From Auraticoccus cholistanensis (lineage in GTDB: Bacteria; Actinomycetota; Actinomycetes; Propionibacteriales; Propionibacteriaceae): DNA of 64,000 bases. Below, in pieces: positions 1 through 64,000 of this stretch; position 1 is the first letter of the stretch; each line of letters begins with the position of its first letter. The DNA lies in assembly GCF_009742705.1 (NCBI RefSeq), contig NZ_WPCU01000004.1, positions 636,655 through 700,654 on the forward strand, given 5' to 3'. A program made the position numbers and the translations under genes. The notes under the pieces were generated by a model. The model was not told the origin of the DNA. It was given only the letters and a program-made list of their open reading frames with translations, and ran no database searches.

Positions 1-2232
1 GATCAGGAACGAGTAGGTGACCTCGTCCCCGACCTCCACCCCCTGGGCGGGTGAGACCGACTTGGTGAGCGTGAGCTCGGGGTCCTGCGGCGTGGGCACG
101 ACGGCGGTCGAGGGGGTCGGGTCGGGCAGCTCGGTGCCCGGAGGTGGCGTGCCGGTGGCGGTGACGGTGTTGGTCACCTCACCGGCGTCGATGTCGGCCT
201 GGGTGAGGGTGTAGGTGGCGGTGTTGGTCACCTCGCCGGCGTCGACGTCGGCCTGGGTGAGGGTGTAGGTCGCGGTGCAGACGACCTCGGCCCCCGGGGC
301 CAGGGACACCGGGCTGCCCGGGCAGGACGCGACGGGCGCGGTGCCGGTGCCGGAGAACTGCTCCTCGACGACCTCGACGCCGCTCAGCGGGGCGTCACCG
401 GTGTTGCGCACCTGGAAGGAGTAGCTGACCTGGTCGCCGGCGTCGGGGCCGTCGCCGTCGAGGTCGACCACCTCGCTGACGGACTTGGTCAGGGCGATGC
501 CGGGGGTCAGGGCCTCGTTGGTGATGGTGCAGGCGTAGCGGTCGCCCCGACCCGCCGTGGGCAGGGTCCAGCTGGGTGCCGTGCCCATCACCGGCACGGC
601 CACCCCGGTGACGGTGTTGCTGCAGATGATCTGCGGGGCCTGGTAGTCCGCGAGCGTCCCCGGCCCGGCGGCCAGCCGCTCCGAGACCGTGTAGTTGATG
701 CCGGGGGCTGCGATCACCTGACGGGTGCTGACCCCGCTGGCGGTCCCGCTGGTGGTCGCCGAGGCGACGGTGAGCGGGCCGAGGGAGATGCTGACGGCGA
801 ACTGGTCGCCGGGGTAGGCCCGCGAGCGGAGGTTCTTGGTCACCTGGAGCGTCGGGCCGAGGTCGAGGGTCACCCGGTGGTCCTCGACCTCGCCGGAGCG
901 GGCCAGGGACGTCGGCCCGGCCAGGTCGGCCGGGTCCTGGGCGAGCCGGAGCCGCATGAAGGTCGAGGAGCCGACCGGCTGGCCGACCACGGAGTCGGGG
1001 ATGCTCGGCCAGGTCACCGTGGCGGTCCCGCCGGCGCAGGTGCTGGTGCCGGAGCGCTCCCCGGCGTCCAGGAAGTCGCCGTCGACGTTCCAGTCGATCC
1101 ACCCGGCCACCGAACCGCCGGCCGGTCCGCAGGCGACGGTGGCGGAGTAGGAGGACCCGACCGCGCCGGTGACGGACGTGCCGCTGCGCAGGCCGTCCTC
1201 GTCGTCGGCAGGCCCGAACACTCCGTTGCCGCTGGCGTCGTCACCGGTGGCGTCGGCCGAGGATGAGGCGGCGGTCTCGGGGTCGAGGTTCGCCCCCATC
1301 CGGATCGCCGGCGGGGCCGCGGTGCCTAGCGCGAAGGTGGTGTCGGACACCCGCGTGGGGACGCCCGCCGCGAGGGTGCCGCCGTTGAAGCCGAAGGATC
1401 CCAGGTGGGCGGCGTCGCCGTAGTTGGCCGGGGCGTCGCCGTGGTCGGCGGCGAGCACGACACCGAGGGCGACGGCGGACTTGCCGCCACCGCGCAGCCC
1501 GACCCGGGCGCTGGTCGAGCCCTCCATGAAGGCGACCGCGGCCGGGCCGCTGGTGCAGAGCGCGGTGGCGGGTCCGGCCAGGGTGAGCTCGTTCGTGGCA
1601 CTGCGGGTCGCCACCGTGGAGGCGGTGCAGCCGGGGGTGCGGTAGCGGTCGATGATCCGCCAGGTGGCGTCACCGACCGGGTCGGCGGTGACGTACTCGG
1701 CGCCTCCACTCTGCTCGGCGTCGGCCACGACGAGACCGGCCAGCGGTACCGGCGTGCCGGAAAGCGTGGCCGAGCAGCTGAAGTCGAACTCGACCAGGGC
1801 GCCCTGTGCCCAGTTGGACAGGGCGTTGACCAGGGTGTTGCTGGCTCCGGTGCCGCCGACGTTGTACATCTCGTCCAGGGCGTCGCCTCCCCAGTTGCCG
1901 GGCCGGTAGGCCTGCAGGAAGGGCGAGGTCTGGCCGGGCTGGGTGCTGGTGATGCGGCTGGTGGTGCAGGTCACCACCAGCGGCTGGCCGCCCACGATGC
2001 GGCTGCTGGTGCCCGTGAAGCCCCCGTTGGGCAGGTTCTGGTTGTTGCTGCCCCAGACCACCCAGTCGATGGCCTCCAGGAAGCGTCCGGCGCCGCCGGT
2101 GGCGACCGCGGCCTCCGCCTGCGGTGCCGCGCCGACCAGCACGGTGAGGCCGGCGAGCAGGACCGCGAGCGTGCCGGCCACCCCCCGGCGGGCGACGGCT
2201 CGACGGCGGGAACGAGTGCTTCTGGACAGCAT
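1..2232 (-). CDS. Secreted surface protein with GEVED-like and DUF11/DUF7507-type repeat domains (3' end outside window)
   Basis: The frame is open from ATG at 2232 to the window edge, giving at least 744 residues. The N-terminus is an Arg-rich segment plus a hydrophobic stretch ending near AAPQAEA, a Sec signal peptide of about 40 residues. A DHGDAPANYGDA motif followed by AGWIDWNVDGDFLDAGE is typical of GEVED/CshA-like domains. After this come repeats with the LTKSVS...DGPDAGDQVSYSF pattern and TYTLTQADVDAGEVTNT, typical of DUF11/DUF7507 (Ig-like) repeats. Such proteins are exported and usually end in a wall or membrane anchor, which would lie left of the window. Its role is probably adhesive or structural; no enzymatic motif is visible. 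The family assignment comes from motifs read by eye. Confidence 0.85.
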   Translation of the reverse strand, partial: MLSRSTRSRRRAVARRGVAGTLAVLLAGLTVLVGAAPQAEAAVATGGAGRFLEAIDWVVWGSNNQNLPNGGFTGTSSRIVGGQPLVVTCTTSRITSTQPGQTSPFLQAYRPGNWGGDALDEMYNVGGTGASNTLVNALSNWAQGALVEFDFSCSATLSGTPVPLAGLVVADAEQSGGAEYVTADPVGDATWRIIDRYRTPGCTASTVATRSATNELTLAGPATALCTSGPAAVAFMEGSTSARVGLRGGGKSAVALGVVLAADHGDAPANYGDAAHLGSFGFNGGTLAAGVPTRVSDTTFALGTAAPPAIRMGANLDPETAASSSADATGDDASGNGVFGPADDEDGLRSGTSVTGAVGSSYSATVACGPAGGSVAGWIDWNVDGDFLDAGERSGTSTCAGGTATVTWPSIPDSVVGQPVGSSTFMRLRLAQDPADLAGPTSLARSGEVEDHRVTLDLGPTLQVTKNLRSRAYPGDQFAVSISLGPLTVASATTSGTASGVSTRQVIAAPGINYTVSERLAAGPGTLADYQAPQIICSNTVTGVAVPVMGTAPSWTLPTAGRGDRYACTITNEALTPGIALTKSVSEVVDLDGDGPDAGDQVSYSFQVRNTGDAPLSGVEVVEEQFSGTGTAPVASCPGSPVSLAPGAEVVCTATYTLTQADVDAGEVTNTATYTLTQADIDAGEVTNTVTATGTPPPGTELPDPTPSTAVVPTPQDPELTLTKSVSPAQGVEVGDEVTYSFLI
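170..277 (-). repeat. 54-bp in-frame tandem duplication inside the surface protein gene
   Basis: Positions 170-223 and 224-277 are the same 54 bp twice, with 3 differences (51/54 identical). They encode TYTLTQADVDAGEVTNTA and TYTLTQADIDAGEVTNTV in direct succession. The normal domain has this strand once per repeat, so this is an 18-residue internal duplication at a domain end. Confidence 0.9.
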
Positions 2233-2631
2233 GGAGCCCACTTCCGTGTCAGGCCCCCGCCCAGTCCACGCCCGCGCCGGTCGGCTCGGGCGAGCACACT
2301 CTGTCACCGCCCGGGAGTCCTTGCCAAGACTCGGCGGGTCGCTGGGCAGAATGGCGTCGGACGGGCGTTGGCCGTCGTCCCCGGCTGTGGAAGGACCCCT
2401 CCGGCCGAGGCCGGGTCGGCGGCGGTGCCGTACTCGTGGGGAAGATCTCGCCGACACGTCCTCCACGAGGTCTTCCAGGGTTCGCAAAGGGCCGCTGGAC
2501 GAGACCACCAGCATCGCCGAGTCGGTAGGGCAGGGCCTGCGGCTGCACCTCCTCCCGCTACCCGGTCGTGGACACGTCGATCGACGACATCATCGAGGCG
2601 GCCGCAGGGGACCCGGAGGAGCCGGTGCTGC
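2233..2631. other. Intergenic stretch, no gene recognised
   Basis: This 399-bp gap separates the surface-protein start from the terC stop, both on the minus strand. It should hold the surface-gene promoter. A short plus-strand reading near 2563-2637 (VVDTSIDDIIEAAAG) looks protein-like but has a TAG just upstream and no ribosome site. I see no convincing gene or terminator. Confidence 0.5.
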
Positions 2632-3654
2632 TCATGACAGCTCCTTCTCGGTGTCGCGGATCTGGTCGGTGTGGTCGGTGTCGGGACGCTGCTGGTCCCC
2701 ACGGGTCTTCAGCAGGCTGGCCACGGTGGCGACGGTGATGGTCGCGGCGATGAAGAGCAGCGAGAACCAGATGGGGATCTCGGGCGCCCACCCGAACGGC
2801 TGGCCGCCGTTGAGGAAGGACAGCTCGTTGACGTGCAGCGCGTGCAGGACGAGCTTCACCCCGATGAAGGCGAGGATGACCGCCAGCCCCTGGGCCAGGT
2901 AGACCAGGCGCTCGAGCAGCCCGCCGATGAGGAAGTACAGCTGCCGCAGCCCCATCAGGGCGAACGCGTTGGCGGTGAAGACGATGTAGGCCTCGCTGGT
3001 GAGCCCGTAGATGGCGGGGATGGAGTCGAGGGCGAAGACGAGGTCGACGAAGCCGATGGCGATGATGGTGAGCAGCAGGGGGGTGGCCCACCGCCGACCG
3101 TCCTGACGGACCGTGAGCCGGTCCCCGTGGTACTCCTCGGTGACGGGCAGCACGCGCCGGACGAGGTGCATCAGCCGGCTGTCGGCGGGGTTGCCCTGGT
3201 GGCCACCTCTCGCCTGCTGGACGGCCAGCAGCAGCAGGAACCCGCCGAAGATGTAGAAGACCCACGAGAAGTTCTCGATCAGCGCGGCGCCGACGGCGAT
3301 GAACGCGCCGCGCATGATGAGCGCGATGACGATGCCGATCATCAGCACCTTCTGCTGGTACATCCGCGGGACCGCGAAGGCGCTCATGACGATGAGAAAC
3401 ACGAAGAGGTTGTCGACCGACAGGGCCTTCTCGGTGAGGTAGCCGGCGAAGTACTCCCCGCCGTAGGTCCAGCCCGAGACGACGCCGACCCCGACGCCGA
3501 ACAGCAGGGCCAGACCGATGTAGAAGACCGACCAGCGGGCGGACTCACCCAGCGTGGGTTCGTGCGGCTTGCGGACGTGGGCGTAGAACTCGTAGACGAA
3601 GAAGGCGATCGTGACGGCGATGGTGACGGCCCAGACGAGCAGGGTGACGTTCAA
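2632..3654 (-). CDS. TerC family integral membrane protein (probable manganese exporter)
   Basis: The 340-residue product starts at TTG 3654, five bases after an AGGAG site; the upstream frame is open but contains the leader RNA. It has seven or more hydrophobic segments. The conserved acidic membrane motifs of TerC are present: SVDNLFVF (Asp81) and ALDSIPA (Asp210). TerC proteins such as Alx, MeeF and MeeY export Mn(II) and some help metallate secreted enzymes. The usual length is 300-350 residues, so this copy is complete. It stands alone between the surface protein and the island. A yybP-ykoY-like leader lies directly upstream, which supports the Mn role. The exact TerC subgroup cannot be told from sequence. 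Confidence 0.88.
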   Translation of the reverse strand: MNVTLLVWAVTIAVTIAFFVYEFYAHVRKPHEPTLGESARWSVFYIGLALLFGVGVGVVSGWTYGGEYFAGYLTEKALSVDNLFVFLIVMSAFAVPRMYQQKVLMIGIVIALIMRGAFIAVGAALIENFSWVFYIFGGFLLLLAVQQARGGHQGNPADSRLMHLVRRVLPVTEEYHGDRLTVRQDGRRWATPLLLTIIAIGFVDLVFALDSIPAIYGLTSEAYIVFTANAFALMGLRQLYFLIGGLLERLVYLAQGLAVILAFIGVKLVLHALHVNELSFLNGGQPFGWAPEIPIWFSLLFIAATITVATVASLLKTRGDQQRPDTDHTDQIRDTEKELS

Positions 3655-3678
3655 CAAGACTCCTGGCGTTGTGGTCAG

Positions 3679-3780
3679 CGCCAAGGTCTTCCCCGTCCCC
3701 GTGCGACCGGAGACCGGCGGCCCGGGATGCGATGCGCACATCCGTAGTGACGAGCCGACCGAGCTGGAGTACTCCCCTTG
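3679..3780 (-). promoter_or_regulatory. Probable yybP-ykoY (Mn2+) riboswitch upstream of terC
   Basis: Read on the minus strand, the leader has AAGGGGAGTACTCC (3779-3766), then TCGTCACTACG, a GC-rich hairpin arm (CCGGGCCGCCGGT) and finally GGGAAGACCTTGGC ending near 3680. These blocks, in this order, match the yybP-ykoY consensus, a Mn(II) sensor common upstream of TerC genes. It ends about 25 bases before the TTG start. Recognition is by memory of the consensus; a covariance-model scan (RF00080) was not possible here. Confidence 0.72.
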
Positions 3781-3898
3781 CGATCCGGAAGAGTACCTGA
3801 CCCGATCCAGTGCCCGCTCCGGCGAGCGCCTGCCCGGCCGCCGGACGCCTCGGTGCCAGCAGGGCGCTGATGACCGGCGGTGTGGGAATCCGGTCGTG

Positions 3899-3935
3899 GT
3901 GGGCCCCGTGGGGATGGAACCCACAACCCGCGGAT
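3899..3935 (-). repeat. Left attachment site: duplicated 3' end of tRNA-Lys
   Basis: This 37-bp segment matches 15204-15240 at 36 of 37 positions, the mismatch being at 3916. It covers the acceptor 3' strand, T-arm and part of the anticodon stem of the tRNA-Lys, but no tRNA 5' half follows, so it is a fragment left by integration rather than a gene. Confidence 0.9.
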
Positions 3936-4031
3936 CTGTTGCTGCGCCTAGGGCCACTGGCGACCTCCGAAGCAATCTGCGGGTGAGTGCCTGCCCCGTT
4001 CGGTCCAGGGTGACCTCAGTTGACGTGCATT

Positions 4032-4056
4032 AGTCCCCACATGAGTCCCCACGAGG
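4032..4056. repeat. Candidate left arm-type integrase sites (paired AGTCCCC)
   Basis: Two AGTCCCC heptamers start 12 bp apart (4032 and 4044), followed by GAGG. The same arrangement with the same spacing and trailing GAGG occurs at the other end of the island (15137-15161). Paired direct repeats just inside both att sites are what arm-binding sites of a tyrosine integrase look like. Function is inferred from position only. Confidence 0.55.
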
Positions 4057-4099
4057 TTGGTGGGTTGAGCCACGAGCGACCGGGCGGTCAAGGGCGCGC

Positions 4100-5082
4100 T
4101 TACGAACCAAAACGCTTCGCCCTCAGTTCATCTGGGCTGATGATCGGGCGGTGTTGGTGTAAGACCCGGTGGCAAGTAGGGCAGAGGAGGGCGAGGTCGT
4201 TCAAGCCAGTGACGCTTTCGCCGAGCTGGTGTAGTGGTACGACGTGGTGGACATCGATTACGCCCTCGATGCCGTAGGCCTCCGATGAGTCGAAGTCGCA
4301 GACCTCGCAGGCGAGGCGACCGGTCGTCCTGAGGACTGCTGCCCCCTTCTTGGCGACCAACTTGCGGTCCCGTTCGTAGCGACGGTGCTCTCGGAACAGG
4401 ATGCGCCCCTCCGGAGCCTCGTACTCCTCCTCTTCGCCGGTGTCTGTCGGGGCATCGTCGGTCGCACCTTTGACCCGTATGAGGGCCACCGCGTGCGCCA
4501 GCTCGTCCGGCCGCTGGGACCAGTCTGTCCAGACCTTCTTGTCGCGGGCCCACCGTGGTCCATGCCCCGACTCTGGCGCGATGGGTCGATCGAGGAGAAG
4601 TTGTGAAGCTTGAGCGCGACGCCCAAGGGGTTGCGGAAGCGCGGTCGGGCCCGAATCGTGGCGGGGAAGACGCGGAGCGATCGGAGTTCCGTGCTGAGGT
4701 CGGTGACGACCTTGGTTGTGGGGCTGTAGGAGATCCGGCCTCGAGTGCGTAGGTACAGGTCGAGAGCGAGCATCAGCTCGTCGATGGACCAGTCGGGCAG
4801 GCTGACTGGACGGGTGACGCGGAACCCGAGCCTCTCGAGACGGTTGGCGACGGTGCTGTCACCGCCCGAGAAGGCGTCAGCCTTCAACAGCACGCCGTGC
4901 TGGTAAAGGTGAGCGACACCCGCCACCGCCTTCGAGTCGTACTGCTTGTTCTCGAATACCACGAAGTACTCCTTGGCGGGCGCGAAGCCATACTTCTTGA
5001 GGAACGCATCTCGGCCGCTCTCCTCGAACTCCGCTATCGCGTGACGAACGGCTTCGGGGTCGGACAAGTCTGCGAGCGCCAT
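4100..5082 (-). pseudogene. McrA-like HNH endonuclease, frameshifted
   Basis: The N-terminal part starts at ATG 5082 (MALADLSDPEAVRHAI) and contains the KEYFVVFENKQYDSKAVAGVAH block seen in ScoMcrA-like type IV restriction enzymes and related HNH proteins. The C-terminal part lies in a different frame and has a full HNH zinc site: CEVC, DVHHVVPL, LNDLALLCPTCH and H. The frames join cleanly if one G is restored in the GGG run near 4549-4552: DHGG passes into ARDKKVWTDWSQRPDEL. The span is 983 nt, one short of 328 codons. Such enzymes cut modified or phosphorothioated phage DNA. As written the gene is broken by a 1-base deletion; a sequencing error in a G run is possible. Confidence 0.8.
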
Positions 5083-5733
5083 GACGCAAGAGCCTAATGC
5101 TAGGGGCGGCCCGGGAGCAGGACGGCCGCTACTGAGAGGCGAATGACAGCGGCGGCGCACGTCCTCCACCCGGCTCATGAGGAGCCGACGGGTCTTGAAC
5201 GCCAGCTGTCGTCGCTGCCAGCAGGCGATACACCAGGTTGAAGTCACTGGAAGTTGCCGACGCCTTGGACAGGAGGGCTGGCCCCCCGACCGGGGGAAAC
5301 CTCACCGCAGGCGTTACGAATTGGTGCCCCCTCGCTTTCCAACTCCGTAGGTGCCTGTGCGGTGCCGTATACGCAGGTCCAGGCGGCGCCGTGTGTCCGG
5401 GCGAACGGTGCTGAACGCCGACGACTGAGACCAAAGTGAGACCGATGCGCGAAGCGACCACCTGATCCGTAGGTCGAAGAAGCGCTCGTGAGCGTTTGCC
5501 CTCGCCTATTTGGCCCTGCTCCGCGCTCGTGATCGTCTGCCTGAGTCCATGGGTCCGTCAGCCGTGGCTGTCACCGTTGCTGTCAGCGCGAACCATCTGG
5601 GGGACGCGGCCGGGACCGCACAGTGCCGGTGGTGACGCCGAGCTCGATGGTTCAGTGGCGACGCGACCCAGGCGCCGCGCTGAACCGTGCGCGTCTCGTA
5701 TGCTGCAACGCAAGGCCACAGGAGGTTGCAGGC
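5083..5733. other. Island intergenic stretch, no gene recognised
   Basis: About 650 bp with only short, poorly protein-like frames on both strands. It contains the upstream region of the HNH gene and of the disrupted gene that begins near 5734. I see no repeats, tRNA or terminator. Confidence 0.5.
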
Positions 5734-6701
5734 GTGCCCACTAACTCTTTTCGACTATTCTTGGTGTCGTTGCATGACGGGCAGGTTCGGAAGCCGCAGA
5801 AGTTCTCCGACGCAGCTGCGCGATTGTAACGCCGCGTCCTAACGTGGACTATCGTGATCAAATTTGCGCAGATGTAGCCTCCGCCGCAAGCAGTACCTTC
5901 GCTTTTGGCAAGACAAGCGACGAGACGGGCGACGATGCACCGACCGTGCGGTGATGGTGTTCTGGCGGACCCCACCGGATCACAGCCCGACGTGCCGATG
6001 AGGGGTCTTGCGAACTACACGGGTACCGAGCCGTGCTGTACGCGCGAGATGATGACAACAGGGGGCTGCTGGCAGTTGAGGTAAGAGGTCGCTTTTGCCC
6101 GAAAGAACAGATAGTACGGGCGCTCCGGAAAGCCAGCGACGTTCCATGGTCCTTGATATTGCATAAGGGTGTCGCGGACAAGGTCGCTGTCCTGGCTTAT
6201 ATCGAGCGAGCTGAACCACAGTCTATTGAGTTTCTTGAGTACGGCATTGCAAGTGACGGGCAACGCCAGCCTCCAAGGCGAAAGTCGCTGAAGGTCATGG
6301 AGATGAGTTCGGGCTTTCTGTCCAAGGTGCGGAACGAGTTGAAGACCTGGCCGACGCTGGGAGCGGGCAAGAAAACCTCAGCTGTCGCGAAGGCTATGAA
6401 ACAGTTCGTCTTGACCGAAACAGTGGCTATCGATTTTGATGATGTTGCTGTTGAGGTAGACGACGGCAACATGCAGAGACGACTAACGCCGCGAACCGAT
6501 TATTCACGGTTCACGTACTCTCTCGGCGACGACCTCGTTGACGATGACGTGTTCTTTCGGGAGGCGGAGGCTGCTTGCGCGCAGCTAATAGCCGACGTGC
6601 AATCCCTTGCGGAAGAGGATTCGAGGAGTAGGCTGTCTACCTGGTCGTCGGGAGGGATAACCAATGCTGGACCGCTTCAATGTGGGTCCGTTGCTTCGTG
6701 A
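5734..6701 (+). pseudogene. Disrupted island gene of unknown function (frameshift plus stop), with an intact 3' part from 6033
   Basis: A GTG at 5734, eight bases after AGGAGG, opens a protein-like frame (VPTNSFRLFLVSLHDGQ) that ends at TAA 5827. In the next frame, NVDYRDQICADVAS... runs to TGA 5952. After this the same frame continues as ELHGYRAVLYARDDDNRG and stays open to 6701. The three pieces read as one soluble protein of about 320 residues broken by one frameshift and one nonsense codon. An alternative reading is a 222-residue protein from GTG 6033, but no ribosome site precedes it. The product is acidic and soluble with no motif I recognise. GC is well below the flanks. It overlaps the next gene by 38 bp, so they form a pair. 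Confidence 0.5.
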
Positions 6702-7341
6702 TCACGTTCGTTCTACGTGGGACTTACGGTACGAGCGGCCTGACTGGGTAGCGCGCTTCGCGCTTCTGGGAGTGCCTGTAGTCGCCGGCGCCGTGAGCTG
6801 GGTGATTGGTTGGGAGATCGGCCGCCCGGAGTTTTTGGCTCCCGTAGCCGGATTGCTGTCGGGCGCCCTCTTTGGCGCTGTGGGTCAACTTTTCTCCATC
6901 CGGGCGCGCATTGCAGATAGCGTAAGTTTGTCTTCCAATGGGCGCCTAAGGTCTCACTTTCGCGAATCGGTTAGTGGGTTACTCCTGGCTTCCCTAAGCT
7001 CTCTGCTATTGGCATTACTGTCCGCGGTACTTGCGCTTTTCACTGCTTCAAGCAGCGGAGTGGATCCGATCACTGGACTGATTGCGACGTGGCGACACCA
7101 AGTTCTGCTTGCAGGTACTGCCGTCTGCGTCTTCCTCGTGAGCTTCACTCTCATTCTGTTTTGGAAGATGATCCGTCGGCTCTACACCAGCTATCTTGAG
7201 GCTTTCGAAGGCGGTCAGTATCTTGATACCGACAGAGCCCGCATGCTGCAGGGCAGGCAGCTCTCGCGGATGGACGGGGAAAGTTCGTTGTCATCGTCGC
7301 GGCCGGCAGGAGGTGAGCCGAGGAAGCCAAGCAGTTCGTAG
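6664..7341 (+). CDS. Island membrane protein, four predicted TM segments
   Basis: The 225-residue product begins at ATG 6664 after a good GGAGGG site. Hydrophobic segments lie at roughly residues 32-50, 56-76, 104-125 and 144-168, in two hairpins, followed by a Ser- and Arg-rich cytosolic tail. No enzymatic or transporter motif is recognised. It overlaps the end of the preceding soluble gene by 38 bp in another frame, suggesting translational coupling. A soluble protein plus a small multi-TM protein is a layout shared by several phage-defence pairs, but nothing in the sequence proves that role. Codon use is lower in GC than in the chromosomal genes, which indicates transfer. Confidence 0.7.
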   Translation: MLDRFNVGPLLRDHVRSTWDLRYERPDWVARFALLGVPVVAGAVSWVIGWEIGRPEFLAPVAGLLSGALFGAVGQLFSIRARIADSVSLSSNGRLRSHFRESVSGLLLASLSSLLLALLSAVLALFTASSSGVDPITGLIATWRHQVLLAGTAVCVFLVSFTLILFWKMIRRLYTSYLEAFEGGQYLDTDRARMLQGRQLSRMDGESSLSSSRPAGGEPRKPSSS

Positions 7342-7381
7342 CGCCGCCCATGCTTCCGCTGGGCGAACTGCGCGACCGAGG

Positions 7382-8101
7382 TCATGGCCTGGTGCAGGGA
7401 GGAAGTCGTTCAGGCGTCACGGCATCGGGCATAGTTTGCAAGTACCAGTCCTGCCGGCCGCTGCATACTTCGCGGTCCAGCAACTTGTTGTTGCGGACGT
7501 ATTGGACTATGCGGGGCCTGTCGAGAAGTATCACCGCCTCTCCTTCACCTTCACGGAGCACGTAAGCCACAATGGTGGAACCCTTCTCGAAACGGAGATT
7601 CTCTGTTGGCATCCAAGCGATGCCAACCATGGCTGCGCCGACGAGCTGAGGCAGTAGTGCTACAAACAAAAACTCGTAGCGCGTGAGAGTGAACTTCCCC
7701 GAGTCTGTGCTGTAGGGAATACCGAACCATCTTGCCAACAGGGCGGCCAAAGCACCGGCTAGAACGGCCAAACCCAACTGAAATACGGGCAATGCGACAA
7801 CTGCAAACAGCAACAATGTAAAGGTGGTTAGCACAATAACAAGGTTGGTGCCTTCTCGTCGAGCTATTCGAGCAAATAGGTACATCAAGGCCACCTGTAG
7901 CAAGATGGCTAGGACAGTCGGGAGGGTGGCCATAGCCGCCCCTATCAGCACGGTCGAAGTGCTTACGTTATGAACGACGGCGAGCGCGACCTCGGGATGC
8001 CATCGACTGAACGCCAGCACGTTGATCGCGGTGGCGAAGATCGCAGCGAAGCCGACGAGCAGCCCTAGATGGTCCTGCCACGGGGGAATGGTTATGCGCA
8101 C
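7382..8101 (-). CDS. Island membrane protein of unknown function
   Basis: The 239-residue product starts at GTG 8101, eight bases after AGGG. About five hydrophobic segments fill residues 12-165, including a long LTTFTLLLFAVVALPVFQ-type segment. The C-terminal 70 residues are soluble and basic-acidic mixed (EGEGEAVILLDRPRIVQYV) and may be a small cytosolic domain. It is convergent with the membrane gene at 6664-7341, separated by 40 bp. Base composition is low in GC as for the neighbours. I do not recognise the family. Confidence 0.65.
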   Translation of the reverse strand: MRITIPPWQDHLGLLVGFAAIFATAINVLAFSRWHPEVALAVVHNVSTSTVLIGAAMATLPTVLAILLQVALMYLFARIARREGTNLVIVLTTFTLLLFAVVALPVFQLGLAVLAGALAALLARWFGIPYSTDSGKFTLTRYEFLFVALLPQLVGAAMVGIAWMPTENLRFEKGSTIVAYVLREGEGEAVILLDRPRIVQYVRNNKLLDREVCSGRQDWYLQTMPDAVTPERLPPCTRP

Positions 8102-8197
8102 CTATGGACCCTAACTGCCGCAAGGACCGGCCGGCAGCGAGCGCCAGCGAGCGAGGACACGGACCGCAGCGGTGGCGCGGCGGAGCCGCGCTCTTGA

Positions 8198-9130
8198 CTA
8201 GATAGAGGCAGATTCGACAGACCTGCGAACTGGGCGCACAGACGTGCCGGACGACGCCTTCCAGGCCGTCAGAGTGCTGGCCGACCATCGCGGTGTGCGG
8301 CCGTGCCAGCCGTCCGGGGGAGGCCATATCCCGCCGGTGCGGTACGTGCGCACGGTGTCGTAGCTCAGCCCGACGAGAGCGGCTGCCGCCCGCGTGTCGA
8401 GGGTGGCCTCGCCGGCCACCTGGTCGCGCCAGGTCGGCTGTGTGCGCAGCCACGCCCGCACCTGCCTGGCGTCCCAACGGCCCCGAGGGCCTGGAGCGGG
8501 GAACCCCGGGAGAGCACACAGGCGCTCAACCCCAGCGGGGTGCAGCCGTAGATGCTGAATGAGGCTCTCGCGGGTCCACCACGTGACCCGACGAGGAGGT
8601 CGGTCGCGACCGTTGCGCACCCAGGCGCTGACGTCGTCTGGGAACCACCAGTACCCGTATCCGGTCCGGCCCGTCGGCGGAGGCAACGTCGGGCCAGCGG
8701 TGTTCGGACGGCCGGGGGAGAATAGGTCGACCACTGCGGGCCGGCGCAGCACCGCAGCCTCGAAGCGGCCCTCCAAAGCCCGCCAATCCTCCTCGGGCCG
8801 TCGCTGCGCGCCTGTGGCTCGATCGACCTGCGCCGCTGGGATCCCGGCCACGGAGATCATTCGCCTCAGGCGGGCCCTCCTGATCGAGAGCCGCGCTGCG
8901 GCCACCGTCAACGGCCAACCCGCCGCCAACTCCGGCGAAGGAGCGGCTGGGGGCAGCACGGCGCGAGCCTCGTCACGGAACCGGTACACCGTCCGCGCGC
9001 CCAGGTCGTGGTCCTGCAGCAGCCGGGTCAGCTCGGGCACCGTGGTGCCCGGATCGCGGCGCAGCTCCGCCTTGACCAGCTCGAGCTGGCGCGCCCGTCG
9101 CGCCGGACGCTGCGAACGAGTCCGCGGCAC
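8198..9130 (-). CDS. Probable DNA-binding protein with several helix-turn-helix-like segments
   Basis: The 310-residue Arg-rich product starts at GTG 9130, 8 bp downstream of the lsr2 stop, so the two are one transcript. Residues 18-52 (VPELTRLLQDHDLGARTVYRF) and 245-290 (LDTRAAAALVGLSYDTVRTY followed by a Trp-rich wing) resemble helix-turn-helix units. The second looks like a MerR/excisionase-type helix-wing motif reading a tip with WPPPDGWHGRTPRW. A middle block (residues 130-200) also has a winged look with ALPGFPAPGPRGRWDARQV. Together this suggests a protein with several DNA-contacting units, perhaps a regulator or silencer partner. No catalytic residues are seen. The start is uncertain because no clear ribosome site precedes it. 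Confidence 0.6.
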   Translation of the reverse strand: MPRTRSQRPARRARQLELVKAELRRDPGTTVPELTRLLQDHDLGARTVYRFRDEARAVLPPAAPSPELAAGWPLTVAAARLSIRRARLRRMISVAGIPAAQVDRATGAQRRPEEDWRALEGRFEAAVLRRPAVVDLFSPGRPNTAGPTLPPPTGRTGYGYWWFPDDVSAWVRNGRDRPPRRVTWWTRESLIQHLRLHPAGVERLCALPGFPAPGPRGRWDARQVRAWLRTQPTWRDQVAGEATLDTRAAAALVGLSYDTVRTYRTGGIWPPPDGWHGRTPRWSASTLTAWKASSGTSVRPVRRSVESASI

Positions 9131-9138
9131 CGGAGGGT

Positions 9139-9468
9139 TCAGTGGGCGGCGTCGTAGGCCTTGCGTACCTCGGCCGGCACGCGGCCGCGGCCGCTGACCT
9201 CCATGCCCTGCTCGGCCGCCCAGGCCCGCACCTCAGACCCGCTCGGCCGGCCGGTCTGAGCCGAGGAGGAGGTGGCCCGGCCGGTGCGCCGGCCGGCGAT
9301 CCGCCGGGCGTGCCCGACCCAGGCCACGAAGGCGCCGCGCAGGTCCTCAGCGTTGCTGGAGGACAGATCGATCTCGTAGGTGACCCCGTCCAGCCCGAAC
9401 TGGACTGTCTCGTTCGCCGGCCCCTGGTCCAGGTCGTCGGTCAGGCGGATCTCCCCGCGCTGGGCCAT
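9139..9468 (-). CDS. lsr2: Lsr2-family nucleoid-associated protein
   Basis: The 109-residue product matches Lsr2 in length and layout. An N-terminal oligomerisation domain (VQFGLDGVTYEIDLSSSNAE, residues 22-41) is followed by an Arg/Ser linker and a C-terminal DNA-binding domain ending VSGRGRVPAEVRKAYDAAH. The RGR triplet (residues 94-96) is the minor-groove hook. Lsr2 bridges and silences AT-rich, foreign DNA, as H-NS does in enterics. A GGAG site precedes ATG 9468. Being encoded on the island, it is likely an extra copy besides a chromosomal one. It may silence the low-GC genes next to it. Confidence 0.9.
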   Translation of the reverse strand: MAQRGEIRLTDDLDQGPANETVQFGLDGVTYEIDLSSSNAEDLRGAFVAWVGHARRIAGRRTGRATSSSAQTGRPSGSEVRAWAAEQGMEVSGRGRVPAEVRKAYDAAH

Positions 9469-10022
9469 TCGGTCACTCCATTCGATCGGTGATATCGGTA
9501 GGAACTATTCGACCACAAATGGGGTAGGCGGCTCAGATTGCGACGGGTGTGGCGTGATCGGTGGCCATCGGGCGGAGCTGCGTTGCAGGGAACCACCCGA
9601 GTAGGTGCCGAAGCCGACGTCGCTGTCGGGGCTAAAGCGGGTGGGGTGGCTGCAGGTCACCGCGCCCCACCACTCACCGTTACGGTTCTGCCAGCACGTG
9701 AGCGTGCCGACCGCCTCGTAGGTCACCGGCCCGGGACGGTGCGGCCGCTGTTGACGTCGCGCGGGCCGGTCGGGTCGGGGAAGACGACGACCACCGACCG
9801 GGGGAGTCCCTCGTACGAGCTGGCCAGCACCTTCATCGGGTCAGGATGCGCCGCTGGCTCACCGCTCACAAGTCCGGCTAGGCGCTGCGGCAGCCAGTGC
9901 CGGTCGGGGTGGGGTCGTCCCTCTGAATCCTGGCAGACCAAGGGCTTCGTGACCGTAGCCGCAGCCGGGGCAAACGGCAAGTGCTTTGGTGGAGCCGATC
10001 TAAGGCCGCCTGTGCCCCCAAA
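9469..10022. other. Island stretch with only doubtful small ORFs
   Basis: About 550 bp between lsr2 and the lipoprotein gene. A minus-strand ORF at 9505-9726 (73 codons; GTLTCWQNRNGEWWGAVTC) is somewhat protein-like. It abuts another at 9723-9980 by a GTGA overlap (SSYEGLPRSVVVVFPDP). Neither has a recognisable family or a clear ribosome site. They may be remnants of one gene. The lsr2 promoter should lie at 9469-9500. Confidence 0.3.
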
Positions 10023-11099
10023 TCAATAGACAGTGAACTCGTCTCCCGAGACGCGGAAGCCACCCGAGCCATCAATAGTCGAGCACGCTACGGCTGTCGC
10101 TGAAATCTCACAGCTCAACGGTGTGCCGTACTCGCCCCCATCCAGGTCCGTAGGTGCAGTCGTGACGAAGCCAAGCTCTGCTACGGCCGGGACCTGCTCA
10201 GGGTCCACTGGGACGACGCATGCCCTACTCGCCGGCTGCAACGTGTCCCAGTAGATCGAAGAGGCTCCCTCACACCCGTGATCCTCCGCCACCCAATCTT
10301 CTGAATAGTTCGTGCACGTCACAATCGAGCTCTCTGCCGCAGGTGCGAACTGGCAAGCGATGGTGCCGTCTTGGGTCTTGAAGCCACCACCACGTCCCCC
10401 ATCGACGTCGCCGTACAGCTCTTGCCACTCCTCGGAAGTGACCATGTCGGGGTTAGTGTCGCCCTTACTTTGCTGCGAACCATCACCGAGGAGATCGAGG
10501 AGCTCGATGACTTTGGTGCCCGGCGTGGTCCTCACCAACAGAGCCTTGCCGGTGACGCACATCGAATACACATCGACGCTCTCATTGGCAGAAACTGGAT
10601 CGTCATCATCAGCCGGGACGGTTCCGCGCCAAACCTCGGCGGGACCGGATGAGAGTTCGGGGGCAGCTTCCATCCCGGATAGACGAGGGCAGAACGTTGG
10701 GTCGTCGGTCGCGAGTTCTGCGATGTAGGCGTTATGCCCTTCGACAGAAGCGACTCCCTGGAGGAAACAATCGTGCGTGACGGCGGTACCAGGCAGCGTC
10801 CGGTCACTGGCTGTGCTTTGACTACGTGAAGCGCCCAACGCTGTCTGGTACTCGTTGCAGGCGGATGAGGCCGGTAGGCCCTGCCAGGGATCGCCGACCG
10901 CCGTCAGCGCGTCGAGGTTTGGCGCCGAGCGCGTCGGCATCTCCGCCAGCGGAGTCGTAGCACTGGGAGTAGCCGAGGCGTCGGGTAATGCTGGGTCAGA
11001 GGTAGCCATTGACGGCCCGCTGCAGCCGGTGAGAACGACGGTAGCGACGGCCCAGACCACGAACAGGCCCGCGAGGCGGCGTCGAGGTGTGCTCAACAT
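10023..11099 (-). CDS. Putative lipoprotein of unknown function
   Basis: The 358-residue product has an Arg-rich start, a hydrophobic stretch and a lipobox (VVLTGC, Cys about residue 26), followed by a Ser/Thr/Pro linker typical of exported lipoproteins. Four to five paired cysteines are spread over the body. The last 130 residues contain IACQFAPA...IVTCTN and LSCEISATAVACSTIDG and end GGFRVSGDEFTVY, a pattern of two small Cys-paired beta domains seen in actinobacterial secreted proteins. It overlaps the end of the upstream nuclease gene by 7 bp (stop within ATGTTGA), so it is co-transcribed and possibly translated with it. The function is unknown; the context suggests it acts with the nuclease at the cell surface. 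Confidence 0.75.
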   Translation of the reverse strand: MLSTPRRRLAGLFVVWAVATVVLTGCSGPSMATSDPALPDASATPSATTPLAEMPTRSAPNLDALTAVGDPWQGLPASSACNEYQTALGASRSQSTASDRTLPGTAVTHDCFLQGVASVEGHNAYIAELATDDPTFCPRLSGMEAAPELSSGPAEVWRGTVPADDDDPVSANESVDVYSMCVTGKALLVRTTPGTKVIELLDLLGDGSQQSKGDTNPDMVTSEEWQELYGDVDGGRGGGFKTQDGTIACQFAPAAESSIVTCTNYSEDWVAEDHGCEGASSIYWDTLQPASRACVVPVDPEQVPAVAELGFVTTAPTDLDGGEYGTPLSCEISATAVACSTIDGSGGFRVSGDEFTVY

Positions 11100-12217
11100 G
11101 GCCGGTAGGTCTTCCCGCCTGGGTTGTAGCAGCGGTTGCCGGTGTAGCCGGGACCGCCGCCACCACCGGATTGCCCGTCGCCGCTGTCGTAGCTGTCGTT
11201 GCCGCTCGCGCCTTCAGAGGAGTCGTCGTAGGACTGCTGCTCGTCCTCTTCGGCGGCAGCCTGACGCGCAGCCTCCTCGGCGGCTGCGGCGGCTTCCGCT
11301 TCCTCACGGAGAAGGGCGGCGTGGCGGGTCTCGAAGTCGTCCCACCAGCCATTGACGATGGCGTCGACCTGACGCTGCCGCTCGGCCAGCTGCTGCTCTT
11401 CGATGACTGCTGCGGCGTCGTCGCGGACATCAAGCAACTCGGCGTAGCTGGTGACGGCCTCGTTGTGGTGGCGGGCCAACGTCTCGCGGCTGGCTATGAC
11501 GGCGTCTCCGTCGCGGAACATCCACGAGGAGGCCCGCATGGTGTTGTCGAGCCGGCTGGACTCGTTGAGGGTTTCGGCGAGCGCCTCGGCGGCTTCTTGC
11601 AAGGCGATGACCGCATCCACCTCAAGGGTGTCCTCGACATCCACTTCTGCTGCGACCGCCGCGGCGGCCGCCTCAGCGGCGTCAAGATCGTCGGCGACGG
11701 TCGCCACCTGCGTGACTGGGCTGCACTCCAGGGTCGGGTGCCAGCCGCCAACAGCGGCATCGCGCGCTGCTGCTTCGGCGGCCGCGACCTCGTCGAAGTA
11801 GTCGTCCTGGCCGTCATAGGTGACCGCCCGACCAAATCCGGCACGGGCGATCTCGGCGTTGATCAGCGTGTCGGTGAGGAACACCCCGGCGACGGTACGC
11901 CCGTAGCGGTCAAGCTCGACGGTGTCGGTGCGCAGCTCCACGCCAGTTCCGGCCGGTAGGAGTTGCTCAAGAAACTTGGTCGCCTCGGGTCCAAGGCACC
12001 CCACTGGCTCGTCGGGGTGTCTTGTCTCCGGAGTGTCGACGTTCATCAGCCGCACAACCACGGTCTGACCGTCCTCGTCGACTTCGATGGTGTCGCCGTC
12101 GATGACGCGCACCACCATGACGTGACGATCTTCAACGGCTTGCGACACCCCAATACTGACCCCGGCGGCCACTGCTGTCGCGCCGATGAGGCCGAGCGCG
12201 TACCGAGAGAAGCCCAT
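11093..12217 (-). CDS. Staphylococcal nuclease-like (SNase/TNase) protein, exported or membrane-anchored
   Basis: The 374-residue product begins with a hydrophobic segment (residues 6-26; signal or anchor). The SNase domain follows: VRVIDGDTIEV, VRLMNVDTPE (metal and catalytic Asp/Glu) and DRYGRTVAGVFL (catalytic Arg), closing with NAEIARAGFG near residue 135. The known catalytic set Asp, Arg, Asp, Glu and Arg can all be placed. After this comes a long Ala/Glu coiled-coil region (residues 150-320), then a Gly/Ser tail and a Cys-containing end, GYTGNRCYNPGGKTYRPC. The tail is longer than in usual SNases. It would degrade DNA or RNA outside the membrane. It is the first gene of a pair with the downstream lipoprotein. 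Confidence 0.85.
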   Translation of the reverse strand: MGFSRYALGLIGATAVAAGVSIGVSQAVEDRHVMVVRVIDGDTIEVDEDGQTVVVRLMNVDTPETRHPDEPVGCLGPEATKFLEQLLPAGTGVELRTDTVELDRYGRTVAGVFLTDTLINAEIARAGFGRAVTYDGQDDYFDEVAAAEAAARDAAVGGWHPTLECSPVTQVATVADDLDAAEAAAAAVAAEVDVEDTLEVDAVIALQEAAEALAETLNESSRLDNTMRASSWMFRDGDAVIASRETLARHHNEAVTSYAELLDVRDDAAAVIEEQQLAERQRQVDAIVNGWWDDFETRHAALLREEAEAAAAAEEAARQAAAEEDEQQSYDDSSEGASGNDSYDSGDGQSGGGGGPGYTGNRCYNPGGKTYRPC

Positions 12218-12429
12218 TGCCCACCTTCACCTATGCGGGGTCCCCTCCCCGGCTTGTCGAGAAGTGTAGAACTCAACGCCGACGTAATCGGTACGACGGC
12301 AGGTTCCCGACCACGGGGGGCCACCGAGCGGTGGCAACCCGGCCCGAAGTGGCAGCGACGCCGGCAGCGTCGAAACGGAGGCTCTAGCATGCAGGCAGCA
12401 CGGTGCACGTGCCGGTGAAGGGGACGCGG

Positions 12430-13374
12430 ATGGACAAGCAGTGGGACGACGACCTGTCCCAACGGGTGCGCGATGTCCACCGGCTGACGCCTGAGGCATT
12501 CGTGATGCGTGTTCGACGCGTCAGCGTGTGGCCCGACGCGGATGCGGCCGCACGACCACCGACGCAGCGGCGGCGGCGGGACCAACTTCCCATCCCTGCC
12601 GCACGGGTGTGGGCGCAGCGTCGCCTGACCCAACTGGTCTGCGCTGTGGGTGCGCTCGTCATACTCGCCTGCCTCGTCCTGCTGCCAGACTGGACGGCGC
12701 TGATCGCAATCGGGGGGACGCTGATCGCGGCTCAAGTGACGTGGGCGAGGGCCAGCGCCTGGCGAAAGCTGCGCCCACAGACCGAGGGCGGACTTGTGAA
12801 GAGCGATCCGGTCGGGCTGTTCGTGGCGTGCTTGCACCGCACCAACCAGGCATCGTGGTCTGCTGGGGTGATCGTGGTGGCGCACGACCTCGTGCAACGC
12901 ATCCTGTCGCGGCGAGTGTGGTCGAACGCCCAGGCTCAAATGGCTGTTGGCCACGTCGACCTGCACCGCGAACTCGCTCAGATCGCCGCCGACGCCGACT
13001 GGCTGTGGACGTTGACCGCGGACATGCCACTGACAGCTGACCTGCTCCCAGAGACGCGCGAGGCGCTGCGTCCGCTCGCGCTCGACCAAGCCCGGATCGA
13101 GCGGTCGCTGATGGCGCGGCTACAGCAGCTAAGAAGCATCGACGTCGAAGCGGCGCGGCTGGCGCGCCAGCTCGACGAACTCGAACTGGTCGACCGTATC
13201 TACGCCCGCCACGGCGAGTTGCAGAACCTGCTCAGCGACGCCGCCTCTCGCAGCGAAGCAGGGCAACTGGCCGAAACGTCCGAGCGGCTTCGCCTCGAGC
13301 AGGAGGCGGTCCGGGTCGGGGTTCGTCGCCTCGGTGAACTCACTGCAGGGTTGAGCAAGCTCGCCGACACTTGA
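12430..13374 (+). CDS. Island protein with two TM segments and coiled-coil tail, unknown function
   Basis: The 314-residue product starts at ATG 12430, six bases after AAGGGGA. The frame is open to 12403, but the later ATG has the better site. A TM hairpin lies at about residues 66-105 (VCAVGALVILACLVLL and TALIAIGGTLIAAQVTW). Residues 215-314 are Leu/Arg/Glu-rich with heptad-like spacing, probably coiled coil. No known domain is recognised. It is divergent from the SNase gene across a 212-bp gap. Confidence 0.6.
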   Translation: MDKQWDDDLSQRVRDVHRLTPEAFVMRVRRVSVWPDADAAARPPTQRRRRDQLPIPAARVWAQRRLTQLVCAVGALVILACLVLLPDWTALIAIGGTLIAAQVTWARASAWRKLRPQTEGGLVKSDPVGLFVACLHRTNQASWSAGVIVVAHDLVQRILSRRVWSNAQAQMAVGHVDLHRELAQIAADADWLWTLTADMPLTADLLPETREALRPLALDQARIERSLMARLQQLRSIDVEAARLARQLDELELVDRIYARHGELQNLLSDAASRSEAGQLAETSERLRLEQEAVRVGVRRLGELTAGLSKLADT

Positions 13375-13440
13375 GATGAAACCTTGCCGCATAGACGCCG
13401 GGCACCCCCAGCGGATGCTGACGGTTGTGGTCGTTGTCGA

Positions 13441-13641
13441 CTAGTTCGGCGCGCCACACTCGTGGCCGTAGATGCGGTGGAGGAAGGTGCTGGCACGCTC
13501 GTCGGGGTGGATCGGGATCCTCTCTGCGCAGTGCATGCACTTCGCGCCCCGCCACTGGCCGAGTTCGTCCGGCCTCGCGAACTGTGCTTCCCGGAGCGTG
13601 AAGGTGAACTGAGCAAACGACACGTCGAAGGAGTCGGCCAT
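13441..13641 (-). CDS. Small zinc-ribbon-like protein (66 aa)
   Basis: The frame from ATG 13641 gives 66 residues, MADSFDVSFAQFTF... The second half has CMHC, several His (IPIHPDE, FLHRIYGH) and a final Cys (HECGAPN), a possible single zinc site. The upstream part of the same frame is poor and probably untranslated. Its function is unknown. It is followed at 13725 by the nuclease remnant on the same strand. Confidence 0.45.
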   Translation of the reverse strand: MADSFDVSFAQFTFTLREAQFARPDELGQWRGAKCMHCAERIPIHPDERASTFLHRIYGHECGAPN

Positions 13642-13724
13642 CAGGCCATGCTGCCAGGCAGTGTGAGGCCTTGCGGGTGGTCGCTCGGTGACGATGGGTT
13701 TCAAGCGGCCAGCCCTAGGGAGTC

Positions 13725-14262
13725 TCAGAGCCCGATGTCGTCGTAGCCCTCCAGCTGGCGCCAGCGGCCGCTGGTCGCACTCTTCACGTCCAGCCGGTCC
13801 ACCACGGCTAGCGAGCCGAAGTCGAGCCCGGTCATGTCGGCGATGGCAGCCACGGGCACCTGGAAGGTGCGCCACGGCCCGAGCAACGGTTCCTGGTCTG
13901 CGGCAGCACCCTGGAGGTCGATGTCGTCGAGCTCGGGTGACTGGTCCAGCAGGTAGCCGGTGCTGTGCAGCTCATCGTCTTGGACGCAGGCGGCCACCTT
14001 CCAGAACCGGCGGGGTAGTTGGATGCCGCGGTAGCGCTGGTCGGCTTGGGTCGAAGACGCAGCCGGTGAGGGTGCTGAGGCGGAGGTTGGTGGCATCGGC
14101 GGCTTCGAGGAGGTAGTTCTCCAGGCCGAGCCACAGCTGGTCGGACTGGTTGAACCCGGCCGCCTGGGGGGCGGCGTTGGTGTAGGCGAAGGTGTCCCGG
14201 TTCGCCTGGGCGGCGGTGCCGCGCTCGCCCCAGACCGGGTCCCGCCGGCGGACCAGATGTCC
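13725..14262 (-). pseudogene. DNA/RNA non-specific endonuclease (NUC family) remnant, 5'-truncated and frameshifted
   Basis: Reading leftward from 14262 the frame gives GHLVRRRDPVWG, DTFAYTNAAPQ, GFNQ and LWLGLENYLLE, which match the conserved core of EndoG/NUC nucleases (catalytic His in the GH of the H-x-x-R/D region, Asn in TNA...FNQ). Near 14040-14055 the match changes frame and continues with QRYRGIQLPRRFWKVAA and FQVPVAAIADMTGLDFG to the stop at 13725. The first half of the protein, including any signal peptide, is missing: homology stops at 14262, exactly where the integrase reading begins on the other strand. It is therefore inactive. Confidence 0.75.
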
Positions 14263-15129
14263 CGTGACCTCTACGCCGGGGTGACCAGACGTCTGACCAT
14301 CCCCGCCATCGGTGGGCTGCGGCTGGAGGAGTTGACCGCGCCGACCCTGGATCGGTTCCTGCAAGAAATCCTGCTCCAGAAGGGACCGGCGACTGCGAAG
14401 CTATGTCGGGCGGTGCTGTCTGGTGCTTGCGGTTGGCTGGTCCGCCAGGGTGGCCTTTCGACGAATTCCGTCCGCGACCTGACGCCGATCGAACTGGAGG
14501 GTGGACGGACGGCGAAGGCGCTGACCCTGGAGGAGGTGCGGCGCTGGCTGGCCCGGTTGGACGGTGACGAGTTCGCTCGCCGTCATGACCTCCCTGAGCT
14601 CGCGTGGTTCATGCTGGCTACCGGTCTCCGAGTTGGCGAAGCGGTCGGGGTCACGTGGGCGGACGTGGATCTGGACGCTGGGGTCGTGATGGTGCAACGA
14701 ACCATCGTGCCCGTGGCCGGTCAGGGACTGGTGGCAAAGCGGGTGAAGTCCAAGGCGTCGGAGCGGGGCCTCATCATGCCGGCGTGGTGCGTGACGCTGC
14801 TGCGTGCGCGGCGGGTACGCCTCGGAGCGTTCGAAGGTCCGGTGTTTCCTGACAGCCGCGGCGGGTGGCGCGACCGGGGTAATGTGGGCGAGGCCTTCCG
14901 CCGGGTTCGCGGGGACGACTTCGATTGGGTCACGACCCACACGTTTCGCAAGACAGTCGCTACTTTGCTCGACGAGAGCGGCGCCACGGCGCGGATGATC
15001 GCTGACCAGCTCGGGCACTCGCGGGTGTCGATGACGCAGGACGTGTACCTGGGTCGTCGCGCTGCGAACGCGCCCAATGCGGTGGCCCTGGAGGCCTACG
15101 ACCCCGACCTGGCGCGTCCGGCGAAGTGA
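14257..15129 (+). CDS. Tyrosine recombinase/phage integrase, N-terminally truncated
   Basis: The 290-residue product keeps part of the core-binding domain (residues 8-75) and the whole catalytic domain. The catalytic set is intact: Arg125 (ATGLRVGE), His228 and Arg231 (HTFRK), His254 (LGHSRVSMTQ) and Tyr264 (DVYLG), with a lysine in the KRVKSK hairpin. Related integrases are about 370-400 residues long with an N-terminal arm-binding domain, which is missing here. The gene ends 75 bp from the tRNA-Lys 3' end, the usual position for an integrase that targets that tRNA. The ATG at 14257 has no clear ribosome site and probably arose at the deletion junction. It could still cut core sites weakly, but proper integration or excision is unlikely. 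Confidence 0.85.
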   Translation: MSRDLYAGVTRRLTIPAIGGLRLEELTAPTLDRFLQEILLQKGPATAKLCRAVLSGACGWLVRQGGLSTNSVRDLTPIELEGGRTAKALTLEEVRRWLARLDGDEFARRHDLPELAWFMLATGLRVGEAVGVTWADVDLDAGVVMVQRTIVPVAGQGLVAKRVKSKASERGLIMPAWCVTLLRARRVRLGAFEGPVFPDSRGGWRDRGNVGEAFRRVRGDDFDWVTTHTFRKTVATLLDESGATARMIADQLGHSRVSMTQDVYLGRRAANAPNAVALEAYDPDLARPAK

Positions 15130-15136
15130 ACACATC

Positions 15137-15161
15137 AGTCCCCGGACTAGTCCCCATGAGG
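15137..15161. repeat. Candidate right arm-type integrase sites (paired AGTCCCC)
   Basis: Two AGTCCCC heptamers start at 15137 and 15149, 12 bp apart, ending in GAGG. They match the pair at 4032-4056 in spacing, orientation and trailing bases. They sit between the integrase stop and the right att site. Confidence 0.55.
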
Positions 15162-15203
15162 GGTGCAGCCGGGTCTTCGGATGCCCGCTGTTGTGCGGTT
15201 TCA

Positions 15204-15240
15204 GTGGGCCCCGTGGGGATCGAACCCACAACCCGCGGAT
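15204..15240 (-). repeat. Right attachment site within tRNA-Lys 3' end
   Basis: This is the 37-bp partner of 3899-3935. It contains the T-arm, acceptor 3' strand and part of the anticodon stem, so integration left the tRNA whole on this side. Confidence 0.9.
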
Positions 15241-15277
15241 TAAAAGTCCGCTGCTCTGCCAGTTGAGCTAGAGGCCC
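15205..15277 (-). tRNA. tRNA-Lys (anticodon TTT)
   Basis: The 73-nt minus-strand sequence folds as a standard cloverleaf. The acceptor GGGCCTC pairs with GGGGCCC (one G-U) and is followed by discriminator A. The anticodon loop CTTTTAA is closed by GCGGA/TCCGC, and the T-arm is GTGGG-TTCGATC-CCCAC. The anticodon is TTT. CCA is not encoded. It is the integration target of the island. Confidence 0.96.
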
Positions 15278-15417
15278 GGCAGCCGCCGTGGGGCGTCGTC
15301 GACTCTGCTGCGCGACCGCCCGACGGCTCCGACGGACCCGCGGGTCCGCAGCGCCGACGGTACCGCACCGGCTCGCGGCGACGACCGTCGCCGGAGGTCG
15401 GCGCCCCGGGGGAGCCG

Positions 15418-15663
15418 TTAGCTCGCGACCTCGATCAGGAGGGCCCCGAGTGCGGCGACGACCGTGGCGATCATCGCCACCTGGTCGACACCGAGCTGGG
15501 CGGCGCCCATCGGGATGCACTGGATGGTCAGGGGACCGAGCGGGTAGGGCTCGCTCAGCAGCACCCAGGCCAAGAAGGCCAGGACGGCGCTGCCCAGCGG
15601 TGCGCCGAGGAAGGCGGCCACGTGCTTGCTGGTCGAGCTCTGCTCCGTGCCGTCGGCGCTCAT
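15418..15663 (-). CDS. Small membrane protein, two TM segments
   Basis: The 81-residue product starts at ATG 15663 (MSADGTEQSSTSKHVAAFLG). Two hydrophobic stretches cover residues 15-40 and 55-80. Its ATG overlaps the stop of the preceding small gene (ATGA), so the two are translationally coupled. No family is recognised; the sequence recalls short uncharacterised actinobacterial integral membrane proteins. Confidence 0.65.
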   Translation of the reverse strand: MSADGTEQSSTSKHVAAFLGAPLGSAVLAFLAWVLLSEPYPLGPLTIQCIPMGAAQLGVDQVAMIATVVAALGALLIEVAS

Positions 15664-15869
15664 CGCCGACCGACCCAGTGACCGGTCGGGCAGACCGGGA
15701 GCCGGCCCCTGACAGGACGTCCGCAGCGCCCGCACAACCGCGGCTCGGGAAGTCCGCGACCGCGCAGCACGTCACCGAGGGTCCGGCCCGCGTCACCCAC
15801 CTCGCTCCCGGCCTCCTCGAACTCCGACCAGCGTCGTCGCCGGCCCAGCAGCCTCTCGCGAAGTCCCAT
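15660..15869 (-). CDS. Small protein with a Cys-rich zinc-ribbon-like end (69 aa)
   Basis: Starting at ATG 15869 (MGLRERLLGRRRRWSEFEEA) the product has 69 residues and ends with LCGRCGRPVRGRLPVCPTGH, where CxxC plus C/H could bind zinc. It overlaps the next gene by 4 bp. It is divergent from the alcohol dehydrogenase across a 163-bp gap. Its function is unknown. Confidence 0.6.
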   Translation of the reverse strand: MGLRERLLGRRRRWSEFEEAGSEVGDAGRTLGDVLRGRGLPEPRLCGRCGRPVRGRLPVCPTGHWVGRR

Positions 15870-16032
15870 GATCCCCCCGATCACGACGCCTCCGGCAGCG
15901 CCAGGAGGCGATACCTGGATCGTCCGCCCGCCTCCCACGGCTGTCAACCACCGGCTGTCGAGCGGGTGCGGCCGGCTCAGGCGGGTACTGCCACCAGCAG
16001 AGACGAACGTGCTGAGCCGGCCAGGAGGACCC

Positions 16033-17181
16033 ATGAAGGCGATGACGTACCGAGGCCCGTACCGGGTGCGGGTGCAGGAGAAGGACATGCCCAGGATCGA
16101 GCACCCCAACGACGCGGTCGTGCGGATGACCAAGGCCTCGATCTGCGGCTCGGACCTGCACCTGTACCACGGGATGATGCCCGACACCCGGATCGGGCAC
16201 ACCTTCGGTCACGAGTTCATCGGCGTGGTCGAGGAGGTGGGCCCCTCGGTGCAGCGGCTGCAGCGCGGTGACCGGGTGATGGTGCCGTTCAACATCTACT
16301 GCGGCTCCTGCTGGTTCTGCTCCCGCGGGCTGTACTCCAACTGCCACAACGTCAACCCCAACGCCACCGCCGTGGGCGGCATCTACGGCTACTCCCACAC
16401 CACCGGCGGCTACGACGGCGGCCAGGCCGAGTTCGTCCGGGTGCCCTTCGCCGACGTCGGTCCCTCGGTGATCCCGGAGTGGATGGACGACGAGGACGCC
16501 CTGATGCTCACCGACGCCTGCTCCACCGGCTACTTCGGCGCCCAGCTCGGCGACATCGTGGAGGGCGACACCGTGCTGGTGCTCGGCGCCGGCCCCGTCG
16601 GGCTGTACGCGGCCAAGTCGGCCTGGTTCATGGGGGCCGGGCGGGTCATCGTCATCGACCACCTGGACTACCGGCTGGAACGGGCCCGCACCTTCGCCCA
16701 CGCCGAGACCTACAACTTCGCCGAGTACGACGACATCGTCGTGCACATGAAGAAGATCACCGACCACCTCGGCGCCGACGTGGCGATCGACTGCGTCGGT
16801 GCCGAGGCCGACGGCAACCTGACCCAGCACCTGGCGGCCGCCAAGTTCACCCTGCAGGGCGGCTCGCCGACCGCCCTGAACTGGGCCATCGACTCGGTGC
16901 GCAAGGGCGGCACCGTGTCGGTGATGGGCGCCTACGGCCCGATCTTCAGCGCGGTGAAGTTCGGCGACGCCCTGAACAAGGGCCTGACGCTGCGGATGAA
17001 CCAGGCGCCGGTGAAGCGGCAGTGGCCCCGGCTGTTCGAGCACATCCGCAACGGCCACCTCAAGCCCAGCGAGCTGATCACCCACCGCATCCCGCTGGAG
17101 CACATCGCCGAGGGCTACCACATGTTCTCGGCCAAGCTCGACGACTGCATGAAGGTCGTCGTCGTCCCCGACGCGGCCTGA
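16033..17181 (+). CDS. Zinc-dependent alcohol dehydrogenase
   Basis: The 382-residue product starts at ATG 16033 after a strong AGGAGG. It is a medium-chain dehydrogenase. The catalytic zinc ligand region has Cys38 and GHEF (His60, Glu61). The structural zinc loop has four cysteines (CGSCWFC...C, about residues 90-104), and the Rossmann motif GAGPVG is near residue 186. It resembles the glutathione-independent formaldehyde dehydrogenase/threonine dehydrogenase-like branch common in actinobacteria; the substrate cannot be named. The C-terminus (LDDCMKVVVVP) is complete. The gene directly downstream, 36 bp away, is a conserved hypothetical that probably shares the transcript. Confidence 0.88.
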   Translation: MKAMTYRGPYRVRVQEKDMPRIEHPNDAVVRMTKASICGSDLHLYHGMMPDTRIGHTFGHEFIGVVEEVGPSVQRLQRGDRVMVPFNIYCGSCWFCSRGLYSNCHNVNPNATAVGGIYGYSHTTGGYDGGQAEFVRVPFADVGPSVIPEWMDDEDALMLTDACSTGYFGAQLGDIVEGDTVLVLGAGPVGLYAAKSAWFMGAGRVIVIDHLDYRLERARTFAHAETYNFAEYDDIVVHMKKITDHLGADVAIDCVGAEADGNLTQHLAAAKFTLQGGSPTALNWAIDSVRKGGTVSVMGAYGPIFSAVKFGDALNKGLTLRMNQAPVKRQWPRLFEHIRNGHLKPSELITHRIPLEHIAEGYHMFSAKLDDCMKVVVVPDAA

Positions 17182-17217
17182 CGGCCCGAGTCCCGACGCG
17201 AGAACCGAGGAGATCCC

Positions 17218-17811
17218 GTGGCCTACACCGCCCACCGCCCCCACCCGAACCCGCCCGCCGAGGAGCTGCGCGCCCGCATCCCGGGCTGGGGCGTCGACCT
17301 CGACCCGGCCGACCGGCCCTCCACCCCGATGATGCGCTTCGACCCCGAGGCCAGCGGGGCCCACTGGGAGCTCCCCGACCGCCAGCCGGAGGAGCGGCCG
17401 CGGGAGCACTCCATCGAGCACGCCGGCGTGACGCCCGTCTTCGGCACCGCGCAGCCCCTGCACGGGGTGTCGGGGGCCATCCGGCGCTACTCCTACGAGC
17501 GCTTCAGCGAGGCCCGTGCCGCGCACTGGCTGCTGCTGATCGCGGCCGACCGGGTCGAGTTCGCGGAGTCACGCCTCACCGCGCTGCTGCAGGGGCACCC
17601 GGACAACCCGATCAGCGAGACCGGGATCCGGGCCGAGCTGAAGTACGGCGGGATCCGCTCCCGCACCGGACGCAACGCCCGCCGGGTCGACACCGCCCAC
17701 ACCTGGATCGACCCGTTCCTGGTCGCCGCGCCCTGGCTCGGCGGCGCCGCCCTGGCCCTCGGTGCGAACGCGGTCGTCCGGCGGAGCGCCCGGCGGCTGC
17801 GCCGCCGCTGA
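17218..17811 (+). CDS. Conserved hypothetical protein downstream of the alcohol dehydrogenase
   Basis: The 197-residue product uses GTG 17218, preceded by GAGGAG. The first 70 residues are Pro/Arg-rich and soluble (RPSTPMMRFDPEASGAHWEL), followed by RYSYERFSEARAAHWLLLIAADR. A single hydrophobic segment lies near residues 162-182 (PFLVAAPWLGGAALALGA), after which the protein ends in Arg residues, so it is probably a tail-anchored membrane protein. Similar proteins accompany Zn-alcohol dehydrogenases in actinobacteria as far as I recall. Its role is unknown. Confidence 0.75.
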   Translation: MAYTAHRPHPNPPAEELRARIPGWGVDLDPADRPSTPMMRFDPEASGAHWELPDRQPEERPREHSIEHAGVTPVFGTAQPLHGVSGAIRRYSYERFSEARAAHWLLLIAADRVEFAESRLTALLQGHPDNPISETGIRAELKYGGIRSRTGRNARRVDTAHTWIDPFLVAAPWLGGAALALGANAVVRRSARRLRRR

Positions 17812-17856
17812 CCCCGGTCACGGCCGGCCGGAGCAGCCGGGCCCGGACCGGCGGGA

Positions 17857-19020
17857 TCAGCGCAGCAGCCGACCGGAGCAGACTCCACGCACGGTGCGGG
17901 TGGCGACGACGACCCAGGCCAGCACCAGGCCGACGTAGCCCAGCACCGCGAGCCCGGTGAACAGCGCCAGACCGGTGGCCGCGGCCAGCCCTGAGGTCGC
18001 GGTGACGACGGTTCCGACGGGGAAGGTGAAGGACCACCACGCCAGCGTGAACGGCAGGCCCCGACGGGCGGTGCGGACCGTGACGGCGCCGGCCAGGGCC
18101 AGCCACAGCAGGGCGAAGCCCCACACCGGGACGCCGTAGACCAGCCCGAGGGCGGCGAAGGCGGACCCGTACGGCGCCGGCAGGAGGTGCGCGGCCTGCC
18201 CGCCGAGCGCGTGCGCCGCCGTCACCGACTGGCCCAGCGGACCGAGCACGATCCACAGCGTCGGCACCGCGGCGGCCGCGCCCACCCCGTGGTGCACCAG
18301 CCGGTGCCAGACCAGCGTGGTGGTGACGAGGCTGGCGACCAGGGTGAGCCCGAACATCGCGTAGCAGCCGTAGAGCATCGTTCCCCGCGGCTCGCCGGGC
18401 GGCAGGTGGGGCACCAGCAGCGCGCCGGTGGCCGCGCTCACCATCGGCGGCACGACGGGCATCAGCCACCCGCCGAAGGCCGCGGCCGGCCCGGCGGGAG
18501 GCCCGGTGAAGGCCCGCAGCGGCACGGCCACCGCGGTCCAGAGACCCAGCAGCGTGCCGGCCACCCAGAGCGCGGCGGCGACCGCGAGGGCCGCACGGGC
18601 ACCGACCAGCGGCTGGCCGAGCAGCAGGGCGCCCGCCCCCACGGTCATCAGCGCCATCGCGGGTGCGCCGTAGAACCAGGACATCACCGGGTCCGCCAGG
18701 TGCCCCCGGGCCGTGGCCGGGTGCCGCAGCCAGTGCAGGGCGGTGGCGGTGACCACCACGGCCAGCAGCAGCACGTCGAGGACCCACACCAGGCGGGCCA
18801 GCACCAGCAGACCCGGCACCCGCACGGGCAGCGTGACGGCGGCGTTGGCCACGATCCCGGTGCCCATCACCGCCGCGAACCAGTTCGGCCCGATCCGGCC
18901 CAGCACCGGCTGGTCGCCGAGCTCGGCCAGGAACCGGGTGCCCGGACCGCTGCGACCCGCACCGCTGCGACCCGGGGTCGTGACGGCCGGCGGTCGGGGC
19001 AGCAGGGGAGCGGTGGTCAT
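17857..19020 (-). CDS. TDT/TehA-family transporter (SLAC1/Mae1-like)
   Basis: The 387-residue product has about ten hydrophobic segments. The N-terminal motif GPNWFAAVMGTGIVANA is the hallmark of the TDT (tellurite-resistance/dicarboxylate transporter) family, whose members move C4-dicarboxylates, sulfite or anions. Other family features are WLMPVVPPMVSAATGALL in the middle and WWSFTFPVGTVVTATSGL near the end. It is transcribed divergently from a LysR gene with 92 bp between the starts, which suggests control by that regulator. The substrate is not fixed by sequence; malate-type acids or sulfite are the usual candidates. Confidence 0.87.
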   Translation of the reverse strand: MTTAPLLPRPPAVTTPGRSGAGRSGPGTRFLAELGDQPVLGRIGPNWFAAVMGTGIVANAAVTLPVRVPGLLVLARLVWVLDVLLLAVVVTATALHWLRHPATARGHLADPVMSWFYGAPAMALMTVGAGALLLGQPLVGARAALAVAAALWVAGTLLGLWTAVAVPLRAFTGPPAGPAAAFGGWLMPVVPPMVSAATGALLVPHLPPGEPRGTMLYGCYAMFGLTLVASLVTTTLVWHRLVHHGVGAAAAVPTLWIVLGPLGQSVTAAHALGGQAAHLLPAPYGSAFAALGLVYGVPVWGFALLWLALAGAVTVRTARRGLPFTLAWWSFTFPVGTVVTATSGLAAATGLALFTGLAVLGYVGLVLAWVVVATRTVRGVCSGRLLR

Positions 19021-19112
19021 GCTCCGATGCTGTCCGGGCCCGGGCGTCGCCGGTAGCGGCCACGTCCCTGTGCATCCACAGGCCCGCCCTGTGGCTGGAC
19101 TAGTCTCCGCCT

Positions 19113-20045
19113 GTGACTCCCAGCAGCCGGCTGCCCGACCTCGACGCGTTGGCGCTGCTGGTCGCGGTGGCCCGGCGGGGGAGCATCGGCGCCGCGGCGC
19201 GGGAGGTGGGGATCAGCCAGCAGGCCGCCTCGGAGCGGCTGCGGGCGGTCGAGCGGCAGGTGGGCGTGCCGCTGCTGCGCCGCGCCGCCCGGGGCTCGGA
19301 GCTGACCGAGGCGGGGACGGTGGTGACCGAGTGGGCGGTCCGGCTGCTGCAGGTCGCCGGCGAGGTCGACGCCGCGCTGGCCACGTTGCGCGACCACCGC
19401 GACCGCGAGGTGCGGGTGGCGGCCAGCATGACCATCGCCGAGCACCTGCTGCCCGGCTGGCTGGCCGGCGTACGCCAGCGTCGTCCGGGGCTGTCGGTCA
19501 GCCTGACCGCCACCAACAGCCAGGCCGTGGTGGCCGCCGTCTCCGAGGGACGCGCCGACGTGGGTTTCGTCGAGGGCGCCGACGTCCCGCACCAGCTCGC
19601 CAGCCGCGACCTGGTCACCGACGAGCTGGTGCTGGTGGTCGCCCGCGACGACCCGCTCGCCCGCCGACGGCGACCGCTGCAGCCGGCGCAGCTGGCCGGG
19701 CTGAGCCTGACCAGCCGCGAGGCCGGGTCGGGGACCCGCGAGGTCGTGGACCGGGCCCTCGCCGCCCACGGGCTGCGGCTGGCGCCGCCGGCGGTGGAGG
19801 TGACCACCTCCACCGGCGCCCGGGAGGCCGTCCGGGCGGGCAGCGGGCCGGCCTTCCTGAGCCGCCGCACCGTGGCCCACGAGCTCGCCACCGGGGCGCT
19901 GGTGGTCGTCCCCACCACCGGCCTCGACCTGACCCGGACCTTCCGGGCGGTCTGGGTCGGCGGCGGCGAGCCGCCGGCCGGACCCGTGCGCGACCTGGTG
20001 GCCGTGGCTCAGTCCAGCTCGGCCCGGTCCTCCTCGGGGGCGTAG
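19113..20045 (+). CDS. LysR-family transcriptional regulator
   Basis: The 310-residue product starts at GTG 19113. The N-terminal winged helix (residues 8-65, with SIGAAAREVGISQQAASERLRAVE split as GSIGAAAREVGISQQAAS and ERLRAVE) is typical LysR. The C-terminal substrate-binding fold (residues 90-295) has the VRVAASMTIAEHLLPGWL start. It is divergent from the TDT transporter gene, which it probably controls in response to a small acid. Its last 37 bp overlap the end of the convergent FAD oxidoreductase gene. Confidence 0.9.
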   Translation: MTPSSRLPDLDALALLVAVARRGSIGAAAREVGISQQAASERLRAVERQVGVPLLRRAARGSELTEAGTVVTEWAVRLLQVAGEVDAALATLRDHRDREVRVAASMTIAEHLLPGWLAGVRQRRPGLSVSLTATNSQAVVAAVSEGRADVGFVEGADVPHQLASRDLVTDELVLVVARDDPLARRRRPLQPAQLAGLSLTSREAGSGTREVVDRALAAHGLRLAPPAVEVTTSTGAREAVRAGSGPAFLSRRTVAHELATGALVVVPTTGLDLTRTFRAVWVGGGEPPAGPVRDLVAVAQSSSARSSSGA

Positions 20046-22366
20046 CAGCGCAGCTCGTGGACCCCCGCGCAGGGATCGCCGTGGGTGCTCAGCACCCGCA
20101 GCCGCAGCGCCGTGGTGGTCACCGGGGAGTCCAGCCGGTGCACCCGGTGCGGCTGGATGTTGTCGCGGACGCGCAGCGCCGGCTGCCAGCCGCCGTCGCG
20201 CCCCAGCACCTCGACGTCGTAGTCGCGGGCCACCTGCGGGTCCTTCCACAGCGGCGGGGTCCGGTCGTACTCGCGGAGCTGGTGCCCCGGGAAGGTCACC
20301 CGCAGCGAGCCGAGCCGCACCGGCTCCGGCCACTCCAGGGTCAGCGCGGGCGCCGGGTCGTCGGCCCCAGACAGCCACAGGTTCGGCGCCGCGCCGGGTC
20401 GGGCCGCCCCCGAGACGGCGGCGCCCGCCGGGTGCACCCGCTGCGCGGGCTCGACCCGCACGCTCATGGTGACGCCGTCGTCGTAGCGGCGCATCCGCCC
20501 GGGCGCCATCTCGAACGCCGACACCGAACCGGGCAGCACCCGGCCGGCGCGCGGCCACTCGACGTCCTCGACCGCCTCCAGGTCCAGCCGCAGGTAGCTG
20601 ACGGGCCCGTCGGCGCCGCGCTGCACCCGCTGCGGGTCGAGGTCCACCGGCCAGCTCACCCAGTGCTCACCCGGCGGCACCCGCAGGGTGGTGCTGGCCA
20701 GCACCGTGGCGGGGTCGACCCGGTAGTCCCAGACGTGGCGGACGTCGACCAGGTGGGCCGCCACCTCGCGGGTCCGGTCGGTGCGGTTGCGCAGCAGCAC
20801 CGACACCTGCCGCAGCCCGGCCGCATCGGGCCCCACCTCGACGGGCAGCCACTGGCCGCGCCGCTGGGGGAGGTCGTCGACGGCGAACCGGCGGTGCTCA
20901 CCCAGGCCGGCGTCGGGCCAGCGGTCCTCCGGTCCGGCGCCCTCGAACAGGCAGCTCGAGGTCGCGCTGGCCGTGGCCCGCCGGGCCAGGTCGGCGTCGT
21001 CGGCGGGCAGCACGTGCGGCAGGTGCACCCCGTCGCGGAGCAGCTGCTGCTGCACCTCGCCGATCAGGTCCACCGGCACCTTGTGCAGCGGCACGTCGTG
21101 GCGCAGCGCCAGCGCCGCCGCGGTCCCCGCGGCCTGGCCCATCAGCGCCGTGGTCGACTGCACCCGCACCGACCCGAGGGCCACGTGGGTGGCCGAGACG
21201 TTGCGCCCGGCCATCAGCAGGTTGTCCACGTCCTTGGCGATGAGGCTGCGCAGCGGGATCCCGAAGGGGCCCACGTAGGCCCGGCTGGAGGCCTGCCCGG
21301 TCAGCACGTACCCCTCGGCGGCCGTCGGCTCGCTGGTGGCGGCGAGCAGACCGCCGGGGGTGTGCAGGTCGATGTTCCAGCCGCCGTAGGCCACCTCGTC
21401 GGCGGGCCCCTCCTCGTCGAGCAGGTCGTGCTCGGTCATCAGGTGCAGGCCCATGATCCGCCGGCTCTCCCGCTTGCCCGGCACCTGGCCGATCCAGTCC
21501 AGGGCCAGGTTCTCGACCTTGCCGCGCAGCGCGGGGTCCTTGTTCTTCATCCAGTCCCACACGCCCAGGGTGTGGCGCGTCAGCTCGTGGCGCAGCACCT
21601 CGGCGTCGGCGATGGTGTCCCACGGCGTGCCCAGCTCGATCCACCAGAAGCCGCCGCGGACGTCGTGGGGGCGCCTGCCGCCGGTGTAGAAGAAGTCGGG
21701 GTCGTCGTAGCTGTGGGCCCACTCGGGCAGCTGGTACTCCACCGGACGGCCGACGTCCTTGGTCTTGAAGTGCAGCGAGTTGCCCATCACCTCGTCGGTG
21801 GCCTGCGCCGGGGCGTGCGGCTCGCCGAACTCCTCGAAGCCCTCGGTGCCCTGCCGGATCTCGCAGCCGGCCCGGAAGGCCACCACGCCGTCGCCGGTGG
21901 CGTCGAGGAAGGTGCGCCCGGAGATGTCGATCCGGGTCTCGGCCGAGGGCGTCCAGCAGTGCACCGTGGTGATGCTGCCGTCCTCCACCGTGACGCCCTC
22001 GACGACGGTGTTGAGGTGCAGGGTCAGCCCGGGGGTGCGCTGGCAGATGTCGTACAGCTCGAGGTCCCAGACGCTGTTGGTCCAGCCGTTCTCGAAGATC
22101 GGCTCGTGGTTGCGGGCGCGCTCGCCCACCATGGCCTCGGCCAGCACGCCGCCCTCGCGGGCCCAGGCGTGGTAGGTGGTGCTGCCGCGGGGGACGACAC
22201 GGACCTCCGAGGAGCTGTTGCCGCCCAGCACGGGGCGGTCCTGCACGAGGCAGACGGTGATGCCGAGGCGGGCCGCGGACACGGCGGCGGTGAAGCCGGC
22301 GAGGCCGCCGCCGCAGACGACGAGGTCGTGGTGCTCGGAACGGGTGGTGGTCGGGGTGGTGTGCAT
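20009..22366 (-). CDS. FAD-dependent oxidoreductase with C-terminal beta domain
   Basis: The 785-residue product has a dinucleotide motif right at the start (LVVCGGGLAGFTAAVSAARL, residues 15-34) and GGNSSSEVRV, followed by FLDATGDG and LLMAGRNVSATHVALGSV. This is the FAD_oxidored pattern of the 'xanthan lyase'-like family. Residues from about 540 on form beta-rich domains that look like carbohydrate-binding or discoidin-like modules (SGADDPAPALTLEWPEPVRL). It is the last gene of an ABC sugar import operon, 1 bp after the permease gene. The context suggests oxidation of an imported glycoside or sugar derivative; the substrate is unknown. Confidence 0.82.
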   Translation of the reverse strand: MHTTPTTTRSEHHDLVVCGGGLAGFTAAVSAARLGITVCLVQDRPVLGGNSSSEVRVVPRGSTTYHAWAREGGVLAEAMVGERARNHEPIFENGWTNSVWDLELYDICQRTPGLTLHLNTVVEGVTVEDGSITTVHCWTPSAETRIDISGRTFLDATGDGVVAFRAGCEIRQGTEGFEEFGEPHAPAQATDEVMGNSLHFKTKDVGRPVEYQLPEWAHSYDDPDFFYTGGRRPHDVRGGFWWIELGTPWDTIADAEVLRHELTRHTLGVWDWMKNKDPALRGKVENLALDWIGQVPGKRESRRIMGLHLMTEHDLLDEEGPADEVAYGGWNIDLHTPGGLLAATSEPTAAEGYVLTGQASSRAYVGPFGIPLRSLIAKDVDNLLMAGRNVSATHVALGSVRVQSTTALMGQAAGTAAALALRHDVPLHKVPVDLIGEVQQQLLRDGVHLPHVLPADDADLARRATASATSSCLFEGAGPEDRWPDAGLGEHRRFAVDDLPQRRGQWLPVEVGPDAAGLRQVSVLLRNRTDRTREVAAHLVDVRHVWDYRVDPATVLASTTLRVPPGEHWVSWPVDLDPQRVQRGADGPVSYLRLDLEAVEDVEWPRAGRVLPGSVSAFEMAPGRMRRYDDGVTMSVRVEPAQRVHPAGAAVSGAARPGAAPNLWLSGADDPAPALTLEWPEPVRLGSLRVTFPGHQLREYDRTPPLWKDPQVARDYDVEVLGRDGGWQPALRVRDNIQPHRVHRLDSPVTTTALRLRVLSTHGDPCAGVHELRCYAPEEDRAELD

Positions 22367-22367
22367 G

Positions 22368-23282
22368 TCAGCCCTTGAGTCCGGTGGTGGCGATGCCGGC
22401 GATGAGCCGGCGCTGGAAGAGAACGAAGACGACGAAGACGGGCACCAGGCTGAGCACCGACATCGCGAACAGCTGGCCGTAGGAGGACTCGCCCATGCTG
22501 TTGACGAACATCCGCAGCCCCAGCGGGACCGTGTAGCTGTTGAGGTCGCTGAGGTAGATGAGCGGGCCCATGAAGTCCTCGTAGGTCCAGATGAAGGTGA
22601 ACACCGCCGTGGTGGCCAGGGCGGGGGTGGTCAGCGGCAGGATGATCCGGGTGAAGATGCCGACGTGGCCGCAGCCGTCGATCTCGGCCGCCTCGTCCAG
22701 CTCGCGGGGGATGCTGCGCATGAACTGGACCAGCAGGAAGATGAAGAAGGCGTCGGTGGCCAGGAACTTCGGCACGATCAGCGGCAGGTAGGTGTTCACC
22801 CACCCCAGGGCGGTGAACAGGGAGTACTGGGGGATCAGCGTGGCGTGCGCGGGCAGCATCACGGTGGCCAGCATCAGCGCGAACCACAGCCGGCGCAGCG
22901 GGAAGCGCAGCCGGGCGAAGGCGTAGGCGGTCAGCGTGCAGGCCACGAGGTTGCCCACCACGGCCCCGAGGCAGACCACCAGCGAGTTGAGCAGGAACCG
23001 TCCCATCCCGGGCGGGTTGGCCTCCCAGCCGGCCGGGTAGTTCGCCCAGTCCACGGTGGTGGGGACGACCGAGGGGCTGGAGAAGATCTCCTCGGTCGGC
23101 ACCAGGCTGCTCCGCAGCATCCACAGCAGCGGGTAGGCGGTCAGCGCGCAGACCGCGATCAGCAGCAGGTGCAGCAGCACCCGTCGGACGGTGGAGGTCC
23201 GGCCCGCGGTCCGCTCCGGCGGCGGGTCGGTGGGAGCCGTCACGGGCAGCGGGCCGGGGCGCGTCAGCAGGGCCATCGTCAT
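22368..23282 (-). CDS. Carbohydrate ABC transporter permease (MalG-type)
   Basis: The 304-residue product starts at ATG 23282, overlapping the stop of the upstream permease by 4 bp (ATGA). Six TM segments are present. The permease coupling loop is EAAEIDGCGHVGIFTRIILP, the EAA motif of the CUT1 family. The pair with the upstream MalF-type permease forms the membrane channel of the importer. No ATPase gene follows. Confidence 0.92.
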   Translation of the reverse strand: MTMALLTRPGPLPVTAPTDPPPERTAGRTSTVRRVLLHLLLIAVCALTAYPLLWMLRSSLVPTEEIFSSPSVVPTTVDWANYPAGWEANPPGMGRFLLNSLVVCLGAVVGNLVACTLTAYAFARLRFPLRRLWFALMLATVMLPAHATLIPQYSLFTALGWVNTYLPLIVPKFLATDAFFIFLLVQFMRSIPRELDEAAEIDGCGHVGIFTRIILPLTTPALATTAVFTFIWTYEDFMGPLIYLSDLNSYTVPLGLRMFVNSMGESSYGQLFAMSVLSLVPVFVVFVLFQRRLIAGIATTGLKG

Positions 23283-24247
23283 CGTCCTTCGTCGGAGTAG
23301 AAGACCCAGCGGCGGGAGGCGATGAAGTTGACCGCCGTCACGGTGGCGATGACCGCGACCAGGATCCAGGCCAGCGCCGAGGCGTAGCCCATGTCGAACT
23401 CGGTGAACGCCCGCTGGTACAGGTACAGCGTGTAGAAGAGGGTCGAGCCGACCGGCCCGCCGGTGCCGTTGCTGATGATGAACGACGGCGTGAAGGCCTG
23501 GAAGGCGGTGATCGTCTGCATGATCAGGTTGAAGAAGATGATCGGGGTCAGCAGCGGCAGGGTGATCCAGAGGAAGCGTCGCCACCGCCCGGCGCCGTCC
23601 ACCGTCGCCGCCTCGTGCAGCTCCGGCGGCAGGTTCTGCAGCCCGGCCAGGAAGATGATCATCGGCGAGCCGAACTGCCAGACGGCCAGCACGACGATGG
23701 TGCTCAGGGCGGTGTCGGGGGTGGCGATCCAGTTCCGGCCCTCGACGCCCACCAGCGCGAGCAGCTGGTTGACCGCGCCGTCGCGGCCGAACAGCTGGCG
23801 CCACAGCAGGGCCACCGCGACGCTGCCGCCCAGCAGCGAGGGCAGGTACATCACCGCCCGGTAGACGCTGATGCCGCGCAGCGCCCGGTTCATCAGCAGC
23901 GCCAGCCCGAGGGCGAGCGCCAGCCGCAGCGGCACCGACACCACCACGTAGACCACCGTGACGGTGAGCGACTGGCGGAAGTCGGGGTCGGCGGTGAGGA
24001 TCTGGCGGTAGTTCTCCAGCCCCACCCAGCGGGCGTCGGTGAACAGGTCGTACTCGGTGAAGGACAGGTAGGCCGACATGGCCATCGGTCCCACCACCAG
24101 CCCGACCAGGCCGACGAACCAGGGGAGCAGGAAGGCGTAGCCGGTGACGGCCTCCCGCCGGCGCCGGAGCCGCGCGACGGGGCGCCGGCGGGGCCCGGCC
24201 GCCGACGCCCCCGGGGTCTGGGCCCCGCGCTGGACGGCCAGGCTCAC
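23279..24247 (-). CDS. Carbohydrate ABC transporter permease (MalF-type)
   Basis: The 322-residue product starts at GTG 24247, overlapping the binding-protein stop by 4 bp (GTGA). The frame is open much further upstream, but that part is antisense-like shadow of the binding protein. It has six TM segments after a basic N-terminus. The EAA loop is HEAATVDGAGRWRRFLWITL. It pairs with the next permease. Confidence 0.92.
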   Translation of the reverse strand: MSLAVQRGAQTPGASAAGPRRRPVARLRRRREAVTGYAFLLPWFVGLVGLVVGPMAMSAYLSFTEYDLFTDARWVGLENYRQILTADPDFRQSLTVTVVYVVVSVPLRLALALGLALLMNRALRGISVYRAVMYLPSLLGGSVAVALLWRQLFGRDGAVNQLLALVGVEGRNWIATPDTALSTIVVLAVWQFGSPMIIFLAGLQNLPPELHEAATVDGAGRWRRFLWITLPLLTPIIFFNLIMQTITAFQAFTPSFIISNGTGGPVGSTLFYTLYLYQRAFTEFDMGYASALAWILVAVIATVTAVNFIASRRWVFYSDEGR

Positions 24248-25515
24248 TCGCCCGACTCCGCCGCCTGGAAGAACTGCTCCACGCCGGCGGAGATGCTGCT
24301 GCTCTCGAAGGCCACCGCCTCGTTGATCTCCGACAGCAGCGTGCGCAGCTCGGCGAAGCCGCTGGGCCACAGCCGGTTCAGCGGTCGGGAGGTGGTGGCG
24401 ACCAGGCTCATGTAGTCCATCGCGGCCTGCGGGGCGGGGTCGAGGCTGCCGGCCAGCTGGTCGCGGGCTGCCTGGGTGGGCGGCATGCCCAGCCGCACCC
24501 CGAGGTCGGTGATGGCCTCGGTGTCGGTGAGCAGGTAGCTGATCAGCTCGCCGGCGGCGGCGCTGCTGGGCGACGTGGCCGAGACCGACCACAGGCTCGC
24601 CGCGTTCATCCACAGGCTCGGGTTCTCGGTGCTGTGCGGGGGCAGCGAGATGCTGCGCGGGCGGTCGTCCAGCGCGGCCAGCGCGACGAAGTCCTGCGTC
24701 CAGGCCAGCCCCATCGCCACCCGGTGCTGGCCCAGCGGGCTGCTGGGCAGCGAGCCGGCGCCCTCGGCGGTGACGTCGGGGGGCGGCGCGCCGCCGCTGG
24801 CCCGCAGCTCGTGCCACAGCGTCAGCCAGGCGGTGAGCTCCTCGGGGGTGGCGTTCAGGGTGCCGTCGTCGGCGTAGAACTCCTTGCCGCTGTCGCGGAC
24901 GTAGAGGATGAAGGCGATCAGGTCCCCACCCGCGTCGGCCACGCCCCAGCGGTCGTCGCCGAGACCGCGGTGGGCCTCGTCCGCCAGCTCGGCCAGCTCG
25001 TCCCAGCTCCAGGCCTGCTCGGGGACGGTGATCCCGGCCTCCTCGACCACCTCGTCGCTGCTCACCAGGCCGGTGGCGTTGGCGGCGGCGACCACCCCGA
25101 ACAGCTGGTCCTCGACCGCGCCGAAGCTGCGCAGGCCCTCGTCCACCACCGACGGGTCGAGGTCGGACAGCGAGGACAGGTCGAGCAGGGCGCCGCGGTC
25201 GGCGTAGTCGGGGATCTGGCTGCCGGCCTGCATGATCAGGTCCGGCGCGTTGCGGGCGGCGGTCTGCGTGGCCAGCTTGTCCCAGTAGCCGTCCCAGGGC
25301 AGCGACTCGCGCTGCACCTGCAGGCCGGTGCGCTCGGTGTAGCGGTCGAGGGCGGCGTTGAGCGCGCCGTTCTCGGAGTCGCCTCCCCACCAGGTCGCCC
25401 GCAGGCTGCCCGGGGTGGAGGCGCTCGGTGCGGCGCCCACGCCGCACCCTGCGGCAGCCAGGGCCGCGACGGTTCCGGTGCCCACCCCGAGCAGGGTGCG
25501 GCGGGTGATCTGCAT
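24244..25515 (-). CDS. Sugar ABC transporter substrate-binding lipoprotein
   Basis: The 423-residue product has an RR motif (ITRRTLLGVG) and a lipobox (AAAGC, Cys about residue 24), so it is a lipoprotein that may use the Tat route. The body follows the extracellular solute-binding family 1 pattern (TWWGGDSENGALNAALDRY, PDLIMQAGSQIPDYADRGALLDL). The usual length is about 420-440. A GGAG site precedes ATG 25515. It is the first gene of the operon with two permeases and the FAD oxidoreductase. Two tandem palindromes lie 18 bp upstream of its start. Confidence 0.9.
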   Translation of the reverse strand: MQITRRTLLGVGTGTVAALAAAGCGVGAAPSASTPGSLRATWWGGDSENGALNAALDRYTERTGLQVQRESLPWDGYWDKLATQTAARNAPDLIMQAGSQIPDYADRGALLDLSSLSDLDPSVVDEGLRSFGAVEDQLFGVVAAANATGLVSSDEVVEEAGITVPEQAWSWDELAELADEAHRGLGDDRWGVADAGGDLIAFILYVRDSGKEFYADDGTLNATPEELTAWLTLWHELRASGGAPPPDVTAEGAGSLPSSPLGQHRVAMGLAWTQDFVALAALDDRPRSISLPPHSTENPSLWMNAASLWSVSATSPSSAAAGELISYLLTDTEAITDLGVRLGMPPTQAARDQLAGSLDPAPQAAMDYMSLVATTSRPLNRLWPSGFAELRTLLSEINEAVAFESSSISAGVEQFFQAAESGE

Positions 25516-25532
25516 GTCACTCCTTTGTGAGG

Positions 25533-25559
25533 TCTAACGTTAGAACGTCTAACGTTAGA
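25533..25559. promoter_or_regulatory. Tandem palindromic operators (TCTAACGTTAGA twice)
   Basis: Two perfect 12-bp palindromes, TCTAACGTTAGA, lie at 25533-25544 and 25548-25559 with 3 bp between, so their centres are 15 bp apart. They sit between the ABC operon start (25515) and the divergent LacI gene (25630). They are ideal LacI-family operator candidates, likely controlling both directions. Confidence 0.85.
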
Positions 25560-25629
25560 ATGACGGAGCCGGTTGCGGTGCGCAAGAGGTCCGGCAGAAT
25601 CCGACGAGTCGAGCCCCACGGAGGTGACG

Positions 25630-26661
25630 GTGCCTGCAGCCCATGGACGCCCCAGCATCAAGGACGTCGCCGAACGGGCGGGGGTCTCCTGGAAGACCGT
25701 CACCAACGTCATCCACGGCCGCGACAACGTGCGGCCGCAGACGAGGGCGCGGGTGCAGGAGGCCATCGACGCGCTCGGCTACCGCACCAACCTGTTCGCC
25801 CGCCAGCTGCAGGAGGGCCGGACCCGGGTGCTGGCCCTGGCCATCCCCGAGACGACCATGCCCTACTTCGGCGAGCTGGCGACCCGCATCATCGAGAACG
25901 CCCGTCGCCACGACCACCTGGTGGTGATCCAGGAGACCCGCGGGGACCCGGAGCGGGAGGAGGAGGTGGCGCGCGGGACCCGGCTGCACTTCGCCGACGG
26001 GATCGTCTTCATGCCGGTCACGCTCGACCCCGAGACGGTGCGCTCCTGCGCCCGCGCCATCCCCACCATCCTCATCGGCGAGCGCGAGGGCGGCTCGGAG
26101 GCCAACCAGGTGGTGATCGACAACGCCGGCTCGGCCCGGGAGGCGGTCGAGCACCTGCTGCAGCAGGGACGCCGCCGGCTGGCCTTCGTCGGCAGCACCG
26201 GCCGGCCGCACGGCACCGGGTTCCTGCGCGAGCAGGGCTTCCGGGCCGCGATGGCCGCCGCCGGGCTGGAGGTGCCCGCCGAGCACGTCGTCGGCGTCGA
26301 CCACTACGACCGGGCCAGCGGTCTGGCGGCCGTGCGGCGGCTGCTCGCCGCCGGCACCGACGTGGACGCGCTGGTCTGCGCCGTCGACACCGTGGCGCTG
26401 GGGGCGATGCACGGGCTGCGGCTCGCCGGGCTGCGCGTGCCCGACGACGTCGCCGTGCTGGGCTGGGACGACATCGAGGACGGCCGCTACGCCAACCCGA
26501 CCCTCACCTCGGTGGCCCCCGACGTCGACGCCGTCGCCGAGGCCGCCGTGACCCGGCTGCTGCACCGCATCGAGCACGGCGGCGAGATCGAGGGGCTCAC
26601 CGTCGGCCACCGGCTGGTCGTGCGGGAGAGCACCGGCGGACCGCCGCCCGAGCCGCGATGA
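25630..26661 (+). CDS. LacI-family transcriptional regulator of the ABC/FAD operon
   Basis: I place the start at GTG 25630, six bases after GGAG, giving 343 residues; the frame is open to 25573. The helix-turn-helix is PSIKDVAERAGVSWKTVTNV followed by NVRPQTRARVQEAIDALGY, the standard LacI headpiece and hinge. The effector domain (residues 60-330) is complete with GIVFMPVTL and VLGWDDIEDGRYANPTLTSV. It is divergent from the sugar ABC operon, and tandem palindromic operators lie in the shared promoter. It is presumably a repressor released by a sugar or glycoside. Confidence 0.92.
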   Translation: MPAAHGRPSIKDVAERAGVSWKTVTNVIHGRDNVRPQTRARVQEAIDALGYRTNLFARQLQEGRTRVLALAIPETTMPYFGELATRIIENARRHDHLVVIQETRGDPEREEEVARGTRLHFADGIVFMPVTLDPETVRSCARAIPTILIGEREGGSEANQVVIDNAGSAREAVEHLLQQGRRRLAFVGSTGRPHGTGFLREQGFRAAMAAAGLEVPAEHVVGVDHYDRASGLAAVRRLLAAGTDVDALVCAVDTVALGAMHGLRLAGLRVPDDVAVLGWDDIEDGRYANPTLTSVAPDVDAVAEAAVTRLLHRIEHGGEIEGLTVGHRLVVRESTGGPPPEPR

Positions 26662-26698
26662 CGGCTGCTCCGGCCCCGGTCGCGCCTCCGGCGCGGCG

Positions 26699-27649
26699 TC
26701 AGCGCAGCTGCCGGGCGGTCAGCCGGTCGGCCTGCTGGCGCACCCGCTCGGCGGACAGCCGGGGCCGGCCTCCGGCGTGACCGACGGTGAGGCCGGCGGC
26801 CGCGGCGGCCGTCCGGGCGGCCAGCTCGGCAGGCAGGTCGTCGGCGAGCGCCCAGGCGAGCGCGGCCACGAAGGCGTCACCGGCGCCGGTGGTGTCGACC
26901 ACCGTGGCGTCGCCGTAGGGGACGAGGTGGGCCCGGTCGTCGGCGACGACCAGGTCGCCGACCCCGTCCAGCGCGACGGCCACCACCCGCGGACCGCGCC
27001 GCTGCAGCCGGCGGGCGACGTCGAGGGCCGTGCCCGGGTCCTCCACCGGGTGCCCGGCCAGGATCGCGGTCTCGGTGGCGTCCATCCGCACCACGTGGGC
27101 CCGGCCCAGCAGCTCCTCGCGGAGCCGCTCGTCCTCGGCGACCCCGTCGAGCACCACCCGGCAGCGTCCCCGGTCCACGGCCGCGGCGGCCGCCAGCAGG
27201 GCCTGCGCCGGCTGCTGCTGCTGCAGCACCAGCGTGGTGGCCTCCGCCAGCACGGGCCGGGCGGCGACCACGTCCGCCACGTCGAGCAGCACCTCGTCCG
27301 GGACCGACTCGAGCTGGTGGCGCTGGGCGTCCCCGGTCACGGCGTCCACCATCAGCGCCGACGCGGTGCCGGCCCGGGTGGTGAACGCCGCGGCGCCGAT
27401 GCCGTCCCGCCGCACCTGCTCGACCAGCCAGCGGCCCACCGTGTCCTCGCCCACCACGCCGACGAGGTCGACGGGGGCGCCGAGCTGGGCCAGCCCCACG
27501 GCGATGTTGGCGCCCTTGCCGCCGAGCAGCTCCGAGCGCCCGTCGACGGTCGTGCTCTGCCCGGGACCGGGGAGGGCGTCGAGCTGCAGCACCAGGTCGC
27601 GGGCGACCTGCCCGACCACGACGAAGCGGCCGGAGGACGGCTCCACCAC
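26699..27649 (-). CDS. PfkB-family carbohydrate kinase (ribokinase-like)
   Basis: The 316-residue product has both PfkB signatures: GGKGANIAVGLAQLGAPVDL near residue 43, and DTTGAGDAFVAALAWAL near residue 255 (catalytic Asp in GAGD). It phosphorylates a sugar or nucleoside with ATP. The sequence fits ribokinase-type members, but the substrate is not certain. It is convergent with the LacI regulator gene and may use the sugar taken up by that system. Confidence 0.88.
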   Translation of the reverse strand: MVEPSSGRFVVVGQVARDLVLQLDALPGPGQSTTVDGRSELLGGKGANIAVGLAQLGAPVDLVGVVGEDTVGRWLVEQVRRDGIGAAAFTTRAGTASALMVDAVTGDAQRHQLESVPDEVLLDVADVVAARPVLAEATTLVLQQQQPAQALLAAAAAVDRGRCRVVLDGVAEDERLREELLGRAHVVRMDATETAILAGHPVEDPGTALDVARRLQRRGPRVVAVALDGVGDLVVADDRAHLVPYGDATVVDTTGAGDAFVAALAWALADDLPAELAARTAAAAAGLTVGHAGGRPRLSAERVRQQADRLTARQLR

Positions 27650-27697
27650 GTCTGCTCCTTCCTGCCGGGCAGCCGGCCCCGGCCCAGAGCGACCGGG

Positions 27698-28621
27698 TCA
27701 GTCGCTGACGGTGATGACCAGCTTGCCGCGGACGTGGCCCTGCTGGCTGCGGCGGAAGGCGTCGGCCACCTCGTCCAACCCGTAGCGTCCCGCGACGTCG
27801 ACCTGCAGGGCGCCGCGGGCGGCCAGGTCGGCCAGCTCCTGCAGCTCGGCCCCGTCGGGGCGGACCCACACCCAGGTGCCGCCGTGCTCGGTCACGCCGG
27901 GGTCGGCCACGGAGGCGTGGCGGCCGCCGTCGGCCAGCACGGCCAGGGTCTGCTCCCGCACCCCGCCGACGAAGTCGGCCACGGCGTCGACCCCGTCGGG
28001 AGCGAGCTCCCGGACCCGCTCGACCAGCCCGTCGCCGTAGGTCACCGGCGTCACCCCGAGCTCGCGTAGCCGGTCGTGGTTGGCCTCCGAGGCGGTGCCG
28101 ATCACGGTGGCGCCCAGCTCGCGGGCGATCTGCACCCCCAGCAGGCCGACGCCGCCGGCCGCGGCGTGCACCAGCACCGTGTCCCCGCTGCCCACACCCA
28201 GCCGCTTCAGGGTCCGGTAGGCGGTCTGCCCGGCCAGCGGCAGCGCCGCGGCGGCGTCCCAGCCCAGCTCGGCGGGCTTGCGGGCCAGCGCCCGCACGGG
28301 CACGGTCACCAGCTCGGCGAAGGTGCCGCCGTGGACCCAGTCCTTGCGGGCGTAGGCCAGCACCTCGTCGCCGACCGAGAACTCCGGGGTGTCGGGGCCG
28401 ACCGCCCGGACGACACCGGCCACGTCCCAGCCCGGCACGACGGGGAACTGCACCTCCATCATGGCGTCCAGCCCACCGGCCATCAGCTTCCAGTCCACCG
28501 GGTTCACCGAGGCGCGGCGCACCTCCACCAGGACCTCGCTCGGGCCGAACCTGGGCTCCGGCAGGTCACCCACCGTCAGGACGTCGACGTCTCCGTACTC
28601 CGAATAGCTCACTGCTCGCAC
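27698..28621 (-). CDS. NADP-dependent quinone oxidoreductase-like dehydrogenase (zinc-less MDR)
   Basis: The 307-residue product starts at GTG 28621 and belongs to the medium-chain dehydrogenase family without the zinc-binding cysteines. It has VRRASVNPVDWKLMAGG, GWDVAGVVRAVG and the nucleotide-binding AAAGGVGLLGVQIARELGA (about residues 152-170). Such proteins reduce quinones or enones with NADPH. Length and ends are normal. Its substrate is unknown. Confidence 0.87.
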   Translation of the reverse strand: MRAVSYSEYGDVDVLTVGDLPEPRFGPSEVLVEVRRASVNPVDWKLMAGGLDAMMEVQFPVVPGWDVAGVVRAVGPDTPEFSVGDEVLAYARKDWVHGGTFAELVTVPVRALARKPAELGWDAAAALPLAGQTAYRTLKRLGVGSGDTVLVHAAAGGVGLLGVQIARELGATVIGTASEANHDRLRELGVTPVTYGDGLVERVRELAPDGVDAVADFVGGVREQTLAVLADGGRHASVADPGVTEHGGTWVWVRPDGAELQELADLAARGALQVDVAGRYGLDEVADAFRRSQQGHVRGKLVITVSD

Positions 28622-28664
28622 GTCCGGGCCAACCGGAGGGCCGCGAGGACTATTCCGGGCGGGC

Positions 28665-29423
28665 TCAGCCGGTGAGACCGAGCGCCGCGTGCCGGCCGCG
28701 GTAGACCGCGGTGCGCAGCTCGATCGCGTAGGCCTCGGTCTCGGGCATCCCGAGCGCCTCCGCCACCGCGATCTCGGCCTCGACGTCGTAGGGGACGCGG
28801 ACGAAGGAGAGCGCGAAGGGCGCCGGCGCGGCGGAGTCCGCCACGCCCTCGAGCACGGCGTAGACGGCGGTGGGCTCGTCCAGCGCGTTCCCGACGCTGC
28901 CGGTGTTGAACAGCGTCCGCTCGCCGTGCACCTCGACGTAGGCCTCGTGGATGTCGCCGTAGCCGACCACGTCGGGGACCGGGCTGCCGGCGGTGAAGTC
29001 GGTGACGGCGAACATGGCCTCGAACTCCTCGGGGCTGTGGTCGCGGTGCACGCGGACCAGCTCGCTGGTGGCCGAGGCGTGCACCAGCCGGATCCGGCGC
29101 CCGCTCAGCAGCAGGTCGGTGCTGCCGGGCAGCGCGGCCAGCCAGGCCAGCTGCTCGGCCTCCAGCTCGTCGCGCCACCACCGCGCCGACGGCCACAGCG
29201 CCTCGGCCGGGGCGGTGAGGAAGGTGTCCCAGTTGCCGCGCACGGTCGTCTCGCACCGCTCCCGGGTGAGCTCGACGCAGGCGGCACCGCGCGGCCCCTT
29301 GCCCGCCACGTCGCCCAGGTTGAGCACCCGGCGGATGCCTCGGCGCTCTATGTCGTCCAGCACCGCCCGGTAGGCGGTCAGGTTCCCGTGGACGTCCGAC
29401 AGCACCGCGATCCGCTCACCCAC
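28665..29423 (-). CDS. Calcineurin-like metallophosphoesterase (YfcE/MJ0936-like)
   Basis: The 252-residue product has the metal motifs of the family: IAVLSDVHGNLTAY (Asp, His), NLGDVAGKGPRG (GD), RGNWD (GNxD/H), VHASATSE and GYGDIHEAY (GHxH position changed to GDIH). The last site has Asp instead of the first His, as in some members. It is probably a phosphodiesterase with an unknown substrate. It is flanked by a dehydrogenase and the debranching enzyme on the same strand. Confidence 0.85.
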   Translation of the reverse strand: MGERIAVLSDVHGNLTAYRAVLDDIERRGIRRVLNLGDVAGKGPRGAACVELTRERCETTVRGNWDTFLTAPAEALWPSARWWRDELEAEQLAWLAALPGSTDLLLSGRRIRLVHASATSELVRVHRDHSPEEFEAMFAVTDFTAGSPVPDVVGYGDIHEAYVEVHGERTLFNTGSVGNALDEPTAVYAVLEGVADSAAPAPFALSFVRVPYDVEAEIAVAEALGMPETEAYAIELRTAVYRGRHAALGLTG

Positions 29424-29432
29424 CCGGGCACC

Positions 29433-31331
29433 CTAGCCCCGGGGCGGTCGCACCCCGTGCGTGGCCGCCCAGACGGCCACCGCCGCGGCCGCCGACCAGG
29501 CCTGCGGGAAGCAGGCCGCCGGGTAGGGGACCGGCCGGGAGGAGGCGGCCCGCGCGTCACCGCCGTGCAGCTCGGGCATCCGGTGGTCGAAGGCGGGCGC
29601 CGCGGCCAGCAGCCCGTCGGCGAGCTGCGCCGCCTCGGCGGCGAACCCGGCCCGGGCCAGCCCGACGACGGCGATGGCGGTGTCGTGGGTCCACACCGAG
29701 CCGCAGTGGTAGGACAGCGGCCAGAAGCCGGCGGCGTCCGCGGCCAGCGTCCGCAGCCCGTAGCCGTCCGCCAGCACCGGGCTGAACAGCCGCCGCGCCA
29801 CCAGCCGTTCCTCCTCGGCGTCCAGCAGCCCCGTGCCCAGCAGGTGCCCGATGTTGCTGCTGAGCGCGTCCACCGGACGCTTGGCGGCGTCCAGGGCGAT
29901 GGCGGGGTAGCGGCCCTCGGCGTCGGAGACCCAGAACCGGGAGCGGAACCGCTCGGCCAGCGCCGCCGCCCACTCCCGGGCCGCCGCCGCGCCGGGACGT
30001 CCGAACCGGTCCAGCAGGTCGGCGCCGTGCACCGCAGCCTCGTGGGCGTAGGCCTGCACCTCGCACAGCGCGATGGGTCCCCGGGCCAGCCTGCCCGCCC
30101 GGTCCTGGACGCTGTCGGCGCTGTCCTTCCAGCCCTGGTTGGCCAGCCCGTGCCCGCTCTCGTCCACGTACTCCAGCAGCTGGTCCCCGTCGGCGTCGCC
30201 GTGCTCGCGCAGCCAGGTGAGCGCGGCCTCCAGGGCGGGCAGCAGCGCCTGCACCTGCTCCTCGGGCAGTCCCCACCGCCAGGCGTCGTGCAGCAGGCAC
30301 ACCCACAGCGCGGTCGCGTCGACGGTGCCGTAGTACAGCGGCGGCAGGCGCAGACCCTCGGCCGCCACGGTGAGCGTCTGCTGGCGCAGCTCGTGCATGA
30401 TCTTGCCGGGCTGCTCGGCGGTGGCGGGGTCGCTCCGCGTGCCCTGCAGACCGGCCAGCACGCGCAGCGTCCCGCCGGCCAGCTCCAGGTCGGTGTCCAG
30501 GGGCAGCAGGAACCGGGCCGTCCACAGCGAGTCGCGGCCGAACAGGGTGAGGAACCAGGGCGCCCCGGCGGCCACGAAGACGTCGTCCGAGCCGGGGCGG
30601 CGCAGCCGCAGCGCCTCGACGTCGGCCAGCGCCCGGTCGAGCCAGCGGGCCAGCCGGTCGTCGCCGGGCGCCGGTTCCGGGCGGGCGAACCGGGCCGGCC
30701 GGCCCGGACCCACCACGACGGCGCCGGGGGAGTCGGCGTGCACCTCCATCCCGACCTCCACCTGCCCGCCGGCCGGCACCGTGACCTCCCAGCGCGCGGT
30801 CACGGTGTCCACCTCGAGGTCGACCCGGGCGCCCTCGGCCCGCAGCGACACGGCGATCCCGGCCGACCGCCAGCGGGCCGCGTCCCCGCCGACCTCGACG
30901 TCAGTGGCGTCGGGCCCGGGCGCGCCGACGCGGATCTGGTCCATCGACGTCGCGTCGGGGACCACCGACAGCTCGACCACGACCTCCACCGGCCGCCGCA
31001 GCCGCGACACCAGCCGCACCCGCTCGGCGAAGCCGTCCTCGGCGACCTCGCGGCCGACCTGCACCCGGACGTCCGGACCGCCGCCTTCGCCCAGGGTGCG
31101 CAGCACGCCCTCGAAGCGGATCCCCGACGCCCCGGTGGGGACCGCGGCGACCGCCTCGGGGGGCAGCCCGTCCACCCGCAGCCACAGCGCCCGCAGGTAG
31201 CGGGTGTCGCCGAGGTAGGCCCCGTGGACGGTGGCCCGGCCGGCCTCGCCGCTGCGGCCGGACCAGACCTGGGCGGGCGCGCGGAGCACCACCAGCTCGT
31301 CGTGCAGCAGGGGTTGCAGCGGGCGGCTCAT
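29433..31331 (-). CDS. Amylo-alpha-1,6-glucosidase-type glycogen debranching protein
   Basis: From ATG 31331 the product has 632 residues. Residues 1-190 form an N-terminal beta domain (GDE_N_bis-like, YLGDTRYLRALWLRVDG). Residues 230-630 form an (alpha/alpha)6 barrel with GRDSLWTARFLLPLD, YYGTVDATALWVCLLHDAW and CGSVWTHDTAIAVVGLA, which carry the acidic catalytic positions of this family. The frame runs on to 31667, but the region before 31331 is non-coding. It acts on alpha-1,6 branches of glycogen or on related oligosaccharides; the precise substrate is not certain. It stands alone on a transcript starting near the inverted repeat at 31405-31501. Confidence 0.85.
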   Translation of the reverse strand: MSRPLQPLLHDELVVLRAPAQVWSGRSGEAGRATVHGAYLGDTRYLRALWLRVDGLPPEAVAAVPTGASGIRFEGVLRTLGEGGGPDVRVQVGREVAEDGFAERVRLVSRLRRPVEVVVELSVVPDATSMDQIRVGAPGPDATDVEVGGDAARWRSAGIAVSLRAEGARVDLEVDTVTARWEVTVPAGGQVEVGMEVHADSPGAVVVGPGRPARFARPEPAPGDDRLARWLDRALADVEALRLRRPGSDDVFVAAGAPWFLTLFGRDSLWTARFLLPLDTDLELAGGTLRVLAGLQGTRSDPATAEQPGKIMHELRQQTLTVAAEGLRLPPLYYGTVDATALWVCLLHDAWRWGLPEEQVQALLPALEAALTWLREHGDADGDQLLEYVDESGHGLANQGWKDSADSVQDRAGRLARGPIALCEVQAYAHEAAVHGADLLDRFGRPGAAAAREWAAALAERFRSRFWVSDAEGRYPAIALDAAKRPVDALSSNIGHLLGTGLLDAEEERLVARRLFSPVLADGYGLRTLAADAAGFWPLSYHCGSVWTHDTAIAVVGLARAGFAAEAAQLADGLLAAAPAFDHRMPELHGGDARAASSRPVPYPAACFPQAWSAAAAVAVWAATHGVRPPRG

Positions 31332-31404
31332 CGGCGGGCTCCTCCGGTCGGCAGGGCCATGATCGCAGCCGCCCGCGGACCCGGTGGGGGCGGGCGGGGC
31401 CGGC

Positions 31405-31501
31405 GGGAGAAAACCCGCACGACCGCGCACGGCCTCCCGCGCGGGCCGCTCCCCGCCCGGGTCCGCGGGCGGGCGCTCTCCGGTCGTGCGGGTTTTCTCC
31501 C
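31405..31501. repeat. 21-bp perfect inverted repeat with 55-bp spacer
   Basis: The arm at 31405-31425 (start GGGAGAAAACCC) and the arm at 31481-31501 (end GGGTTTTCTCCC) are exact reverse complements over 21 bp. The spacer is GC-rich. The pair lies between the divergent starts of the debranching gene (31331) and the MFS gene (31596), so it is not a simple terminator. It may be an operator pair, or a short repeat element copied around the genome. Confidence 0.8.
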
Positions 31502-31595
31502 ACCCGGCACGGCCGACCGGCCGACCGTCGCGCTCCGCCGCCGGCGGCCCGCGACGGTGTAGGACTGGAACCCGGACACGCGAGGAGGCGACCCG

Positions 31596-32945
31596 ATGAG
31601 CGAGCAGCGGACCCCGGCACAGCTCGACGACGGTTCCGGCAACACCGTCGACCGGCGCAACCTGCACACCGCCGCCTGGGGCGGCACGGTGGGCACGGCG
31701 CTGGAGCAGTACGACTTCGTCATCTACGGCACGGCGACGGCGATCATCTTCAACAAGATCTTCTTCACCGGCGCCTCACCGGCCGTCGGGGTGCTGGCCG
31801 GGTTCGCCACCTACGCCGTCGGGTTCGCCGCCCGGCCGCTGGGCGGGTTGTTCTTCTCCCGGTACGGCGACCGGCTGGGCCGCAAGTTCGTGCTGGTGGC
31901 GACCCTGTTCCTGATGGGTGTCGCCACCTTCCTGATCGGCGCCCTGCCCACCTACGACCAGGCCGGGCTGCTGGCACCGGCGCTGCTCGTCGTGCTCCGG
32001 CTGCTGCAGGGCTTCGGCGCGGGCGCGGAGCAGGCCGGGGGAGTGGTGCTGCTGACCGAGGTCGCGCCCCGGGACGCCCGTGGCCGCTACGCCTCGCTGG
32101 TCTTCGTCGGCGCCTCGGCCGGGACGGCGCTGGGTGCGGTGGTGTGGATCCTGGCCCAGCGGCTGCCCGAGGACCAGCTGCTCTCCTGGGGCTGGCGGGC
32201 GGTGTTCTTCTCCAGCATCTTCGTGACCTTCGCCGCCTACCTGCTGCGCCGCCAGCTCCGCGACGCCCCCGTCTTCGAGCGGGCCAAGGAGGAGCAGGCC
32301 CGCGAGCGCGAGCACCTGCCCTCACCGATCGCCAGCGTCTTCACCTCCGGGCTGCGGCCGTTCCTGCGCACCTTCGCGCTCAACATCGGCGGCAACACCC
32401 ACTCCTACATCTTCCAGGTGTTCATGGGCAGCTACCTGATCAACACCGTCGGGGTGGACGACAAGCTGGTGCCCCAGGCGCTGCTGGTGGGGGCCCTGTT
32501 CGGCTGCGTCTCCGCCTTCGTCACCGGTGCGCTGACCGACCGCTTCGGCCGGCGCCAGGTGATCATCACGGTGGCCGCGGTGCTGCTGGTGCTACCCGCG
32601 CCCGCCTTCTGGATGCTGGACACCGGCAGACCGGCGCTGGTCGTGCTGGTGATCGTGCTGGGCTTCGTCTTCGCCGCGTACGGCACCGTGGGGTCGCAGG
32701 CGGCGGCCTTCGCCGAGCTGTCCGGCTCGCGCCACCGCTACGCCGGCGTGGCCCTGGGACGCGAGTTCTCCTCGGTGCTCGGCGGCGGCATCGCGCCCTT
32801 CGTCTCGGGGCTGCTGGTGCAGCTGTTCGCCGGCTGGATCGGCGTGGTCGTGTACATGACCGCGATCATGGCCGTCACGCTCGTCACCGCCATCCGGATG
32901 CCCGAGACCCGCGGCCGCGACCTCGCCCTGGAGGCCGACGCCTGA
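31596..32945 (+). CDS. MFS transporter, metabolite:H+ symporter type
   Basis: The 449-residue product starts at ATG 31596 after CGAGGAGG. Twelve TM segments are present. The N-terminal motif GTALEQYDFVIYGTATA and the loop RYGDRLGRK are typical of the MHS (metabolite:H+ symporter) branch with ShiA, ProP and KgtP. The substrate is likely an organic acid, shikimate-like or betaine-like, but is not fixed. Its 3' end overlaps the convergent cutinase-like ORF by 354 bp. Confidence 0.88.
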   Translation: MSEQRTPAQLDDGSGNTVDRRNLHTAAWGGTVGTALEQYDFVIYGTATAIIFNKIFFTGASPAVGVLAGFATYAVGFAARPLGGLFFSRYGDRLGRKFVLVATLFLMGVATFLIGALPTYDQAGLLAPALLVVLRLLQGFGAGAEQAGGVVLLTEVAPRDARGRYASLVFVGASAGTALGAVVWILAQRLPEDQLLSWGWRAVFFSSIFVTFAAYLLRRQLRDAPVFERAKEEQAREREHLPSPIASVFTSGLRPFLRTFALNIGGNTHSYIFQVFMGSYLINTVGVDDKLVPQALLVGALFGCVSAFVTGALTDRFGRRQVIITVAAVLLVLPAPAFWMLDTGRPALVVLVIVLGFVFAAYGTVGSQAAAFAELSGSRHRYAGVALGREFSSVLGGGIAPFVSGLLVQLFAGWIGVVVYMTAIMAVTLVTAIRMPETRGRDLALEADA

Positions 32946-34100
32946 GCCCGGCGGGCCGACCCGCTCCTCGCGCCGCGACCGGCGCCGCCACCACCACAGC
33001 ACCCCGGCGCCCGCGCCGGCCAGCAGGGCCGAGCTGCCGGCCACCACGAACCAGACCGCGTCGGCGCGCACCAGCACCGGCGCCGGCGGCACCGGCTCCG
33101 GCGGCGGCAGCCGCCCGGGCAGCCCGGCGACCACGGCCTGCGCCACCGGGTCCAGGTCGCTCGCCCGGTAGCCGCCGTGCACCGGACGGGTGCGCTCGAA
33201 CTCCTGCGCCAGGTCGTTCTGGCCCGTCGCCACGCGGATGAGCCCGGGCCCGGCGTCGCACACCAGGTCGCCGGCGTCGCAGACGGAGAAGGTGACGCCG
33301 TTGCCGGTCAGCGCGAGGTCGTCGGCCGCGGCGGCCGCGGCCATCCGGGTCGGGTCGGGCTCCCCGGCGCCGATCTCGAAGACCGAGCGCACCATCGCCT
33401 GCACCCCGCGCGGGTCGTCGGGCTTCCCGCGGGCCTCGGCGACGGCGGCGCGGGCGTAGCTCATGGTGGCCACCAGCCCCGTCGACGTCTCCGGTGCGCT
33501 GCCCTCCCGGCGCACCGCCTGACCAGGGTGGAGGGTGGGGTCGCCGACCAGCACCGCGCCGGCCAGCCGCCAGTCGTCGTCGCGGCGGCTCATCGTGGTG
33601 GTCACCACCTGGGCGCCCTGGGAGAACCCGGCGAGCAGCCAGCGCTCGCCGGGGCAGCGGGCGGCGGAGTCGTCGAGCACCTGGCCCAGCTGCTGCACGC
33701 CGATGCCGACGCTCTGGAAGTAGCCGGTGGGAGGCACCTCCTCCTCCAGCAGCAGCCGGTCCAGCCCGACCGAGGACAGCGTGTGGGGGTCGACGGCGGG
33801 GAAGTCCAGCCACACCTCGCGGACGTCCAGGGTGCGGCCGCCGGCCGGCGGTGCGGCGCCGTCGAGGGCGTCGCGGACCCGGGTGACGGTGTCCCCGTAG
33901 GGGGTGGCCTCGCCGGAGCCGCGGGCGCCCACGAAGAGCAGGTCGGCGCAGGGGGCGTCCAGCACCGACGACGGCTGCGGGCCGGTCTCGCGCCAGCGCA
34001 GCAGCGGGACCTCGGCGGTGGCGGTCGAGGGGAGCGCGAGCAGCGCCAGCGCGAAGGCGCTGGCGAGGACCGTGCGGGCGCGGTGCTGCGGGGCTGCCAT
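32592..34100 (-). CDS. Secreted cutinase-family esterase with C-terminal TM; stop codon apparently lost
   Basis: The product has 502 residues as open frame. A signal peptide covers residues 1-29 (ending STATA). The cutinase fold follows with CADLLFVGARGSGE and the nucleophile motif GFSQGAQV (Ser near residue 165), then a catalytic Asp/His region at residues 255-320 with paired Cys. A Pro-rich linker and one TM near residues 340-368 end in WWWRRRSRREE, as expected for a membrane-anchored cutinase. The remaining 118-odd residues are His/Gly/Asp-rich, run antisense through the MFS gene and look non-genuine, so the natural end is near 32950. Cutinases hydrolyse ester lipids outside the cell. Confidence 0.75.
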   Translation of the reverse strand: MAAPQHRARTVLASAFALALLALPSTATAEVPLLRWRETGPQPSSVLDAPCADLLFVGARGSGEATPYGDTVTRVRDALDGAAPPAGGRTLDVREVWLDFPAVDPHTLSSVGLDRLLLEEEVPPTGYFQSVGIGVQQLGQVLDDSAARCPGERWLLAGFSQGAQVVTTTMSRRDDDWRLAGAVLVGDPTLHPGQAVRREGSAPETSTGLVATMSYARAAVAEARGKPDDPRGVQAMVRSVFEIGAGEPDPTRMAAAAAADDLALTGNGVTFSVCDAGDLVCDAGPGLIRVATGQNDLAQEFERTRPVHGGYRASDLDPVAQAVVAGLPGRLPPPEPVPPAPVLVRADAVWFVVAGSSALLAGAGAGVLWWWRRRSRREERVGPPGSGVGLQGEVAAAGLGHPDGGDERDGHDRGHVHDHADPAGEQLHQQPRDEGRDAAAEHRGELASQGHAGVAVARAGQLGEGRRLRPHGAVRGEDEAQHDHQHDQRRSAGVQHPEGGRG

Positions 34101-34144
34101 CGACGCCAGTCAAGCAAGCCCGGGCAAGGTCGTGGGGAGGCGTC

Positions 34145-35338
34145 TCACCCGCCGGGGGCGGCGTCCCGCTCGCCGAGGGCGGCGTCCACGGCGTCGGGGG
34201 AGAACACCGCGGCACGCACCATCCGCAGCGCCCCGCGGATGGCCGAGCGGCCGTCCTGGCTGCTGGTCCAGACCTCGATGTCGCGGTGCATGGGGGTGTG
34301 CAGCGCCCACCGCAGACCCTCGCGGATGGCGTCGGTGAGCACCTCGTCGGTGTCGGAGAGGTCCCCGCCCACCATCACCCGCTCCGGGTCCAGCAGGGCC
34401 ACCGCGGTGGCCAGCGCCCGGCCGAGCGCGACCCCGCCCTCGGTCACGAGCCGGCGCGCCAGGGCGTTCCCGTCGCGGACGTGGGCGGCGACCGCCCGCG
34501 GGTTGGGGGCGTCGAGCCCGTCCTCGCGCAGCAGGGCGGCCAGGGCGCGCCCGCTGACCAGGGCCGACAGGCAGCCCGTCCGGCCGCAGTCGCAGACGCG
34601 GTCGGAGCCGTCGACGCGGATGTGCTCCAGCTCGCCCTCCAGCGAGGCGCCGCCGTGGTACAGCTCCCCGTCCACCACGAGGCCGGCACCGACGCCGTTG
34701 CCGACCTTGAGCAGCACGGACGCGTGGGCGTCGGAGCCGCTGAGCTCGACCTCGCCGACGGCCATCACGTTGGCGTCGTTGTCGACCAGCAGCGGGACCG
34801 GCCAGCGCCGCTGCACCAGGGCGGTCAGGTCCACGTCGTTCCAGCTGGACAGCCAGGTGCTGCGGGTGACCCGCCGGGTGGTGGGCGACACCGGGCCCGG
34901 CACGGCCAGGCCCATCCCGCACAGGGTGTCCGCGCCGCGGCCGGAGTCGGCGAGCATCCGCTCCAGCCGGTCCAGCGCCTCGGCCAGCACGACGTCGGGG
35001 CCGTCGGTGATGTCGTGGTCGTAGGCCTCGGTCACCAGCACCTCGCCGGCCGCCGTCGTCACCGCGAGCTGGGCCTGGGTGGAGCCGAGGTCGGCCACCA
35101 GCACGGTGCGCTCCACGTCCTTGACCCGCAGCTGGCCGGCCGGACGGCCCGGGCGCCCGGTGCCCCCGCTGGGCTCCTCCACCAGCAGGTCGAGGCTGAA
35201 GAGGGCCTCGACCCGGCTGAGCAGGGTGGTCCGCGAGATGCCGGTCAGCTCGAGCAGCTGGGCACGGGTCAGGTGCGGGTGCTCGATGATGATCGCGAGG
35301 AGCTGTCCGGGTGTGACGACCCCGGAGATGTGACGCAT
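34145..35338 (-). CDS. ROK-family transcriptional regulator
   Basis: From ATG 35338 (AGGAAGG upstream) the product has 397 residues. Residues 8-65 are a winged helix (LTRAQLLELTGISRTTLLSR). The ROK domain follows with LVADLGSTQAQLAV, GNGVGAGLVVDGELYHGG and the zinc site CDCGRTGCLSALVSG. ROK regulators of the NagC/Mlc type respond to sugars or sugar phosphates. It is divergent from the nfeD/flotillin operon, an unusual partner, so its targets may lie elsewhere. Confidence 0.9.
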   Translation of the reverse strand: MRHISGVVTPGQLLAIIIEHPHLTRAQLLELTGISRTTLLSRVEALFSLDLLVEEPSGGTGRPGRPAGQLRVKDVERTVLVADLGSTQAQLAVTTAAGEVLVTEAYDHDITDGPDVVLAEALDRLERMLADSGRGADTLCGMGLAVPGPVSPTTRRVTRSTWLSSWNDVDLTALVQRRWPVPLLVDNDANVMAVGEVELSGSDAHASVLLKVGNGVGAGLVVDGELYHGGASLEGELEHIRVDGSDRVCDCGRTGCLSALVSGRALAALLREDGLDAPNPRAVAAHVRDGNALARRLVTEGGVALGRALATAVALLDPERVMVGGDLSDTDEVLTDAIREGLRWALHTPMHRDIEVWTSSQDGRSAIRGALRMVRAAVFSPDAVDAALGERDAAPGG

Positions 35339-35606
35339 GACCGCCTTCCTGCGCCGTACGGGCACGGCCGACACCGCGGACCCGTGGGTCCGCGCCAGGG
35401 ACATGGAGATGTGGTGCCGACGACCGGCCAGCAGACAGGTGATGGCTCGCCGCCCCCTCCCCCGAGTGGAGCGGCGAGCCGTCCCCACCGTAGAGCAGCG
35501 CTCCTCACGGCGTCCACGAAACGCAGGAACCCGTGGGGACAACTGGGGACCACCTCCCGGCACGGCAGGTGGGTACACTGCCGCGACGAGCCACAGGAGG
35601 GGACAC

Positions 35607-36284
35607 ATGACCGCGTTCTTCGTCATCGGGGTGGTCGGTCTGGCCCTGCTGCTGGTGGCCCTGGTCGCCGGTGAGGTGGTCGAGGGGATCTTCGACAGCA
35701 TCGGCGGCGAGTGGCTGTCCGGGGCGGGCCTGGCCGGGTTCATCGGCGCCTTCGGCTTCGCCGGGGCGCTGGCCTACGAGCTGAGCGAGTCCGTGGCCGT
35801 CGGCGTGGTGGTCGGCCTCGGCGCCGGCGCGCTGATCGGCGTGCTGGTGGCGCTCGGGACCCGCTTCCTGCAGCGCAGCAGCGACGACTCCACCGTCCGG
35901 ACGGCCTCCCTGGTCGGCCGCGCCGGCTCGGTCAGCACGCCGGTGCCCGCCGGCGGGTTCGGCGAGATCACCCTGGTGGCCGCCGGTCACATCACCCGGC
36001 TCAACGCCCGCTCCGCCACCCCGCTGCCGGCCGGCACCACCGTCACCATCACCCAGGTGCTCTCGGCCACCGCGGTGATGGTCGAGCCGGCCACCGCGGT
36101 CGCGCCCCAGGTGCCCAGCGAGGTGGCCCTGGACGAGGTGCCGCCGCCCCCGCCGTCACCGGCCGCGGAGCCCGCCGCCCAGGACGGCACCCCCGGTCCC
36201 TCGGGCGCCCCCGACTTCACCGCGCCGCCGGGCCCGACCTGGTCGCCCTGGGCCGACCCGGACCCCGACGGGGACCGTCGCTGA
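35607..36284 (+). CDS. NfeD-like membrane protein
   Basis: The 225-residue product starts at ATG 35607 after AGGAGGGG. Three TM segments lie within residues 1-90. They are followed by an OB-fold NfeD domain (residues 98-155: SLVGRAGSVSTPVPAGGFGE, GTTVTITQVLSATAVMVEP) and a Pro/Ala-rich tail. NfeD proteins work with SPFH proteins in membrane microdomains. The gene precedes a flotillin gene by 118 bp on the same strand, the standard arrangement. Confidence 0.85.
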   Translation: MTAFFVIGVVGLALLLVALVAGEVVEGIFDSIGGEWLSGAGLAGFIGAFGFAGALAYELSESVAVGVVVGLGAGALIGVLVALGTRFLQRSSDDSTVRTASLVGRAGSVSTPVPAGGFGEITLVAAGHITRLNARSATPLPAGTTVTITQVLSATAVMVEPATAVAPQVPSEVALDEVPPPPPSPAAEPAAQDGTPGPSGAPDFTAPPGPTWSPWADPDPDGDRR

Positions 36285-36402
36285 CGGGTCCCCGGCTCGG
36301 GCGGGGGCCGGCGACCCCGGGAGATGAGAGGATCCCCACCGTCCCCTCCCGCTCCGTCGCCGCGCGCAGGTCCTTGGGGCCTGCGCCGCAGAGAAGGAAG
36401 TC

Positions 36403-37938
36403 ATGATCGATCTCCTGGGCACGCCGTTGCTCGCCATCATCGGACTGATCGTCCTGGTGGTGCTGATCGGCCTGCTGATCACCACCCGCTACAAGGTCGC
36501 CGGGCCCAACGAGGCCTTCATCGTCACCGGGCGCAAGGGCAAGGAGGTGAAGAACCCCGAGACCGGGGAGATCTCCACCGACCTGTCCGGGCAGAAGGTC
36601 GTCATGGGCGGCGGCATCTTCGTCATCCCGTTCGTGCAGCGGCTCCACATCCTCGACCTCTCCAGCCGCCGCATCATGGTGCAGATCCGCGGCGCGGTCT
36701 CCGGCCAGGGCGTCAAGCTGAACCTGGACGGCGTGGCCATCGTCAAGGTCGGTGGCAACGAGGACTCCATCCGCGCCGCCGCGCAGCGCTTCCTGAGCCA
36801 GCAGGAGGAGATCGAGACCTTCACCCAGGAGACGCTTGCCGGCTCGCTGCGCTCCATCGTGGGCTCGCTGTCGGTGGAGCAGATCATCCGCGACCGCGCC
36901 GCCTTCGCCCAGCGGGTGGCCGACGAGTCGGAGTCCTCGCTGACCGGCCAGGGCCTGGTGCTCGACACCTTCCAGATCCAGGACATCACCGACGACGGCA
37001 CCTACCTCTCCGACCTGGGACGTCCCGAGGCCGCCCGGGTCGGGCAGGTCGCGGCCATCGCCGAGGCCAACGCCACCCAGGCCGCCCAGCAGGCCCGCCT
37101 CGCCGCCGAGCAGGAGATCGCGATCTCCGAGCGCGCGCTGAACCTGAAGCAGGCCGAGATCAAGGCCGAGACCGACGCCGCTGCCGCCCAGGCCGCGGCC
37201 GCCGGTCCGCTGGCCCAGGCCGACCGCGACCAGGCCATCCTGACCGAGCAGGAGAAGGTGGCCGTCCGGCAGGCGGCGCTGAAGGACCGCCAGCTCGACA
37301 CCGAGGTCCGCAAGCCCGCCGACGCCGAGCGCTACCGGGTGGAGACCGAGGCCGAGGGTCGCCGCCAGTCGGCCATCCTCGAGGCCGACGCCCGCCGCCA
37401 GGCCGCCATCGCCGCCGCCGAGGCCGAGGCCGAGAAGGCCCGGCTCACCGGTGAGGGTGACAAGTCGCGGCGCTCGGCGCTGGCCGAGGCCGAGGCGATC
37501 GAGGGCGCCAAGCGCGGTGAGGCCGAGAAGGCCCGCCGTGTCGCCGAGGCCGAGGCCACCCGGGCCGAGGGTGAGGCCGAGGCCGCCGCGATCCTGGCCA
37601 AGGGCCAGGCCGAGGCCGAGGCGATGGACAAGCGGGCCGCCGCCTTCGCCCGGTACAACGACGCCGCCGTGCTGCAGATGCTGATCGAGGTGCTGCCGCA
37701 GGTGGCCCGCGAGGTGGCCGCGCCGATGTCCTCCATCGACAAGCTCACCGTCATCAGCACCGACGGCGCCGGTGAGATGCCCAAGCAGGTGACCAGCAAC
37801 ATCGTCCAGGCGATGGAGCTGATCAAGAACAGCACCGGGGTCGACCTGACCCGGATCGTCGACCGCTTCAGCGAGGAGGGCGACCGCGGGTCGCGCGCCG
37901 AGCGTCCCGGTCTGGACAGCGCCACCACCGCCAGCTGA
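36403..37938 (+). CDS. Flotillin-like SPFH-domain protein
   Basis: The 511-residue product begins with a TM segment (residues 3-28), then the SPFH/Band 7 domain (residues 30-220: VAGPNEAFIVTGRKGKEVK, VSGQGVKLNLDGVAIVKVGG). A long Glu/Ala coiled coil (residues 225-430, AEAEA-rich) and a conserved flotillin C-terminus (MLIEVLPQVAREVAAPMSSI) follow. It builds membrane microdomain scaffolds. Length matches FloT/YuaG. A strong terminator follows the stop. Confidence 0.92.
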   Translation: MIDLLGTPLLAIIGLIVLVVLIGLLITTRYKVAGPNEAFIVTGRKGKEVKNPETGEISTDLSGQKVVMGGGIFVIPFVQRLHILDLSSRRIMVQIRGAVSGQGVKLNLDGVAIVKVGGNEDSIRAAAQRFLSQQEEIETFTQETLAGSLRSIVGSLSVEQIIRDRAAFAQRVADESESSLTGQGLVLDTFQIQDITDDGTYLSDLGRPEAARVGQVAAIAEANATQAAQQARLAAEQEIAISERALNLKQAEIKAETDAAAAQAAAAGPLAQADRDQAILTEQEKVAVRQAALKDRQLDTEVRKPADAERYRVETEAEGRRQSAILEADARRQAAIAAAEAEAEKARLTGEGDKSRRSALAEAEAIEGAKRGEAEKARRVAEAEATRAEGEAEAAAILAKGQAEAEAMDKRAAAFARYNDAAVLQMLIEVLPQVAREVAAPMSSIDKLTVISTDGAGEMPKQVTSNIVQAMELIKNSTGVDLTRIVDRFSEEGDRGSRAERPGLDSATTAS

Positions 37939-37963
37939 GCTCGCGGCTGGACCAGCACGACCC

Positions 37964-37994
37964 GCAGGGCCCCGGCAGCGTGCCGGGGCCCTGC
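37964..37994 (+). terminator. Intrinsic-type hairpin after the flotillin gene
   Basis: A perfect 14-bp stem (GCAGGGCCCCGGCA with its complement) encloses a 3-nt loop, 26 bp after the flotillin stop. The T-run afterwards is weak (GTGTTCC), as is common in high-GC actinobacteria. Confidence 0.85.
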
Positions 37995-38127
37995 GTGTTC
38001 CACAAGGCGGTGTCCTGTTCCGGCCAGGGCCGGTTCCGGCCACTCCTTTGCCTGGCAAGGTCGCCCGAGGGCTGATTGGGTTTTCACAGGAGCCGGGACA
38101 ACGGCGTCTCCGCTCCGGATCTCGGGA

Positions 38128-38162
38128 ACGGTCCGCCCCTCCCACCCCCAGGGGCGGGCCGT
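38128..38162 (+). promoter_or_regulatory. Stable leader hairpin upstream of the Tap-like peptidase
   Basis: Thirteen-base arms (ACGGTCCGCCCCT and AGGGGCGGGCCGT, one G-U) surround a 9-nt loop about 40 bp before the ATG. It lies in the 5' leader of the peptidase gene. It may be a terminator or attenuator of upstream transcription or an mRNA-stabilising stem. Confidence 0.6.
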
Positions 38163-38201
38163 TCGTCAGGACTCCGTGCCCCAAGAAAGGACCTCGTCCA
38201 C

Positions 38202-40187
38202 ATGGTTCCATTGCCGTCACCGATCCGCCGGACCGGCAGGATCGTGGCAGCAGCCGGGGTGGTCGGCGCGCTGTGCGCCACCGGCCTGGCCGTGCCAGCC
38301 CAGGCCAAGCCCCCCGTCCACTCCGAACCGGTCGTGCAGGACCTGGTCCCCGCCGCGCTGCGGACGCAGCAGCTGCTCTGGGAGGACTGCGAGTTCCCCG
38401 ACGTGGCCGAGCCCACCCGCAGCACCCTGCTGGCCGTCGAGGGCCTGCAGTGCGCCACCGTCGTCGTCCCGCGCGACTGGTACCACGCCAAGGACGGCAA
38501 CACCATCGAGGTGGAGATCTCCAAGGTGCCGGCGGCCGACGAGAGCCGGCGCCGTGGCGTCATGCTGATCAACCCGGGCGGACCGGGCGGCTCGGGGCTG
38601 CCCTGGAGCGCCTCGATGGCGCTGCGCTCGCCCGACGTGCACGAGGTCTACGACACCATCGGCTTCGACCCCCGCGGGGTGGGGGAGAGCACCGAGCTGA
38701 TCTGCGAGTACGACGCCTCCGCCCAGACCCAGGTCGAGTTCGCCCGCAACTACGCCGAGGGCTGTCTGCGCAACCCGCTGACGCCGTTCATCACCACCCG
38801 CCAGACCACGCTCGACATGGACTTCATCCGCTACCTGCTGGGTGAGAAGAAGCTGAGCTACGTCGGCTACTCCTACGGCACCTGGCTGGGCGGCAGCTAC
38901 GCGGCCACCTTCCCGTCCAAGACCGACCGGTTCCTCCTCGACTCCGCCACCGACATGACCTCGGGGACGCTGGAGGAGACCTGGGACCTGCAGCCCGGCA
39001 CCCGTGACCGGCAGATGCAGGACATGCTGATGCCCTACATCGCCCGCCACGACGACGTCTACGGCATGGGCGACACGGCGATGGAGGCCCGTCGCGCCTT
39101 CGAGGAGGCCGGCGGCTTCGACAACTACATCAACATCATCATCGGGCTCAACACGGTCATCAACGCGATGTACAGCACCGAGCTGTACCCGCAGGCCGCG
39201 GCGGTGCTGTCCGCGCTGGCCGAGGTCAACGCCGGCGGCGTCCGCGAGGACTTCCGGCTGCCCTACGGCACCGACGCCGTCCGGGCCGTGCCGGACTACC
39301 TCGGCCAGATCGAGGAGCACGTGAAGGGCCTCGACATCTCCGCCGAGGACAAGGCGGCCGTGCTGGCCGAGCTCGACGACGCGCTGCAGCAGTACGTGAC
39401 CAACGCCGACGCCGCGGACGGCCAGATCGACGGTCAGATCGAGGGCCAGATCATCGACGGCCAGATCCTCGACGGGCAGATCCTGGACGGCCAGATCATG
39501 GACGGTCAGATCACCGAGGGCCAGATCAGCGAGGGCCAGATCACCGAGGGCCAGATCGCCGAGGCCCAGCTGGCCACCGACGCCGGCGCCTTCGAGGCCA
39601 TCCGCTGCCAGGACGGGCAGTGGACCACCGACCTCGAGACCTGGGAGGCCAAGCTCGAGCAGGGCTTCCGGGACGCGCCGCTGACCGCGATGTTCCAGTC
39701 CGTGCCGGTGTGCGCCTTCTGGCCCGCCCAGGAGGAGGGCTTCCCCGAGCTGAAGAACAAGGACCTGCCGGGCGTGCTCTTCCTGCAGTCGGAGTTCGAC
39801 GCGGCCACCGCCTACGAGGGCGCCGAGCGCTCCATCCGCAAGTTCACCCGCTCGAAGGCCGTCGTGGTCGACAACGAGGGCAGCCACGGGCTGTTCCCCT
39901 ACGGCACCGAGTGCGTCGACCAGCCGGCGCTGACCTGGCTGCTGGACGGCGAGCTGCCCCGGTCGAAGTGGAACGCCTGCGTGGGGGTCCCGCTGCCGGG
40001 TGAGATCTACACCTACAACGTCGGCGGCACCGTGAACAAGAACGGCAAGCTGCGCGGCTTCAAGATGCAGTCCGAGTCGGTGCAGGAGGCCAACGAGATG
40101 GTCGCCGAGCTCCGTCGCGAGGCCGGCATCCCCGACATCCCCGGCTCCGAGGACGCCACCGTGGCGGCCGCGCTGCCGGTCCGCTGA
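38202..40187 (+). CDS. Secreted tripeptidyl aminopeptidase-like alpha/beta hydrolase (S33, Tap-like)
   Basis: From ATG 38202 the product has 661 residues. A signal peptide ends near AQA (residue 35). The S33 fold shows the oxyanion motif INPGGPGGSG (near residue 124), the nucleophile elbow GYSYGTWLGG (Ser224), the Asp in QSEFDAATAYEGA and the His in GSHGLFPYG. These match Streptomyces Tap/SlpD-type peptidases that remove tripeptides from secreted proteins. Cysteines pair as in that family. Residues 406-457 are an insert of [DE]GQI repeats that other family members do not usually have. A leader hairpin precedes it and a bidirectional terminator follows. Confidence 0.87.
   Translation: MVPLPSPIRRTGRIVAAAGVVGALCATGLAVPAQAKPPVHSEPVVQDLVPAALRTQQLLWEDCEFPDVAEPTRSTLLAVEGLQCATVVVPRDWYHAKDGNTIEVEISKVPAADESRRRGVMLINPGGPGGSGLPWSASMALRSPDVHEVYDTIGFDPRGVGESTELICEYDASAQTQVEFARNYAEGCLRNPLTPFITTRQTTLDMDFIRYLLGEKKLSYVGYSYGTWLGGSYAATFPSKTDRFLLDSATDMTSGTLEETWDLQPGTRDRQMQDMLMPYIARHDDVYGMGDTAMEARRAFEEAGGFDNYINIIIGLNTVINAMYSTELYPQAAAVLSALAEVNAGGVREDFRLPYGTDAVRAVPDYLGQIEEHVKGLDISAEDKAAVLAELDDALQQYVTNADAADGQIDGQIEGQIIDGQILDGQILDGQIMDGQITEGQISEGQITEGQIAEAQLATDAGAFEAIRCQDGQWTTDLETWEAKLEQGFRDAPLTAMFQSVPVCAFWPAQEEGFPELKNKDLPGVLFLQSEFDAATAYEGAERSIRKFTRSKAVVVDNEGSHGLFPYGTECVDQPALTWLLDGELPRSKWNACVGVPLPGEIYTYNVGGTVNKNGKLRGFKMQSESVQEANEMVAELRREAGIPDIPGSEDATVAAALPVR
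39417..39572 (+). repeat. Degenerate 12-15-nt tandem repeats encoding [DE]GQI units
   Basis: The DNA repeats the unit GAC/GAG-GGC-CAG-ATC with an extra codon between most copies. It encodes about ten DGQI/EGQI units (DGQI, DGQI, EGQI, then IDGQI, LDGQI, MDGQI, TEGQI, SEGQI and so on) and ends with AEAQL. It falls within the cap region of the S33 peptidase. Confidence 0.92.
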
Positions 40188-40280
40188 GACCTGGGGGCAC
40201 CACCCCCCAGCCGGACACCCCCCGCCGCAGCCGTCCCGCAACGGCCGCGGTCGTCCGGACTGGTGCCCCCCTCACCAGTC

Positions 40281-40313
40281 GAGTGCCCCCGATTCCCCCG
40301 GTCGGGGGCACTC
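40281..40313. terminator. Bidirectional hairpin between convergent genes
   Basis: A perfect 12-bp stem (GAGTGCCCCCGA/TCGGGGGCACTC) with a 9-nt loop lies between the Tap-like peptidase (+) and the LuxR-type regulator (-). A second, wider inverted repeat (40193-40202 with 40261-40270, GGGGGCACCA) lies just before it. Confidence 0.8.
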
Positions 40314-40343
40314 GCACGTCCCGGGCCGGTGGAGGGCGCGGGT

Positions 40344-41321
40344 TCAGGGGACGCGGGTGCCCGCCCGCACCAGGGCGGCGCCGAGCTGCAGCCGGGTCTG
40401 CACGCCGTGCTGGTCCATCAGCTCCGACACCCAGCGGCGCACCGTCCGCTCGCTGACCCCGAGCTGGCCGGCGATGGCCAGGTCGGTGCTGCCGGTCATC
40501 AGCAGCTGGATCAGGTGCTCGGTGCGGTCCTGCACCCCGGCCTCGGAGGTGGGCGTGGAGAACGCGACGACCGCCGCCTCCCAGGCCCGCTCGAACAGCC
40601 ACTGCAGCGCCTCGGCCAGGGCCGGGTTGTTCAGCACCGACGCCCGGACCGGGCCCTCCTCGGTGTAGGAGGTCATCGTCGGGATCATCGCGTAGGTGCC
40701 GTCGATCAGCAGCATCTTCAACGGCACCCGGCCGATCCGCGCCTCCTCGCCGTTGGCGGCGAACTCGCGCATCACCGCCATCCGGCGCGGGTCGAAGCCC
40801 GGGTGGTAGACCGTCCGCATCCGGACCCCGCGGCGCAGCGCCCGGAACTCCGGGGACTCCTGCTCCATCTCGGCGGCGTCCTCGTGGGGGGAGACGTCGG
40901 TGGCGTAGGGCGGCTGGTCCAGGATGCAGATCTCGCGGACGGCGCGGTCGCACAGGTCGGCCGAGGCCGCCTGCATCGCCTCACGGCCCACCACGCTGAT
41001 GAACCCGTTCTCGTCGGCCGACAGCCGGGCGGCGGTGACGCGCTGCTCGAACCCCTCCGCGGCGCGGACGGCGGCGTCCAGCTGGTGCTGGCGGGCCTCC
41101 CGCAGCCCGGTGACCACCATGCCCAGCGGCAGCGCCCGGTGCTCCCCGTCGGGCAGCGGGGCCACCAGCCCCAGGGCGGCGAGCTCCGCGGTCGCGGCGG
41201 TGGTCCGGGCGGGAGACAGCCCCGCCCGCTCGCCGAGCTCGTCCAGCCGGGCCTGGCCCAGGGGTGCGAGCAGCGAGTACAGCGACTCGGCCTCGGTGCT
41301 GATCCCCAGTGGCTCCAGCAT
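40344..41321 (-). CDS. Regulator with TrmB-like N-terminus and LuxR-type C-terminal HTH
   Basis: The 325-residue product has an N-terminal winged helix (residues 10-60: LYSLLAPLGQARLDELGERA, SPARTTAATAELAALGLV), a central ligand-type domain (residues 90-245: VREICILDQPPYATDVSP, MRTVYHPGFD) and a LuxR-type HTH at the end (residues 265-320: LIQLLMTGSTDLAIAGQLGV, SERTVRRWVSELM). This layout is common in actinobacteria, often near secreted or secondary metabolism genes. Its target is unknown. Confidence 0.85.
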   Translation of the reverse strand: MLEPLGISTEAESLYSLLAPLGQARLDELGERAGLSPARTTAATAELAALGLVAPLPDGEHRALPLGMVVTGLREARQHQLDAAVRAAEGFEQRVTAARLSADENGFISVVGREAMQAASADLCDRAVREICILDQPPYATDVSPHEDAAEMEQESPEFRALRRGVRMRTVYHPGFDPRRMAVMREFAANGEEARIGRVPLKMLLIDGTYAMIPTMTSYTEEGPVRASVLNNPALAEALQWLFERAWEAAVVAFSTPTSEAGVQDRTEHLIQLLMTGSTDLAIAGQLGVSERTVRRWVSELMDQHGVQTRLQLGAALVRAGTRVP

Positions 41322-41370
41322 GGGTGTCGTCGTCTCCTGGCGGGTGCTGCGCGGGTGCGGGGCGGGCGGC

Positions 41371-41625
41371 TCAGAGCCGGCGCAGGAAGTCGGGGTCGTC
41401 GTCGGGGTAGCGCGGCGGACGGTTGGGCGACCCGCCGCCGCCCCTGGCGCTGGGGCGACCCAGCACGAGCCAGCAGATGGGTCCGACCACGGGGACGATG
41501 ACGATGGCGGTCAGCCAGAGCCAGCGTGGCGCGCGGCGCACCTCGTCACCGGGGGTCTGGGCGACGTCCACGATGCAGTAGACCATCAGCGCCAGCGCGA
41601 TGAAGACGGGCAGGTAGCGCACCAT
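41371..41625 (-). CDS. PLDc_N domain small membrane protein
   Basis: The 84-residue product has two TM segments: PVFIALALMVYCIVDV and WLWLTAIVIVPVVGPICWLVL followed by GRPS. The pattern D-x(n)-R-x-PRWLW...VGPxxWLxxGRP is the PLDc_N domain of short actinobacterial proteins near menaquinone genes. It carries no phospholipase site. It ends with a Gly/Pro/Arg tail. It lies just downstream of menA. Confidence 0.85.
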   Translation of the reverse strand: MVRYLPVFIALALMVYCIVDVAQTPGDEVRRAPRWLWLTAIVIVPVVGPICWLVLGRPSARGGGGSPNRPPRYPDDDPDFLRRL

Positions 41626-41664
41626 GGGCGAAGTGTAGTCCCGACCGCTGCCGCGGTCCGGGGT

Positions 41665-42561
41665 TCAGCCCAGCGCCAGCCCGGCGAACAGCCCCACCGC
41701 CGCCAGCAGCTCGGCCATCCCGGTCCGCTGCAGCACCGGCACCAGGGCCCTACCGGTGGCGCCGCCGAGCACGGCGCGCAGCGCCGGCACCAGCAGCACC
41801 AGGCACCCCAGCCCCAGCAGCGCCAGCCACGTCGTGGTGGCCGCCACGACCACCACCCCGGCGACCGCCAGCAGCACCAGGCCCAGGTACAGCAGCCGGG
41901 TCCCCCGCTCGCCCAGCCGCGTGGCCAGCGTCCGCTTGCCCACCTCGCGGTCGCCGTGGACGTCGCGCAGGTTGTTGGCCACCAGCAGCGCGCAGGCCAG
42001 CGCGCCGACGGCCACCGCCGCGGCCACCGTGGGGACGTCCACGCCGCCGGTCTGCACCAGCGTGGTGCCGCAGACCGCCACCAGCCCGAAGAAGACGAAG
42101 ACGAACACCTCGCCCCAGCCGGCGTAGCCGTAGGGCCGCCGGCCGCCGGTGTAGTACCAGGCGGCCGCGATGGAGGCGGCGCCGACCAGCAGCAGCCACC
42201 ACTGCCCCGACAGCGCGACCAGGACGAGCCCGGCCACGGCGGCCACCGCGAAGCAGCCGAACGCGGCCCGCTTCACCGCGGCCGGGCGGGCGGTGCCGGA
42301 GCCGACCAGCCGCATCGGACCGACCCGGTCGGCGTCGGTGCCGCGGATGCCGTCGGAGTAGTCGTTGGCGTAGTTCACCCCGACCTGCAGCGCCAGGCTC
42401 ACCACCAGCGCCAGCGCGGCGAGCCCCCAGCGGGGCGAGCCGGCGGCCAGGGCGGTGCCGGTGCCGGCCAGCACGGGGGCGAGCGCGGCGGGCAGGGTGC
42501 GGGGACGGGCACCGGCCACCCACGCCGAGGCCGGCACCGGGGAGGTCGGGGTGCTGCTCAT
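41665..42561 (-). CDS. menA: 1,4-dihydroxy-2-naphthoate polyprenyltransferase
   Basis: The 298-residue product begins at ATG 42561 after GGAAGGAC and overlaps the menE stop by 4 bp (ATGA). The UbiA-type Asp motif NYANDYSDGIRGTDADR (near residue 68; NDxxD) and the second motif NNLRDVHGDREVGKRTL (near residue 198) bind prenyl diphosphate and Mg. About nine TM segments are present. It attaches the polyprenyl chain to DHNA in menaquinone synthesis. The coupling with menE supports the call. Confidence 0.95.
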   Translation of the reverse strand: MSSTPTSPVPASAWVAGARPRTLPAALAPVLAGTGTALAAGSPRWGLAALALVVSLALQVGVNYANDYSDGIRGTDADRVGPMRLVGSGTARPAAVKRAAFGCFAVAAVAGLVLVALSGQWWLLLVGAASIAAAWYYTGGRRPYGYAGWGEVFVFVFFGLVAVCGTTLVQTGGVDVPTVAAAVAVGALACALLVANNLRDVHGDREVGKRTLATRLGERGTRLLYLGLVLLAVAGVVVVAATTTWLALLGLGCLVLLVPALRAVLGGATGRALVPVLQRTGMAELLAAVGLFAGLALG

Positions 42562-43754
42562 CGAGGTCCTTCCGGGAGTGCGGGGCCGGTCGTGGTGGCG
42601 CTCGTGGTGGGGTCGGTCGTGGCGGGGACGTCCGCGGCGGCACGGCGCAGCGAGAGCCGGTCCAGCTTGCCGCCGGGCAGCAGCGGCAGCGTCGGCAGCC
42701 GCAGCACCTCGGTCGGCAGCGCCGCCGGCTCGACCCGGGGACGCAGCAGCTCGCGGACGTCGGCCAGGGTGGGAGCGGGGCCGTCCGCGGTCAGCACCAG
42801 CACCACCCGGGCGCCCCACTCCGCGTCGGGCCGGGCGGTGACGGCGACCTGCTCGCTGCCCAGCGCGGCACGGACCAGCCGCTCCACCCGGGCGAGGTCG
42901 ACGTTGGTGCCGCCGGAGACCACCACGTCGTCGACCCGGCCGAGCACGGTCAGCCGGCCCCCGTCGAGGCGGCCGCGGTCGGCGGTGCGGACCCGGCCGG
43001 GCCCGGTGAGCACCTCCCGGGTCAGCTCGGGGCGGCGGTGGTAGCCGGCGAAGGCCGTCGGCGTGGTGAGGGTGATCCGCTGGTCGGCCGGGTCCACCGA
43101 GACCTGCACGCCGTCCAGCGGGCGTCCGTCGTAGACGCAGCCGCCGCAGGTCTCGCTCATCCCGTAGGTGGTGACCAGCCGGACGCCGCCGGCCCGGAAC
43201 CGCTCGAGCAGCCCGTCCTCGGCGGCGGCGCCGCCGACCAGCACGGTGTCGTAGCGGGCGAGCCGCTCCACCGCGGCCGGGTCGTCGGCCACCCGGTGCA
43301 GCTGGGTGGGGACGACGGAGAGGAAGTGCGGGCCGTCGCCCTCGGGGGCGAGAGCCGGGTCGGAGAGGTCGGAGGAGAGGCGGCGCAGCGCCCCGCCGCC
43401 GACCACGGCGCGCACCAGCACCATCAGCCCGGCCACCGAGGAGGCCGGCAGCGTCAGCGTCCAGCTGCCCGGGCCGCCCAGCCGTGCCGCGGTCGCGGCC
43501 ACCGACGCCTGCAGCGCCGACACGGGCAGCACCACCGCCTTCGGCTCACCGGTCGAGCCGGAGGTGGCGACCACCACGCCGACGTCGGCACCGACCGGCA
43601 CCTCGGGCGCCAGCACGGCCAGGAACCGCTCCCGGGCGGCTGCCTCGGCCGGCAGCACGGCCACCGGCCGTCCGCCTCGCAGCGCCGCGGCCAGCGCGGC
43701 CGGCAGCTGCGGGTCGTCGGCCGCCACCGGGTGCAGCAGGACGAGGCGGCTCAC
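42558..43754 (-). CDS. menE: o-succinylbenzoate--CoA ligase
   Basis: The 398-residue product is a short AMP-forming acyl-CoA synthetase. The P-loop motif is VVATSGSTGEPKAVVLP. Later come TTYGMSETCGGCVYDG, the TADRGRLDGG region (Asp for ribose) and the C-terminal lysine region GGKLDRLSLR. This length and the linked menA mark it as MenE, which activates OSB with CoA and ATP. It is upstream of and coupled to menA. Confidence 0.93.
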   Translation of the reverse strand: MSRLVLLHPVAADDPQLPAALAAALRGGRPVAVLPAEAAARERFLAVLAPEVPVGADVGVVVATSGSTGEPKAVVLPVSALQASVAATAARLGGPGSWTLTLPASSVAGLMVLVRAVVGGGALRRLSSDLSDPALAPEGDGPHFLSVVPTQLHRVADDPAAVERLARYDTVLVGGAAAEDGLLERFRAGGVRLVTTYGMSETCGGCVYDGRPLDGVQVSVDPADQRITLTTPTAFAGYHRRPELTREVLTGPGRVRTADRGRLDGGRLTVLGRVDDVVVSGGTNVDLARVERLVRAALGSEQVAVTARPDAEWGARVVLVLTADGPAPTLADVRELLRPRVEPAALPTEVLRLPTLPLLPGGKLDRLSLRRAAADVPATTDPTTSATTTGPALPEGPR

Positions 43755-43815
43755 CCGGCCAGCCTAGACCGCCCGGCCCCTCCGCCCCCGCCGCAGCCGA
43801 CGCCCGCCGCCGGCC

Positions 43816-46563
43816 TCAGCGGGCGGCCAGCTCGACCAGCTCCAGCGGCCCGGCCAGCTCCACCACCAGCTCGTACGGGCCCGCGCCGCCGTCGACCGCC
43901 AGCACCAGCTCACCCGGCTCGGCGGTCGCGGCGGCGACCCGCTCCTCGCCGTGCGCGTCGACGAGCCGCGCCCTCACCGACGCCGGACCGGGCACCAGCG
44001 GCGAACCGGGCCGCAGGCACAGCACCAGCGCCCGGGCCCCCGTCAGGTCGAGCCGGTCGTAGCGGACCGTGCCGGAGCCCGCCCCGGACGCGCGGAGCGC
44101 GTGGCCGCGGAGGTCGCCGGTGCCCACCAGCTCCAGCCCGGACCAGCTGCTGAAGCACTCCGCCCGGACCGGGCGGACCGAGGGCCGGTGCAGCCCCTGC
44201 GGGCGTCCGGGCACCTCCACCTCGAACGCAGCCACCACGTCGGTGGCCGAGCGGGCGACCTCCACCCGGTGCCGGGCGGGGCGCCACCAGCCGTCGCTGG
44301 TCACGTCCCACAGCTCCAGCCGCTCCCAGGGCACCTCCACCGTCACCTCGGCGGACCCCCCGGGCGCCACGTCGACCCGGACGTGGCCGAGCAGCCGGCG
44401 CGGGGCCGCCTCGGTGCCCAGCGCCCGGCCGTAGACCTGCACCACCTCCGGTGCCGGTCGCCCGCCGGTCGTCTCCACCCGCACCGGGACCCGCAGCCCG
44501 TCCGGGCCGACCTCGACGCCGGGCGCGGCCCAGCTGGTGGCCGACCAGTGCAGCCCGTGCCCCAGCGGGAACCGGGGGGCGTGCGGGGACCACCACGAGG
44601 TCTGCCGGGCGGTCACCAGGTCGTAGTCGAAGCGGTCGCCGGCGTCCTCGGCCCGGCGGGGCCACGGCTGCGGCAGCCGGCCACGTGGCTCGGCGGCGCC
44701 GGTCAGCACGTCGACCACCGCGTGGCCGAGCTCCTGGCCGCCGTGGCTGCTCCACAGCAGCGGCAGCTCCGCCACGTCGTCGTCGAGGACGTAGGGGTAG
44801 CTGGAGACGACCACGACCACCACGTGGGCGCCGCCGGCCCGCAGCGTGCGGACCAGCTCGACCTGGCGGGGCGGCAGCCGCAGGTCGGGACGGTCGGCCG
44901 TCTCCCGCCCGTTCAGGTGCGGGTCGTTGCCCAGCGCCACCACCACGGTGTCGACCTGCTCGGCCAGCCGGGCGGCCTCGTCCAGCCCGGAGCGCAGCAC
45001 CACCACCTCGAAGCGGGCCGCCGTCTGCGCCGTCCGGGCGCCGACCTCGGCCACCCCGTCGGGGCGCAGGTGCACCCAGCGTCCGGTGCCGGTGTGCAGC
45101 AGCGAGACCGTGCCGTCGGGGTGCGGCTCGGCGCGGAAGCTCTCCTGCACCTCCCAGCCGCCGACCCGCTGCGCGGAGGCGTGCAGGGCTCGGCCGTCGG
45201 GGGAGCCCAGCAGCCCCGACGGCGCCCGGAAGGTGAGCACCCCGTGGCCCCAGTCGCGCAGCTGCCAGGACGTCGCGGCGGCCCGCGGCACGGCCCGGAC
45301 GGCCGAGCGCGGGTCGGTGCCCAGCCAGCGGGCCGGCTTAGAGCCGGCCACCCGCAGCAGCACGGTGTCGTCGCCGGAGACGCTCGGCGGGTTCTGCGGG
45401 CCGAGCTCGGCGACGGCGTCGGCCACGGAGACCCGGTAGGGCAGGCTGCCGCTGTACCAGTCGGTCAGCACCTCGTCGGCCAGCGGTCCCACCACCCCGG
45501 TGCGGGCGGCGGGATCCAGCGGCAGCGTGCCGCCGGGGGCGTTCAGCACCACCACCGCCGCGGTGGCGGCCTCGCGGGCCAGCGCGGCGTGCTCGGCCGA
45601 GGCGACCTGCTCGGCGCCGAGGTCGGCCCACGGGTCCTCCTCGTCGAGCTCGCCGGTGAGCTCGCGCAGCGACAGCACCCGGGCCGCGGCGCGGTCGACG
45701 TCGGCCTGCTCCAGCAGGCCGCGGTCGAGGGCCTCGCCCAGCCGGCGCAGCGTGGGCCCGGGGCGGGCGTCGTCCTCGGTGACCGAGTCGACCCCGGCAC
45801 GGACCACCAGCGCGAACGCCTCTGCCTCGTCCAGCTCGGGGCGCTGCACCCGGAACACGTTGCCGGGGGCGTAGGCGTCGGAGACCACGGCCAGCGGGTG
45901 CGGGCAGGCCGCCCGGACGGCGTCGAGCAGGTCGGCCGACAGGTGCGCCGCCCGTCCGTTGACCAGGTTGTAGGAGGGCATCACCGCCGCCACCACGCCG
46001 GCGCGGAGCGGGCCGAGGAAGGCCGGCAGCTCGTACTCGTGCAGCACCCGCGGCGGCACCTGCACCGAGACGGCGTCGCGGTGGTCCTCGACGTTGTAGG
46101 CGCACAGGTGCTTGAGGGTGGGGGTGACCCGCCACCAGCGGGGGTGGTCGCCCTTCATGCCGGCGGCGTAGGCGGTGGCCAGCTCGGCGGTGAGGTGCGG
46201 GTCCTCGCTGTAGCCCTCTTCGTTGCGGCCCCAGGCCGGGTGGCGCAGCGGGTCCACCACCGGCGCCCAGACGTTGAGCCCCACCTCCGGGTCGCCGTTG
46301 TGCATGGCGCGCGCCTCGGTGCCCACGGCCTCGCCGACGCGGCGCACCAGGGCGGCGTCCCAGGTGGCGCCGAGCCCGACGGCCTGGCAGAAGACGGTGG
46401 CCCGGCCCAGCCAGGCGACGCCGTGCAGCGCCTCGTTGCCGGTGTGGAAGGCGGCCAGGTCAGCCTGCGCCAGGGCGGGGACGCGCTGGTGGAGCAGGTG
46501 CAGCCGGCCGGCCGGGTCGAGGGCCTCGAGCACGGCGCGGACGCGGGCAGACGGTTCGGTCAC
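43816..46563 (-). CDS. GH3 family beta-glycosidase (probable beta-glucosidase)
   Basis: The 915-residue product starts at GTG 46563 (GAGGAGC upstream); the frame runs open to 48438, but that part is antisense to the binding-protein gene. The GH3 N-terminal barrel contains LNVWAPVVDPLRHPAWGRNE, EDPHL, TLKHLCAYN and the nucleophile Asp229 in VVSDAYAPGN. The second domain has VVALGNDPHLNGRETADR, and a fibronectin-like C-domain follows (RVDVAPGGSAEVTVEVPW). Roughly 170 residues after that may be a carbohydrate-binding module. No signal peptide is seen, so it works in the cytosol. It is divergent from the ABC operon. Confidence 0.92.
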   Translation of the reverse strand: MTEPSARVRAVLEALDPAGRLHLLHQRVPALAQADLAAFHTGNEALHGVAWLGRATVFCQAVGLGATWDAALVRRVGEAVGTEARAMHNGDPEVGLNVWAPVVDPLRHPAWGRNEEGYSEDPHLTAELATAYAAGMKGDHPRWWRVTPTLKHLCAYNVEDHRDAVSVQVPPRVLHEYELPAFLGPLRAGVVAAVMPSYNLVNGRAAHLSADLLDAVRAACPHPLAVVSDAYAPGNVFRVQRPELDEAEAFALVVRAGVDSVTEDDARPGPTLRRLGEALDRGLLEQADVDRAAARVLSLRELTGELDEEDPWADLGAEQVASAEHAALAREAATAAVVVLNAPGGTLPLDPAARTGVVGPLADEVLTDWYSGSLPYRVSVADAVAELGPQNPPSVSGDDTVLLRVAGSKPARWLGTDPRSAVRAVPRAAATSWQLRDWGHGVLTFRAPSGLLGSPDGRALHASAQRVGGWEVQESFRAEPHPDGTVSLLHTGTGRWVHLRPDGVAEVGARTAQTAARFEVVVLRSGLDEAARLAEQVDTVVVALGNDPHLNGRETADRPDLRLPPRQVELVRTLRAGGAHVVVVVVSSYPYVLDDDVAELPLLWSSHGGQELGHAVVDVLTGAAEPRGRLPQPWPRRAEDAGDRFDYDLVTARQTSWWSPHAPRFPLGHGLHWSATSWAAPGVEVGPDGLRVPVRVETTGGRPAPEVVQVYGRALGTEAAPRRLLGHVRVDVAPGGSAEVTVEVPWERLELWDVTSDGWWRPARHRVEVARSATDVVAAFEVEVPGRPQGLHRPSVRPVRAECFSSWSGLELVGTGDLRGHALRASGAGSGTVRYDRLDLTGARALVLCLRPGSPLVPGPASVRARLVDAHGEERVAAATAEPGELVLAVDGGAGPYELVVELAGPLELVELAAR

Positions 46564-46626
46564 GTTCGGGGCTCCTCGTCGAGCAGGGTCTTGCCGGGTG
46601 TCGGCCGGCGGGTTACAGTCCACCAT

Positions 46627-46640
46627 CGAAGCGCTTCGAC
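46627..46640. promoter_or_regulatory. Palindromic LacI-type operator (TCGAAGCGCTTCGA)
   Basis: A perfect 14-bp palindrome lies nearly midway between the divergent starts of the GH3 gene (46563) and the binding-protein gene (46699), about 60 bp from each. The central CG with AAGCGCTT is typical of LacI-family sites. The LacI regulator at 50382-51398 is the likely binder. Confidence 0.82.
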
Positions 46641-46698
46641 GACAACCCCGGAGCGCCCGTCCGGACCCGGAGACGCGGGTCGTCACAAAGGAGTGAGC

Positions 46699-48348
46699 AT
46701 GTCTGGATCCTCGTCGTTCGTCCGGAGCGGCGTCAGTCGTCGCGGCTTCCTCGGTGCCCTGGGCGTCGGAGCCTCCGCCCTCACCGTCGGCGGCCTCAGC
46801 GGGTGCGGCTCGGCAGAGCCGGTGCCGGTGCAGGAGGCCTCGGTGAGCTCGGCCGTGCTGCCGACCCACGTCCCGGTGGAGTACGCCACCCCCGACATCC
46901 CCTCGGTCAAGGGCTCGATCCCGGGCTACACCACCTGGCCGAGCTCGGTGACCCGCGCCGTGCCCACCCCGCCCGGCGACGGCCGCACGATCAAGGCCAT
47001 GACGCCGCTGTGGGGCACCATCCCCGACGCCGAGGGCAACCAGTACTACGCCGCCGTCAACGAGCTGATCGGGAACACGATCGAGTTCCAGATCACCGAC
47101 GGCAACGTCTACGGCGACAAGCTGGCCACCGTGCTGGCCTCGCCCCGCGACGTCCCGGACTGGGTGTCCATCCCGGGCTGGAACTTCCCGCCGCGCTTCG
47201 GCTCCGAGATCGTCGGCAACGTCTTCGCCGACCTGACCCCCTACCTGGCCGGCGACGCGGTGAAGAAGTACCCGCACCTGGCCAACATCCCCACCGACGC
47301 CTGGAAGATGTGCGTCTTCAACGGCAAGCTCTACGGCCTGCCCTACCCCGACTCCATCGTCCGCGACGCGATCTACTACCGCGACGACCTGATGGAGGAG
47401 CTCGGCATCACCGTCTCGGTCGGCTCGGCCGAGGACGTGCTCGCGCTGGCCCAGGAGGTGACCGACCCGAGCCGCAACCGCTGGGGTGCGGAGGACATGT
47501 GGAACGCGGCCGCCCAGATGTTCGGCGTGGTGCCGGAGTGGGGGCTGGTCGACGGCAAGCTGCTCAACCGGGTCGAGACCGAGCAGTACCGTGCCGCCCT
47601 GGACTGGACGACCAAGCTGTTCGCCTCCGGCGCGGTGCACCCGGACGCGGTCGCCGGTCAGACCGGCGAGGCCAAGCAGCGCTTCCAGGCCGGCCGCTCG
47701 CTGATCATGCCCGACGGCGTCGGCGGCTGGCACGAGGCGCTGCGCGACAACCTGGCCAGCAACCCCACCTACTCCCAGCGCCCCTTCGACCCCTTCCCGG
47801 CCACCGCCGGCGGGGAGATCGTGTACTGGAAGTCGCCGGGCGCGGGGATGTTCTCCTTCATCAAGAAGACCGACGACACCTCGATGATCGAGCAGATCCT
47901 GGCCGCCGCCGACGTGCTCGCCGCTCCTTTCGGCACGCTGGAGTTCCAGACCATCAACTACGGCGTCGAGGGCGTGCACTGGGAGGCCGGCGAGGGCGGG
48001 GTGCCCAAGCCCACCGACCTGGCTCCCAAGGAGCTGCAGCCCACCTACATCTTCCTGGCCGACCCGCCGGTGGTGGAGGCCAAGGTGCAGTACCCCGGCT
48101 ACGTCGAGGAGTACTGCGGCTGGATGCAGAAGGTGGCCGAGCACGCCCAGGAGCCGCCGCTGTACGGCATGCAGATCACCGAGCCGGCCCAGTACGCCTC
48201 CATCGGCCAGCCCTTCACCGACCTCGAGGCCGACATCCCGCGGGGCCGCAAGCCCCTCAGCGCCCTCGACGACGCCATCGCCACCTGGAAGGCGTCCGGC
48301 GGTGAGGAGCTGCGCGCCTTCTACCAGAACCTGCTGGACCAGCAGTGA
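46699..48348 (+). CDS. Oligosaccharide ABC transporter substrate-binding lipoprotein (LipO/YtcQ-like)
   Basis: From ATG 46699 (AAAGGAG upstream) the product has 549 residues. A Tat-like SRRGFLGALG motif and a lipobox (LSGC) give export and lipid attachment. The size of about 550 and the WGTIPDAEGNQYYAAVNELI / YGLPYPDSIVRDAIYYRDDL pattern fit the extracellular solute-binding family 1 subgroup used with LplB/YtcP permeases for oligosaccharides. The stop overlaps the next gene (GTGA). Confidence 0.9.
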   Translation: MSGSSSFVRSGVSRRGFLGALGVGASALTVGGLSGCGSAEPVPVQEASVSSAVLPTHVPVEYATPDIPSVKGSIPGYTTWPSSVTRAVPTPPGDGRTIKAMTPLWGTIPDAEGNQYYAAVNELIGNTIEFQITDGNVYGDKLATVLASPRDVPDWVSIPGWNFPPRFGSEIVGNVFADLTPYLAGDAVKKYPHLANIPTDAWKMCVFNGKLYGLPYPDSIVRDAIYYRDDLMEELGITVSVGSAEDVLALAQEVTDPSRNRWGAEDMWNAAAQMFGVVPEWGLVDGKLLNRVETEQYRAALDWTTKLFASGAVHPDAVAGQTGEAKQRFQAGRSLIMPDGVGGWHEALRDNLASNPTYSQRPFDPFPATAGGEIVYWKSPGAGMFSFIKKTDDTSMIEQILAAADVLAAPFGTLEFQTINYGVEGVHWEAGEGGVPKPTDLAPKELQPTYIFLADPPVVEAKVQYPGYVEEYCGWMQKVAEHAQEPPLYGMQITEPAQYASIGQPFTDLEADIPRGRKPLSALDDAIATWKASGGEELRAFYQNLLDQQ

Positions 48349-49364
48349 GCACCTCCCTCGAGCAGGCCTCGGCCGAGGTCGACCGCGCCGAGGAGGAGCT
48401 CGCGTCGCAGCGACGGCGCCCGGGCGCCCGCTCCGCACCGGTCCCGCAGCAGCGGCGCCGCACCCTGCGGACCCGGTGGCGCCGGGACCGCTCGCTGGTG
48501 CTCATGACGCTGCCGGCGGTGGCGCTGCTGGCGGTGTTCGCCTACGTGCCGATGCTGGGCAACATCGCCGCCTTCCAGCAGTACTCGCCCTACGCCGGCT
48601 TCCTGCAGAGCCCGCTGGTGGGCTTCAGCAACTTCGCCCGGGTCTTCACCAACCCGGCGTTCCTCAACTCCGTGGTGAACACGCTGACGATCACGGTCTT
48701 CCAGCTGGTCTTCTACTTCCCGGTCCCGATCGTGCTGGCGCTGCTGCTGAACAGCGTCATCTCGCCGCGGGTGCGGGTGCTGGTGCAGTCGGTGGTCTAC
48801 CTGCCGCACTTCTTCAGCTGGGTGCTGGTGGTGACGGTGTTCCAGCAGATCCTGGGCGGCGCCGGCCTGGTGTCGCAGACGCTGCGGGCCCACGGCTACT
48901 CCGGGTTCGACCTGATGACCAACCCCGACACCTTCCTGCTGCTGATCACCATGCAGTCGATCTGGAAGGACGCCGGCTGGGGGATCATCATCTTCCTGGC
49001 CGCCCTCAGCACCGTCGACCCGGCGCTGCACGAGGCCGCCGCCTCCGACGGGGCCGGGCGCTGGCGCCGGATGTGGCACATCACCCTGCCGGCGCTGCGC
49101 CCGGTGGTCGTCCTGCTGCTGATCCTGCGGCTGGGCGACGCCCTCACCGTCGGCTTCGAGCAGCTGATCCTGCAGCGTGAGGCGGTGGGTGCGGAGGTCT
49201 CGGAGGTCGTCGACACCTTCGTCTACTACCAGGGCGTGGTCTACGGCGACTGGAGCTTCGCCGCGGCCGCCGGCCTGGTCAAGGGCCTGGTCAGCCTCGC
49301 GCTGGTGATGGGCGCCAACAAGCTCGCACACGTCTTCGGGGAGTCAGGGGTGTACCAGCGATGA
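48345..49364 (+). CDS. Oligosaccharide ABC permease (LplB-type)
   Basis: The 339-residue product starts at GTG 48345 overlapping the binding-protein stop. After a basic 50-residue N-terminus it has six TM segments. VPMLGNIAAFQQYSPYAGFL is typical of LplB-type permeases, and the EAA loop is HEAAASDGAGRWRRMWHITL. It pairs with the YtcP-type permease that follows with a 4-bp overlap. Confidence 0.92.
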   Translation: MSTSLEQASAEVDRAEEELASQRRRPGARSAPVPQQRRRTLRTRWRRDRSLVLMTLPAVALLAVFAYVPMLGNIAAFQQYSPYAGFLQSPLVGFSNFARVFTNPAFLNSVVNTLTITVFQLVFYFPVPIVLALLLNSVISPRVRVLVQSVVYLPHFFSWVLVVTVFQQILGGAGLVSQTLRAHGYSGFDLMTNPDTFLLLITMQSIWKDAGWGIIIFLAALSTVDPALHEAAASDGAGRWRRMWHITLPALRPVVVLLLILRLGDALTVGFEQLILQREAVGAEVSEVVDTFVYYQGVVYGDWSFAAAAGLVKGLVSLALVMGANKLAHVFGESGVYQR

Positions 49365-50353
49365 GCACCGGCACGAGCGAGTCCACCGCCCCCGCGGCGG
49401 TCACCGCCGCCGCACGACGGGCCGGGGTCGGCCCGTCCTCGCCGCGACGCCGCCGGCGTCCGGCCGGCCGCCCGGTGTGGGAGGAGCCGCCGAGCCGGCT
49501 GGGTCTGGCCCTGAAGGGGCTGGTCCTGGTGCTGGTGGTGCTGGCGGTCGCCTTCCCGCTGTACACCGTGGTGCTGACCAGCTTCTCCACCCAGGCCGAG
49601 ACCATCCGCACCGGCGGGCTGGTCGTGGTCCCCGGCGAGCTGACCCTGGAGGCCTACCGCCAGATCCTCTCCGGCGGCGTGGTCACCCGGGCCGCGGTGG
49701 TCAGCGTCGGCATCACCGCGGTGGGCACGGTGCTGTCCATGGTGGTGTCGGTGATGGCGGCCTACGGGCTGTCCCGGCCGGGGTCGCTGCTGCACACCCC
49801 GCTGCTGTTCGTCTTCCTGGTCACCATGTTCTTCGGGGCCGGGCTGATCCCCACCTACCTGCTGGTCAGCGGGCTGGGGCTCATCGACAGCTACTGGGCG
49901 CTGATCCTGCCCGGGGCGGTGTCGGCGTTCAACGTGCTGATCCTGCGCAACTTCTTCATGGGCATCGACGGCTCCATCCTGGACGCCGCCCGCATCGACG
50001 GGGCGGGGGAGTGGCGCATCCTGCTGCGCATCGTCATCCCGCTGTCCGGCGCCGTGCTGGCCGTGGTGGCGCTGTTCTACGGCGTGGGCTACTTCAACGC
50101 CTTCTTCAACGCCGTGCTCTACATCAACGACAACGCCAAGTGGCCGCTGCAGCTGGTGCTGCGCTCCTACGTGCTGCAGGGGGTGGCGCTGCCGGGCGGT
50201 GGCGACCCGACCTCCTCGGTCAGCGGCGCGGTGGCCGGGCTGCCGATCAAGATGGCCGTGGTGGTGCTGGCGGTGGTGCCGATCCTGCTGGTCTACCCGT
50301 TCGTCCAGCGCCACTTCACCAAGGGGGTCATCTTCGGTGCCATCAAGGGATGA
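49361..50353 (+). CDS. Oligosaccharide ABC permease (YtcP/MalG-type)
   Basis: The 330-residue product overlaps the preceding permease by 4 bp (ATGA). Six TM segments follow a long basic N-terminus. The EAA loop is LDAARIDGAGEWRILLRIVI. The C-terminus HFTKGVIFGAIKG is the usual end of YtcP-type proteins. No ATPase gene follows. Confidence 0.92.
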   Translation: MSTGTSESTAPAAVTAAARRAGVGPSSPRRRRRPAGRPVWEEPPSRLGLALKGLVLVLVVLAVAFPLYTVVLTSFSTQAETIRTGGLVVVPGELTLEAYRQILSGGVVTRAAVVSVGITAVGTVLSMVVSVMAAYGLSRPGSLLHTPLLFVFLVTMFFGAGLIPTYLLVSGLGLIDSYWALILPGAVSAFNVLILRNFFMGIDGSILDAARIDGAGEWRILLRIVIPLSGAVLAVVALFYGVGYFNAFFNAVLYINDNAKWPLQLVLRSYVLQGVALPGGGDPTSSVSGAVAGLPIKMAVVVLAVVPILLVYPFVQRHFTKGVIFGAIKG

Positions 50354-50381
50354 CGCCCCGGCGGGCGCGGGTGCGCGCGCC

Positions 50382-51398
50382 TCAGGCCCCGGCGCGGTGG
50401 GTGCGCAGCTCCGGCGCCACCAGCCGGACCTCCGGGCCGGGCTGGCCGGCCAGCCGCTCGATCACCATGTCGACGGCGATCTCGCCGATCCGGGCCGCGG
50501 GGATCTCGATCCAGGTGCAGTCCACCGGCAGGGCCTGCACCACGTCGGCCGGGGAGACCACCACCAGCGCGACGTCCTCGCGCCCGGCCTGCCGCAGACC
50601 CTCGACCACGCCGCCCAGCGCGCCCTCGTTGTGGACCAGCAGCCCGTCGAGGTCGGGGGCCCGGTGCAGCAGCTCGGCCACCGCGGCCATGCCGCCGGCC
50701 CGGGTCGAGGTCGCCGAGGTGCTCAGCGGACCGCCGTCCTGGGAGGCCGCCTCCTGGGTGTAGCCGCGCAGCAGCCGCTCGGCGAAGGACGTCCGCCGCG
50801 CCATCACCGCGGGCGGAGAGCCGACCAGCCCGACCCGGCGACGGCCCGCGGCGGCCAGGTGCCGCACACCCTCGCGGCCGGCGGCCTCGAAGTCGAGGTC
50901 GACGCAGCCCAGCCGGCCCGGCTCGTCCGGCAGCCCGATCAGCACCACGGGCTGGCGCACGGCCGCCAGCTCGGGCAGCCGCGGGTCGTCGCGCTCGACG
51001 TCCATCACGACCGCCCCGTCGACCATCGACCCCGACGCCACCCGGTCCAGGCTGTGCGGGTCCTCGTTGGTCAGCAGCAGCACGTCCAGGTCGTGGCTGC
51101 GGGCCCGGGTCACCACCCCGGCCACGAACTGCAGGATGACGCTGACGTTCACGTCCACCCGCAGCGGGGCGACCAGCGCCAGCACGTCGGTGCGCCGCGA
51201 GGCCAGCGCCCGGGCGCCGGCGTGCGGGCGGTAGCCGAGCTGCTCGACGGCCGCCTGGATCCGCGCCCGGGTGGCGGCGGAGATGGGGCGCTTGCCGCTG
51301 AGCGCGTAGGACACCGTGGACACCGAGACGCCGGCCGCCCGGGCGACGTCGCCGATGGTGGCTCCCTCACCGGGAGCGCTCGTCCTCACCGGCCGCAC
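50382..51398 (-). CDS. LacI-family regulator of the glycosidase locus
   Basis: The 338-residue product uses GTG 51398 or a second GTG four codons later. Helix-turn-helix: ATIGDVARAAGVSVSTVSYA, hinge RPISAATRARIQAAVEQLGY. The effector domain ends LRTHRAGA. It lies between the ABC operon and the GH42/GH31 pair and is transcribed toward the former. The palindrome TCGAAGCGCTTCGA at 46627 is a candidate target; no second copy is seen next to this gene. Confidence 0.9.
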   Translation of the reverse strand: MRPVRTSAPGEGATIGDVARAAGVSVSTVSYALSGKRPISAATRARIQAAVEQLGYRPHAGARALASRRTDVLALVAPLRVDVNVSVILQFVAGVVTRARSHDLDVLLLTNEDPHSLDRVASGSMVDGAVVMDVERDDPRLPELAAVRQPVVLIGLPDEPGRLGCVDLDFEAAGREGVRHLAAAGRRRVGLVGSPPAVMARRTSFAERLLRGYTQEAASQDGGPLSTSATSTRAGGMAAVAELLHRAPDLDGLLVHNEGALGGVVEGLRQAGREDVALVVVSPADVVQALPVDCTWIEIPAARIGEIAVDMVIERLAGQPGPEVRLVAPELRTHRAGA

Positions 51399-51451
51399 TC
51401 TATCGGCGCACCCGGTGCCCCGGCGCGGGTCTCCTGCCGCGGAGGACGTCG

Positions 51452-53455
51452 GTGAACGCCGCGCGGGAGGCCCGGACGGCGGGCCGCACCTGGTTCGGCG
51501 CCGACTGGAACCCCGAGCAGTGGGACCGCGAGGTGTGGCGCACCGACGTGGAGCTGATGGTGGCCGCCGGGGTCAACCTGGCCACCGTGGGGGTGTTCAG
51601 CTGGTCGAGCCTGGAGCCCCGTCCCGGGAAGTACACCCTGGACTGGCTGGTGGAGGTGCTGGACCTGCTCGCCGAGCACGGGATCGACGCCGACCTGGCC
51701 ACCCCGACCGCCTCGCCGCCGCCCTGGCTGGGGGTGCGCTGGCCCGAGACGCGCACGGTCACCGAGACCGGCGTCCGGCTCAGCCACGGCTCCCGCAACC
51801 ACTTCTGCCCCTCCTCCCCGGTCTACCGGGAGCGCTGCCGGGCGGTGGTGGCCGAGCTGGTCCGCCGCTGCGCCGGGCACCCGGCGGTGGCGCTGTGGCA
51901 CGTCGGCAACGAGTACGGCCAGGTCTGCTTCTGCGACCTGTGCGCCGAGGCCTTCCGGCGCTGGCTGCAGCGCCGCCACGGCGACCTCGACACGCTGAAC
52001 CGGGCCTGGGGGACGGCGGTGTGGAGCCAGGGCTACGCCGCCTGGGAGGAGGTGCTGCCCCCGCGGGCCGCGCCCTACGTCGTCAACCCCGCCCAGCGGC
52101 TCGACTTCCGCCGCTGGACCTCCGACGCGCTGCTCGAGCTCTACCTGGAGCAGAAGGAGCTGATCCGCGCCGCCGACCCGACGACCCCCATCACCACCAA
52201 CGCGATGGGGTTCTTCGCCGGGGTGGACTACCGCCGCTGGACGCCCCACCTGGACGTGGTCAGCGACGACTCCTACCCCGACCCCGCCGACCCGGCGTCG
52301 GTGGTGGGCAGCGCGATGACCGCCGACCTGATGCGCGGGCTGGCCGACGGCAGGCCCTGGATGCTGATGGAGCAGGCCTGGAGCACCGTCAGCTGGCGCG
52401 AGCACAACGTGGCCAAGAGCCCCGCCCGGATGCGCCGTGAGGCCTTCCAGGCGCTGGCCCGCGGCGCCGACGGGCTGTGCTGGTTCCAGTGGCGCCAGGC
52501 CGCGGACGGACCCGAGCGGTTCCACTCCGCGCTGCTGCCGACCGCCGGCCCCGACACCCGCCAGCACCGGGCCGTCCGTGCCCTGGGCGCCGAGGTGGCC
52601 GCACTCGGCCGGCTGCCCGGCGCGGTGCCGGCCGAGGTGGCCGTCCTCTTCGACTGGCCCAGCTGGTGGGCCCACAGCGAGGCGGGTCTGCCCAGCGCCC
52701 GGCTGCGTCCGCTGGAGCAGCTGCGGCGCTGGTACGAGGTCTGCTGGCGGCAGGGCACCACGGTCGACCTGCGCGGCGGCGGGGACGACCTGGCTGGCTA
52801 CCGGGCGCTGCTCGCCCCGACCGCGTTCCTGCTCGACGCCGCCACCCGGGAGCGGCTGACCGCGGCGGTGGAGGGCGGTGCCCACCTGGTGCTGGGACCG
52901 TTCAGCGGGGTGGTCGACGAGCACACCCGGCTCTGGCAGGAGCCGGTGCCGGCCGGGCTGGCCGGGCCGCTCGGCGCACGGGTCGAGGAGCACCTGCCGC
53001 TGCCCGACGACGCGGCCGTCGAGCTGCACCCCGAGCCGGGCACGGAGCTGCCCGCCGGCCGGGCGCTGCTGTGGGCGGAGTGGCTGCGCGCCGAGCAGGC
53101 CGAGGTGTGGCTGCGCTTCGCCGGCGGACCGGCCGACGGCGGGCCGGCGGTCGTCAGCCGCGGCTGGGGACGGGGCCGGGTCACCTACCTGGGCTGCGTC
53201 CCCGACGACGCCCTGCTGGCCGCCGTGCTCACCCGCTGCCTGGGGCTGGCCGGCGCGGCCACGGACCCCGGGCACCCCGACGGCGTCGAGGTGGTCCGCA
53301 GGGGTGGCGACCTGCTGCTGCTCAACCACGCCGACGGCCCGCGCCGCTACCGGCTGGCCGAGCCCATGACCGACCGGCTGACCGGTGCCCGCCACGCCGG
53401 CTCGATCGAGCTCGAACCCGACGCCGTGCGCGTCCTGACCAAGGAGGACCTGTGA
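51452..53455 (+). CDS. GH42 family beta-galactosidase
   Basis: The 667-residue product starts at GTG 51452 (GGAGGAC upstream). The GH42 domain has ADWNPEQW, VGVFSWSSLEP, the acid/base Glu154 in HVGNEYG and the nucleophile Glu307 in LMEQAW. The zinc cluster cysteines (Cys119, 159, 161, 164; VCFCDLC) are present as in Thermus A4 beta-galactosidase. The trimerisation and C-terminal beta domains are complete. No signal peptide is seen. It overlaps the GH31 gene by 4 bp (GTGA), so the two are coupled. Confidence 0.93.
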   Translation: MNAAREARTAGRTWFGADWNPEQWDREVWRTDVELMVAAGVNLATVGVFSWSSLEPRPGKYTLDWLVEVLDLLAEHGIDADLATPTASPPPWLGVRWPETRTVTETGVRLSHGSRNHFCPSSPVYRERCRAVVAELVRRCAGHPAVALWHVGNEYGQVCFCDLCAEAFRRWLQRRHGDLDTLNRAWGTAVWSQGYAAWEEVLPPRAAPYVVNPAQRLDFRRWTSDALLELYLEQKELIRAADPTTPITTNAMGFFAGVDYRRWTPHLDVVSDDSYPDPADPASVVGSAMTADLMRGLADGRPWMLMEQAWSTVSWREHNVAKSPARMRREAFQALARGADGLCWFQWRQAADGPERFHSALLPTAGPDTRQHRAVRALGAEVAALGRLPGAVPAEVAVLFDWPSWWAHSEAGLPSARLRPLEQLRRWYEVCWRQGTTVDLRGGGDDLAGYRALLAPTAFLLDAATRERLTAAVEGGAHLVLGPFSGVVDEHTRLWQEPVPAGLAGPLGARVEEHLPLPDDAAVELHPEPGTELPAGRALLWAEWLRAEQAEVWLRFAGGPADGGPAVVSRGWGRGRVTYLGCVPDDALLAAVLTRCLGLAGAATDPGHPDGVEVVRRGGDLLLLNHADGPRRYRLAEPMTDRLTGARHAGSIELEPDAVRVLTKEDL

Positions 53456-55740
53456 GATTCACCGACGGCTACTGGCAGCTGCTGCCGGGCATGACCGTGC
53501 TGCGCCCGAAGGTGGTGGAGCAGGTCGAGGTCGGCGACGGCCGGGTCCGGCTGCACTGCCCGACGGGGCCGCTGCGCCACCGCGGCGACACCCTGAACCG
53601 GCCGGTGGTGACGGTCACGCTGACCTCCCCGGCCGAGGGGGTGCTCGGCGTGCGCATCGAGCACTTCACCGGGCTGCGGCCGCGCCACCCGGAGTTCGAG
53701 CTGGTCACCGACCCCGAGGTCGCCACCAGCGTCGAGCAGGACGAGCAGACGCTGACCTTCACCTCCGGCCCGCTCAGCGCCCGGGTGGGTCTGGGCGGGG
53801 AGTGGGGGATGGACTTCCTGGCCGACGGCCGGGTGCTGACGAGCTCCACCCCCCGCAGCATCGGGCTGGTCACCGACGGCGAGGGCCGCCACCACGTGCA
53901 CGAGCAGCTGACGATCGGGGTGGGCGAGCACCTGTTCGGGCTGGGGGAGCGGTTCGGGCCCTTCGTCCGCAACGGGCAGTCGGTCGACACCTGGAACGCC
54001 GACGGCGGCACCTCGTCGGACCAGGCCTACAAGAACGTCCCCTTCTACCTCAGCGACCGCGGCTACGGCGTCTTCGTGGCCCACCCCGAGCGGGTCGGGT
54101 TCGAGGTGGGGACCGAGGTCGTCTCACGCACCCAGTTCTCCGTCGAGGGGCAGCACCTGCAGTACTACGTGGTGGCCGGACCCACGCCGGCCGACGTGCT
54201 GCGCCGCTACACCCGGCTGACCGGACGTCCGGCCGCCGTGCCGGACTGGTCGTTCGGGTTGTGGCTGTCGACCTCGTTCACCACCGAGTACGACGAGGCC
54301 ACCGTCACCTCCTTCATCGACGGCATGCGCGAGCGCGAGCTGCCGCTGAGCGTGTTCCACTTCGACTGCTTCTGGATGCGCCAGTTCCACTGGTGCGACT
54401 TCGTCTGGGACCCGGCGACGTTCCCCGACCCGCCGGGGATGCTGGCCCGGCTGCGGGAGAAGGGGCTGCGGGTCTCGGCCTGGATCAACCCCTACATCGC
54501 CCAGCGCTCGGAGCTGTTCGCCGAGGGGGCCGAGAACGGCTACCTGCTGCGCACCACCGAGGGCGACGTCTGGCAGTGGGACATGTGGCAGGCCGGGATG
54601 GGGCTGGTCGACTTCACCAACCCCGACGCGGTCGAGTGGTACACCTCCAAGCTCAAGACCCTGCTCGACCAGGGCGTCGACGCCTTCAAGACCGACTTCG
54701 GCGAGCGGATCCCCACCGAGGGGGTGCGCTGGCACGACGGCTCGGACCCGCAGCGGATGCACAACTGGTACGCCCAGCTGTACAACCAGGCGGTGCACGA
54801 GCTGCTGGAGCGCCAGCGGGGCAAGGACCAGGCGGTGCTCTTCGCCCGCTCCGCCACCGCCGGCGGCCAGCGGTTCCCGGTGCACTGGGGCGGGGACTGC
54901 GAGTCGACCTTCGTCTCGATGGCGGAGTCGCTGCGCGGCGGGCTGTCGCTGGGGCTGTCCGGCTTCGGCTACTGGTCGCACGACATCGGCGGCTTCGAGG
55001 GCACGCCCGACCCGACCGTGTTCAAGCGGTGGGTGGCCTTCGGGCTGCTGTCCTCGCACTCGCGGCTGCACGGCTCGAGCTCCTACCGGGTGCCCTGGGC
55101 CTTCGACGAGGAGGCGGTCGACGTCACCCGCCGCTTCACCCGGCTGAAGATGTCGCTGATGCCCTACCTCTCCCGACTGGCCCGCGAGGCCCAGACCGAC
55201 GGGCTGCCGATGATGCGGGCGATGGTGCTGCAGTACCCGCACGACAAGGCCGCGGTCACCGTCGACACCCAGTACATGCTCGGCGACGACGTGCTGGTGG
55301 CACCGGTGTTCGACGCCGACGGCTGGGCCGACTACTACCTGCCCGCCGGCACCTGGACCCACCTGCTGACCGGTGAGAAGCGGCAGGGCCCGGGCTGGCA
55401 CCGCGAGCAGTACGGCAACGACTCGCTGCCGGTGTTCGTCCGTCCCGGTGCGGTGCTGCCGCGCGGGGCCGTGCTCGACCGTCCCGACTACGACCACGTC
55501 GACGGCCTCACCCTCGAGGTGCGCGAGCTCGCCGACGGCGAGCAGGCCGTGGTCGACGTCCCCACCGGCGAGGACGCCGCCCGCTGGGTGCTCACCCGCA
55601 CCGGCGGCGCGCTGACCGTGACGGCCCGGGGTACCCAGCAGCCCTGGCGGGTCGTCGTGCTCGGCGCGGGCGGCGAGCCGGTGGCCGAGGCCTCCGCGAC
55701 GGGCGCGGCAGCCACGACGCTGACCTGGCCGCCGGCCTGA
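53452..55740 (+). CDS. GH31 alpha-xylosidase (YicI-like)
   Basis: The 762-residue product starts at GTG 53452 overlapping the GH42 stop. The nucleophile motif AFKTDFGERIPT (Asp415) and the acid/base motif WGGDCEST (Asp482) match E. coli YicI in sequence and almost in numbering (Asp416, Asp482; 772 residues). KTDFGE is the alpha-xylosidase signature, distinct from the WxDMNE of GH31 alpha-glucosidases. It is cytosolic. It removes alpha-xylose from xyloglucan-type oligosaccharides (isoprimeverose ends). A terminator hairpin follows. Confidence 0.93.
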   Translation: MRFTDGYWQLLPGMTVLRPKVVEQVEVGDGRVRLHCPTGPLRHRGDTLNRPVVTVTLTSPAEGVLGVRIEHFTGLRPRHPEFELVTDPEVATSVEQDEQTLTFTSGPLSARVGLGGEWGMDFLADGRVLTSSTPRSIGLVTDGEGRHHVHEQLTIGVGEHLFGLGERFGPFVRNGQSVDTWNADGGTSSDQAYKNVPFYLSDRGYGVFVAHPERVGFEVGTEVVSRTQFSVEGQHLQYYVVAGPTPADVLRRYTRLTGRPAAVPDWSFGLWLSTSFTTEYDEATVTSFIDGMRERELPLSVFHFDCFWMRQFHWCDFVWDPATFPDPPGMLARLREKGLRVSAWINPYIAQRSELFAEGAENGYLLRTTEGDVWQWDMWQAGMGLVDFTNPDAVEWYTSKLKTLLDQGVDAFKTDFGERIPTEGVRWHDGSDPQRMHNWYAQLYNQAVHELLERQRGKDQAVLFARSATAGGQRFPVHWGGDCESTFVSMAESLRGGLSLGLSGFGYWSHDIGGFEGTPDPTVFKRWVAFGLLSSHSRLHGSSSYRVPWAFDEEAVDVTRRFTRLKMSLMPYLSRLAREAQTDGLPMMRAMVLQYPHDKAAVTVDTQYMLGDDVLVAPVFDADGWADYYLPAGTWTHLLTGEKRQGPGWHREQYGNDSLPVFVRPGAVLPRGAVLDRPDYDHVDGLTLEVRELADGEQAVVDVPTGEDAARWVLTRTGGALTVTARGTQQPWRVVVLGAGGEPVAEASATGAAATTLTWPPA

Positions 55741-55747
55741 TCCCGGA

Positions 55748-55775
55748 GTCCCCGCACCCGGAGGGGTGCGGGGAC
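55748..55775 (+). terminator. Intrinsic-type hairpin after the GH31 gene
   Basis: A perfect 12-bp stem GTCCCCGCACCC with its complement encloses a 4-nt loop (GGAG), 8 bp after the stop. It also faces the 3' end of the small gene at 55797. Confidence 0.88.
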
Positions 55776-55796
55776 GTGGGCGGGTGGGCCGGCCGC

Positions 55797-55931
55797 TCAG
55801 CCGCCGAGGCGCAGCGCGTCGACCGTCTGGTGGGCGGGCGCGGGGGCGTCCTCCAGCTGGGCGGCGACCGAGACGGTCAGCCCGCCCAGCAGGAAGCCGA
55901 TCAGCGCGGCGGCCAGGGTCTTGGTGTCCAT
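55797..55931 (-). CDS. Small single-TM protein (44 aa) paired with the DUF4396 gene
   Basis: ATG 55931 opens MDTKTLAAALIGFLLGGLTV, then SVAAQLEDAPAP, and the protein ends at residue 44. One TM segment (residues 4-24) is followed by a short outward tail. Its ATG overlaps the stop of the upstream DUF4396 gene by one base (TGATG), so the two are translationally coupled. I do not recognise the family. A membrane peptide of this size beside a DUF4396 protein suggests a partner or regulatory subunit. Confidence 0.7.
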   Translation of the reverse strand: MDTKTLAAALIGFLLGGLTVSVAAQLEDAPAPAHQTVDALRLGG

Positions 55932-56539
55932 CAGTGCTCCTCGGGTCGGTGGGCGGCGTGGCCGTCCGGCTGGTGGTCGTGCGGGTGCCTGTGGTCGGCC
56001 GGGTGCCCGGGGTCGGCCGGGTGCCCGGGGTCGGCCGGCTGCCCCTGCTCGTCCGGGTGCTGGTGCCCGGCGTGCTCGTGCTCGTCCGGGCCGTGGTGCC
56101 CGGCGTGGTGGCGGTGGGTCAGCGCGTGGCCCCGGCCCCGGTCGATCAGGTACCGGTTGACCGGGAAGGCGGCGGCGAAGGCCGCGGCGAGGGCGAGGAT
56201 CATCGCGATCCAGAACACCGGGTTGACCAGACCGGCGTGCATCGCGCCGGGGACCACCGCCATCACCAGGTTGTCGACGACCTCCATCACCGCGATGGAC
56301 AGGGTGTCGGCGGCCAGCACGAGCCGGAGCGCGGCGCCGAAGCGCAGCCCCGTCCGCACCAGCGGCCAGGTCGAGAGCGTGTAGCCGAACAGGAAGGCCA
56401 GACCGACCGCGAGCGCGATGGTGGCCGCGGTGCCCAGCCCGAGCGCGGTGCCGACCACCATCCCGGTGATCTCGCCGATGGCGCAGCCGGTGAGGCAGTG
56501 CAGGGTCGCGCTGGCGGCCATGGCGTTGCGTGCGTTCAT
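55931..56539 (-). CDS. DUF4396 membrane protein with His-rich C-terminus
   Basis: From ATG 56539 (GAGGAGG upstream) the product has 202 residues. The DUF4396 motif HCLTGCAIGEITGMVVGTAL (residues 14-33), with four to five TM segments, is followed by a His/Asp/Pro-rich tail (residues 145-202; HHAGHHGPDEHEHAGHQHPD) that should bind metal. The frame is open to 57055, but that part is antisense to the next gene. A CsoR-like palindrome lies just upstream. The function of DUF4396 is not known; metal handling is inferred. Confidence 0.82.
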   Translation of the reverse strand: MNARNAMAASATLHCLTGCAIGEITGMVVGTALGLGTAATIALAVGLAFLFGYTLSTWPLVRTGLRFGAALRLVLAADTLSIAVMEVVDNLVMAVVPGAMHAGLVNPVFWIAMILALAAAFAAAFPVNRYLIDRGRGHALTHRHHAGHHGPDEHEHAGHQHPDEQGQPADPGHPADPGHPADHRHPHDHQPDGHAAHRPEEH

Positions 56540-56559
56540 CCGTGGAACCTCCTCGATGG

Positions 56560-56576
56560 ATACCCCCCTAGGGTAT
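56560..56576. promoter_or_regulatory. CsoR/RcnR-like operator (ATACCCCCCTAGGGTAT)
   Basis: This 17-bp imperfect palindrome, with TACCC and GGGTA arms around C/T-A, resembles known CsoR-family boxes. It lies 20 bp upstream of the DUF4396 start. CsoR repressors release such sites on Cu(I), or on persulfide for CstR. No csoR gene is in the window. Confidence 0.7.
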
Positions 56577-56663
56577 GCCCCGAGTCGCTCCCGCTCAAGG
56601 CCCTGCCGCGGCCGGCTCCGGAGGGTGGGGCGCCGGTGGCTCCGTGCGGGCAGAGTGGGGCTC

Positions 56664-57713
56664 GTGGCAGCAGCGGCAGGAGGGGGGACGCCGCCGCCGC
56701 GCCCGCGGGTGGTGGGGGTCGACGTGGCGCGGGCGGTGGCGCTGCTCGGCATGGTGGTGGCCCACGCGGCACCGCGCGGAGCCGCCGACGGCTGGGACTC
56801 CTGGCTGCTGGTGGCGGCCTCGGAGCGGTCGCGGCTGCTCTTCGCCGTCACGGCCGGGCTGGGTCTCGGGCTGCTGACCGGCGGCGCCGTCCGGCGCGAC
56901 GACCGTCGCCGGCTGCGCGACCGCGTCGCGGCCCGGGGTCTGCTGCTGCTCGTGCTGGGGTCGCTGCTCACCCTGCTCGACCCGCCGGTGCGGGTGATCC
57001 TCGACGAGTACGGCCTCGCCTTCTGGCTGGTGCTGCCGCTGGTCTTCCTGCCCACCCGCCTGCTGCTGGTGCTGGCGCTGGCCGGCGTGCTGGTGCTGCC
57101 CGGAGCGGCCGCCGCGCTGGCGACCGTCCCGGCCGTGCGGTCGCTGCGGCTGGAGCCCTGGGGCGTCCTCGTCGAGTGGGCGGTGACCGGGTCCTACCCG
57201 CTGGCCGTCTGGGTCCCGGTGCTGCTGCTCGGCGTCGCGGTGACCCGGCTCGACCTGACCCGGGTGCGGCGGGTGGGCCGGCTCGCCGCGGGAGCGGCAG
57301 CGGTCGCGGTGCTCGGGCTGGTTGCCGGGGCCCAGCTCGCCACCCCGACCGAGGTGGCCGTCGGCTCCGCCGCCCGGGGCGTCCCGCGGCTCGCGGTGGC
57401 CACCTCCCTGACCGTGGCCGGCAACGTCGCGGTGGGTCTGGCCTGCGCGCTGCTGCTGGTGGCGCTCACCACCGTGGTGCCGCGGCTGGGCCGGCTGCTC
57501 GCGCCGCTGGCGGCGGCCGGCGCCATGCCGCTGACCCTCTACACCGCCCAGGTGCTGCTGCTGTGGGCCCTCGCCGAGGTGACCGGCCGCCCGCCCGGCT
57601 CCTGGGCGCTGGTCGGGCTGCTGGCCGCCGGGTCGGTGGTCTTCGCCTGGTGCTGGCGCCGGCTGCTGGGACGCGGTCCGCTGGAGCGGCTGGCGGCGGC
57701 GCTGGGTCGGTGA
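56664..57713 (+). CDS. Acyltransferase-like multi-TM protein (HGSNAT/DUF418-like)
   Basis: About 349 residues if GTG 56664 is used (GTG 56655 is also possible; the ribosome site is weak). The N-terminal pattern RVVGVDVARAVALLGMVVAH is that of heparan-alpha-glucosaminide acetyltransferase-like and DUF418 proteins. Nine to ten TM segments follow, and the end has AGAMPLTLYTAQVLLLWAL as in those families. Such proteins move acyl groups across the membrane. The substrate is unknown. It precedes menC by 30 bp on the same strand. Confidence 0.78.
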   Translation: MAAAAGGGTPPPRPRVVGVDVARAVALLGMVVAHAAPRGAADGWDSWLLVAASERSRLLFAVTAGLGLGLLTGGAVRRDDRRRLRDRVAARGLLLLVLGSLLTLLDPPVRVILDEYGLAFWLVLPLVFLPTRLLLVLALAGVLVLPGAAAALATVPAVRSLRLEPWGVLVEWAVTGSYPLAVWVPVLLLGVAVTRLDLTRVRRVGRLAAGAAAVAVLGLVAGAQLATPTEVAVGSAARGVPRLAVATSLTVAGNVAVGLACALLLVALTTVVPRLGRLLAPLAAAGAMPLTLYTAQVLLLWALAEVTGRPPGSWALVGLLAAGSVVFAWCWRRLLGRGPLERLAAALGR

Positions 57714-57743
57714 GCGGGCCGCGCCACCCCCTAGGCTGGGGCG

Positions 57744-58718
57744 GTGCGCGAGCCGGTGGTCTACGACGTGGCGATGCGGACGCGTTTCCGGGGCATCACC
57801 CGGCGGCAGGGGCTGCTGGTGCAGGGGCCGGCGGGCTGGGCCGAGTGGAGCCCGTTCCTCGACTACGCCGGTGCCGAGCTGGTGCCCTGGCAGCGGGCCT
57901 GCCAGGAGGCCGCCGAGCTGCTCCCGCCGCCGCCCGTGCGCACCTCGGTCCCCGTCAACTGCACCGTGCCGGCCCTCGACCCCGAGCGGGCGCACGCCCT
58001 CGTCGCGGCCTCCGGCTGCACCACGGCCAAGGTGAAGGTGGCCGAGCGCGGCCAGACGCTGGCCGACGACCTCGCCCGGGTGGAGGCCGTCCGCGACGCC
58101 CTCGGCCGCCGGGGCGCGGTCCGGGTGGACGCCAACGGGGGCTGGGACCTCGACGCCGCCGAGCAGGCGGTCGGCGCGCTGCGCTCCCTGGACCTGGAGT
58201 ACGTGGAGCAGCCGTGCGCCTCGGTGGAGGAGCTCGCCGCGCTGCGACGCCGGCTGGCCCGTCGGGGGTGGGACGTCCGGGTGGCCGCCGACGAGTCCAT
58301 CCGCCGCAGCGGCGACCCCGAGCGCGTGGTGGCCCTCGAGGCCGCCGACGTCGCGGTGCTCAAGGTGCAGCCGCTCGGCGGTGTCCGCCGCTGCCTGGAG
58401 CTGGCCGACCGGCTGGGTCTGCCGGTGGTGGTGTCGAGCGCGCTGGAGACCTCGGTCGGTCTGGCGGCCGGGCTGGCGCTGGCCGCCGCGCTGCCCGAGC
58501 TGCCCTTCGCCTGCGGGCTGGACACCGTCGCCCTGCTCGACGAGGACGTCTGCTCGAGGCCGCTGCGCTCGGTGGACGGGGCCATCGCGGTGCCCGCCGC
58601 ACCACCGGTGCCGGACCGGCTGGAGGCCGTCCGGGCCGACCCGGCGACGACCGCGGCGTGGCTGCAGCGGTGGGCGGGCACCCGCGCCGCCGCGGAGGAG
58701 GAGGACCGGGATGGCTGA
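57744..58718 (+). CDS. menC: o-succinylbenzoate synthase
   Basis: The 324-residue product is an enolase-superfamily enzyme: TAKVKV (catalytic Lys), VRVDANGGWD (metal Asp), YVEQPC (metal Glu), VAADESI (metal Asp) and VLKVQPLGG (second Lys). This set is the MenC signature, forming OSB from SHCHC. It starts at GTG 57744. It overlaps menD by 8 bp, which supports the assignment. Confidence 0.94.
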   Translation: MREPVVYDVAMRTRFRGITRRQGLLVQGPAGWAEWSPFLDYAGAELVPWQRACQEAAELLPPPPVRTSVPVNCTVPALDPERAHALVAASGCTTAKVKVAERGQTLADDLARVEAVRDALGRRGAVRVDANGGWDLDAAEQAVGALRSLDLEYVEQPCASVEELAALRRRLARRGWDVRVAADESIRRSGDPERVVALEAADVAVLKVQPLGGVRRCLELADRLGLPVVVSSALETSVGLAAGLALAAALPELPFACGLDTVALLDEDVCSRPLRSVDGAIAVPAAPPVPDRLEAVRADPATTAAWLQRWAGTRAAAEEEDRDG

Positions 58719-60342
58719 GCAGCAGGTGCCGAGCGTCTCCGCGGCGCTGGCCGTGGTCGAGGAGCTGGTGGCCGGCGGCGTCGTCGAGGCGGTGGTCTCG
58801 CCCGGGTCCCGCAGCGCCCCGCTGGCCTACGCCCTGGAGGCGGCCGAGCGCGGCGGGCTGCTGCGGCTGCACGTCCGCATCGACGAGCGCAGCGCCGCCT
58901 GGACCGCGCTGGGGCTCGCCCGGGCCACCGGGCGGGCGGTGGTGGTGGTCACCACCTCGGGCACCGCGGTGGCCAACCTGCACCCGGCGGTGCTGGAGGC
59001 CGACGCGGCCCACGTCCCGCTGGTGGTGGTCAGCGCCGACCGCCCGGCCGCGCTGGTCGACACCGGGGCCAACCAGACCACCCGTCAGGTGGGGATGTTC
59101 GCCGAGGCGGTCCGCAGCAGCGCCCGGATGGACGCCGCCTCCCCCGACGCGCTGCGGGCGGCGGTGCGGCGGCTGCTGGTGGCCGCGACCGGGGTCCGCA
59201 CCGGCACCCCCGGACCCGTCCACCTCAACCTCGAGCTGGCCGACCCGCTGGTGCCCGCGCAGCCGCTGGCCGCGGTGGAGCGCGTGCCGGCCGGCTGGCA
59301 GGTCAGCCGTCCCGAGCACCCGCCGGCGCCGCTGCCCGCCGACGCCGGCACCGTGGTGCTGGTCGGCGACGCCGACCCCGCCACCGGCGCCGCCGCCCGC
59401 GCGCTGGCCGAGCGGGGCCGGGTGCCGCTGCTCAGCGAGCCCTCGGGCAACGCCCGGGTGGGGGAGTGCGCGGTCGCCGGCTACCGGCTGCTGCTGCCCG
59501 GGCCGCTGGGGCAGCGGATCACCCGGGTGCTGTGCCTGGGCCACCCGACGCTCTCGCGCCCGGTGAGCCGGTTGCTGGCCCGCCACGACGTCGAGGTGGT
59601 CGTGGTGGGCGGCGGCGACCGCTGGCCCGACCCCGGGCACCGGGTCTCCCGCGTGCTGGGCGCGGTGGAGCTCGAGCCCGGGCCGGAGGGCTGGCTGCAG
59701 GAGTGGCTGACCGCCGACCGCGAGCTGGGGGCGCGGCTGGCCGCCGAGCTGGCCGCTCGGGACGGCCTCACCGGGCCCGGGCTGGCGGCGGAGGTCGCCA
59801 CCAGCCTGCGCGCGGACGACGTCTGGCTGCTCGGCTCCTCCTCGACCGTCCGCGACGCCGACCTGGCGCCGGTCTGGCGCTCGACCGGTCCGCAGGTGCA
59901 CGCCAACCGCGGTCTGGCCGGCATCGACGGGACGGTCTCCACCGCGGTCGGGCTCGCGCTCGGGACCGGGCGCGGGGTCACCGCCCTGCTCGGCGACCTG
60001 ACCTGGCTGCACGACGCCAACGGGCTGCTGATCGGCCCGGGCGAACCGCGCCCCGACGTCCGCTTCGTGGTCGCCAACGACCGCGGCGGGGCCATCTTCG
60101 CCACGCTCGAGCAGGGCCGCGACGAGCTCGCGGGCTCCTTCGAGCGGTTGTTCGCCACCCCGCACCGGGTCGACCTCGCCGCGCTGGCGGCCGCTCACGG
60201 GGTCGTCCACCGCCCGGTCGGCTCGGTGGCCGAGCTGAGGGAGTTGCTGTCGCGCAGGATCCGGGGGCTCGAGCTGGTCGAGGTGCGGCTGGACCGCTCC
60301 GGGCGCCGCGAGCTGGACGAGCGGATCCGCGCCCTGGCCTGA
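58711..60342 (+). CDS. menD: SEPHCHC synthase (2-succinyl-5-enolpyruvyl-6-hydroxy-3-cyclohexene-1-carboxylate synthase)
   Basis: From ATG 58711 the product has 543 residues. The ThDP enzyme motifs are VSPGSRSAPLAYALE and ERSAAWTALGLARATGRAVV near the start (Glu for ThDP activation), and VHANRGLAGIDGTVSTAVGL with LLGDLTWLHDANGL (GDL...N ThDP binding motif) near the end. It condenses 2-oxoglutarate with isochorismate. It is coupled to menC. The isochorismate synthase gene is not in the window. Confidence 0.95.
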   Translation: MAEQQVPSVSAALAVVEELVAGGVVEAVVSPGSRSAPLAYALEAAERGGLLRLHVRIDERSAAWTALGLARATGRAVVVVTTSGTAVANLHPAVLEADAAHVPLVVVSADRPAALVDTGANQTTRQVGMFAEAVRSSARMDAASPDALRAAVRRLLVAATGVRTGTPGPVHLNLELADPLVPAQPLAAVERVPAGWQVSRPEHPPAPLPADAGTVVLVGDADPATGAAARALAERGRVPLLSEPSGNARVGECAVAGYRLLLPGPLGQRITRVLCLGHPTLSRPVSRLLARHDVEVVVVGGGDRWPDPGHRVSRVLGAVELEPGPEGWLQEWLTADRELGARLAAELAARDGLTGPGLAAEVATSLRADDVWLLGSSSTVRDADLAPVWRSTGPQVHANRGLAGIDGTVSTAVGLALGTGRGVTALLGDLTWLHDANGLLIGPGEPRPDVRFVVANDRGGAIFATLEQGRDELAGSFERLFATPHRVDLAALAAAHGVVHRPVGSVAELRELLSRRIRGLELVEVRLDRSGRRELDERIRALA

Positions 60343-60442
60343 GCCCGCCGGCTCAGCGACTCCTCAGGATTGGGGCGTCCGGCAACGGGTATCACCATGC
60401 CACCTGGGGTTCCGTCCAGGCATCGAACACTGTGGAGGAGCT

Positions 60443-60901
60443 ATGACCGTTCCTACTTCGTCCCGCGCCGACCGTGCCGGCCGGACGGCTGTGCAGAAGG
60501 CCGCCCTGGCCGTCGGCGTGGTCTTCCTGCTGGTCGGCGTGCTGGGATTCGTCCCGGGTATCACCAGCAACTACGACACCATGTCCTTCGCGTCCCACCA
60601 CTCCGAGGCCATGCTGCTCGGCATCTTCCAGGTCTCGATCCTGCACAACATCGTCCACCTGCTGTTCGGCATCGCCGGGCTCCTGATGGCCCGTTCGGTG
60701 TCCGGGGCGCGCAGCTACCTGGTCGTCGGCGGCATCATCTACCTGGTGCTGTTCCTGTACGGCCTGTTCGTCCCGCAGGACTCGTCGGCCAACTTCGTGC
60801 CGCTGAACCTGGCCGACGACATCCTGCACCTGCTGCTGGGCATCGGCATGGTGGGCCTGGGCCTGGCGCTCACCCGCGACCGGGGCCGCGTCAACGCCTG
60901 A
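60443..60901 (+). CDS. DUF4383 membrane protein
   Basis: The 152-residue product starts at ATG 60443 after GGAGG. Four TM segments are present, with KAALAVGVVFLLVGVLGFVP at the start and VSILHNIVHLLFGIAGLL in the middle. The HNIVH and ADDILHLLLGIGMVGLGL patterns are those of DUF4383, common in actinobacteria and often stress-related. No catalytic site is visible. Confidence 0.85.
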   Translation: MTVPTSSRADRAGRTAVQKAALAVGVVFLLVGVLGFVPGITSNYDTMSFASHHSEAMLLGIFQVSILHNIVHLLFGIAGLLMARSVSGARSYLVVGGIIYLVLFLYGLFVPQDSSANFVPLNLADDILHLLLGIGMVGLGLALTRDRGRVNA

Positions 60902-61039
60902 CCCACGCGGGCGAGCAGATCGCCCTGCTGACCAGCTCTCGTCCTCCAGCACCGGCCACCCGGCCGGGGCTGGGGGACGAGTGCTGTCCGGCCCCGGCTG
61001 CGGCGGGGCCGCGGCCGGCTGCCAGCCCGCGCCGGCGGC

Positions 61040-62800
61040 TCAGTCGAAGGAGCGCAGCCACCGACGCAGCGCCGCGGTGGCCAGCACGTCGTCCTCGTTG
61101 TACTGCAGCACCCGGGTGCGGGCGAGCTCGCGGACCTCCTCGGTCGCGCCGTGGACGGCCTCGCCGAACCAGCGCTGGGAGTTCAGGCCGCCGGGGTCGT
61201 CGTCACGCCAGCGGAACCCCGCACCCGTGCTGGCCACCACCTTCAACCCCAGGCCGTGCACCCCGAAGAGGTGGTCGCGGACCACGGCGAACAGGTCGAC
61301 GAAGCAGCGGCTGGCGTCGTCGCGGGCCCACCGCAGCACGGTACCGGCCGGGGACCGGGCCGCCTCGGCCCGCTCGGCGAGCTGGCCGATCCGCACCGTC
61401 TCGTAGTCGCTGTAGTGGTAGACCAGCACCGACCGCTCGCCGCCGACGAGGTCGCGCAGCCAGCTCAGCGCGCGGCGCGCGAGCTCCAGCTCGCCTTCCG
61501 CGTCGAGGTCGTCCCAGGCGACGAAGGAGCGGAACTCGCTGCTGCCGCTGACGGTGTCGTTGACCAGGAAGCCCCACAGGTAGACGCGGTCCTCGGCCGA
61601 GGTCTCGATGTCGAGGTCGATCTCGAGCTCCGCGCCCGGGATCTTCACCGGTCCGGACTCGAGCCGCTCCAGCGTGACCCCGGCGCTGATCAGCTGGGCC
61701 CGCCGGGCGGTGATCCGCAGCCGGCGCTCCGCCTGCGAGCGGTGCGCCACCTCCGGCAGGTAGCGGGGGAGCAGCTCGTCGAGGTCGGCCTCGGCCAGCG
61801 CGCGGGTGGTGCTGACGCCCAGCGAGCGGAGCACGCTGATCTCGCGGACGTCCAGCGGCGCCTTGGCGATCCGCAGGCTGATGTCCTCCGCGTCGAGCTG
61901 GGGGCGGCAGTGCTCCCACCACTGGCAGCGGTCGCACTCGTCGATCTTGATCGGGTGCACCATCGGCTGCACCCCCGGCTCCCCGAGCCGGCGGGCCCGG
62001 CTGGCCACCGACACCCGGAAGCCGTGCTCGTGGTCGTAGCGCTCCAGCCCCGAGCGCAGCCGCCAGCCCCCGGCGGTGCGCCGGGAGAAGGTGCGGAACC
62101 GCGGCTCGGCCAGCGGCAGCCAGGTCACCCCGACCGGTTCGTCGGTGCCCACCAACCCGGCCCAGGGCGCCCCCGCCGCAGCGCAGCCGCAGGCCTCGAG
62201 CAGCCGCCAGAAGTGCGCCAGCTGCAGCACGTCGCGCTCCCGGCGGGCGTTGCGGAAGCTCCAGCCCGGGACGGCCTCCGAGCCGGCCAGCGCCGGCTGC
62301 GCCAGCGGGGCGACCCGCAGCAGGTCGGCGTCGGCGGGCACCGAGCGCTGCTCGCGCACCTTGTGCCCCTTGACCAGCACCGGCAGGTAGCCCGGACGCC
62401 CGTCCGCGGTGTCGGCGCCGCGCACCAGCACGTCGCAGCGTCCGACCCGGTGGCCCTCGTGGTCGGCGGGCAGCTCGGCCCCCAGCAGCACCGGCGCACC
62501 GGCGGCCATCGCCGCCCGGCAGCGCTCCACCCGCTCGGCCAGCGGCTCGTCGAGCCCGCGCAGGTCGAGCGCGCCGGGCAGCGCGGCCAGGGTGTCGCTG
62601 ACCTGGGCGCGCCACTCCTCGGTGCCGGCGAAGAGCTCGCGCAGCGCCTCGTCCGGCGCCGGGGCGGCGAAGACCCCGGTGATCCGCGGGTCGTGGCTGT
62701 TCTGGGTCTTCACCGGGCAGCTCGGGGCCGCCCACGGACCCAGCAGCACCCCCCGGCCCGGGTCGGGCCGGCCTGGTGGACCCGCCGGCTGCTCGCTCAT
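61040..62800 (-). CDS. TM0106-type RecB-family nuclease
   Basis: The 586-residue product has a RecB-like N-terminal nuclease core ([18 protein letters not shown]), a four-Cys-type iron-sulfur or zinc motif ([10 protein letters not shown]), a helix-hairpin-helix stretch ([20 protein letters not shown]) and an RNase H-like exonuclease domain ([48 protein letters not shown]). This set fits the TM0106 family of RecB-like nucleases. Its ATG overlaps the menG stop by 4 bp, so the two are co-transcribed, a link also seen elsewhere in actinobacteria as far as I recall. The role is probably DNA repair. Confidence 0.85.
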
Positions 62801-63498
62801 GCCACGGCGCGGTGCAGCGCGACGATCCCGCCGCTCAGGTTCCGCCAGCCCACGTCGGACCAGCCGGCCGAGGCGATCATCGCCGCCAGCCGCCGCTGGT
62901 CGGGCCAGGCCAGGATCGACTCGGCCAGGTACTCGTAGGCGACGGGGTTGGACGAGACCGCCCGCGCCACCCGGGGCAGCGCCGCCACCAGGTAGTTGCG
63001 GTACACCGAGCGCAGCACCGGCACCACCGGCGAGCTGAACTCGCAGATCACCAGCCGCCCGCCGGGGCGGGTGACCCGGCGCAGCTCGGCCAGCGCCTCC
63101 TCGGTGCTCTCGACGTTGCGCAGCCCGAAGGAGATCGTGACGGCGTCGAAGGCCCCGTCGGCGAAGGGCAGGGCGAGGGCGTCGCCGGCCACGAAGGGCA
63201 GGTCGGGCTGGCGGCGCTTGCCCACCGCCAGCATGCCGAGGGAGAGGTCGGTGGGGACCACCAGGGCGCCGGCGTCGGCGAAGGGACGGCTGGACGTCCC
63301 CGTGCCGGCGGCCAGGTCGAGCACCCGCTGGCCCGGTCGCGGGTCGACCGAGCGGCGCACCAGCCGCCGCCAGCGCCGGTCCTGGCCCAGGGAGAGGATG
63401 TCGTTGGTGGCGTCGTAGCGCTCGGCCACGTGGTCGAACATCGCCGAGACGTCGGAACGCCGCTTGGCCAGTGTGGCGCGGGAGGTCTGTCTCGGCAC
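62797..63498 (-). CDS. menG: Demethylmenaquinone methyltransferase
   Basis: From GTG 63498 the product has 233 residues. SAM binding: [20 protein letters not shown]. The UbiE/MenG signature is present: [18 protein letters not shown] at the start, and [20 protein letters not shown] with [12 protein letters not shown] later. It methylates demethylmenaquinone, the last step of the pathway. The frame is open to 63888 but antisense there. It is divergent from the ABC gene that follows. Confidence 0.94.
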
Positions 63499-63564
63499 GT
63501 GTGGGATTCTGCCACGTGGTCCTGACAGGACCGCCGGTTGCGAGCAGGAGGCAGGATCGAGCCC

Positions 63565-64000
63565 ATGGCCAGGAAGAGCACCGTGCTGAAGGTGTCCAAG
63601 CTGAGGCGCGCCTACGGGCCCGTCACCATCGTCGAGGACTTCAGCCTCGAGGTGCGGGCGGGGGAGGCGGTGGCGCTCACCGGCCGCAACGGGTCCGGCA
63701 AGTCCACGGTGCTGCGGTGCCTGGTCGGCGCCGACCGTCCCGACGAGGGCACCGTCGAGGTGTGCGGCCACCCGGTGGTGGAGACCTCGGCCCGCACCCG
63801 CCGCGACGTGGCGACCGTGATCGACGACCTGGACTTCTTCCCCGACCTGTCGGTGGTGGAGCACCTGGACCTGCTGGCGCGGGCCCACGGCGTCCCCGAC
63901 GCCGACGGGGTGGTGGACGAGGTGCTGGAGCAGGTGCAGCTGGTGCCGCAGTCCGGCCAGCTGCCGGGCACGCTGTCCTCCGGCCAGCGGCGCCGGCTCG
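63565..64000 (+). CDS. ABC transporter ATP-binding protein (3' end outside window)
   Basis: From ATG 63565 the visible part has 145 codons. Walker A is GRNGSGKST, the Q-loop region is [20 protein letters not shown], and the signature LSSGQRRRL starts at the window edge. This size and order fit a small export-type ABC ATPase, probably with a partner permease downstream. The substrate is unknown. Confidence 0.9.

Follow-up and report, generated by a model that had tools for sequence, protein, structure and literature searches.

Actinomycete integrative and conjugative elements (AICEs) of the pSAM2 type carry RepSA, an FtsK-like Tra, a KorSA-like GntR regulator and a tyrosine integrase, and occupy a tRNA site (survey in PMC3218068). 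Silencers of the Lsr2 type nucleate at GC drops, and self-silencing by an element-borne Lsr2 has a precedent in CgpS of prophage CGP3 (PMC7002338). Where phage lsr2 genes are preceded by GC dips, these have been interpreted as a sign of autoregulation (PMC8612146). Genomic islands with Lsr2 homologs have already been reported in a review, according to which no function had been published for the plasmid-borne homologs (PMC7074111).

We analyzed a 64-kb stretch of DNA (the window) that contains an 11.3-kb island at positions 3899-15240. Its att ends match the 3' end of a tRNA gene, like those of pSAM2-type AICEs. On the contrary, rep and tra are missing and the integrase is truncated, and the island is consequently a remnant and no working AICE. 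Known integrated elements without rep and tra resemble it in both absences; it differs from them by its broken integrase and by the presence of lsr2. As in CGP3 (PMC7002338, PMC8612146), an integrated, AT-rich element encodes an Lsr2-type protein. However, CGP3 is a prophage for which CgpS binding was measured, whereas the island is an AICE remnant with a putative silencer, and its host also has a housekeeping Lsr2. The islands with xenogeneic-silencer homologs of PMC7074111, a class already described, are likewise integrated and carry an extra silencer copy; new in the present island are the AICE setting and the multi-HTH neighbor. The AICE of Phycicoccus sp. HDW14 (L086, NZ_CP049935.1) is similar in integrase family (61%), in its tRNA-Lys(TTT) site and in carrying lsr2. 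It is different in that Tra, RepSA and Int are present, that its lsr2 is divergent (38%) and located between int and the tRNA, and that no such partner gene is found.

The tRNA-Lys island and its sister AICE

An earlier interpretation of the window, made without database searches (the sequence-only reading), had described 37-bp repeats (36/37) at both ends of the island, the right one within an intact tRNA-Lys(TTT). Repeat search, ARAGORN and Rfam all agree with this description (Table 1). The attR repeat corresponds to the 3' 37 nt of the tRNA, and the two copies are by far the top direct-repeat pair of the region, the runners-up being 23-27 nt long at 78-83%. The Rfam scan returned nothing else above threshold. 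The marked GC drop seen at 5.7-8.1 kb was recovered as well, with 55-60% GC over 5.75-8.1 kb compared to ~74% for the remaining window. Ranking the 30-bp windows of the 64 kb by AT content places 90 of the top 100 inside the island, where they fall within the cargo and a single segment upstream of lsr2.

Table 1. Positions of the island features within the window (AICE of the same-genus genome G001 used for comparison).
Feature	Position	Strand	Evidence
attL, distal copy of tRNA-Lys 3' end	3899..3935	+	36/37 vs 15204-15240
Putative left arm-type integrase binding repeats (TTAGTCCCCACATGAGTCCCCACG)	4030..4053	+	paired motif common to G001 AICE left end
ScoMcrA-like type IV restriction endonuclease, broken (frame change between N-terminal part and HNH)	4100..5082	-	HNH PF01844 E 4e-7; PADLOC mREase_IV E 1.8e-14; PDB 5zmm McrA E 1.2e-12
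AT-rich cargo ORF, 222 aa	6033..6701	+	no family match; GC 55%, GC3 61%
AT-rich cargo ORF, 225 aa, hydrophobic stretches	6664..7341	+	GC 58%; no family over cut-off
AT-rich cargo ORF, 239 aa, hydrophobic stretches	7382..8101	-	GC 56%; no family match
Conserved hairpin-rich noncoding element, 98 bp, cargo/backbone boundary	8123..8220	+	91% to G001 AICE
Partner gene, 310 aa, C-terminal HTH_17/excisionase-like domain	8198..9130	-	PF12728 at cut-off; phrog_66, phrog_597
Accessory lsr2, 109 aa, intact, RGR motif	9139..9468	-	PF11774 E 5e-24, PF23359 E 5e-15; alignment
AT-rich segment, candidate autoregulatory site	9480..9521		top 0.1% AT-rich 30-bp windows of 64 kb
Lipoprotein-like ORF, 358 aa	10023..11099	-	weak NCBIfam LppK match, under cut-off
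Thermonuclease (SNase) domain protein, 374 aa	11093..12217	-	PF00565 E 9e-17; PADLOC candidate model C3a212 (SNc+LTD), E 5e-33
ORF, 323 aa	12403..13374	+	no family match
DNA/RNA non-specific endonuclease remnant, 5'-truncated	13725..14364	-	PF01223, two overlapping frames
Remnant of a tyrosine-recombinase integrase, N-terminal 96 residues lost	14257..15129	+	PF00589, E 2.3e-16
Putative right arm-type repeats (ATCAGTCCCCGGACTAGTCCCCATG)	15134..15158	+	paired motif common to G001 AICE right end
tRNA-Lys(TTT), intact; attR = 15204-15240	15204..15277	-	ARAGORN; Rfam RF00005, 67.9 bits

One other genome of the same genus (G001) was examined. Over 74 nt its tRNA-Lys does not differ from that of the window, and another copy of the 37 nt lies 11.9 kb away. 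The element in this genome contains an integrase, RepSA (E 2e-94), a Tra protein with FtsK/SpoIIIE domain and a GntR-UTRA (KorSA-like) regulator, and we assign it to the AICEs since this gene make-up fits the description in PMC3218068. The island has a very similar integrase and shares the site and the putative arm repeats with this intact AICE. On its left side, the G001 AICE ends in the 37 nt of attL as well, in a version that agrees with the tRNA copy at 100%. GTCCCC repeats occur in pairs close to both island ends, correspond to those of the G001 element and probably represent the arm sites of the integrase.

Among the matches listed for 57 family genomes, a near-perfect 37-nt partial copy (97-100%) in addition to the full tRNA was found only in the host genome (G000) and in G001. 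Relatives of the integrase adjoin tRNA-Lys (TTT) in five of nine named-genome records and tRNA-Thr in the other four, and the family contains about 40 substantial RepSA loci. A comparison with empty tRNA-Lys sites had been proposed as a check, and unoccupied sites do occur in related genera: in G015, a genome of another genus, the tRNA-Lys is identical, and the site is taken as unoccupied because no second copy is present among its two matches. Flank synteny with G001 or G015 was tried and fails: in G001, terC and the att site are 41 kb apart, and in G015 the flanks are rearranged. Since the flanks are rearranged between genomes, an exact empty-site junction is not drawable.

The integrase gene that had been noted beside the right repeat is indeed there as far as its PF00589 domain is concerned; it is, however, not the complete gene that adjoins the att site of an intact AICE, and because of this 5'-truncation the right end of the island has to be regarded as decayed. 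The remaining part is 92% identical to residues 97-385 of the G001 integrase (the C-terminal 289 residues). DNA homology to G001 begins at 14263, where the endonuclease remnant on the opposite strand ends (its own homology stops at about 14262). As replication initiator, an intact AICE has RepSA, RepAM or Prim-pol. RepSA is absent from the island and from the entire host genome. Pfam scans of the island ORFs revealed neither a Rep nor an FtsK/SpoIIIE domain, and there was no DNA match to the tra gene of G001. What remains of an AICE, judged by comparison with G001, are the att repeats in the tRNA 3' end, the C-terminus of the integrase, a conserved 158-bp left end and the 98-bp element. Given the sister AICE in G001, the truncated integrase, the missing RepSA and the shared end repeats, we conclude that the island is related to an AICE and has undergone decay and rearrangement, which the sequence-only reading had missed. 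Its ends might remain recognizable to an integrase supplied from elsewhere.

Two nuclease genes of the island are broken, although sequencing errors might in principle account for the frame breaks. The two cargo ORFs with hydrophobic stretches encode probable membrane proteins. The 98-bp noncoding element has matches in 21 of 198 family genomes and merits a study of its own.

The accessory lsr2 and the multi-HTH partner gene

The island Lsr2 has both expected domains, with 84.1 bits for the dimerization domain PF11774 (cut-off 29.6) and 54.9 bits for the C-terminal DNA-binding domain PF23359 (cut-off 26.9), and the RGR motif is invariant in the alignment. The host genome contains two lsr2 genes, bearing out the claim that the element carries an Lsr2 of its own besides a chromosomal one. 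The housekeeping copy is located at G000:C4:77444, between folate-synthesis genes and clpC. The lsr2 gene of the sister species likewise adjoins clpC, whereas the island lsr2 lies away from it. Neither of the two outcomes that would have spoken against the sequence-only reading, the same genes without a tRNA repeat or the lack of a chromosomal Lsr2, turned up.

The island and housekeeping proteins of the host are 67% identical, compared to 82% between the housekeeping Lsr2 and that of the sister species. In the tree, the housekeeping Lsr2 groups with those of G001 and G015 (row L097; 100/97), and the island Lsr2 falls among housekeeping-type sequences, with weak support and no resolved position. 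A recent duplication of the host lsr2 is ruled out by the 67% identity and the tree. The Lsr2 proteins of the two RepSA-bearing AICEs that were found are divergent, with only 34-38% identity to the island protein.

An AT-rich segment sits 12-53 bases upstream of the lsr2 start, which suggests autoregulation. A promoter scan upstream of lsr2 revealed no sigma-70 consensus. The partner gene starts 8 bases past the lsr2 stop codon on the same strand, an arrangement consistent with an operon. Both ORFs are intact, high in GC and host-like, with a GC3 of 94% for lsr2 and 81% for the partner compared to 61-64% for the AT-rich cargo. Since the pair is GC-rich and the cargo AT-rich, the two need not share origin or purpose, and by this difference in composition the pair probably came from another source than the cargo.

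The partner has one recognizable HTH_17 domain, close to the C-terminus, which resembles excisionase and DNA-binding families of phages. Judged by eye, it contains several further HTH-like stretches. Its likeness to excisionases of the short HTH_17/AlpA type, which control integrase direction, is confined to the C-terminal domain of the 310 aa. Apart from a partial paralog in the host genome (G000:C17), searches of 392 order genomes, 395 class genomes, phages and plasmids yielded nothing beyond short HTH matches in the C-terminal part and further weak hits, and querying the genome contigs gave no match. The N-terminal matches of this paralog were set aside, being by eye mostly repeated, transposase-like ORFs. 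By these searches, the partner appears to be nearly an orphan. A single-sequence structure model was poor (mean pLDDT 48.8). The protein may steer or counter Lsr2, or it may be a relic of the control genes of the element. That it is a dedicated co-silencer or counter-silencer, forming a two-protein regulatory module with the element-borne Lsr2, seems distinctly improbable to us. We know of no such Lsr2 partnership described for mobile elements.

Proposed self-silencing and its rival explanations

The explanation that we consider rather probable is that of a decayed tRNA-Lys(TTT) AICE relative whose kept accessory Lsr2, together with the multi-HTH protein, silences the region. An AICE would have integrated into the 3' end of tRNA-Lys(TTT) via tyrosine-recombinase recombination, and rep, tra and the first part of the integrase would since have disappeared while the att ends and the Lsr2/multi-HTH gene pair were kept. 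The accessory Lsr2, if expressed, would join the host Lsr2 in binding the AT-rich stretches within the island as well as the AT-rich region upstream of its own gene. Bound Lsr2 would keep the region quiet, and the partner would modulate or position the binding. Given the AT-rich cargo and upstream segment, and the precedents of nucleation at GC drops and of phage GC dips, self-silencing with autoregulation appears to be the most likely action of the island Lsr2. That the element has its own silencer in order to hide the cargo from the host, as the sequence-only reading had inferred with a 'perhaps', would be possible but is not required. The housekeeping Lsr2 of the host could itself silence the cargo, and a special need for an island Lsr2 is weakened by the G001 AICE, since its cargo is as AT-rich (54-59% GC) and it does without lsr2.

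It is also conceivable, though we think it unlikely, that lsr2 and its partner are passengers, a host-like high-GC pair that recombined into a dying element and has no special silencing role. The GC3 of lsr2 is host-like and unlike that of the cargo, the element has no working mobility genes, and its Lsr2 is placed, albeit with weak tree support, among housekeeping-type sequences and not with the divergent AICE proteins. Against this view stand the intact ORFs of both genes beside broken neighbors and an AT-rich dip immediately upstream of lsr2, and the island gene is no recent duplicate of a host gene whose product groups with G001 and L097. A role in the former life cycle of the element is improbable in our view: the pair would have replaced the GNAT-KorSA (GntR) module and formerly controlled excision and transfer instead of the cargo. 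It does adjoin the conserved 98-bp element, the slot that the GNAT and KorSA-like genes take in the G001 AICE; the C-terminal domain of the partner is excisionase-like; and in another element (L144) lsr2 is found directly upstream of RepSA. However, no intact AICE carrying the Lsr2/partner pair was found, and with rep, tra and the integrase start gone nothing remains to be regulated.

Least probable of all, the pair might relieve silencing, with the island Lsr2 forming mixed oligomers with the host Lsr2, the partner acting as a counter-silencer and the cargo being expressed. The dimerization domains of both Lsr2 copies are highly similar in the alignment, transcription factors are able to counter-silence Lsr2-type proteins (PMC7002338), and a review proposes that silencer homologs gained by horizontal transfer work mainly by interacting with the core silencers (PMC7074111). 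Yet the island Lsr2 is no truncated antagonist: it has its full length, and its DNA-binding domain is complete.

lsr2 on other mobile elements

The sequence-only reading had called the combination unusual, which is overstated. Besides the islands of PMC7074111 and the HDW14 AICE, the L144 lsr2 belongs to an AICE of genome G261, and in a further element of this genome a partial match to Lsr2 lies close to RepSA. Outside AICEs, other accessory lsr2 copies (L125, L135) lie, by eye, near very large relaxase-like ORFs, and 272 plasmid records as well as 302 phage records contain lsr2. AICEs with lsr2 are therefore uncommon yet recurrent, and the island represents a clear case of a known kind and no new system. 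It adds a well-delimited instance of an AICE-borne Lsr2-type silencer, for which a sister element without lsr2 exists in the same genus and the same tRNA-Lys, and shows that lsr2 is able to outlast the mobility genes of its carrier. The contrast between the island and its sister allows a direct test of whether an element-borne Lsr2 serves its element or is a passenger.

The 98-bp element and the cargo of the sister AICE

A hairpin-rich noncoding element of the island has matches in 21 of the 198 family genomes. Copies within AICEs are oriented like tra/rep; those outside AICEs often lie between convergent genes, directly behind a cargo gene, and have restriction-like and AAA-like genes among their neighbours. 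Candidate roles are a terminator, a REP-like repeat, a cassette end or a transfer locus (clt). In the AICE of G001, the other genome of the genus, the AT-rich cargo encodes a DUF2290 protein as well as a UvrD-like helicase, and a third ORF contains many near-identical repeats, each about 25-30 aa (SSQMQSLVAAMAPIQSAASILRANS).

Features compared in the window and in related loci
Feature	Location	Remark
Hairpin-rich noncoding element, 98 bp	window 8123-8220	91% identity to counterpart in G001 AICE
AT-rich cargo of G001 AICE	L059:7169-11579	
Zinc alcohol dehydrogenase	window 16030-17181	right of tRNA-Lys
Protein of 236 aa related to the multi-HTH partner's N-terminal half	L046:9309-10019 (G000:C17)	

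Surroundings of the tRNA-Lys

The flanks of the tRNA-Lys (window around 15204) are rearranged among close relatives. In G001, terC lies 41 kb from the tRNA-Lys, and in G015, a genome from another genus, a segment matching window 17.2 kb sits across the tRNA-Lys, on the opposite side. The DNA segment that holds the zinc alcohol dehydrogenase is 94% identical to a stretch at a different location in G001 (G001:C1:390218), whereas other shared genes reach 77-86%. This difference, together with the changed location, suggests either strong constraint or recent transfer.

Relatives of the partner and of the accessory lsr2

In the same genome as the island, the relative of the partner is adjoined by sugar-metabolism genes, in a region that is apparently core. 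Accessory lsr2 sequences of two species (L136 in G018, L137 in G131) are nearly identical and share a glucose-6-phosphate-dehydrogenase-like gene as common neighbour. Judged from this similarity and shared context, a second lsr2 may therefore be core in the genus of these two species.
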